The position numbers were made by a program, and so were the translations under genes. The notes under the pieces were generated by a model. That model saw nothing but the letters and a program-made list of their open reading frames with translations, did no database searches and was not told the DNA's origin. Shown here piece by piece: positions 1 to 32,182 of a stretch of DNA of 32,182 bases. The stretch is from Candidatus Nanopelagicaceae bacterium (lineage in GTDB: Bacteria; Actinomycetota; Actinomycetes; Nanopelagicales; Nanopelagicaceae): assembly GCA_018882745.1 (NCBI GenBank), contig VFFD01000009.1:1-32182 (forward strand), given 5' to 3'. How positions within the stretch are numbered: the stretch's first letter is position 1; each line of letters begins with the position of its first letter.

Positions 1-2510
1 GATTGATTATCAATTCGTGTCGTATAGCGCTTGAAAATGTCATAACGCTTAGAGCGAGTTGCATGTTGCAGAGCAAAAACTGTCTCAGGATCGAAGAGAT
101 GAGGTTCGCCTTCACGACGCCATTGATATTCGCCACCAATTGGCAGACGCTTGGAACCAGGAACTTCTCCACCGGGTGGATAGGCAATGTGGTGACGAGC
201 AATCGTTTCTTCAGCGATGACATCTAAGTCCACGCCGCCTAGACGTGAAGTGGTGCCCACAAAGTACTCATCGATAAGGTTTTGTGAAAGACCAATTGCT
301 TCGAAGACTTGAGCGCCTGTGTATGAGGCGATGGTGGAAATTCCCATCTTTGACATAACTTTGAGTACACCTTTACCAAGGGACTTAATAAGGTTCTTGA
401 CCGCTTTCTCAGGGGAAATATTTGTGATGACGCCTTGGAGTACGAGGTCTTCAGCGGTCTCCATCGCAAGATATGGATTGACTGCAGCTGCTCCATAACC
501 GATAAGTAGAGCGACATGATGCACCTCGCGCACTTCACCGGTTTCTACAACGAGCCCAACTTTGGTGCGAGTTTTCTCGCGAATCAAGTGATGATGAACT
601 GCTGAGGTAAGTAGAAGTGACGGAATAGGAGCATTTTCAGCATCGCCATCGCGATCCGAAAGGACAATGATGCGCGCTCCATCAGTAATAGCCTGTGAGA
701 CTTCAGCGCGAATCTCTTGAATCCTCTCGCGTAATCCATCTCCCCCTTCAGCAATTGGAAATAATCCACGTACGACATGGGCAGATAAACCTGGAAGATT
801 GTTATCTGCGTTGACGTGAATGATCTTGGCTAATTCATCATTGTCGATAACAGGAAACGCGAGTGAAATCTGGCGACAAGAAGCTGGACCTGGATCAAGA
901 AGATTATGTTCTGGCCCAATGGAACCGCCAAGTGACGTAACGAGCTCCTCACGAATTGCATCGAGCGGAGGATTTGTGACTTGCGCGAAGAGTTGCGAGA
1001 AGTAATCAAAGAGAAGACGTGATTTCGCAGAGAGCGCAGCAATCGGCGTATCGGTTCCCATAGAGCCAATTGGCTCGGCTCCAGATTTTGCCATCGGCGT
1101 GATGATGACGCGAAGTTCTTCTTCGGTATAACCAAATGCGCGCTGACGTCGAAGTACAGAAGAGTGGGGATAAATAATGTGCTCGCGAGCAGGCAATTCT
1201 GAGAGTCGGACAATTCCCGCGTGGAGCCATTCACCATATGGCGCACCGTCAGCAAGTGAATTCTTAATTTCTTCGTCTTCAATAATGCGACCCGCCTCGA
1301 TATCAACCAAGAACATACGACCTGGCTGGAGACGACCTTTTCTTACTACCCGCTCTTGAGGAATATCAAGCACTCCAACTTCACTTGCTAAAACAACAAG
1401 TCCATCTTCTGTAACCCAATAACGCGAAGGCCTCAATCCATTTCGGTCGAGAACTGCGCCAATTTGTTTTCCGTCGGTGAAAGTGACGCATGCTGGACCA
1501 TCCCACGGCTCCATTAATGAGGCATGGAAGCGATAGAAATCTCGCAACTTTGGTGACATCGTTTCGTGGTTCTCCCACGCTTCCGGAATCATCATCAATA
1601 TTGAGTGTGGCAACGAACGTCCACCAAGATAAAGAAGCTCGAGCACCTCATCAAATGAGGCCGAGTCGCTGCCTGCAGGATCTACGATGGGGAAAAGTCG
1701 CTTCATATCCCCCGGAATAATCTCGCTCTCTAGAAGGGATTCGCGAGCGGCCATCCAATTTCTATTTCCGCGGACAGTATTGATTTCACCGTTGTGCGCG
1801 ATAAAACGATACGGATGTGCCAACGGCCATGAAGGAAATGTGTTTGTTGAGAAACGCGAGTGCACTAATGCAAGTGGGGAAACAAAGCGCTCATCGGAGA
1901 GATCCGGGAAGAACTCTTCGAGTTGTCCGGTGGTGAGCATGCCTTTATAGACAATGGTCCGCGATGAAAGCGATGGAAAGTAAACCGAGAGCTCATGTTC
2001 AACGCGTTTTCTGAAACAGAATGTTCTACGATCCAAATCTAAATCTGAGATGAAATCAGGTGAGGAGATGAAAACCTGTTCAAAATCTGGCATGACGGAG
2101 AGCGCCGTAGCGCCTAGCGAAGATGAAACAACGGGAAGTTTACGCCAGCCTAGAATGTGGAGATTCTCTTCTTTTGCAATCTGCTCAATTCTCTTTTTTC
2201 CATTGAATTCTTGTGGCATGAAAGCAATTCCGGCTGCATACTTTCCAATTTCAGGTAACGAGAAATCTAGAACCTCACGGAAGAATTGATCGGGAATTCT
2301 GGTGAGAATGCCTGCGCCATCTCCGCTGTTGACTTCAGCTCCAGATGCGCCACGGTGCTCGAGATTGCGAAGTGCAGTCAAACCTTGTTGAACAATTTCA
2401 TGTGTTGCATTTCTATTGAGAGTGGCGACCATCGCAACGCCACATGCGTCATGTTCATGGGCAGGGTTGTATAGACCCTGAGCCTGCGGGATTGCCGAGA
2501 ATAAAGCCAC
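1..2510 (-). CDS. gltB: Glutamate synthase large subunit, 5' part (runs off left edge)
   Basis: Large (GOGAT) subunit that transfers the glutamine amide nitrogen to 2-oxoglutarate. About 836 codons are present, read without a stop to the window edge; the family is about 1,500 residues. The start is a GTG at 2510-2508 with AGGGG 7 nt upstream, giving a short propeptide before the class-II amidotransferase nucleophile Cys23 in [26 protein letters not shown] and SGDGAGIL follow, then the central domain; the visible part ends in the linker ([16 protein letters not shown]) just before the FMN/Fe-S synthase domain. I checked the reading frame at several internal points (about 240, 590 and 1510) and it is continuous. 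gltD is not in the window. It lies 95 bp downstream of the VIT gene on the same strand, with its own ribosome-binding site. Confidence 0.96.
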
Positions 2511-2517
2511 AGAATCG

Positions 2518-2522
2518 CCCCT
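2518..2522 (-). promoter_or_regulatory. Ribosome-binding site deciding the gltB GTG start
   Basis: AGGGG lies 7 nt upstream of the GTG at 2510. It supports this start, which places the amidotransferase cysteine at residue 23 after a short cleavable propeptide, as the family requires. No ATG in this frame is better placed. Confidence 0.6.
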
Positions 2523-2605
2523 ATTTTTTTCTGAAGACTGGAAGTGGGACGGCAATGGCCCGAATAAGGAAAGAAATCTACCAAGAAGTAGGTGTTTTGG
2601 GAGAA

Positions 2606-3313
2606 CTAAATGCCAGAAATATGCGCAACTTGCCCGACGATCGCTGTGATTGCCATGCCAAGTGCTCCGCCAAAGACAATCCGACCAGTTGTGCGAAGCA
2701 TGCTGGAGCCTGCCGTTTTCGCACTGATGATTCCAGCGATAACTAAACCGACAAAAGTAATTCCCACGATAGAAAATGCTTTTTGGCCGAGACTCGGAGC
2801 GAGCGCTCCCAGAAGCGGAATCGCCCCACCTGCTGTAAAACTGATTGCCGAAGCAAATGCGGCTTGAAGAGGTCGAGCCTTGTTCGTCTCATGTTGGCCA
2901 AGCTCATCTCGTAGATGGGCGCCCAACGCATCGTAAGCATGGAGTTCTTGTGCAACTTTTTCGGCGGTCGCGCGAGAGATCCCTCGCTCTTGATAAATCT
3001 GAGTTAATTCTTCTAACTCTCCTGCTGGATCAATTGCCAAGTGTTCAATCTCTAATTGCTTATCAGATTCTTCAATATCGTTTTGAGAACGGACAGAGAC
3101 ATATTCGCCGACTGCCATTGACATGGCGCCTGCAGCGATTCCGGCGAGGCCAGCGGTCACAACAAAATCATTCCTCTGAGCAGAAACAACACCGATCATA
3201 AGAGATGCGGTCGAGACCAAACCATCATTCACTCCCAGCACAGCGGCCCTAAGCCAACCGGCGCGATGCGAACGATGATCCTCGTTGCGCTTATGAATTT
3301 CTGCTAATCCCAT
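2606..3313 (-). CDS. VIT1/CCC1-family iron/manganese transporter
   Basis: Integral membrane protein of 235 residues, of the VIT (vacuolar iron transporter-like, CCC1) family, which moves Fe2+/Mn2+ across membranes; the substrate here is inferred from the family. The hallmark [15 protein letters not shown] lies in the first membrane helix (residues about 28-42), followed by [17 protein letters not shown] at the second. A charged cytosolic segment (about 75-150) carries the acidic and histidine residues typical of the family, and three hydrophobic helices follow. The ATG at 3313 has no Shine-Dalgarno. Instead TAGAAT lies exactly 6 nt upstream, which suggests a leaderless transcript initiated within the end of lgt. 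The gap to lgt is 4 bp. Confidence 0.88.
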
Positions 3314-3317
3314 ATCG

Positions 3318-4139
3318 TCATTCTATGGCAGAACGGGTTTTGAGGTTGAGATTACGCAAATACATGACGGAACCTACGACGAGAAGCGCGCTTGTCCAAA
3401 TATTGAGTCTCAAACCCAAAATCTCGTTTGCCTCATCGATGCGAATACTCTCGATAACGCCTCGACCCAGAGAATAGAGCGCAACATACAGTGCAAATAT
3501 TGATCCTGCCGCAAGATTTCTGCGCTTGAAGTACGTGACTAAGAGAATTGCAACAAAAGTGCACCAGATTGATTCATAGAGAAAGACGGGATGGAAAGTC
3601 TGGCTCGATGAATATCCGATAGGTCTATATTGAATAGGAATCTCCAGACCCCATGGTGCATCAAGCGGTCTTCCAAACAACTCTTTATTGAACCAATTTC
3701 CCCATCGACCAATTGCTTGGGCAATTAGAAGTCCCGGTGCTAGCGCATCTGCAAATCGTGCAAATGGAATTTGTTCTGTGCGTGAACTTCGCCGATACGC
3801 AAGATATGCCCCAGCAAATCCCAGAGAAATTGCACCCCAAATTCCTAAACCACCTTGCCAGATGTAAAACGCTTCAACCCAATTTCCATTTGCTCCAAAA
3901 TACTGTTGCGGAGAAGTAATCACGTGATAGATGCGGCCCCCAATGATTCCTGAGGGAACTGCGATTACTGCAATATCACTGACAACTCCGGGTTTACCTC
4001 CCAAAGCAACGTAACGTTGATTTCCTATAAATACGGCGGCAATAATTCCAGCGATGATGCAAAGTGCATAGAAATGAAAGGTCAGCGGACCAATCTCAAT
4101 CTGAGATTGCGCGGGTGAAGGTATAGAAGCGATAATCAC
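3318..4139 (-). CDS. lgt: Prolipoprotein diacylglyceryl transferase
   Basis: Membrane enzyme that transfers diacylglycerol from phosphatidylglycerol to the lipobox cysteine of prolipoproteins, the first step of lipoprotein maturation. The 273-residue protein has the expected multiple membrane helices. The Lgt signature GRWGNWFNKELFGRP is at residues about 144-158, with Arg145 at the position of the essential E. coli Arg143; IYH (70-72) and the C-terminal GRGVIESIR are also conserved. The start is GTG at 4139, overlapping the upstream dsbA-like stop by 4 bp (GTGA), so it is translationally coupled. Its neighbours on both sides are conserved in Actinobacteria (trpA upstream, gltB downstream). 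lspA, which acts next in the same pathway, is also in this window at 19347. Confidence 0.96.
   Translation of the reverse strand: MIIASIPSPAQSQIEIGPLTFHFYALCIIAGIIAAVFIGNQRYVALGGKPGVVSDIAVIAVPSGIIGGRIYHVITSPQQYFGANGNWVEAFYIWQGGLGIWGAISLGFAGAYLAYRRSSRTEQIPFARFADALAPGLLIAQAIGRWGNWFNKELFGRPLDAPWGLEIPIQYRPIGYSSSQTFHPVFLYESIWCTFVAILLVTYFKRRNLAAGSIFALYVALYSLGRGVIESIRIDEANEILGLRLNIWTSALLVVGSVMYLRNLNLKTRSAIE
3320..3325 (-). promoter_or_regulatory. Putative -10 box for a leaderless VIT transcript
   Basis: TAGAAT on the minus strand is separated by 6 nt (GACGAT) from the ATG at 3313. Initiation 7 nt after the hexamer would begin the mRNA at the A of the start codon. The hexamer overlaps the last codons of lgt. 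No clear -35 is visible. Confidence 0.5.
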
Positions 4140-4882
4140 TGCTTCGCTGCTTCAACCGCCGCCTTAAACTCATCAAGCTTGAATTCGGAACCGCTACGGC
4201 TCCAAGGCTTGCCGTTGATAAATACGGTTGGAGTTCCCTCTACTTTGTTCTTGGCCATAGATTTATAGACCTTATCTACATTGTCTCCATATTTGTTTTC
4301 ATTTACGCAACTTTCAAAGGTGGGACTCGTTATTCCTAATCGCTTTCCAATTTCTACCAAATTCTTATTTGAGAAAATGCCACTGTTTTCTGCGCCCTGA
4401 ACGGCGTAGATGGCTTTATGGAATTCAATAAAGCGGCCTTCATCTGCTGCACAATACGCCGCATTAGTTGCGCGCTTTGACTCCATACCGAGGAAAGAGG
4501 TCATGTGGTACGTAACTTTTGCTTCTTGATTTCTTATAAGTCCTTCAATGTATTCATCCATCTCATCTTCAAAGAACTTGCAGAAGGGGCATTGGAAGTC
4601 TTCCCAGATGTTGATTGATAGTGGCGCGTCGACATTGAAGGTAATCCCATAATCGTTTTCTGGGAGTACTGCACCCTTGAGGGGGGCGCCATTTTGGGAA
4701 GAATCAATGCTCTCGATCGAAGCTGGAAGAGCAGTTTCTGAACCTGAACGTTTATCGAGAACGGTAAAAATCACGCCAGAAAGAACTACGAGCGCCACCA
4801 TTCCAATCACAATGTTCCGAGTGACGGTATCGCCCGATTTCTTGGATCCGCGGCTATCTCTTTGGCGAGGTTCCTTTGGCAC
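4136..4882 (-). CDS. Membrane-anchored DsbA-like thiol oxidoreductase
   Basis: 248-residue protein with a short basic cytosolic N-terminus, one membrane segment (about 23-42), a linker, and an exported DsbA/thioredoxin_4 fold (about 80-245). The active site CPFC is at residues 98-101 and the cis-proline loop GTPTVFING at about 216-224. Two further cysteines (144 and 192) could form a second, structural disulfide, as in actinobacterial DsbA-type proteins. It probably forms or isomerises disulfides in exported proteins. The start is GTG at 4882, supported by AAAGGAG 5 nt upstream. It overlaps lgt by 4 bp, so the two envelope-biogenesis genes are one unit. It is separated from trpA by 128 bp. 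Confidence 0.92.
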   Translation of the reverse strand: MPKEPRQRDSRGSKKSGDTVTRNIVIGMVALVVLSGVIFTVLDKRSGSETALPASIESIDSSQNGAPLKGAVLPENDYGITFNVDAPLSINIWEDFQCPFCKFFEDEMDEYIEGLIRNQEAKVTYHMTSFLGMESKRATNAAYCAADEGRFIEFHKAIYAVQGAENSGIFSNKNLVEIGKRLGITSPTFESCVNENKYGDNVDKVYKSMAKNKVEGTPTVFINGKPWSRSGSEFKLDEFKAAVEAAKQ

Positions 4883-4887
4883 AGCAA

Positions 4888-4894
4888 CTCCTTT
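4888..4894 (-). promoter_or_regulatory. Strong Shine-Dalgarno fixing the GTG start of the DsbA-like gene
   Basis: AAAGGAG is followed by 5 nt (TTGCT) and the GTG at 4882. It is among the strongest ribosome-binding sites in the window and contrasts with the SD-less, apparently leaderless genes. Confidence 0.7.
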
Positions 4895-4917
4895 GTATCT
4901 CTTAATTCTTAATTCTG

Positions 4918-4952
4918 CTTCGGCACCATGACTTGGCCGTGCCAGAAGTCTA
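4918..4952 (-). promoter_or_regulatory. Candidate -10 box and 5'-leader hairpin of dsbA-lgt
   Basis: Minus-strand TAGACT (4952-4947) is the same hexamer used at hisD, trpB and kynU, but here the start codon is about 65 nt downstream, so a real leader is expected. Just after it, GGCAC/GTGCC (4943-4939 with 4926-4922) and flanking CTTC/GAAG with one bulged base can form a hairpin near the mRNA 5' end. No recognised riboswitch core is seen. No convincing -35 is present. Confidence 0.35.
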
Positions 4953-5010
4953 AACCACGACTACCCATTCAGACATTTCGACAATTGCGAGAGTCCAGCG
5001 AGTGCAAAGA

Positions 5011-5799
5011 CTATGAGCGGCGGACACCCTCTGAGAGTTGCTCAGCCAGGGTTCTGACTCGGGCGATTGAGTCATCATCGGAATTCGACTCCAAAACTAA
5101 CTTAATAAATGCTGAGCCAACAATGACGCCATCTGCGTAAGAAGCGACCTGGTTGGCTTGCTCTGCATTAGAAACGCCCAACCCGACTGCAATAGGAAGT
5201 TGCGTGACCCTTCTAATTCGTGCAACTAGTTCACTTGCAGATCCTGAAACAGAATTTCGCGCTCCTGTAACGCCCATCAGACTTGCTGCATATACAAATC
5301 CAGAACACGCCCTGGTTACTTCCGCTAATCGTGCATCTGAAGTACTTGGCGCGACCACATATATGCGATTGATACTGTGATGGTTAGTCGTGGTTATCCA
5401 TTCGGCCGACTCTTCGATAGTGAGATCGGGCGTAATGACTCCAACTCCACCAGCATGCGAGAGTCCTCGTGCAAAATTCTCGACTCCAAATCGTTCGATG
5501 GGATTCCAATATGACATTACTAGGGCTGGTGCTTTAATTTGCGAAACTAGATTCAAAACATCCTGCGCGCTTGTGCCGTTTCTCAAAGATGTTTCTGCAG
5601 CTTGTTGAATAACGGGGCCGTCCATGACTGGATCGCTGTAAGGGAATCCAACTTCGACTATATCTACGCCACCATCAACCATTGCATTAATCAGACGTGC
5701 AGACAATTCGCTAGTAGGAAAACCTGCTGGCATGTATCCGATTAGCGCAGCTCGATTCTCACTCTTTGCGCGTTCGAATACTTCTTTAAGACTTTTCAT
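5011..5799 (-). CDS. trpA: Tryptophan synthase alpha chain
   Basis: Cytosolic alpha subunit that cleaves indole-3-glycerol phosphate to indole and glyceraldehyde-3-phosphate and channels indole to TrpB. The 262 residues are full length. The two catalytic acids are exactly at the canonical positions, Glu49 in VEVGFPYSDP and Asp60 in VMDGP. The phosphate-binding C-terminal loops are present (GLGVSNAEQ, and GVIVGSAFI near the end). The ATG at 5799 is 14 bp after the trpB stop, so TrpA is probably co-translated with TrpB. It is the last gene of the his-trp block. Confidence 0.98.
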   Translation of the reverse strand: MKSLKEVFERAKSENRAALIGYMPAGFPTSELSARLINAMVDGGVDIVEVGFPYSDPVMDGPVIQQAAETSLRNGTSAQDVLNLVSQIKAPALVMSYWNPIERFGVENFARGLSHAGGVGVITPDLTIEESAEWITTTNHHSINRIYVVAPSTSDARLAEVTRACSGFVYAASLMGVTGARNSVSGSASELVARIRRVTQLPIAVGLGVSNAEQANQVASYADGVIVGSAFIKLVLESNSDDDSIARVRTLAEQLSEGVRRS

Positions 5800-5813
5800 A
5801 GATCAGGGGCGTT

Positions 5814-7004
5814 CTAAAGCGGGATTCCAAAGTACTGAGCTGCAGTTTGAACATCTTTGTCGCCACGGCCTGAAAGATTGATGAGCAAGATTGCATCTTC
5901 ACCCAATTCGTTTCCAACTTGAAGCGCACCAGCTAGCGCATGTGCCGTTTCAATTGCAGGAATTATCCCCTCCGTCTGTGAGAGAAGTGCAAATGCATGC
6001 ATCGCTTGATCATCAGTAATTGCTCGATACTCCGCGCGACCTATGTCATGTAAATAGGCATGTTCCGGTCCGACGCCGGGATAATCCAAACCTGCAGAAA
6101 TTGAATGAGATTCAACAGTTTGTCCGTTCTCATCTTGGAGAACATATGAGCGCGTTCCATGCAGGACTCCAGGTGTCCCACCAACAATTGTGGCAGCATG
6201 CTTACCGGTTTCGACTCCACTTCCACCAGCTTCTAGACCAATTAATCGGACTGATGCATCCTCAATAAAGGGGTGGAAGATTCCGATTGCATTTGAACCA
6301 CCGCCAACGCAAGCCAGTACTGCATCAGGCAAACGTCCCGTTAACTCCAAAACTTGTGCGCGCGCTTCTACCCCAATAATTCGATGGAAGTCACGGACCA
6401 TCGTTGGGAAAGGATGGGGTCCGGCAACTGTGCCAAGTAAATAGTGAGTTGTTTCAACATTTGTTACCCAATCACGCATCGCTTCGTTGATGGCATCTTT
6501 CAAAGTGCGTGAGCCAGTTGTGACGGGCACAACGCTTGCGCCTAACAATTTCATTCGAGCAACATTGAGTGATTGACGTTTTGTATCTTCTTCACCCATG
6601 TAAACAACGCACTCTAAGCCGAGCAAAGCGGCGGCGGTTGCTGACGCAACACCATGTTGTCCCGCTCCTGTTTCTGCGATGATACGTTTCTTTCCCATCC
6701 GTTTTGTCAGAAGTGCTTGTCCCAGTACGTTATTAATTTTGTGACTACCGGTGTGATTGAGATCTTCTCGCTTGAGCAAAATTCGAGCTCCCCCAGCATG
6801 AGCAGCAAAACGGGGAGCTTCGGTGATGATGGAAGGGCGACCTGTGTAAGTGCGATGGAGCACGTCAAGTTCTCGTTGAAATTCTGAATCTACGAGCGCC
6901 GCTTTATGGGCGCTATCAAGTTCATCGAGCGCCTGAATCAATGCTTCAGGAACAAAACGACCGCCATAAGGACCAAAGTGTCCGAGGATCGATTTCTGTT
7001 CCAT
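5814..7004 (-). CDS. trpB: Tryptophan synthase beta chain
   Basis: PLP enzyme that condenses indole with serine to make tryptophan. The 396-residue protein has the N-terminal [10 protein letters not shown], the PLP lysine Lys89 in HTGSHKINN, the carboxylate loop AETGAGQHG and the phosphate-binding [10 protein letters not shown], so it is a standard TrpB1. A TAGACT hexamer lies exactly 6 nt before the ATG at 7004, and there is no Shine-Dalgarno. This suggests a private leaderless promoter in the 36-bp gap after trpC, able to make trpBA independently of trpE and trpC. Confidence 0.98.
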
Positions 7005-7010
7005 TTATAG

Positions 7011-7016
7011 AGTCTA
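7011..7016 (-). promoter_or_regulatory. Putative leaderless promoter -10 box of trpBA
   Basis: TAGACT, then CTATAA, then the ATG of trpB at 7004, all on the minus strand. The hexamer and spacing are identical to those at hisD and kynU. It lies in the trpC-trpB gap. The -35 region is poor. Confidence 0.6.
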
Positions 7017-7040
7017 CTTTTACTAATCTATTTCCGACAC

Positions 7041-7820
7041 TCAAGAATTCTTCACGCTGAGAAACTCGGCAATGGTCACAGCTGGATCGCCTGATTTCAC
7101 CAATGTCTCCCCTACGAGAATGGCGTTAGCCCCCGATTCCGTTGCAAGCTTCACATCATCAATTGAGGCAATTCCCGATTCGGCAATGCGATAGATATGA
7201 GGGGGAATTTGTGGGAGAAGGGAGCCAAAGTTCTTGAGGTCAATCTCTAAGGTTTTGAGGTTACGAGCATTTACGCCGATTATTTCTGGGTTAATTCTCA
7301 TTGCTCGCTCAAGTTCTTCAGCATCATGAACTTCAACAAGAACTTTCATTCCTAACTCTTGAGCCAGGCTATAAAAATCTTGAAGTTGAGCGTCATCGAG
7401 CGCTGCAACTATGAGCAGAAGTAAATCAGCGCCATAAGCACGAGACTCTCGAACCAAGTACTCGTTGACGATAAAGTCTTTGCGCAACATAGGAATCGAT
7501 ACACGTGAACGAACGTCAACAAAGTCTTGTAGTGAACCACCGAATCTTCGGCGCTCAGTCAGCACACTAATGACTGAGGCTCCCCCTTTTTCGTATAGCT
7601 CAGCTAACTGAGATGGATCAGAAATTTCGGCCAGCGCACCCTTTGATGGAGAGGATCTTTTGACTTCGGCGATAACAGAGAGTGGATACTTCTTAAGAGT
7701 TTGCAGTGGGTCGCGAACTGAACCGATGCTTGCGATGCGATCTTCCAACTCTATGTGCGAAAGTTGACGAGATTTCTGATCTTCAAGAACTCCAGCAATG
7801 ATTGAATCCAGAACGCTCAT
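7041..7820 (-). CDS. trpC: Indole-3-glycerol phosphate synthase
   Basis: TIM-barrel enzyme that closes the indole ring of 1-(o-carboxyphenylamino)-1-deoxyribulose-5-phosphate. The 259-residue protein is the single-function form, with no PRAI domain fused. Active-site residues are visible as Glu52 and Lys54 in AEVKRSSPSKG, Lys114 in LRKDFI, Glu163 in LVEVHD, Asn184 in GVNARNL and Glu214-Ser215 in AESGI. It starts 1 bp after the trpE stop, so it is probably translationally coupled. In Mycobacterium and Streptomyces a small membrane-protein gene often sits between trpE and trpC; here it is missing. Confidence 0.97.
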   Translation of the reverse strand: MSVLDSIIAGVLEDQKSRQLSHIELEDRIASIGSVRDPLQTLKKYPLSVIAEVKRSSPSKGALAEISDPSQLAELYEKGGASVISVLTERRRFGGSLQDFVDVRSRVSIPMLRKDFIVNEYLVRESRAYGADLLLLIVAALDDAQLQDFYSLAQELGMKVLVEVHDAEELERAMRINPEIIGVNARNLKTLEIDLKNFGSLLPQIPPHIYRIAESGIASIDDVKLATESGANAILVGETLVKSGDPAVTIAEFLSVKNS

Positions 7821-7821
7821 G

Positions 7822-9324
7822 TCAGCTCTTCACAAGCGACTGAAGCGCGTTAGCAGCGGCAATTGCTCCAAGTACCGCTGCTGCCTTATTAAGACATTCT
7901 TCATTTTCGCTTTCTGGAATTGAATCAGCCACTATGCCTGCTCCGGCTTGTACATACGCCGTTTCATCTTTAATTACTGCGGTGCGAATGGCAATACATG
8001 TATCGAGGTTGCCTGTGAAATCCACATAACCAATTGCACCACCATAGATTCCGCGGCGCGATGGTTCGAGGTTTTCAATAATTTCCATAGCTCTTGGTTT
8101 TGGAGCTCCCGATAAAGTTCCGGCTGGAAAGACTGCGTAAAGCGCATCAACGGGGCTATTTTCGCTCGCTAGTTCACCAATAACTGTCGAAACAATATGC
8201 ATCACATGGGAATATCGCTCTAAATGCATGAACTCAACAACGTTTACAGTTCCCGGAGCACAGACTCTTCCTAAATCATTTCTGCCTAAATCCACAAGCA
8301 TGAGATGCTCTGCGCGTTCTTTTGGATCTGCGAGTAGTTCCTCTCCGAGACGGTGATCCTCTTCGGGATTGCTCGAACGCTTCCGAGTCCCTGCAATCGG
8401 ATGCACAAGGACTTCGCGACCAGTCACTTTTACGAGCGCTTCTGGAGATGATCCAACCACTGATAATCCATTAGCAAATCTAAAGAGATACATGTATGGA
8501 CTCGGGTTGTGAAGGCGGAGCATGCGATAGACATCAAGTGGATCAGCCGGACATGGCATCGAGAATCGTTGAGAAAGGACGACTTGGAATGCTTCCCCGC
8601 TGCGAATCTCCTCTTTAACGGATTCAATACCTTCCAAGAACTTAGATGTTGTGAAATTTCTTGTAAATTCCGGAGCTGGTTTTTCACCAATCAGTGCAAC
8701 AGTGCTTGGAATACTTGTCCGCAGTGAATCTCTCATCTTCTTGAGGCGAGAAAGGGCAAATGAATAGGCCTGATCAACTCGCTCATTAGATCCATCCCAA
8801 TTAATCGCATTAGCAATAAGCGTGACAGTTCCTTGCAGATGGTCATAGACCGCAAGATCAGTAGTTAACATAAATGCAATTTCAGGAAGATTCATGTGAT
8901 CAGGAGCAGTAGCTGGAAGTTTCTCTAAACGACGAACTGCGTCATAGCCCATATAACCAACAAGTCCTCCAGTTAGAGGGGGCAAACCTTCAATTTTTGG
9001 TGAACGCAGATGCTTACTCGCAATCTTTAGGGCTTCAAGAGGATCAATGCCGACGGGAGCGCCAGCTGGCATTGTTCCTAACCAATAAGCGAGACCTTCT
9101 CTCTCGGTCAAAGTGGCCTCACTTGAGACTCCGATAAATGAATAGCGCGACCAAGCACCGCCATGCTCGGCTGACTCTAATAAGAAGGTGTTCTCTTCAC
9201 TTGCAGATAACTTTGAATACAAAGTCAATGGAGTTTCATTATCAGCCAAGAAACTTTCAGCTACGGGAACTACATTGAATTCGCGAGCGAATGCGCGGAA
9301 TTCCTCGATGGAAATCGGTTTCAT
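7822..9324 (-). CDS. trpE: Anthranilate synthase component I
   Basis: Chorismate-utilising subunit that makes anthranilate with ammonia supplied by TrpG. The 500-residue protein has an N-terminal regulatory domain with the LLES tryptophan-binding motif at residues 48-51, which implies feedback inhibition. The C-terminal chorismate-binding domain includes PAGTLSGAPKPRAMEII, GGAIGYVDFTGN and QAGAGIVADS. Neither trpG nor trpD is near. The ATG at 9324 shares its A with the hisI stop (TAATG), so translation is coupled to the histidine genes. PabB is the main alternative, but the LLES motif and the trp context favour TrpE. Confidence 0.96.
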   Translation of the reverse strand: MKPISIEEFRAFAREFNVVPVAESFLADNETPLTLYSKLSASEENTFLLESAEHGGAWSRYSFIGVSSEATLTEREGLAYWLGTMPAGAPVGIDPLEALKIASKHLRSPKIEGLPPLTGGLVGYMGYDAVRRLEKLPATAPDHMNLPEIAFMLTTDLAVYDHLQGTVTLIANAINWDGSNERVDQAYSFALSRLKKMRDSLRTSIPSTVALIGEKPAPEFTRNFTTSKFLEGIESVKEEIRSGEAFQVVLSQRFSMPCPADPLDVYRMLRLHNPSPYMYLFRFANGLSVVGSSPEALVKVTGREVLVHPIAGTRKRSSNPEEDHRLGEELLADPKERAEHLMLVDLGRNDLGRVCAPGTVNVVEFMHLERYSHVMHIVSTVIGELASENSPVDALYAVFPAGTLSGAPKPRAMEIIENLEPSRRGIYGGAIGYVDFTGNLDTCIAIRTAVIKDETAYVQAGAGIVADSIPESENEECLNKAAAVLGAIAAANALQSLVKS

Positions 9325-9653
9325 TATGAAAGATCAATCTGCCGATAGAAACAGGTTCTCTCGCCGGTATGGCATGCCGGACCATGGCTTTGTACTGAAA
9401 AGAGAAGTGAATCGGCATCGCAATCGAAACTTATATTCACAATTTCTTGCAAATTTCCTGAAGTTTCGCCCTTGGTCCATAGTTGATTACGACTTCTACT
9501 CCAAAAAGTTGCGCGCCGAGTTTCAATGGTCTTCTTTAAAGCCTCGGAATTTACCCACGCCAACATTAAAACTTCTTTAGATTGCGCATCTTGAACTATC
9601 GCAGGTAGTAGAGCCTCAGTGCTTGATAGGTGGGCAAAAATCTCAGCTGACAT
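9324..9653 (-). CDS. hisI: Phosphoribosyl-AMP cyclohydrolase
   Basis: Hydrolyses the adenine ring of PR-AMP, the third step of histidine synthesis. The 109-residue protein is the short single-function form; hisE (PR-ATP pyrophosphatase) is not fused and is not in the window. It has the core motif [19 protein letters not shown], and the metal site is seen in FDCDADSLL and [12 protein letters not shown]. The ATG at 9653 is 4 bp after hisF, and the stop overlaps the trpE start by one base, so this gene is the hinge between the his and trp parts of the block. Confidence 0.97.
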
Positions 9654-9657
9654 AGTT

Positions 9658-10440
9658 CTAATTCTCGCTCATTGATTCGACTGCCCGCACTGTAAAACCT
9701 TTACGGTGGAGATCACTCTTGATCTGGTTGATGCGATAGATTCCGAAATGAAAGACGCTCGCAGCCAAGAGCGCATCGGCTCCAGATTCAATGGCGCGTC
9801 CAAAATCATCGATATCCCCCGCTCCACCACTTGCGATAATAGGAATCGGTGAAACTTGGCGGACTTTACGGATAAGTTCAAGGTCATACCCTGCCCGCGT
9901 TCCATCCATGTCCATAGAGTTCAGCAAGATCTCACCTACGCCGCGAGAAACACACTCCTCAATCCAAGTTAGTGCATCAATTCCGGTTGAAGTCCGCCCA
10001 CCATGCGTAGTCACTTCAAAACCTGATGCAGTTCTCCCCCGCCTTGCATCAATGGAGATAACCAGAACTTGCGAGCCAAATCTTTCACTTATCTCGTTTA
10101 TTAAAATTGGGTTCTTGATTGCTGCAGTGTTGACTGAGACTTTATCTGCTCCAGCACGTAGGAGTTGATTAACGTCACTGATGGATGAAATTCCACCACC
10201 GACAGTGAGAGGAATGAAGACAGAATCGGCAGTCTTACGAACAACATCAAGGGTTGTGCCTCTACCTTCAGAGCTCGCCGTAATATCTAAAAATGTGATC
10301 TCATCCGCGCCTTCCGCGCTATAGATTGTTGCCATTTCGACCGGATCGCCGGCATCTACCAGGTTAAGAAAGTTGATTCCTTTGACAACGCGACCATTGG
10401 CTACATCGAGGCAGGGAATAATTCGAGTGGCGAGAGTCAT
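9658..10440 (-). CDS. hisF: Imidazole glycerol phosphate synthase, cyclase subunit
   Basis: TIM-barrel subunit that uses ammonia from HisH to convert PRFAR into imidazole glycerol phosphate and AICAR. The 260 residues are full length. The two catalytic aspartates are Asp12 ([15 protein letters not shown]) and Asp131 (VISIDARRG). The phosphate loops are TVGGGI (79-84) and IASGGAG. The internal half-barrel repeat typical of HisF/HisA is visible. The start overlaps the priA stop by 4 bp. Confidence 0.98.
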
Positions 10441-11162
10441 GACTGTGAAACCTCAAGAGCATCCTCAAGAGTGAAGGCTCCGGCATAGAGCGCCTTGCCA
10501 ACGATTGCACCCTCTACCCCCAATTCGGAGAGATTTCTCAATGCTTTCAAATCGTCGAGTGTTGAAACTCCTCCTGAAGCAATGATGGGCTTATCTGTAG
10601 CGGCACACACTTCCTGTAAAAGATTGAGGTTTGGACCTTGCAACGTTCCATCCTTGTTGACATCTGTAACGACATAACGTGAACATCCATCACGATCGAG
10701 TCTTGATAAAGTTTCAAATAAATCCCCGCCCTCGCGCGTCCAGCCTCGCGCCGCCAACGTTTGTCCACGAACATCAAGTCCTACTGCAATTTGATCGCCG
10801 AAGCGAGAAATTACTGTTGCGGTCCAGTTGGGATCCTCGAGAGCCGCGGTTCCAAGATTGATTCGCTCGCAACCTGTGGCAAGTGCCCGAGTCAAAGTTT
10901 CTTCATCTCGGATGCCGCCAGATAACTCAACTTTCATATCGAGCTTGCCTATTACCTCTGCGAGAAGTTCGTGATTTGAACCTGTGCCAAAGGCGGCATC
11001 TAGATCCACTAGATGAATCCATTCTGCTCCAGCGTTTTGAAAATCTAAGGCTGCATCAAGTGGCGATCCATAATTGGTTTGATGCAGCAATTGACCTTGC
11101 ACTAAGCGAACAGCCTGACCCTCGCGCACATCAACTGCAGGCAGAAGAATAAGTGGTTTCAC
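10437..11162 (-). CDS. priA: Bifunctional HisA/TrpF isomerase PriA
   Basis: (beta-alpha)8 isomerase acting on ProFAR (histidine) and, in Actinobacteria, also on PRA (tryptophan). I place the start at the GTG at 11162, which overlaps the hisH stop as GTGA. That gives 241 residues and puts the catalytic aspartates at 11 ([10 protein letters not shown]) and 130 (VGLDVRG), the positions seen in actinobacterial PriA. A TTG 15 nt upstream is an unlikely alternative. Arg19 and the Arg139-Gly-Trp141 pair match the PriA-type substrate-switching loop rather than plain HisA. No trpF gene lies in the trp cluster, which fits dual function. Confidence 0.93.
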
Positions 11163-11764
11163 AGCGCTTCCGACCAATTCCTAATGAGCTGAAGTCCTGC
11201 CCTGCCACTCTTCTCTGGATGAAATTGCACAGCAGTAACTGTCTCACTCTCGACCGCCGCTAGAAACCTTGAGCCATATTCCGCTTCAGCATTAAGTGCG
11301 TTCGGAACCTTCTCTGTCGCAGCATATGAGTGAACAAAATAAAAGCGTTCTTTATCTATACCCTTAAAGAGAGTGCTATCAGCCGGTGCGGAAACCGTAT
11401 TCCATCCAATTTGTGGAGTAATGGGAGCCGAAAGTTTTGTGACCCTACCAGGGAATACGCCTATTCCTAGCGGTTCATTGCCAGAGAATGCTTCAGCGCT
11501 TGATTGGAAGAGAATTTGCATACCCACACAGATTCCAAGAACTTTCTTTTTCTCTTTAATTCTCTGGTGAATGAGTGCATCACCTTTAACTTCTCGCAAG
11601 CCAGCCATACACGCACCGAATGCGCCCACGCCAGGAACAACTAATCCGTCTGCCCTTAGAGCAATTTCGTAATCTGAGGTAACAATTACTTGTTGACCGG
11701 TTTCTTCACACGCACGTTGAGCAGAACGCAGATTGCCAGAGCCATAATCAAGAATGGCTATCAA
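11159..11764 (-). CDS. hisH: Imidazole glycerol phosphate synthase, glutamine amidotransferase subunit
   Basis: Class-I glutaminase that feeds ammonia to HisF. The 201-residue protein has the triad Cys79 (LGICVGMQ), His182 and Glu184 (VQFHPEKSG), and the N-terminal [11 protein letters not shown]. The start is TTG at 11764, which overlaps the hisB stop by 4 bp (TTGA) and gives the normal HisH N-terminus; no ATG or GTG fits better. The 3' end overlaps the priA GTG start. Confidence 0.96.
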
Positions 11765-12354
11765 AGAACACCCTTCGTGGAAGGAATTCCTGCGGTTCGA
11801 GCATCGAGGGCTACTGCATCTTTAAATGATTGGGCGACTGCTTTGAATTGTGCTTCCAAAACATGGTGCGCATTTCTACCTTCAAGTACTCGAATGTGAA
11901 GTCCAATACGAGCTTCTGCAACGATAGATTCCCAGATATGTCTGCCAAGGGTTGTGTCAAAAGTTCCAATCAACTCCACGATTTCAGGTTGACGGTGAAC
12001 GAGGTAGGGACGACCAGAAAGATCAACCGCAGCTTGCACGAGAACTTCGTCGAGCGGAACAAGTGCATTTCCAAAACGACGTATGCCAGATTTATCTCCC
12101 AGCGCCTCACGAAGCGCCTGCCCAAAAGCTAGCGACGTATCTTCTACGGTGTGATGTGAATCCACATCAATATCCCCGGTAGTTTTCACAGTGAGATCAA
12201 AACCTGAATGCTTGCCGAGTTGCGAAATCATGTGGTCAAAGAATGGAACGCCCGTGCTCACATTAATGACACCGGTGCCATCCAACTTCAATTCGACAAG
12301 GACGCTTGACTCTTTGGTGGTTCGCTCAACCCGTGCAGAACGTGGATTACTCAT
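11761..12354 (-). CDS. hisB: Imidazoleglycerol-phosphate dehydratase
   Basis: Manganese enzyme that dehydrates imidazole glycerol phosphate. It is the single-domain form (197 residues), without the histidinol-phosphatase domain of enterobacteria. It has the VERTTKES start, FFDHM, and the two metal-binding histidine clusters DSHHTVED and NAHHVLEA. Two starts are possible. The ATG at 12354 has GATAAT exactly 6 nt upstream (leaderless geometry) and gives a typical N-terminus. A TTG at 12360 has AGGGG 5 nt upstream. I prefer the ATG. The gap to hisC is 42 bp, the largest inside the his genes. Confidence 0.95.
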   Translation of the reverse strand: MSNPRSARVERTTKESSVLVELKLDGTGVINVSTGVPFFDHMISQLGKHSGFDLTVKTTGDIDVDSHHTVEDTSLAFGQALREALGDKSGIRRFGNALVPLDEVLVQAAVDLSGRPYLVHRQPEIVELIGTFDTTLGRHIWESIVAEARIGLHIRVLEGRNAHHVLEAQFKAVAQSFKDAVALDARTAGIPSTKGVL

Positions 12355-12360
12355 GCCCAA

Positions 12361-12366
12361 ATTATC
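12361..12366 (-). promoter_or_regulatory. Possible internal -10 box before hisB
   Basis: GATAAT, one base from TATAAT, lies 6 nt before the hisB ATG on the minus strand, with the same spacing as the TANNNT boxes at hisD and trpB. It is weaker evidence, because an AGGGG that could serve a TTG start overlaps the same region. Confidence 0.3.
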
Positions 12367-12396
12367 CCCTATGAAGAGAATTCGTGGCGACCAAGT

Positions 12397-13485
12397 TTAA
12401 AGAATAGAACGTAAGGCGCTAATAAACGCCTGGTTCTCCTCGTCCGTGCCAACGGTGACTCGAAGATGGCCTGATATTCCAACATCTCGGATGAGTACGT
12501 CTCGCTTCACAAGCTCCTGCCATAGTTCTTCAGAGCTTTGTTTGAAGCCTGTAAAAAGGAGGAAGTTTGCAGTTGATGGGATGACGCCAAGTCCAAGTGA
12601 CTCCAAGGCCTTTGTCATCAATTCTCGAGACTCTTTAATCCTTTCCACATCAACCTTAAGTCTGGCTTGTTGGCTCAACGCTGCACGTGCCGCCGCCTGA
12701 GTTAGATCACTTAAGTGATAAGGCAAGCGAATCAATAACATGGCATCGACGATGATGGGGTTTGCAACCAGATATCCAAGGCGAGCTCCAGCGAAGGCAA
12801 ATGCCTTGCTCATAGTTCTGGAGACAATCACATTTGGAAATTGATTGATTACCGTTACCGCAGAAATCTCGCTTGAGAATTCTGCGTAAGCCTCATCCAC
12901 CACAAGTAGCGCACTTACACCCTGCGCGGTGGCGGCGATTTCTTTGAGAACATCTAATTGTGTGGTTCCACCAGTGGGGTTATTCGGAGTAGTGACGAAG
13001 ACGATTCCAGGCTTCTGAGAGTGAATCGCAGTCTTCGCAGCGCTCAGATCAATTGCAAAGTCCGAACTACGTGGTACCGAAATCCATCTCTTGCCAACTG
13101 CGCGAGAAATCAATGGATGCATTGAGTACGAGGGTTCAAATCCCAGCGCATCACCTTTGAATGCCAGAGCGATACTTTGAAGAATCTCATTGGAACCATT
13201 TGCAGCCCAAATATTCTCAACAGTTAAAGTTGTTCCCGAACTTTGGTTAACAAAATTAGCCAGCATCTCTCGGAGTTCAATAGCATCTCTGTCGGGGTAA
13301 CGATTGAGATGTGCCAGCTGCTCTGTGATTTTGCGAGCGATGGCGTTCTGCAATTCCTGATCTAGCGAATATGGGTTTTCATTAGTGTTCAAACGCGCCG
13401 CTGCCGAAATCTGGGGTGCTCCATAAGGAGTGAGATCCTTGAGGTTGTCATTGATTTGTAGCCATGTGGGCCAACGAGAATTCAT
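12397..13485 (-). CDS. hisC: Histidinol-phosphate aminotransferase
   Basis: PLP aminotransferase (fold type I) that converts imidazole acetol phosphate to histidinol phosphate. The 362 residues include LNTNENPY (32-39), AANGSNEIL, TPNNPTGG (166-173), VVDEAYAEF, and the PLP lysine Lys227 in SRTMSKAFAFAGARLGY. The start overlaps the hisD stop by 4 bp. Some actinobacterial HisC paralogues use aromatic amino acids, but the operon position makes the histidine role secure. Confidence 0.96.
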   Translation of the reverse strand: MNSRWPTWLQINDNLKDLTPYGAPQISAAARLNTNENPYSLDQELQNAIARKITEQLAHLNRYPDRDAIELREMLANFVNQSSGTTLTVENIWAANGSNEILQSIALAFKGDALGFEPSYSMHPLISRAVGKRWISVPRSSDFAIDLSAAKTAIHSQKPGIVFVTTPNNPTGGTTQLDVLKEIAATAQGVSALLVVDEAYAEFSSEISAVTVINQFPNVIVSRTMSKAFAFAGARLGYLVANPIIVDAMLLIRLPYHLSDLTQAAARAALSQQARLKVDVERIKESRELMTKALESLGLGVIPSTANFLLFTGFKQSSEELWQELVKRDVLIRDVGISGHLRVTVGTDEENQAFISALRSIL

Positions 13486-14825
13486 TGCTTCTCTCCGTCC
13501 TCAAAGCGAACCGCAATGGCTTCACCATGGGCGGGAAGGTCCTCGGCATTTGCAAATGAGATGACACTCGAGGCAATTTCACGCAGTGCACGTTCACTGT
13601 AAGAAATGAAATGTAATCCTCGTAGAAAAGTCTGAACTGAGAGTCCGCTGGAGTGGCAAGCACAGCCGCCAGTAGGAAGAACATGATTTGAGCCTGCCAA
13701 GTAATCCCCCAGTGAAACCGGAGCAAACCTTCCAAGAAAGACTGCACCAGCATTGCGTATCTTCATGCTCGCCGCCTTGGGATCACGCACCAGAAGTTCA
13801 AGATGTTCAGCAGCATAGGCATTTGCAACATCGATTGATTGCTCGAGGTTATCTGTTAGAACGATCGCTGACTGAATACCCTGTAACGCTTCAGTAATTC
13901 GCGCTGAGTGCTTGGTGGATTGGGAGCGTACTGTCACTTCTCTCTGTACTGAACTTGCCAAAGTAGTTGAGTCAGTAATGAGAATCGCTGCTGCAATTGT
14001 GTCATGTTCCGCCTGGCTAATCAGATCTGCTGCAACGTCGCGAGCGACTGCGCTTTCATCGGCAACAATTGCAATCTCCGTTGGCCCTGCTTCAGAATCA
14101 ATTCCTATTTTTCCTCGCAACGCTCGTTTCGCAGCTGCAACGTAAATGTTTCCTGGGCCCGTGACAAGGTCTACCGGAGCAAGAATTTCCTCTTTGCCAT
14201 TTCGTACTCCGTAGGCAAAAGCAGCGATCGCTTGTGCGCCGCCCATGGCATAAATTTCATGGACACCTAGGAGTGCACACGTTGCAAGTATCGTCTTGTT
14301 GGGCCAACCATCGTTATCAACTTGCGGGGGTGTTGCAATCGCAATACTTGTGACTCCAGCGATTTGGGCGGGCACAACATTCATAATTACTGAGCTGGGA
14401 TAAACAGCTCTGCCACCAGGCACGTAGAGCCCAACGCGATCAACAGGAATCCACTTCTCTGTCACCTCTCCGCCATCAACCACACGAGAGGTCGTAACTC
14501 CTCTCACTTGGTCGCGGTGGACAACACGCACTCGACGTATCGCTTCCCGGATTACAGCCGTGAGTGAAGGATCCAGGGACTCAAGTGCATCATCGATAAC
14601 TTCTTTCGGAACCTGCAATTGAGCTGGAGCAACACCATCAAATTTGAGACTTAAGTTTTGCAGTGTGGATTCGTTTCCATCTTTGACCGCTGTAAGTATC
14701 GGTTCTATCGCAATAAGTGCACTATCAATGTCCATCTCTGCGCGTGGGAGTAAAGATTGATATTCGCGTTTAGAGAGTCGACGACCACGCAGATCAACGA
14801 TGCGCATCAATTCTGAACCAGCCAC
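13482..14825 (-). CDS. hisD: Histidinol dehydrogenase
   Basis: Zinc-dependent NAD enzyme for the last two steps of histidine synthesis. The 447-residue protein includes GLYVPGGRAVYPSSVIM, the signature region SEAGPTEIAIVADESA, the catalytic Glu-His pair in AAEHLELLV, and the zinc-ligand regions SQAEHD and GLSVQTFLRG. The first gene of the his-trp block. The start is GTG at 14825: TAGACT ends exactly 6 nt before it, the leaderless arrangement. An ATG at 14807 (six codons in) is the alternative but has no ribosome-binding site. A leaderless hisD would leave no room for a his leader peptide or attenuator. Confidence 0.96.
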   Translation of the reverse strand: MAGSELMRIVDLRGRRLSKREYQSLLPRAEMDIDSALIAIEPILTAVKDGNESTLQNLSLKFDGVAPAQLQVPKEVIDDALESLDPSLTAVIREAIRRVRVVHRDQVRGVTTSRVVDGGEVTEKWIPVDRVGLYVPGGRAVYPSSVIMNVVPAQIAGVTSIAIATPPQVDNDGWPNKTILATCALLGVHEIYAMGGAQAIAAFAYGVRNGKEEILAPVDLVTGPGNIYVAAAKRALRGKIGIDSEAGPTEIAIVADESAVARDVAADLISQAEHDTIAAAILITDSTTLASSVQREVTVRSQSTKHSARITEALQGIQSAIVLTDNLEQSIDVANAYAAEHLELLVRDPKAASMKIRNAGAVFLGRFAPVSLGDYLAGSNHVLPTGGCACHSSGLSVQTFLRGLHFISYSERALREIASSVISFANAEDLPAHGEAIAVRFEDGEKQ

Positions 14826-14831
14826 TGCCTA

Positions 14832-14837
14832 AGTCTA
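14832..14837 (-). promoter_or_regulatory. Putative leaderless promoter -10 box of the his-trp block
   Basis: TAGACT, then TAGGCA, then GTG at 14825, on the minus strand in the 40-bp gap after dnaE. It matches the hexamer and spacing at trpB and kynU exactly. No leader peptide or attenuator hairpin can fit between it and the gene. Confidence 0.6.
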
Positions 14838-14865
14838 AAGGAGCGATGAAAAATAGGTCGGCTAA

Positions 14866-17800
14866 TTAAACGAGGCAGTCAGGACCAAGAATTGACTTCA
14901 GATCTGCGCTTAAACTCGGCGAGGCAGTAATCTTCAAACCATCATCAAGTCGGAGAACTGTGTTCTTAATTCCGCCTTCAATCTTCAAATGAACTTCTCT
15001 CGTTCCTGGATGCGAACGAAGGATCTCCTTCATTCGATCAACAATAGGAGGTGTGCAACGCTCAGCTTCAAGCTTTATAACAAAAGGCCCGATAGGAGCC
15101 TGGTTGATATCGGGAATTGATAGATCAATTGCCGTGACTTGTGGAGTCTCATCTTTTTTATCAATTCTTCCGCGCACCACAACAATTCGATCTTCAATCA
15201 AGTTGAGCGCGTGCTGTTGATAGGAATTTGAGAAGAATCGAACATCAACGCCACCCTCTAGATCTTCAATAGTAACAATCGCCCAAGGTTGACCTTGGCG
15301 ACTCACTTTTCTCTGAACACTCGTGATAAGTCCAGCGATAGTAACGACCTGTTCGTGCCCAACACCGTCATCGAATATCTGACTTATCGAAATATCGGTA
15401 GCGCCTCGAAGTACGTGCTCTACTCCCAGCAATGGATGATCAGAAACATAGAGCCCTAACATTTCACGTTCATACGAGAGCAATAATGGCTTCTCCCATT
15501 CAGCGCTATCGATATCAAGTGCAATTCCTGAGATACCAGCACTTACATTAAGACCATTGCCGCCAAAGAGATCGAATTGGCCGATTGATTCTGCGCGCTT
15601 GGTCTCCATAACTGAATCAATTGCTTCGAGGTAAATACCCATCAAACCTTTACGGGAGTGTCCCAATGAGTCAAAGGCACCTGCCTTGATCAGAGACTCG
15701 ATGGTCTTCTTATTGCAGACTTGGACATCAACCTTGGCAAGAAAATCACCGAAGGATTGGTAGCGACCTTTCTCAGTTCGATTGCGGGCGATTGATGCGA
15801 CAACGTTTTCGCCAACATTACGAATAGCTGCGAGCCCAAAGCGAATATCAGTTCCTTTTGGTGTGTATTCGCCATTGGAATCGTTGACATCAGGTGGAAG
15901 AACTTTGATGCCCATCCGTCGGCATTCATTGAGATACAGCGCAGATTTATCTTTATCGTCGCGCACGCTGGTGAGAAGTGCAGCCATGTATTCGGTAGGG
16001 AAATTGGCTTTCAAATAGGCGGTCCAGAATGAAACCACACCATATCCCGCGCTATGTGCTCGATTGAAGGCATAGTCAGAGAACGGGATGAGCGTCTTCC
16101 ACAATTCTTCTATTGCAACGCTAGAGAATCCATTGGCCCGCATACCTTCTTCGAAATGCACATACTCTTTATCAAGAATCTCCTTATTTTTCTTACCCAT
16201 CGCTTTACGGAGAAGATCTGCTCGTCCAAGTGAGAAACCTGCAAGTTTCTGAGCGATTGCCATTACTTGTTCCTGATACACAATAAGGCCGTACGTGTCA
16301 CCCAAAATATCTTTCAGTGCCTCACTCAGTTCCGGATGAATAGGTTCAATCCGCTTTCGACCATTCTTGCGATCAGCATAATCATTGTGTGCATTAACCC
16401 CCATCGGTCCTGGTCGATACAGAGCGATAACAGCGGAGATATCTTCAAAAGAATCGGGCGCCATGGAACGAAGTAGCGCGCGAATTGGCGCGCTATCAAG
16501 CTGGAAGACTCCCAGCGTTTCTCCACGGGAGAGCAGCTCAAATGTTTTCTTATCTTTGAGAGGCAGCTCTTCTAGAACGACAGTTTTTCCTTGATTCGAT
16601 TTGATGTTAGTGATGCAATCATCGAGAACGGAGAGATTTCGTAATCCCAGAAAGTCCATCTTGAGAAGCCCCGTCGCTTCGCATGCGACCATATCGAACT
16701 GTGTAATGATGGCGCCATCTGCATCGCGACGATGAATAGGAATTACATCGAGTAGTGGCTCACGACTGAGAATAACTCCAGCTGCATGCACACCCCATTG
16801 GCGCTTGAGACCTTCCAAACCTGTGGCCATCTCAACCACAGTTTTTGCATCAGGATCAGTTTCAAAGAGATTTCGAAATTCCTGGGCCTCGGCATATCGC
16901 TCGTTGTCCTTATCGAAAATTCCATGTAACGAAATGTCCTTACCCATAATTGCGGGAGGAAGTGCTTTGGTGAGCTTCTCGCCAAGCGCGTAGGGATAGC
17001 CCAATACTCGAGTGGAATCTTTAATTGCTTGCTTTGACTTGATAGTTCCATAAGTAATGATCTGGGCGACTCGATCTTCACCATATTTATTGGTGGCATA
17101 TCGAATCATTTCGCCACGGCGTCTTTCATCGAAATCTAGATCGATATCGGGCATCGAAATACGTTCCGGATTGAGGAAGCGCTCGAAGAGCAGGCCATGA
17201 GCAATCGGATCAAGAGCAGTAATTCCCAATACATATGAAACTAGTGATCCTGCTGCCGAACCTCGCCCGGGACCAACGCGAATTCCCTGACTCTTTGCAT
17301 AAGCTACAAGGTCGGCAACAACAAGGAAGTAACCAGCAAAGCCCATCTTGGTCATCACGCCTAGTTCGTAATGTAAGCGCGATTTATGTTCCTCAGTTAT
17401 GCCATCAGGAAATTTCGCCGCCAGACCGCGTTCGGCCTCTTTCACTAACCAAGAATCTTCAGTTTCGCCCGAGGGAACCGGGAATTTAGGCAGGAGGTTT
17501 TCATTTTCTCTCAATGTGACATTGCAGCGCTCAGCAATAAGGAGGGTGTTGTCACAGGCGCTCTCAATATCTTTAAAGATACGGCGCATAGTTGCAGCAT
17601 CCTTTAAGTAGTACTCATTGCTATCAAATTTAAATCTCTTTCCTTCTGCAAGCGTTGCGCCAGTCTGAATACATAGCAGCGCTTCATGATGCTTGGAGTC
17701 AGCCGCATATGTGTAATGAAGATCGTTGGTCGCAAGCAGCGGTAAACCTAATTCTTTAGCTAATTTGAGAAGGTCATCTTTAACTCGTTGTTCAATCTCA

Positions 17801-18375
17801 ATTCCATGATCCATGATTTCAACGAAGTAATTGTCGGCACCAAATATGTCTCTATATGCAGCAGCCGCGGCTCGAGCCTCGTTATAAGCACCCATGCGAA
17901 TGCGCGTTTGAATCTCTCCACCCGGACAGCCCGTCGTAGCAATCAATCCTTGAGAGTATTGAGCAAGAATCTCTTTATCCATTCGCGGCTTGTAGTAAAA
18001 ACCTTCTAGCGATGCCAAAGATGAGAGCTTAAACAGATTAGATAACCCGACATTGTTTTCGGCAAGAATTGTCATATGTGTATAGGCACCGCCCGCAGAG
18101 ACATCATCTTCTCCACCTTCAGCCCACTTCACGCGCTTCTTATCAAAACGAGATTCAGGTGCTACATACGCTTCAATTCCAATGATGGGCTTTACGCCCG
18201 CCTTCTTCATGGTTTTATAGAAATCAAATGCGCCAAAAACATTTCCGTGATCTGTCATGGCGATCGCGCCATCGCCTGATTGAGCTACCTCTTGGGCAAG
18301 TTTTTCAACGCGCGCAGCTCCATCGAGCATCGAATACTCGGTGTGGACATGGAGATGAACGAAACCTTTACTCAC
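14866..18375 (-). CDS. dnaE: DNA polymerase III alpha subunit (DnaE1 type)
   Basis: Replicative polymerase of 1,169 residues. An N-terminal PHP domain (about 5-285) keeps its apparent metal ligands: His9 and His11 in HLHVHTEYS, His43 in TDHGN, Glu68 in GIEAY, His100, Cys150 in TTGCPGG, and Asp218/His220 in TNDLHY. The palm domain carries catalytic aspartates in PDIDLDFDERRR (412 and 414), preceded by the GPGRGSAAGSLVSY loop. A helix-hairpin region and a C-terminal OB fold (about 1000-1080) follow. The intact PHP site fits the built-in proofreading known for mycobacterial DnaE1. The GTG at 18375 follows the pseudouridine synthase by 25 bp; TAATCT lies 8 nt upstream. Confidence 0.97.
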   Translation of the reverse strand: MSKGFVHLHVHTEYSMLDGAARVEKLAQEVAQSGDGAIAMTDHGNVFGAFDFYKTMKKAGVKPIIGIEAYVAPESRFDKKRVKWAEGGEDDVSAGGAYTHMTILAENNVGLSNLFKLSSLASLEGFYYKPRMDKEILAQYSQGLIATTGCPGGEIQTRIRMGAYNEARAAAAAYRDIFGADNYFVEIMDHGIEIEQRVKDDLLKLAKELGLPLLATNDLHYTYAADSKHHEALLCIQTGATLAEGKRFKFDSNEYYLKDAATMRRIFKDIESACDNTLLIAERCNVTLRENENLLPKFPVPSGETEDSWLVKEAERGLAAKFPDGITEEHKSRLHYELGVMTKMGFAGYFLVVADLVAYAKSQGIRVGPGRGSAAGSLVSYVLGITALDPIAHGLLFERFLNPERISMPDIDLDFDERRRGEMIRYATNKYGEDRVAQIITYGTIKSKQAIKDSTRVLGYPYALGEKLTKALPPAIMGKDISLHGIFDKDNERYAEAQEFRNLFETDPDAKTVVEMATGLEGLKRQWGVHAAGVILSREPLLDVIPIHRRDADGAIITQFDMVACEATGLLKMDFLGLRNLSVLDDCITNIKSNQGKTVVLEELPLKDKKTFELLSRGETLGVFQLDSAPIRALLRSMAPDSFEDISAVIALYRPGPMGVNAHNDYADRKNGRKRIEPIHPELSEALKDILGDTYGLIVYQEQVMAIAQKLAGFSLGRADLLRKAMGKKNKEILDKEYVHFEEGMRANGFSSVAIEELWKTLIPFSDYAFNRAHSAGYGVVSFWTAYLKANFPTEYMAALLTSVRDDKDKSALYLNECRRMGIKVLPPDVNDSNGEYTPKGTDIRFGLAAIRNVGENVVASIARNRTEKGRYQSFGDFLAKVDVQVCNKKTIESLIKAGAFDSLGHSRKGLMGIYLEAIDSVMETKRAESIGQFDLFGGNGLNVSAGISGIALDIDSAEWEKPLLLSYEREMLGLYVSDHPLLGVEHVLRGATDISISQIFDDGVGHEQVVTIAGLITSVQRKVSRQGQPWAIVTIEDLEGGVDVRFFSNSYQQHALNLIEDRIVVVRGRIDKKDETPQVTAIDLSIPDINQAPIGPFVIKLEAERCTPPIVDRMKEILRSHPGTREVHLKIEGGIKNTVLRLDDGLKITASPSLSADLKSILGPDCLV

Positions 18376-18400
18376 GGTCGGCGAGATTACTCCCCCGCAC

Positions 18401-19336
18401 TCACTTGACCGAGAGCAACTCGAGGGCGCGTTTGAGGTCGTCAGGAAGTGGCGCGCTCAATGTGATGAGCTCATCAGTTGAGGGCTGATTGAATGTGAGT
18501 TCAATTGCATGAAGCCAAGGCCGTTTGAGTTCGAGTTTGGCAGCCAAAACGGGGTCTCCGCCGTATGCCAGATCTCCTACCAGCGGATGGCGTAGCGCAT
18601 TGAAGTGCACCCTGATTTGATGGGTTCGACCCGTCTCTAGCTCTACGCGGAGCAATGAAGCGCTCGAGTAATACTCGATCAATGAATAGTGTGTAACGCT
18701 CGGTTTTCCATCTGCAACAACTGCAAATCGATAATCCTCTCGCGGATGTCTGCCAATTGGAGCATCGATTGTTCCTTCACTTGGATCGATATGACCTTGA
18801 ATCAAAGTGTGATAAACCTTTTTTACAGTGCGATTGCGAAATTGATTCTTCATTGCGATATAAGAATTCTCATTTTTGGCGAGCAACATTAAACCTGATG
18901 TTCCTGCATCAAGTCGCTGGACAATTCCTTGTCGCTCTTGCGGTCCCGTCGTTGAGATGCGATATCCGCGTGCAATCAAAGCACCGACAACTGTCGGCCC
19001 AGTCCAACCGGGGCTGGCATGTGCTGCACATCCCACTGGTTTATTCACTACAACGACATCAGCATCATCGTAAACAATCTCAAGTTCTTCAATCGGGGTT
19101 GGCTTAAGTTCTAATGGATCATAAGGAGCAGGCATAATGACGGTAAGGCGATCTCCTACTTGAAGGCGATCTGACTTCGATAAAGGTTTCTTACCTTGCA
19201 GAACATCTCCTGCATTCAATAGATCAGCAACAACGCTCCGTGAAAGCTCAAGAATCTTGGCAAGTGCGCTATCCACGCGTTCGCCATTGAACTCTTGAGA
19301 GATAAGAATGGCGCGCCTTTCGCGCTCAAGGCTCAT
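18401..19336 (-). CDS. RluA/RluD-family 23S rRNA pseudouridine synthase
   Basis: 311-residue enzyme with an N-terminal S4 RNA-binding domain (about 15-75, GERVDSALAKILELSRS) and a pseudouridine synthase domain. The catalytic aspartate is Asp143 in QRLDAGTSGL, followed by KVYHTLIQG and ETGRTHQIRVHF. It converts uridines in large-subunit rRNA to pseudouridine; RluD is the closest assignment but RluA/RluC types cannot be excluded. The reading frame extends upstream into lspA, but the ATG at 19336, 10 bp after the lspA stop, gives the family-typical N-terminus. It is next to lspA, as in Streptomyces. Confidence 0.93.
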   Translation of the reverse strand: MSLERERRAILISQEFNGERVDSALAKILELSRSVVADLLNAGDVLQGKKPLSKSDRLQVGDRLTVIMPAPYDPLELKPTPIEELEIVYDDADVVVVNKPVGCAAHASPGWTGPTVVGALIARGYRISTTGPQERQGIVQRLDAGTSGLMLLAKNENSYIAMKNQFRNRTVKKVYHTLIQGHIDPSEGTIDAPIGRHPREDYRFAVVADGKPSVTHYSLIEYYSSASLLRVELETGRTHQIRVHFNALRHPLVGDLAYGGDPVLAAKLELKRPWLHAIELTFNQPSTDELITLSAPLPDDLKRALELLSVK

Positions 19337-19352
19337 TTCGTAAGGCTCATTT
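19328..19352. repeat. 14-bp tandem duplication across the lspA stop and synthase start
   Basis: The 11-mer AAGGCTCATTT (plus strand) occurs at 19328-19338 and again at 19342-19352, separated by CGT. One copy contains the lspA stop codon and an out-of-frame ATG; the other contains the start codon of the pseudouridine synthase. It looks like a small slippage duplication. Confidence 0.7.
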
Positions 19353-19895
19353 CTTATCCTCGTGATGGACATCTTTGTTCTCGTCGTGAATGATGGGCTG
19401 GATATTGCGCATCGCAAGCCAGGTCATGAAAATTCCGGAACAGACAATCGCTGAATCTGCGATGTTAAAAACTGGCCAATTGGGTAGCTCGATCCAATCG
19501 ATTACCTCACCGCGCCAATTTCCAGGCTCACGCGTTGCGCGATCCCAAAGATTTCCCAATACGCCACCAAGAAGGATGCCTAAGGCCATCGCCCATTGAG
19601 AATTGGTGACCTTGCGCATGTAATAAATAAGAAAGGCAGCAACACAGAGCTTTAACGAAGAGAGAATGAGGGTTGCATCAGTTGCAAAATTAAATGCTGC
19701 CCCTGGATTCGTTGCAAAAGTAAACTTGAGAAAGTCGCCAACCACGCGAATTGGTTCGCGAAATTGAAGATAGGCAACCGCCCAATTCTTTGTGATCAGA
19801 TCGAGGGCGAAAATTACCGTCGCAAATATGATGAACAGTCGTCGCGCGCGCTGTGCACGTGACGACGTTATCGGCGCTCTTCCTTCTGTTTGCAT
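19347..19895 (-). CDS. lspA: Lipoprotein signal peptidase (signal peptidase II)
   Basis: Membrane aspartyl protease that removes the signal peptide of diacylglyceryl-modified prolipoproteins made by Lgt. From the ATG at 19895 it has 182 residues and four hydrophobic segments. Catalytic aspartates are Asp118 in GNLWDR and Asp147 in FNIADSAI; the conserved NPGAAFNF is also present. This start overlaps the 3' end of the DksA-like gene by 28 bp. A longer frame reaches 19958 but would overlap much more. A short His/Glu/Lys-rich tail follows the last helix. Confidence 0.94.
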   Translation of the reverse strand: MQTEGRAPITSSRAQRARRLFIIFATVIFALDLITKNWAVAYLQFREPIRVVGDFLKFTFATNPGAAFNFATDATLILSSLKLCVAAFLIYYMRKVTNSQWAMALGILLGGVLGNLWDRATREPGNWRGEVIDWIELPNWPVFNIADSAIVCSGIFMTWLAMRNIQPIIHDENKDVHHEDKK

Positions 19896-20710
19896 AACAT
19901 GCAAAGAGTTGCGCGTGGAAATACTTGGAGACGCGCTTTGCCAATTGCGTTGCCGCAATCTTCACAACGGCCATAACTCTTGGTGTCGATGCGATCGAGT
20001 GCGCGCTCGGTCTGCAGAACCATATCTCGAGCGTTGTAGACCAAAGAGATTTCGTGTTCGCGCTCAAAAGTCTTTGCACCAGCATCCGCCTGGTCATCAC
20101 CAGCGCCGACACCAGAGGCTTCAATCAAATCATCCATTTCAGATTCGATCTCTTCTAACTCTTTCTTGAGTCGAACCAGATCCTTAGCGAGTTCGCTGCG
20201 AATTGCCTTCAATTCGGTGGCAGTCCAATTCTCTTCCCCTTCGCTTACAAATGGAGCAGGGGCTGCTTTGATGGGCTTGAGTGCAGGCGCTTTCTTTCCA
20301 GGTTTTGGTTTACGAACTGGAGGAGGCAGTACCAAACGCTTTTCTTCAACAACGACAATGTCACTTGCTTCAACTTCTGGTTTATAAACCGAAATAGTTG
20401 TAGCGCCGCCTTTGGCGGTGGAGCTGGTGAGCGCCGTCTTATGCGCACCTTTAATAATTTCAGTGGGCTTCTTAGCTGGAGCTTTCTTTGCAAGAACTGG
20501 CTTTACGGGCGCCTTTTTGGCCGGAGCCTTCTTAACTGGAGCTTTCTTGGATGGAAGCTTCTTCGAAGGAACTTTCTTTGCAACAACTTTCTTCGCAGGA
20601 GACTTTTTTGGAGTGGCCTTCTTCGCAGGCGCCTTCTTTGTAGTTACTTTTGTTGTGGGCTTCTTCTTGAATTTCGCCACAGCGGAGGAGAGTTTCTTTT
20701 TCAATGCCAC
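19868..20710 (-). CDS. DksA/TraR-type zinc-finger protein with lysine-rich repeat tail
   Basis: 280 residues from the GTG at 20710. Residues 25-81 are a strictly periodic basic repeat with a lysine pair every five residues (KK-x-P/T-x type, about 12 units), resembling histone H1 tails. A Pro/Ala/Lys linker follows, then an acidic coiled coil (about 165-230, with EEIESEMDDLIEASG) and a four-cysteine zinc finger (Cys249, 252, 270, 273; CEDC and CMLC). The C-terminal part is the DksA/TraR fold that enters the RNA polymerase secondary channel; the tail probably binds nucleic acid. Streptomyces has a related gene between lspA and ileS. TAGCCT lies 8 nt before the GTG and no Shine-Dalgarno is visible. 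It is transcribed divergently from ileS. Confidence 0.88.
   Translation of the reverse strand: MALKKKLSSAVAKFKKKPTTKVTTKKAPAKKATPKKSPAKKVVAKKVPSKKLPSKKAPVKKAPAKKAPVKPVLAKKAPAKKPTEIIKGAHKTALTSSTAKGGATTISVYKPEVEASDIVVVEEKRLVLPPPVRKPKPGKKAPALKPIKAAPAPFVSEGEENWTATELKAIRSELAKDLVRLKKELEEIESEMDDLIEASGVGAGDDQADAGAKTFEREHEISLVYNARDMVLQTERALDRIDTKSYGRCEDCGNAIGKARLQVFPRATLCMLCKQKEERR
20468..20638 (-). repeat. Coding 15-bp repeat array: lysine-pair pentapeptide tail
   Basis: Encodes residues 25-81 of the DksA-like protein. Lysine pairs recur at 25/26, 30/31 and on to 80/81 with 5-residue spacing; one unit (70/71) reads KP. Intervening residues are Ala, Pro, Val, Ser, Thr or Leu. At the DNA level this is a degenerate 15-bp repeat, so copy number could vary between strains. 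Confidence 0.85.
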
Positions 20711-20764
20711 AACGGCGAAGGCTAAGGGTTGGCAGGGATAAATGCCACTCGCCCCGCGATGCGT

Positions 20765-20770
20765 TAGACT
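20765..20770 (+). promoter_or_regulatory. Putative -10 box of the ileS T-box transcript
   Basis: TAGACT on the plus strand, the hexamer also found before hisD, trpB and kynU. Initiation near 20777 would begin the transcript about 20 nt before T-box stem I. No clear -35 is visible. The divergent DksA-like gene starts 55 bp away on the other strand. Confidence 0.5.
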
Positions 20771-20797
20771 TATGGCCTTACATAAACATTCGCATAG

Positions 20798-20959
20798 ACC
20801 AGGCAATCACCTGTGAGCGAGTTGGAAGAAGTGGGCCAAGGCTCATGTAGAACCAACGGTAAGAAAGTTAAGTGGCAGCGAAGGCTGCAAGGCGGGTGGT
20901 ACCGCGGTCAATCACGATCGCCCCTCCATAAGTTCACATTATGGGAGGGATTTTTTTTT
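20798..20959 (+). promoter_or_regulatory. T-box riboswitch, ultrashort stem I, isoleucine (AUC) specifier
   Basis: tRNA-Ile-sensing leader of ileS. Stem I is only CAGG/CCTG (20800-20803 with 20810-20813), and its terminal loop CAATCA contains the specifier AUC at 20806-20808. A second stem, GTTGG/CCAAC (20821-20825 with 20853-20857), follows, then stem III GCAGC-GAAG-GCTGC (20875-20888). The conserved T-box GGGTGGTACCGCGG (20894-20907) contains the UGGUACC bulge that pairs with the uncharged tRNA end; GGCG (20891) can pair with CGCC (20919). The competing hairpin pairs CCCTCCATAA (20922-20931) with TTATGGGAGGG (20939-20949), hiding the Shine-Dalgarno GGGAGGG. A run of nine T follows, directly before the ATG. 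High confidence as a T-box; the mode of action is discussed under findings. Confidence 0.93.
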
Positions 20960-23900
20960 ATGGCCGAAAAGTCGCCGTATGTTGCTCTTGCACCAGCAAT
21001 AGATCTCCCCGCAATCGAGCGCGACATTCTCTCCTTCTGGCAAACCCAAGATGTATTTCATTCCAGCGTTCACATGAGAGCGGGCGGCGAATCATGGACT
21101 TTTTATGAAGGTCCTCCCACAGCAAATGGAATGCCTGGAACGCACCACATTGAAGCGCGGGTATTTAAAGATGTCTTTCCACGTTTTCACACCATGAAAG
21201 GCAAGCACGTCATCCGCAAAGCTGGGTGGGATTGCCATGGCCTTCCTGTTGAGATTGCAGTTGAAAAAGAACTTGGATTTTCAGGTAAAGGCGATATCGA
21301 AAAGTATGGCATCGCAGCCTTTAACAATAAATGTCGTGAATCCGTACAACGTCACGTTGATGCATTTACCGCCATGACAGAGCGCATGGGATTCTGGGTT
21401 GATTTTGATGAAGCGTATTGGACTATGTCTGATGAATACATTGAAAGCGTTTGGTGGTCACTTGCAGAGATTCATAAGAAAGGTCTCCTGGTTCAAGACC
21501 ATCGCGTTGCACCATATTGCCCGCGTTGTGGAACGGGACTTTCCGATCATGAATTAGCGCAAGGCTATGAGACTGTTAAAGATCCTTCGGTCTATGTCCG
21601 CTTCCCTATTACCTCGGGCGAATTAGAAAAGCTGGGCGCCTCTCTACTTGTCTGGACCACAACTCCATGGACGCTAGTTTCCAACACCGCGATTGCGGTA
21701 CATCCTGACGTTGATTATGTAGCAGCGCGCACTAAAGAAACTGAGGATGTAAAAAGTGAAGTTCTTGTCGTCGCTGAACCGCTTCTCTCCGTTCTTGGAG
21801 ATGGCTATGAAGTAATCAAGAAAATGAAAGGCAGCGATCTAGAACGCACCTCATACGCGCGTCCTTTTGACTATGTAGAGATCCCAGATTCTCACTTTGT
21901 GATTCTTGCTGATTACGTCACCACCGAAGATGGAACTGGTTTAGTCCATCAATCCCCTGCATTTGGCGCAGATGACTTGGCGAGCTGCCGTCGTTACAAC
22001 CTTCCAGTTGTGAATCCCATCTTGCCTAATGGTCACTTTCAAGAAAACGTAAACCTAGTTGGCGGTCTCTTCTTCAAAGAGGCCGATAAGCCACTTGTTA
22101 AGGAACTAAAAAATTCTGGTCGCCTCTATCGCCATCAGCAATATGAACATACCTACCCGCATTGCTGGAGATGCCACACACCTCTTATCTATTACGCACA
22201 ACCATCCTGGTATATCCGCACCACGAAGATTAAAGATGCGCTCTTGCGGGAGAACGCTGCCACTGATTGGCATCCAGAAACCATCAAGACTGGACGCTTT
22301 GGTGATTGGCTCAACAACAATATTGATTGGGCTCTCTCCCGTAATCGCTACTGGGGAACTCCACTTCCGATCTGGCGCTGCGAGAATGCCCATGAAGAAT
22401 CTTTTGGTTCCCGAAAAGAACTGCAAGAGCGAACCGGCAGAGACCTCGCAGATCTTGAACTTCATCGACCATACGTTGATGACATAACTTTCGCGTGCAA
22501 AGAATGTTCCGCAACAATGCTTCGCACTCCCGAGGTTATTGATTGTTGGTATGACTCTGGAGCTATGCCTTTTGCACAATGGGGCTACCCACACAAACCA
22601 GGTTCAGTTGAGAAATTCAATGAGGCTTATCCTGCGGACTTCATCTGCGAAGCCATCGACCAGACGCGCGGTTGGTTCTACACACTGATGGCAATTGGGA
22701 CCCTGGTCTTTAATAAATCTTCATACAAGACCGTGCTCTGCCTAGGCCACATCCTTGATAAAGATGGCCGCAAGATGAGCAAGCACCTGGGAAATGTTCT
22801 CGAACCAATGGCGCTGATGGATCAACATGGCGCAGATGCGGTGCGTTGGTACATGCTCGCAGCTGGCTCTCCATGGAGCGCTCGCCGCGTAGGTCATGAT
22901 GCAATCTCAGAAGTAGTACGTAAAACGCTCCTCACTTATTGGAATACCGTCTCTTTCCTCTCTTTATATGCATCAGCGGCGAATTACAGCCCTCAACCAA
23001 TTTCAGATTCATCACAACTCTCCACAATGGATCGCTGGATTATTAGCGAACTCAATCAACTCATCGCCACCGTTGATGCAGCCCTCAACGACTTCGACTC
23101 TCAAGCCGCTGGCTCAGCGCTAGCTACTTTTGTTGATGACCTATCTAATTGGTATGTCCGCCGCTCGCGTCGCCGATTCTGGGATGGCGATAGCGCCGCG
23201 CTATCGACGTTGCATCATTGCCTCAAGACAGTGACTCTTTTAATGGCGCCGATGGTTCCATTTATCACCGAACATGTCTGGCAAAAATTGATCCGCGTCG
23301 TCGAACCCAACTCTCCTACGTCAGTTCACCTCGCAGACTTCCCAGTCGCAGACAAGAAGTCGATAGAAGTGCAGCTTTCAAAAGATGTTGCACTTACCCG
23401 CAGGCTTGTAGAACTTGGTCGCGCCTCCCGCGCCCAATCACAAGTAAAGATTCGCCAACCTCTCTCGCGCGCTCTCATTGCCGCACCTGCATGGAAGTCA
23501 CTCTCCACCGAGCTTCGCGATCAAATCGCAGATGAACTCAATGTTGAAAACCTTGATGATCTATCAAGTGCCGGATCAGGACTTGTTGATATCTCTATCA
23601 AAGCTAATTTCCGCAGCCTCGGCGCAAAATTCGGCGGCGATGTCCAAGCGATTGCAAAAGTAATCTCATCTTCTGATGCCACAGCACTCGTCTCTGAAGT
23701 AAGAACACATGGCAAGTTCTCTCTGCCGTATGGAGACGGCTCAGTCGCTGACGTAACGGAAGAAGATCTTGTCATCACTGAAACGCCCCGAACTGGTTGG
23801 GCTGTCACTTCCCACTCCGGTGAGAGCGTTGCACTCGACCTCACTCTTACTCCGGAACTCATCTCAAAAGGAATCGTTCGCGAAGCCATTCGAGCAATCC

Positions 23901-24109
23901 AAGATGCACGTAAAGCTTCAGGATTCGATGTCAGTGATCGCATTCAAGTGAAATGGAATTCTGATGCTGCATCAGCCTCCGCCATTGAAAACGGAAAGGT
24001 ATGGATTAGTGAGGAAGTGTTGGCACTTTCTTTCGAACGAGACTTCGCACTTAAGCCCGGTCAAGATGAACTAGGACTTGTTCTCTCTCTAGATAAATCT
24101 CTATCGTAA
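20960..24109 (+). CDS. ileS: Isoleucyl-tRNA synthetase, eukaryote-like type 2 (GTHH signature)
   Basis: Charges tRNA-Ile. The ATG at 20960 is set by the GGGAGGG ribosome-binding site in the T-box and gives 1,049 residues; the open frame extends 49 codons upstream through the riboswitch but that part is not coding. The usual HIGH motif reads GTHH (residues 60-63). The second signature is KMSKH (605-609, in DGRKMSKHLGN). An inserted CP1 editing domain is present (WTTTPWTLVSNTAI), as are CPRCGTGLSDHE and CWRCHTPLIYY cysteine pairs and the type-2 anticodon-binding and C-terminal domains. Length and motifs place it with IleRS2 of Actinobacteria and eukaryotes. It is the only strongly regulated gene start in the window. 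Confidence 0.97.
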   Translation: MAEKSPYVALAPAIDLPAIERDILSFWQTQDVFHSSVHMRAGGESWTFYEGPPTANGMPGTHHIEARVFKDVFPRFHTMKGKHVIRKAGWDCHGLPVEIAVEKELGFSGKGDIEKYGIAAFNNKCRESVQRHVDAFTAMTERMGFWVDFDEAYWTMSDEYIESVWWSLAEIHKKGLLVQDHRVAPYCPRCGTGLSDHELAQGYETVKDPSVYVRFPITSGELEKLGASLLVWTTTPWTLVSNTAIAVHPDVDYVAARTKETEDVKSEVLVVAEPLLSVLGDGYEVIKKMKGSDLERTSYARPFDYVEIPDSHFVILADYVTTEDGTGLVHQSPAFGADDLASCRRYNLPVVNPILPNGHFQENVNLVGGLFFKEADKPLVKELKNSGRLYRHQQYEHTYPHCWRCHTPLIYYAQPSWYIRTTKIKDALLRENAATDWHPETIKTGRFGDWLNNNIDWALSRNRYWGTPLPIWRCENAHEESFGSRKELQERTGRDLADLELHRPYVDDITFACKECSATMLRTPEVIDCWYDSGAMPFAQWGYPHKPGSVEKFNEAYPADFICEAIDQTRGWFYTLMAIGTLVFNKSSYKTVLCLGHILDKDGRKMSKHLGNVLEPMALMDQHGADAVRWYMLAAGSPWSARRVGHDAISEVVRKTLLTYWNTVSFLSLYASAANYSPQPISDSSQLSTMDRWIISELNQLIATVDAALNDFDSQAAGSALATFVDDLSNWYVRRSRRRFWDGDSAALSTLHHCLKTVTLLMAPMVPFITEHVWQKLIRVVEPNSPTSVHLADFPVADKKSIEVQLSKDVALTRRLVELGRASRAQSQVKIRQPLSRALIAAPAWKSLSTELRDQIADELNVENLDDLSSAGSGLVDISIKANFRSLGAKFGGDVQAIAKVISSSDATALVSEVRTHGKFSLPYGDGSVADVTEEDLVITETPRTGWAVTSHSGESVALDLTLTPELISKGIVREAIRAIQDARKASGFDVSDRIQVKWNSDAASASAIENGKVWISEEVLALSFERDFALKPGQDELGLVLSLDKSLS
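24102..24107 (+). promoter_or_regulatory. Putative -10 box for a leaderless protease transcript
   Basis: TATCGT overlaps the last codons and the stop of ileS and is followed by 6 nt (AAGAAA) and the ATG at 24114. The spacing is the same as at the other TANNNT starts. It could let the protease be expressed apart from T-box control. Confidence 0.4.
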
Positions 24110-24113
24110 GAAA

Positions 24114-25109
24114 ATGCAAAAGTCAGTCAGAAACCGAGCCAGTAAACGGTTCTTTCCGATTCTTGCGAGCGTTCTACTCTCACTTCTACTGCCGTTGCCA
24201 AACGCTTGGCCCATCTATGGCGGCCAAGAATCTATTGCAAATCCGATTGTTGTTGGATTGCTGCAGGGTCAATATGCAACTAATTCTGGGTGCAGCGGTG
24301 CACTGGTAGCTCCCCAAATAGTTTTCACAGCAGCACATTGCCTTGGCGGCACCGCAAGTAACTTCTGGGTTGCCTCACCGGGCTCTGATCTACGCGATGC
24401 AACAACACTTCGAATTCAAGTCGAATCATTCCTTGTTCCAGATGGATTTTCTACAACTCAATTCCCATATGACAACGATTTTGGAATTGTTATTCTTAAG
24501 GCGCCATTTCCAAACGCTAAGGTTGTAAAGATTGCAACAATAGATCAGATAACAAATTGGGTTGCTCAAGAGGCGGACGTACTCCATGTTGGATATGGTT
24601 GTACTGCACTCGTTGATTCGCCGCCGTGCGGTAAAACAAGTCCGATTCCATTTCAACTGGAAACTCAGTTGAGAAAAACTATCCCGCCACAATTCGCTTC
24701 GTTGAAGCCAAATACATTCACTGTCACAAAGATCTCAGTGGAGAAAACCATTTGTGGGGGTGATTCGGGATCGCCGCTTCTAAAGATGGTTGAGGGTTCT
24801 TGGCTATACATCGGTGCCCAAAGTTCGAGCAATGGCGCTGGCTGTACGAAAACTTGTAACGATTTATGCAGCGCTACACAAGGAATACCCGCTGCGAACC
24901 CGACGCTCATGAATCAGATCCAGAAGTACCTTGTCCCCTCTGTTCCTTCGGCAACACCTACTCCGCAACAAAGTCCATCTCCTATTTCGAGCATGACTAC
25001 GAACCCTTCGAGTAAGAAGAAAATCACCATCACTTGCACTAAGGGAAAAATCACAAAGAAAATCACCGCAGTCAATCCCAAGTGCCCTATCGGGTACAAG
25101 AAAAAGTAG
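24114..25109 (+). CDS. Secreted trypsin-like (S1) serine protease with Lys-rich C-terminal motif
   Basis: 331 residues. A signal peptide (basic start, hydrophobic core about 13-28) ends near PNAWP, right before IYGG (34-37), which resembles the IVGG mature N-terminus of trypsin-like enzymes; activation may need only a very short propeptide. The triad is His75 (TAAHC), Asp122 (DNDFGIVIL) and Ser218 (CGGDSGSPL). Paired cysteines (60/76, 163/172, 214, 244/248/252) suggest disulfides. A Pro/Ser/Thr linker (about 276-300) leads to a C-terminal module with Cys308 and Cys324 in a lysine-rich setting (ITCTKGKITKKI, NPKCPIGYKKK), possibly a wall- or surface-binding tag. The substrate is unknown. It follows ileS by 4 bp and faces kynA with 1 bp between stop codons. 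Confidence 0.9.
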   Translation: MQKSVRNRASKRFFPILASVLLSLLLPLPNAWPIYGGQESIANPIVVGLLQGQYATNSGCSGALVAPQIVFTAAHCLGGTASNFWVASPGSDLRDATTLRIQVESFLVPDGFSTTQFPYDNDFGIVILKAPFPNAKVVKIATIDQITNWVAQEADVLHVGYGCTALVDSPPCGKTSPIPFQLETQLRKTIPPQFASLKPNTFTVTKISVEKTICGGDSGSPLLKMVEGSWLYIGAQSSSNGAGCTKTCNDLCSATQGIPAANPTLMNQIQKYLVPSVPSATPTPQQSPSPISSMTTNPSSKKKITITCTKGKITKKITAVNPKCPIGYKKK

Positions 25110-25110
25110 C

Positions 25111-25905
25111 TTAAAACTTACTTCTGATCTCCCAGAGATCGGGAAACACTGGCTTAAACAAAGTTGAAGCTAAGTAATCAGCGCCGCTAGAGCCACCCGT
25201 TCCTGATTTATGGCCAATAGTGCGTTCGACCATCTTTACATGTCGATAACGCCACTCTTGTAGACCTTCATCGATATCAACAAGGCGTTCACAGATAAGT
25301 GAACCTTCTGGGTCATTGCGATGCATGTCAAGCAAAGAGGTCTGCACATCAGAGTTGGGTTCATAATGTTTCGAGTAGTCACGATCAAGTATCTGGTCCG
25401 GAATTGCAAAGCCACGTGAGTGCACATATCTAAGTGCGCTATCCCAAATTGATCGTGTCTTCATAAGTGCTTCAACTCGTGCTTTATCTTCGGGCATCAG
25501 ATGTGCAGCAGTTTTGCTATCACGTCTGCCAAGAATTGCTTCAACCTCTCGGAATTGGGCTGATTGAAATCCGCTTGAGGCACCTAAACGATCTCGGAAA
25601 GAGTTGAATTGAAGTGGAGTCATCGTTTCAAGAATGTCGATTTGAGCTACACAAATCTTCATAATGGTTCGAATGCGCCCCAAGATAGAAAGCGAGTAAT
25701 GGGTATCACCCGCTTCCAGCGAGCGCTGAACAGCTTTAAATTCATGAATCAACTCTTTAAACCAGAGTTCATACGTTTGGTGAATGACGATAAAGAGAAG
25801 TTCGTCATGTTCGGGGCCATCCGAGAGTGGTTGTTGAAGTTTTAAAAGCTCGTCCACTTTGAGATAGGAGCTGTACGTAAGGGCGGCATCATGGTTGTCG
25901 GTCAT
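25111..25905 (-). CDS. kynA: Tryptophan 2,3-dioxygenase
   Basis: Haem enzyme that opens the indole ring of tryptophan to N-formylkynurenine. The 264-residue protein is of normal bacterial length. It has the substrate-site HQTYELWFKELIHEF (His42 corresponds to the conserved distal histidine), Arg104 in FRDRLGASSGFQS, the haem-ligand His232 in TIGHKSGTGGSSG, and SSYLKVDELL near the start. The start overlaps the kynU stop by 4 bp (ATGA). A perfect inverted repeat sits near the 3' end. No kynurenine formamidase gene is in the window. Confidence 0.95.
   Translation of the reverse strand: MTDNHDAALTYSSYLKVDELLKLQQPLSDGPEHDELLFIVIHQTYELWFKELIHEFKAVQRSLEAGDTHYSLSILGRIRTIMKICVAQIDILETMTPLQFNSFRDRLGASSGFQSAQFREVEAILGRRDSKTAAHLMPEDKARVEALMKTRSIWDSALRYVHSRGFAIPDQILDRDYSKHYEPNSDVQTSLLDMHRNDPEGSLICERLVDIDEGLQEWRYRHVKMVERTIGHKSGTGGSSGADYLASTLFKPVFPDLWEIRSKF
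25126..25140. repeat. Perfect inverted repeat in the 3' end of kynA
   Basis: GATCTC-CCA-GAGATC, a 6-bp stem with 3-nt loop, inside the last codons of kynA and 17 bp past the protease stop. On the minus strand it is followed by T-rich sequence (GTTTTAAGCTACTTTTT), so it might help end kynA transcription. The tract is not contiguous, so a terminator call is weak. Confidence 0.3.
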
Positions 25906-27167
25906 GTAACTCGGGAGCCTCCCGTGGTGACTTTCTCATACTGACGAGTGCTCACTAGATCGCGGATACGTTGGAAGCCGTCATAGACCTCAACATAGGA
26001 GGTAGCTAGCGGAGATATTGCTACGCGTATGGAATTAGGAACGCGATAATCAGGAATAACGTTGGCGAATTTGCGAAGTGCGATAGCAATTTTCTCTGCC
26101 TCAGCGTGTACGAGAGAAATATGTCCACCGCGCTGATTGTGATTGCGTGGTGTGTTGAGAGTAAAACCAAGCGGAGCGAGCCATTGCTCATAGAGTTCAA
26201 TCATCATCGCAGTACCTTGAGCAGCCTTTTTTTCTATTTCATTAATCCCCGCCTCTTCAATCATTTCAAAGGAAGTCTTGATACAACGCAGCCCCATCAA
26301 TGAAGGGCTGGCGATTTGAAATCCACGGATGCTCTCGTCTCGCTCAAAGGTCGGTCCCATGGCGAATTGATCGCGCTGGGCAAACCAACCTTGGATGGGA
26401 ACCTGGAGTTCTTTCTGCATCTGCTTCGAAACATAAAGCCAGGCAGGAGCTCCGGGGCCGGAGTTTCCGTATTTATATGTACAACCAACAGCCAGTTCAA
26501 CACCATTCTTATCGAAATCCATGGCGACAGAACCAACAGCATGGGCAGCATCCCAGAGCATCAGTGCGCCGTAACTCTTCACTAATTCATTGATGGCCTT
26601 GATGTCCTGTCGCGCACCTGAGCGATATTGCACAACTTCAAGACTCACGAGGGCAGCATCATCGGACATGTACTTCTTTAAAATCTCGGGAGTAATCAAT
26701 TCATGATCAGAGATTGTTGGATCTTCGTTATCGATAGTGATGAGTTTCAAACCAAGTTGATCGGCAAGGCCTTGCATGATGTAGCGATCAGTAGGGAAAT
26801 TCGCCGCATCAATAATGATTTTCTTGCGATCAGGCCGTGCGCGGATTGCGGCAGCAGCGAGTTGATAGAAATTAACCGAGGTTGTGTCACAGGCAAGAAC
26901 TTGTCCGGGAGCTGCTCCAAGCGCGCTTCGACCAATCAAATCACCAACAGATTGGGCCTCATCCACCCAATGGCCCCAGCCCGCTACTACTTCAGGGCCC
27001 CATTCTTGGGTCAGGAAATCGTTGATTGCTTTAACTGTTGCGTGAGGTAAACGACCTAGTGAATTTCCATCGAGGTAACAGGTATCAGGATCTGTAATGA
27101 CAAACCGATTTCGAAATTCGCGAAGTGGATCATGCGCATCAAGTTCGAGCGCCGCAGTGCGTTCCAT
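25902..27167 (-). CDS. kynU: Kynureninase
   Basis: PLP enzyme that cleaves kynurenine to anthranilate and alanine. The 421-residue protein includes YLDGNSLGRLP (31-41), the aspartate-histidine region LWDAAHAVGSVAMD (204-217) and the PLP lysine Lys232 in CTYKYGNSGPGAPAW. It also has the C-terminal RGGHISLVH and PNSIRVAISPL. With kynA it forms a two-gene operon. Its ATG at 27167 has no Shine-Dalgarno, but TAGACT lies exactly 6 nt upstream, so a separate leaderless promoter is likely although yggT ends only 50 bp before it. Confidence 0.96.
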   Translation of the reverse strand: MERTAALELDAHDPLREFRNRFVITDPDTCYLDGNSLGRLPHATVKAINDFLTQEWGPEVVAGWGHWVDEAQSVGDLIGRSALGAAPGQVLACDTTSVNFYQLAAAAIRARPDRKKIIIDAANFPTDRYIMQGLADQLGLKLITIDNEDPTISDHELITPEILKKYMSDDAALVSLEVVQYRSGARQDIKAINELVKSYGALMLWDAAHAVGSVAMDFDKNGVELAVGCTYKYGNSGPGAPAWLYVSKQMQKELQVPIQGWFAQRDQFAMGPTFERDESIRGFQIASPSLMGLRCIKTSFEMIEEAGINEIEKKAAQGTAMMIELYEQWLAPLGFTLNTPRNHNQRGGHISLVHAEAEKIAIALRKFANVIPDYRVPNSIRVAISPLATSYVEVYDGFQRIRDLVSTRQYEKVTTGGSRVT

Positions 27168-27173
27168 GATTGG

Positions 27174-27179
27174 AGTCTA
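27174..27179 (-). promoter_or_regulatory. Putative leaderless promoter -10 box of kynUA
   Basis: TAGACT, then CCAATC, then the ATG of kynU at 27167, on the minus strand. Identical hexamer and spacing to hisD and trpB. It lies in the 50-bp gap after yggT and separates kyn transcription from the division block. Confidence 0.6.
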
Positions 27180-27217
27180 TGTGAAGACTTACAACAGTTG
27201 GAACAGTGCGAGAGGAA

Positions 27218-27496
27218 TTAACCGATAAATGCGATGAGGATCTGTGTGCCGAAAAAGAGGACGATGAAAGATAGATCAAGTGCAACTGGACCCATGCGCA
27301 AGGGCGGGATAAAGCGACGTACAAAACTCAAGGGCTTATCGGTAATCATGTAGATGATCTCAGCGAGCGGGAGAATGATTCCGCGTGGACGCCAGGATGG
27401 ACGGAACATGCGGACATAATCCAAAATCAATCGTGCAAAGAGCGCGATGAGAAAGAGATTGAGAGCGAGAACCACCCAATCGCTGAGATTAATCAC
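27218..27496 (-). CDS. YggT/YlmG-family membrane protein
   Basis: 92-residue protein with two hydrophobic segments (about 8-28 and 68-90) flanking a short basic loop with RMFRPSWRPRG and RRFIPPLRMG, the normal YggT layout. The function is poorly defined; in Gram-positive bacteria and chloroplasts it is linked to division or nucleoid organisation. It follows sepF by 12 bp. The GTG at 27496 has no obvious ribosome-binding site. In most Actinobacteria divIVA would come next; here kynU does. Confidence 0.88.
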   Translation of the reverse strand: MINLSDWVVLALNLFLIALFARLILDYVRMFRPSWRPRGIILPLAEIIYMITDKPLSFVRRFIPPLRMGPVALDLSFIVLFFGTQILIAFIG

Positions 27497-27508
27497 AGAA
27501 AGTTTTTA

Positions 27509-27967
27509 CTAGCTCTGGTTAAAGAGGCTGGCATTAGCAGCGGCAGTTTTATCTTCAGAGCTCACCATCACATTTGGAGGTGAGAGAAGAAATACCTTGG
27601 AGGTCACGCGCTCAATTGTTCCAGCATGTCCAAAAACAAGGCCAGAAGCAAAATCGATGAGACGCTTTCTTTCAGACTCTTCCATATCGCTGAGATTCAT
27701 GATGACAGGATTACCTTCGCGGTAATACTCACCAATAGCGCGAGCTTCGCTATAAAAACGAGGAGTGATCGTCACGATGCGATCAATCGGTGCAGCATCC
27801 TGAACTTGCGGTGCATGTGCAACAGGAAGTTGAGGAGCGACACTTAACGTCGGGGTTGAACGCTTGACCGGAGCAACCTTGGGACGAACAGCCACAGCTT
27901 CTTGAGTTGTGCCATCATCTTCTGTGAGACCAAGGTAGTTGGTCATTCTTCTCAATGCATTAGACAT
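27509..27967 (-). CDS. sepF: Cell division protein SepF
   Basis: Cytosolic protein that binds FtsZ and anchors it to the membrane, the main Z-ring anchor in Actinobacteria, which lack FtsA. The 152-residue protein has an N-terminal amphipathic stretch (SNALRRMTNYLGL), a flexible Pro/Val/Ala-rich linker, and the SepF core from about residue 62 (ITPRFYSEARAIGEYYREG, VIMNLSDMEESERKRLIDFASGLVFG, VFLLSPPNV). The ATG at 27967 has TAAAAT exactly 6 nt upstream and no Shine-Dalgarno. Confidence 0.95.
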   Translation of the reverse strand: MSNALRRMTNYLGLTEDDGTTQEAVAVRPKVAPVKRSTPTLSVAPQLPVAHAPQVQDAAPIDRIVTITPRFYSEARAIGEYYREGNPVIMNLSDMEESERKRLIDFASGLVFGHAGTIERVTSKVFLLSPPNVMVSSEDKTAAANASLFNQS

Positions 27968-27973
27968 GGTTGA

Positions 27974-27979
27974 ATTTTA
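27974..27979 (-). promoter_or_regulatory. Putative leaderless promoter -10 box of sepF
   Basis: TAAAAT, then TCAACC, then the ATG of sepF at 27967, in the 21-bp gap after yggS on the minus strand. It is close to the TATAAT consensus and has the same 6-nt spacing as the other leaderless candidates. Confidence 0.55.
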
Positions 27980-27988
27980 GAGCGGGGG

Positions 27989-28651
27989 CTAGCGAGAGCC
28001 GAGTATTGAACTGCCAATGCGAACATGTGTCGCGCCATATTCCAGAGCAATGTCAAAGTCCCCACTCATTCCTCCAGAGATAAAAGTGGCCTCGGGAATC
28101 ACATTCTGCAGTTCGTGGCTGGCGCTTTGTAATTCAGCAAAAGCAGGCCGGGGATCACTATTCAGCGGTCCTACCCCCATTACTCCAACAATGCTGATTC
28201 CTGAGAACTGTGAAATTTCATTGGCAAATCTCGTGAGCTCTGATCGCTTAATTCCACTTCGAGTTTCACTTTCCTGGTCAGAATCTAAGTTGATTTGAAT
28301 AAAACAATTCTGCCTCTTCTTGATTTCTAGCGCGACAGTCGAGATCTTCTCTGCATGGCGGATCTCATCCAGGGAATGTATGAAATCACTCCAGGCCACA
28401 ATGGAACGTAATTTGTTGCTCTGGATTCCCCCTTGATAATGCCATTGGGCATCATCAGGGAGAAGTGCCGATTTCTCTGCCCCTTCTGAATCTCGATTCT
28501 CTCCGAAGTTCCTCTCGCCTAGTTCATAGAGAATCTCTACATCGCTGGTCGGAAAAGTCTTGGTTACAACAATAAGAGTTACCTGGTTTGGAATCTTCGC
28601 ACGAACCGATGCGAGAGCATCTGCAATCTCTCTCTTCCGTTCGTTATTCAT
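27989..28651 (-). CDS. YggS/YlmE-family PLP-binding protein
   Basis: 220-residue PLP homeostasis protein (PLPBP/COG0325), a single TIM barrel without known catalysis. PLP is held by Lys31 in VTLIVVTKTFP. GERNFGENR, WHYQGGIQSNK and the phosphate-binding SGGMSGDFDIALEYGATHVRIGSSILG are conserved. The start overlaps the pgeF stop by 4 bp, so it is coupled. This gene commonly lies between pgeF and sepF in Actinobacteria. Confidence 0.95.
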   Translation of the reverse strand: MNNERKREIADALASVRAKIPNQVTLIVVTKTFPTSDVEILYELGERNFGENRDSEGAEKSALLPDDAQWHYQGGIQSNKLRSIVAWSDFIHSLDEIRHAEKISTVALEIKKRQNCFIQINLDSDQESETRSGIKRSELTRFANEISQFSGISIVGVMGVGPLNSDPRPAFAELQSASHELQNVIPEATFISGGMSGDFDIALEYGATHVRIGSSILGSR

Positions 28652-29325
28652 AACGTTATAACTCCGGCCTGGCGACCTGTGACTCCATCACGGCGATAGG
28701 AAAAATAAGCATCATTATGTGCGGTGCACTCCCCCATTGAGCTCCATGCAATTCCTTCTTCCTCAAGGAGCGATACCAACGCTGCTTCAATATTGAGGCA
28801 CGAGTTTTCACTTGCTGACGCAGGAATTTGCTTGGTAACGTCCTCATACATCGCACTGCCTACTTCATAGCACTGGCCACAAATAGATGGTCCTAGTTCG
28901 GCGCGCATCTCGCCTGATGTGATGCCATGAGTTTGAAAGAGTTTCAAGGTTGCTTCAAACACCCCTTTAACCAAACCTTGTCGTCCGACGTGAACAGCGG
29001 CGACCGCTCGTTCCGAATGGAGAAGCAGTGGAATGCAATCAGCAATCAAGACCACCAAGGCAACACCTTTGCGCGTAGTGAAGAGGGCATCAACGGTCTG
29101 CAGTTCAGAAAATCGCGAATTTTCATCGATGACTGCGACATCTCGGCCGTGAACTTGGTTCATAAAGAAGATGTTCTCTAGATTGATTCCAAAACGCTCG
29201 GCGAGAATCTCTCTATTCTCAATAACCTTGGTTAGTTCATCGCCTACATGTGTAGCAAGATTGAAACTCTCATAAGGTGCAGAGCTCACGCCACCTTCGC
29301 GCGAGGTAAAGAGCGACCTCGACAT
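28648..29325 (-). CDS. pgeF: PgeF/YfiH-family multicopper-like protein
   Basis: 225-residue protein of the DUF152/laccase-domain family. E. coli YfiH (PgeF) hydrolyses L-Ser-containing peptidoglycan precursors made in error by MurC; related proteins act on purine nucleosides. Seen here: NQVHGRDV, ADCIPLLL, AAVHVGRQG, ELGPSICGQCYEVG and HNDAYFSYRRDG. The histidine and cysteine metal or catalytic ligands remain, but the usual HAGWRG reads HVGRQG. It starts 11 bp after ftsZ. murC is in the same cluster, which fits a role in precursor editing. Confidence 0.9.
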   Translation of the reverse strand: MSRSLFTSREGGVSSAPYESFNLATHVGDELTKVIENREILAERFGINLENIFFMNQVHGRDVAVIDENSRFSELQTVDALFTTRKGVALVVLIADCIPLLLHSERAVAAVHVGRQGLVKGVFEATLKLFQTHGITSGEMRAELGPSICGQCYEVGSAMYEDVTKQIPASASENSCLNIEAALVSLLEEEGIAWSSMGECTAHNDAYFSYRRDGVTGRQAGVITL

Positions 29326-29336
29326 GAATGCGGGAA

Positions 29337-30467
29337 TTACTTCATGAAGTCTGGAATATCAATCTCGTCTTCTGCGACGAGTTCTTCAAAAGTAATACGG
29401 CGACGAGCTTGAGGAGCTGGAGTCTCCATCGCAACAGCAATCGGGTCATTAGACGGGATGGGATCTGCTTGCCCATTCAGAGTTGCAGTTGAGATTACGG
29501 GAACAGAAACTTTCTTGGGTGCTCCCCCATCAAAACCCGCGGCAATGACAGTAACGCGGACTTCATCTCCGAGCGCATCGTCAATAACGGTACCGAAGAT
29601 TATGTTGGCATCTGGATGTGCGCACTTGGCAACCAATTCTGCTGCTTCGCTAATCTCAAATAGACCAAGGTCTGAGCCACCCGCGATAGAGAGAAGCACG
29701 CCATAAGCACCATCAATAGATGCTTCAAGAAGCGGAGAAGAGATTGCAAGTTCTGCAGCACGAGTCGCGCGCGCTTCGCCACGAGCTGATCCAATTCCCA
29801 TAAGGGCTGAACCCGCACCATCCATCACGCTCTTGACATCAGCAAAATCAAGATTGATGAGACCTGGAGTCGTAATCAAATCTGTGATGCCTTGAACGCC
29901 CGAGAGGAGAACTTGGTCTGCAGTTTTGAAAGCTTCTGGAGCCGAGATTGAACGATCAGAAATTGACAGTAGACGATCGTTTGGAATCACAATCAAGGTA
30001 TCTACTTCTTTACGGAGATTTTCAATTCCTTCTTCCGCTTGTGTCGCGCGACGCTTTCCTTCAAAACTAAATGGACGAGTTACAACACCAACAGTAAGAG
30101 CGCCGAGCTCTTTTGCAATTTTTGCCACAACTGGAGCCCCACCTGTTCCAGTTCCTCCACCTTCACCAGCAGTGACAAAAACCATGTCAGAACCGCGCAG
30201 TACTTCTTCAATTTCTTCAGTGTGATCAATGGCGGCTTGCTTTCCAATTTCTGGTGCTGCACCGGCGCCAAGTCCGCGCGTTAACTTTCTTCCAATATCT
30301 AATTTCACATCAGCGTCACTCATGAGAAGCGCTTGTGCATCAGTGTTAATTGCAATGAATTCAACGCCCTTTAAACCTGCGTCAATCATTCGATTAACTG
30401 CATTAACTCCACCGCCACCAATTCCAACAACTTTGATGACTGCTAAATAATTCTGTGGTGTTGCCAC
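29337..30467 (-). CDS. ftsZ: Cell division protein FtsZ
   Basis: Tubulin-like GTPase that forms the Z ring. The 376-residue protein has the GTP-binding [11 protein letters not shown] (17-27), the tubulin signature GGGTGTG (103-109), the synergy-loop [11 protein letters not shown] with the catalytic aspartates, a variable linker, and the conserved C-terminal tail [10 protein letters not shown] that binds SepF. The start is GTG at 30467, preceded by GAGAGG at a usable distance. It has its own 135-bp upstream region with a good promoter, so it is the first gene of a ftsZ-pgeF-yggS run. Confidence 0.98.
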
Positions 30468-30602
30468 TTTTTCGCCTCTCTTTGAACCCTAATTCTCAAC
30501 TTTAGACTTAGAGTTTCCATCTTCTGTGCGCGCAAAAGTAGGCGCGGGTGGCGGTCGTGGCAAATACCGACACGATTTATATTTTCACTTACAAAGTGAT
30601 TA
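30468..30602 (-). promoter_or_regulatory. ftsZ promoter and leader region
   Basis: On the minus strand TTGCCA (30563-30558) and TACTTT (30540-30535) are 17 bp apart, the best -35/-10 pair in the window. Transcription from about 30528 gives a leader of roughly 60 nt that ends in GAGAGG before the GTG of ftsZ. A weak hairpin (CACTT-TGT-AAGTG) sits just after the ftsQ stop. No small gene is seen in this gap. Confidence 0.6.
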
Positions 30603-31370
30603 CTACTTCACAATGGGAGCAACTGGATTTGCAAGATTGACACTCTTGATTCGCTTGTTTTCCTTCAACTCCAAAAGTCGCTCCATGACGTCAATCTTTA
30701 ACTGCAGTTCTTTGACACTCCCCCAGAAAACATCCAACCTCTTGCTATCTCTCACGATAGAACTATTGAATTCCGAGGGGCTCTTCACATCAATTGTGCT
30801 TATTCCATAGCCCTGGGTAGACAAAGTCGTGATGAGCTCTCGAATATCACTCCGAATAGCGCTAGTGGAGCTCTGAATCTCGCCAGAGAACTTCAACTCC
30901 GGGATATCGCCCCAATTTGTCTCTCCCGTCGCTATTGCTTGCTGGACTGCTTGGCGGGGTAGATAGAAGAAATCTAACTCCTTACTCATAAATCCAATGC
31001 TCTCTACGTTTGCGCTGTTGGTTGAGACCAATCGAGCGATGGGACTGCGCGGCAGAACTTTTACCTTAACTTCACCAGAGAAGATATTCCGATTGAGTTC
31101 TACATTATCAACCCATAACAGTTCACGTAACCGTGAGGCAATTTCTCGGCGATCAACTCGTGCCAAGGGCTCACCAATCTGAACTACAGCGGGAGGTTGT
31201 GCCATCTTCATCGTTATCTCTTTGACAACTTCCTTATCTTGCGAGGCAATTACTATATTCTCTACAACAAATATCTTGCTCCATCCGAGCAGATAGGCAG
31301 CTCCAGCAAGAACCAGAAAACTCATCAAAAGAATTGGTTTAGATGCGATTCCTTTATTAGCCCTCTTCAT
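30603..31370 (-). CDS. ftsQ: Cell division protein FtsQ
   Basis: Bitopic membrane protein of the divisome (FtsQ-FtsB-FtsL complex). The 255-residue protein has a short basic cytosolic start, one membrane helix (about 13-30), then an extracytoplasmic POTRA domain (FVVENIVIASQDKEVVKE) and a FtsQ/DivIB region (LLWVDNVELNRNIFSGEVKVKVLPRSPIARL). It is diverged in sequence but its position between murC and ftsZ is standard. The ATG at 31370 is 9 bp after the murC stop and has no clear ribosome-binding site. Confidence 0.92.
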   Translation of the reverse strand: MKRANKGIASKPILLMSFLVLAGAAYLLGWSKIFVVENIVIASQDKEVVKEITMKMAQPPAVVQIGEPLARVDRREIASRLRELLWVDNVELNRNIFSGEVKVKVLPRSPIARLVSTNSANVESIGFMSKELDFFYLPRQAVQQAIATGETNWGDIPELKFSGEIQSSTSAIRSDIRELITTLSTQGYGISTIDVKSPSEFNSSIVRDSKRLDVFWGSVKELQLKIDVMERLLELKENKRIKSVNLANPVAPIVK

Positions 31371-31379
31371 GACTGGCTA

Positions 31380-32182
31380 TTAGTTTTCTAACGCTTGAAT
31401 GATGAGTTTGCCTAATGCACTGACATCGCCAGCCCCCAGAGTAATAATGAGATCTCCTGAACGCGCGTCGCGCGCCACCATCTCCACGACTGTTGGCATT
31501 GAGGGTTCATACGTGACCAATTCACTGCTCATTCTTGATGCAATCAAACTAGAAGTGACTCCAGGCATCGGGCTCTCACTGGCAGGATAAATCTCGAGTA
31601 GGTAGGTGTGGTCTGCTAATTCCAGGACTTGAGCAAAACCCTCGGAAAATGCCCGAGTTCTTGAGTAGCGATGAGGCTGGAAGATCGCAAGAACTCTCCC
31701 ACTTCCCGCAGTTATTCGAGCCATCTCTAACGTTGCACGTATTTCTGTTGGATGATGACCGTAATCATCTACGACCGTGATTCCATTGACTACGCCTTTT
31801 ACTTCAAAACGGCGCCGCGCACCCGTAAAGAGCTTCAGCCCCGCAATAACATCATTTGGGTTAGCACCGAGTTTGATTGCGGCTGCCAGTGATGCTGCAG
31901 CATTAAAAATATTATGACGACCTGAAATGGCGAGCTCCATTTCGCCCACAACTCTTCCCTTAATTGTCACTCGAGCAGAAGCGCTTTTGGGAGAGACATT
32001 GATGCGATCTAACTTGATGTCGGCCATAGCATCCTCTCCATAGGTAGTTACCTCGACATCAGGGTTACCATGAGAATTCAAATACTTCATAAGTCGCTGA
32101 ACGCCTGGATCGTCGGCGCAGAGCACTAGAAAACCACCAGGTTGAATAGTGGCAACAAAGTTCTCGAAGATCTTATCAATGT
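31380..32182 (-). CDS. murC: UDP-N-acetylmuramate--L-alanine ligase, C-terminal part (runs off right edge)
   Basis: Adds L-alanine to UDP-MurNAc in peptidoglycan precursor synthesis. About 267 C-terminal codons are visible, of about 460 in the family; the 5' part lies beyond 32182. Seen in order: end of the central ATPase domain (GGFLVLCADDPGVQ), the adenine-contacting SGRHNIFNAAASLAAA, and the C-terminal domain with GARRRFEVKG, VVDDYGHHPTEI, FQPHRYSRTRAF and LGAGDVSALG. The frame is open to the window edge. Confidence 0.97.
   Translation of the reverse strand, partial: IDKIFENFVATIQPGGFLVLCADDPGVQRLMKYLNSHGNPDVEVTTYGEDAMADIKLDRINVSPKSASARVTIKGRVVGEMELAISGRHNIFNAAASLAAAIKLGANPNDVIAGLKLFTGARRRFEVKGVVNGITVVDDYGHHPTEIRATLEMARITAGSGRVLAIFQPHRYSRTRAFSEGFAQVLELADHTYLLEIYPASESPMPGVTSSLIASRMSSELVTYEPSMPTVVEMVARDARSGDLIITLGAGDVSALGKLIIQALEN

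Follow-up and report, generated by a model that had tools for sequence, protein, structure and literature searches.

GW, LysM, SLH, CWB2 and Excalibur modules are small and attach the exported proteins of Gram-positive bacteria to the envelope non-covalently; wall modules of this sort frequently occur as repeats or at internal positions, and those of the GW type are cationic and bind lipoteichoic acid. LPXTG and PEP-CTERM are tripartite C-terminal sorting signals, and they show the same likenesses to the protein tail described here as do GlyGly-CTERM and MYXO-CTERM. As described for GlyGly-CTERM (PMC3237569) and MYXO-CTERM (PMC11980579), these likenesses comprise a short C-terminal homology region on many unrelated signal-peptide proteins per genome, basic C-terminal residues, and homologues with another tail or none. 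The tail differs from all four signals in being without a transmembrane helix, in having two cysteines and a predicted hairpin instead of a cleavage motif, and in that no partner enzyme was found for it (15 neighbourhoods; sortase in 0/17 tagged genomes). From GW, LysM, SLH, CWB2 and Excalibur it is set apart by the lack of a Pfam match (103 tails) and by never being repeated or internal. Since it has no CTERM membrane helix, the tail is not a CTERM member; it resembles the CTERM tags in kind, and matches no Pfam, NCBIfam or PDB family. It is a free-standing C-terminal tag of ~31 residues that occurs once per protein on many unrelated exported proteins, both in one freshwater actinobacterial family and in phages that share genes with it.

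The window, by which we mean the whole 32,182-nucleotide stretch analyzed, encodes a secreted, tail-bearing trypsin-like serine protease of 331 aa at 24114..25109 on the + strand. A Pfam search of this ORF matched Trypsin (PF00089) at residues 53-246 (E 3.5e-16), the body scoring 60.1 bits, above the curated cut-off of 20.6. The body shares the His and Asp-Ser-Gly motifs of trypsin-like secreted peptidases (PF00089): His75, Asp217, Ser218 and Gly219 are invariant in an alignment of 17 tagged trypsins, and we take His75, the Asp of DNDFG and Ser218 to be catalytic. The C-terminal tag, in contrast, is extra to that family. The N-terminus is signal-peptide-like, as judged from the sequence and from a hydropathy heuristic applied over carriers (residues ~1-31, ending in PLPNA; 24114..24206, +). 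The first-pass annotation had described a lysine-rich two-cysteine module ending the protease after a Pro/Ser/Thr linker, and this description was accurate: the linker spans residues ~277-300 (24942..25013, +, from sequence) and the tag residues 301-331 (25014..25106, +; profile match, alignment and AF2 model), reading KKKITITCTKGKITKKITAVNPKCPIGYKKK, while the interval first proposed (25014-25109) also takes in the stop codon at 25107-25109. The conserved cysteines, recognized in the sequence and the carrier alignment and initially placed about 16 residues apart, are Cys308 (codon 25035..25037, +) and Cys324 (codon 25083..25085, +, inside the P-x-C-P-x-G-Y block), a spacing of 16.

Flanking the protease gene are a 1098-aa ORF at 20813-24109, presumably encoding isoleucyl-tRNA synthetase, and a convergent 264-aa ORF at 25111-25905 that we take to encode tryptophan 2,3-dioxygenase. 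The occurrence of the protease gene is sporadic: the catalytic domain was found in 3/24 genomes of the window's genus (g1), with only the window's own match being strong, and a relative of 55% identity is present in another genus (genome G039, locus L020). The neighborhoods of tagged trypsin genes differ from genome to genome.

Small lake actinobacteria of this kind are among the commonest lake bacteria, and we know of no account of surface decoration in them in the absence of sortase. The initial impression that similar endings occur on other secreted proteins of these organisms was borne out by a profile built from 26 tails, which matched 140/201 genomes of the window's family (E<=0.001), including 78/99 near-complete genomes and 15/17 genera. 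As many as 23 tags were found per genome among the 201, while 61 genomes, several of them near-complete, were tagless in the same scan. The profile matched the window's own genome at E 1.7e-16, with one tail copy only at every threshold tried. With the window's tail as the query, 44/100 relatives matched at E<=1; 42 of these belong to the 61 same-family genomes searched, and the two matches outside the family (E 0.75 and 0.94) were counted as chance. E-values reach 1e-18 for a single genome and the pattern recurs at hundreds of sites; a 33-position pattern in hundreds of places, together with a cysteine spacing of exactly 16 in 187/189 distinct carriers, places the similarity of the tails beyond chance. 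Tail-bearing records include Candidatus Planktophila lacus MMS-21-148 and strains IMCC26077, IMCC26103 and IMCC19121. The tag was also seen in MAGs titled Bifidobacterium breve, Ferrithrix and Streptomyces griseus (L063, L074, L090, L093, L101, L107, L118), titles that look like mislabelling.

Beyond the window's family, the tail is almost absent from the phylum: a phylum-wide draw gave 5/396 matches at E<=0.01, namely the window's own genome, two strong matches from a single further family (G458, G482) and two that are weak. Within that other actinobacterial family the tail was found in 2/61 genomes, which suggests transfer across families. The carrier there is a secreted, neocarzinostatin-like protein (loci L052 and L053; scanned in L052).

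Carriers were examined as 189 distinct proteins from 196 loci, and since these loci were picked by tail match, the resulting statistics cover tagged proteins only. The stop codon follows 0-6 residues past the tail in 189/189 carriers (at 0 in 149), and the tail is never internal, with 0/189 carriers holding two copies. By a hydropathy rule, 142/146 complete carriers >100 aa have a signal-peptide-like start; the same rule applied to all ORFs >=100 aa in a later, larger locus set marked 609/2084. In carriers >=80 aa, no long hydrophobic stretch was found in the last 80 aa, where the highest 17-aa mean hydropathy was 1.69. With the last 45 residues removed, 184 bodies fell by BLAST single linkage into 19 BLAST-unrelated clusters (105, 24, 15, 7, 6, 5 and fewer members), a number that distant homologies would lower. 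A reusable tag, as first proposed, is thus what the carriers show: one tail occurs on 19 BLAST-unrelated kinds of almost uniformly signal-peptide-like protein, which rules out a tail unique to orthologues of the window's protease. That the same ending should recur on unrelated exported proteins of one genome applies to relatives, including a MAG (record prefix CANLHI) with six tags on six different body clusters, but not to the window's genome with its one copy. Carrier domains include trypsin, LRR_5 (BspA-type LRR), fn3, Kelch, Ig-like, DUF3472 and neocarzinostatin-like domains, while many carriers have none; LRR_5, fn3, Kelch and Ig domains are typical of surface proteins. A weak glycoside hydrolase 43 match was also seen among the carriers.

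The prominence of one large cluster (105/184 bodies) could mean that the tails merely reflect shared ancestry, as remnants of a single gene family whose members diverged outside the tail. This explanation is very improbable and largely refuted by sequence comparisons: BLAST finds no similarity of the remaining 18 clusters to the large one or to each other, trypsin, LRR, Kelch and Ig domains do not share homology, and a phage protein tree shows at least two changes of the tag label (see below). The strict tag is absent in 8/265 homologous ORFs; among 7 distinct failures listed, five have divergent two-cysteine ends, one runs on into a stretch of N and one is without such an end. Tandem tagged genes of the 105-member cluster were seen at two loci, with six at L033 6973-17572 (G050:C1) and seven at L048 3075-15239 (G044:C4), encoding large secreted proteins, mostly of 520-690 aa. 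A model of a large-cluster carrier is beta-rich (pLDDT 85) and found no convincing match among solved folds, the best rows by E-value having TM-scores <=0.15 over the query.

The tail itself is conserved well beyond its cysteines. Two cysteines are present in 188/189 tails, and 181 aligned tails share the pattern I-x-C-x-K-G-K-x-x-K-K-V/I followed by P-x-C-P-x-G-Y/F-K-K, with C, C-P and G conserved at 1.00 and K-G-K at 0.97-0.98; a further tail alignment (A2) has invariant C, K, G, C, P and G. The last 33 residues carry a mean net charge of +9.6 (4 to 12), with Asp + Glu content of ~0.3%, whereas the bodies carry about -1 per 100 aa. AlphaFold2, given 103 tails, returned a confident beta-hairpin with strands ITITCTK and ITKKITA (block pLDDT 88-95), and a second, independent AF2 context, a 569-aa carrier of the large cluster, reproduced the hairpin (542-548 and 551-557). 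The tail is accordingly predicted as a beta-hairpin (ITCxKGK, turn, xxKKVT) onto which the P-x-C-P-x-G-Y/F-K-K block folds back, and the two cysteines probably form one disulfide; the compact two-cysteine module envisaged by the first-pass annotation is supported at the level of this model. Residues past the motif are variable (K, KA, NSIGV, QIGPKV), with neither an invariant free carboxylate nor a set cleavage site in evidence. In other carriers the linkers are rich in P, A, K and T and differ in sequence, some being of AEAKAKAE type.

A compact hairpin with a probable disulfide could simply cap the C-terminus for folding or stability, for instance as protection from proteases, with no role in location. 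We consider this improbable, as long flexible linkers part the tail from the folded body, and phage bodies ~73-80% identical to a tagged query are wholly without it.

Comparisons with known families ruled out a known domain for the tail. The 103 tails gave no family with a significant E-value in Pfam or NCBIfam, and no carbohydrate-binding family match in either; against the PDB, the best match was E 0.11 over 11 residues by sequence and E 2.3 by fold, and VIA-align reached Z 2.3 to the NIP1 elicitor, with no usable match. Searches of an open-access literature library turned up no paper on the tail. A membrane-anchored CTERM type was rejected, the carrier C-termini having a basic hairpin instead of a transmembrane stretch, and so was a sortase substrate of LPXTG type: PF04203 was found in 0/17 tagged and 1/9 untagged genomes (26 tested). 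VKOR as a general disulfide partner was likewise rejected, occurring in 3/3 genomes of genus g1 and 0/23 others of the family. The VKOR loci of genus g1 (L232, L233) were noted alongside a DsbA-like thioredoxin gene at 4136-4882 of the window.

Alternatively, the tail may be a sorting signal, similar to LPXTG, PEP-CTERM, GlyGly-CTERM and MYXO-CTERM signals though without the membrane helix, that is read by a dedicated, as yet unknown enzyme or receptor attaching or processing the carrier. The strictly C-terminal position, single copy, near-invariant motif and many carriers per genome are all consistent with this. Tails of unrelated carriers are also slightly more alike within genomes (0.750) than between them (0.730), with 19/5000 permutations as high, as though fitted to one shared partner; the difference, from 168 regex-selected rows, is small and could stem from close kinship. 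Nevertheless, a sorting signal appears rather unlikely given the missing transmembrane stretch, the absence of sortase from the tagged genomes tested, the variable residues past the motif and the substitution of other two-cysteine tails on phage trypsins. Furthermore, a single-target rule is reported for GlyGly-CTERM, under which the enzyme gene adjoins the lone target gene (PMC3237569), whereas in 15 tail loci surveyed for a partner enzyme, 8 of them from single-tag genomes, no neighbor family was shared across unrelated carriers except one in 2/15; a conserved neighbor gene was rejected on this basis.

Instead, and with middling confidence, we interpret the tail as a non-covalent, cationic, disulfide-locked tag for envelope retention. 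Its charge, its terminal position behind a flexible linker, the adhesin-like carriers, the lack of a membrane helix, of sortase in 17/17 tagged genomes and of a conserved neighbor enzyme, the tolerance of extra residues, and the exchange for other cationic two-cysteine tails on related proteases all argue for retention, as do the recurrence of the tail across genomes and body clusters, its predicted hairpin and its presence or absence on the same phage body. Carriers would be exported via the signal peptide (Sec), after which oxidation of the two tail cysteines would lock the hairpin with a disulfide; the lysine surface and the Y/F could then bind non-covalently to an anionic envelope polymer of the producing cell itself, with the variable linker serving as a spacer between body and tag. 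Such a tag may replace sortase or membrane anchoring in sortase-free bacteria, and in the case of the window's gene it would keep a trypsin-like protease at the cell surface rather than losing it to lake water. Counting against retention are the 61/201 tagless family genomes and the limitation of VKOR to genus g1 (3/26 genomes). In addition, a tail that is never repeated and always terminal looks more like a sorting signal than an envelope-binding module, and this strict single terminal copy makes a dedicated unknown partner the main rival.

On balance, the tag most likely keeps unrelated exported proteins of lake bacteria and their viruses on the cell surface. With a recognizable tag, hundreds of hypothetical proteins become a defined exoproteome that lends itself to testing, and phage genes directed at the host surface can be picked out; the tail, being short, could also be joined to a reporter.

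Carriage of the tag by freshwater phages was not part of the first-pass annotation. A first scan found the tail on 19 IMG/VR contigs, on two kinds of signal-peptide protein, while annotated phage records gave no tail match. The first kind is a 562-aa protein (L141 3402-5087) whose gene immediately follows that of the large terminase in 7/7 contigs, and a 35-kb contig encoding a protein of this type has PHROG matches to DNA polymerase, tape measure, minor tail, primase and helicase. The 562-aa protein itself has no PHROG name, Pfam match or PDB match. Among 128 relatives found, 80 were examined for the tag, which was present in 26 and absent in 54, the latter stopping ~28 residues earlier in ...INKQIAALQKLLLKK-like ends. 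Bodies ~73-80% identical to the tagged query can be wholly without the tag, and on a tree of 64 distinct phage bodies the tag label changes twice, both changes being forced by starred branches. The tag on the terminase-adjacent protein is a clean add-on, and its natural tagged and untagged versions offer a ready-made experiment. This protein is secreted, rich in Ala, Thr and Val, and coat-like, with at least 128 IMG/VR relatives (L245-L322 among the loci).

Phages that tag a secreted protein encoded behind terminase also bear on whether the target lies outside the producer, where the tag could bind algal or particle polysaccharide, chitin or DNA and so direct proteins to prey or substrate. The cationic hairpin and carriers including a protease, a weak glycoside hydrolase 43 match and adhesin-like folds would suit such a role; the phage arrangement, however, fits an infected-cell target better, and with no carbohydrate-binding family matched in Pfam or NCBIfam we regard an outside target as unlikely. 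Tentatively, freshwater actinophages may have taken over a host address label, exporting tagged coat-like (~520 residues, behind terminase) and trypsin-like proteins that would be held on the envelope and recoat or shave the infected cell, for example against superinfection, much as the host labels its own large, tandemly duplicated surface proteins; this is possible, though doubtful as a whole.

The second kind of tagged phage protein is a trypsin-like protease, on contigs matching endolysin, 2OG-oxygenase and carbamoyltransferase. On a tree of 30 trypsins, from which two short trypsins and two duplicates were left out, assigning the phage label requires 5 changes, no fewer than 3 of them forced by starred branches, while several flagged long branches leave the deeper joins unsure. 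Two phage-bacterium pairs (L137 with L200, L140 with L107) both have 100/100 support, and the surroundings of L200 and L107 are not phage-like, compared with the phage contigs. A second viral scan gave 27 distinct trypsin-matching ORFs, of which 17 were tagged (by regex; one divergent), 8 untagged and 2 cut off. Four of the 8 untagged proteins end in KKC-[IV]-K-[LI]-K-N-x-K-C-K-K and one has a third two-cysteine lysine-rich end, while such an end is lacking in the remaining three (L345, and two ORFs on L389). Other lysine-rich two-cysteine tails on 5/8 untagged closed phage trypsin ORFs look as if any cationic two-cysteine hairpin will do, and these ends are perhaps further tag families. The phage trypsins with other tails are at L347, L351, L352, L360 and L353, with types KKCxKLKNxKCKK and FTCIKKNNKLVW. 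On L137 (IMGVR_UViG_3300021376_002860), a contig classed as viral, a full-length tryptophan-halogenase-like gene (3465-5066; PHROG E 2.8e-139) lies close downstream of the tagged trypsin, with one 346-aa ORF between them.
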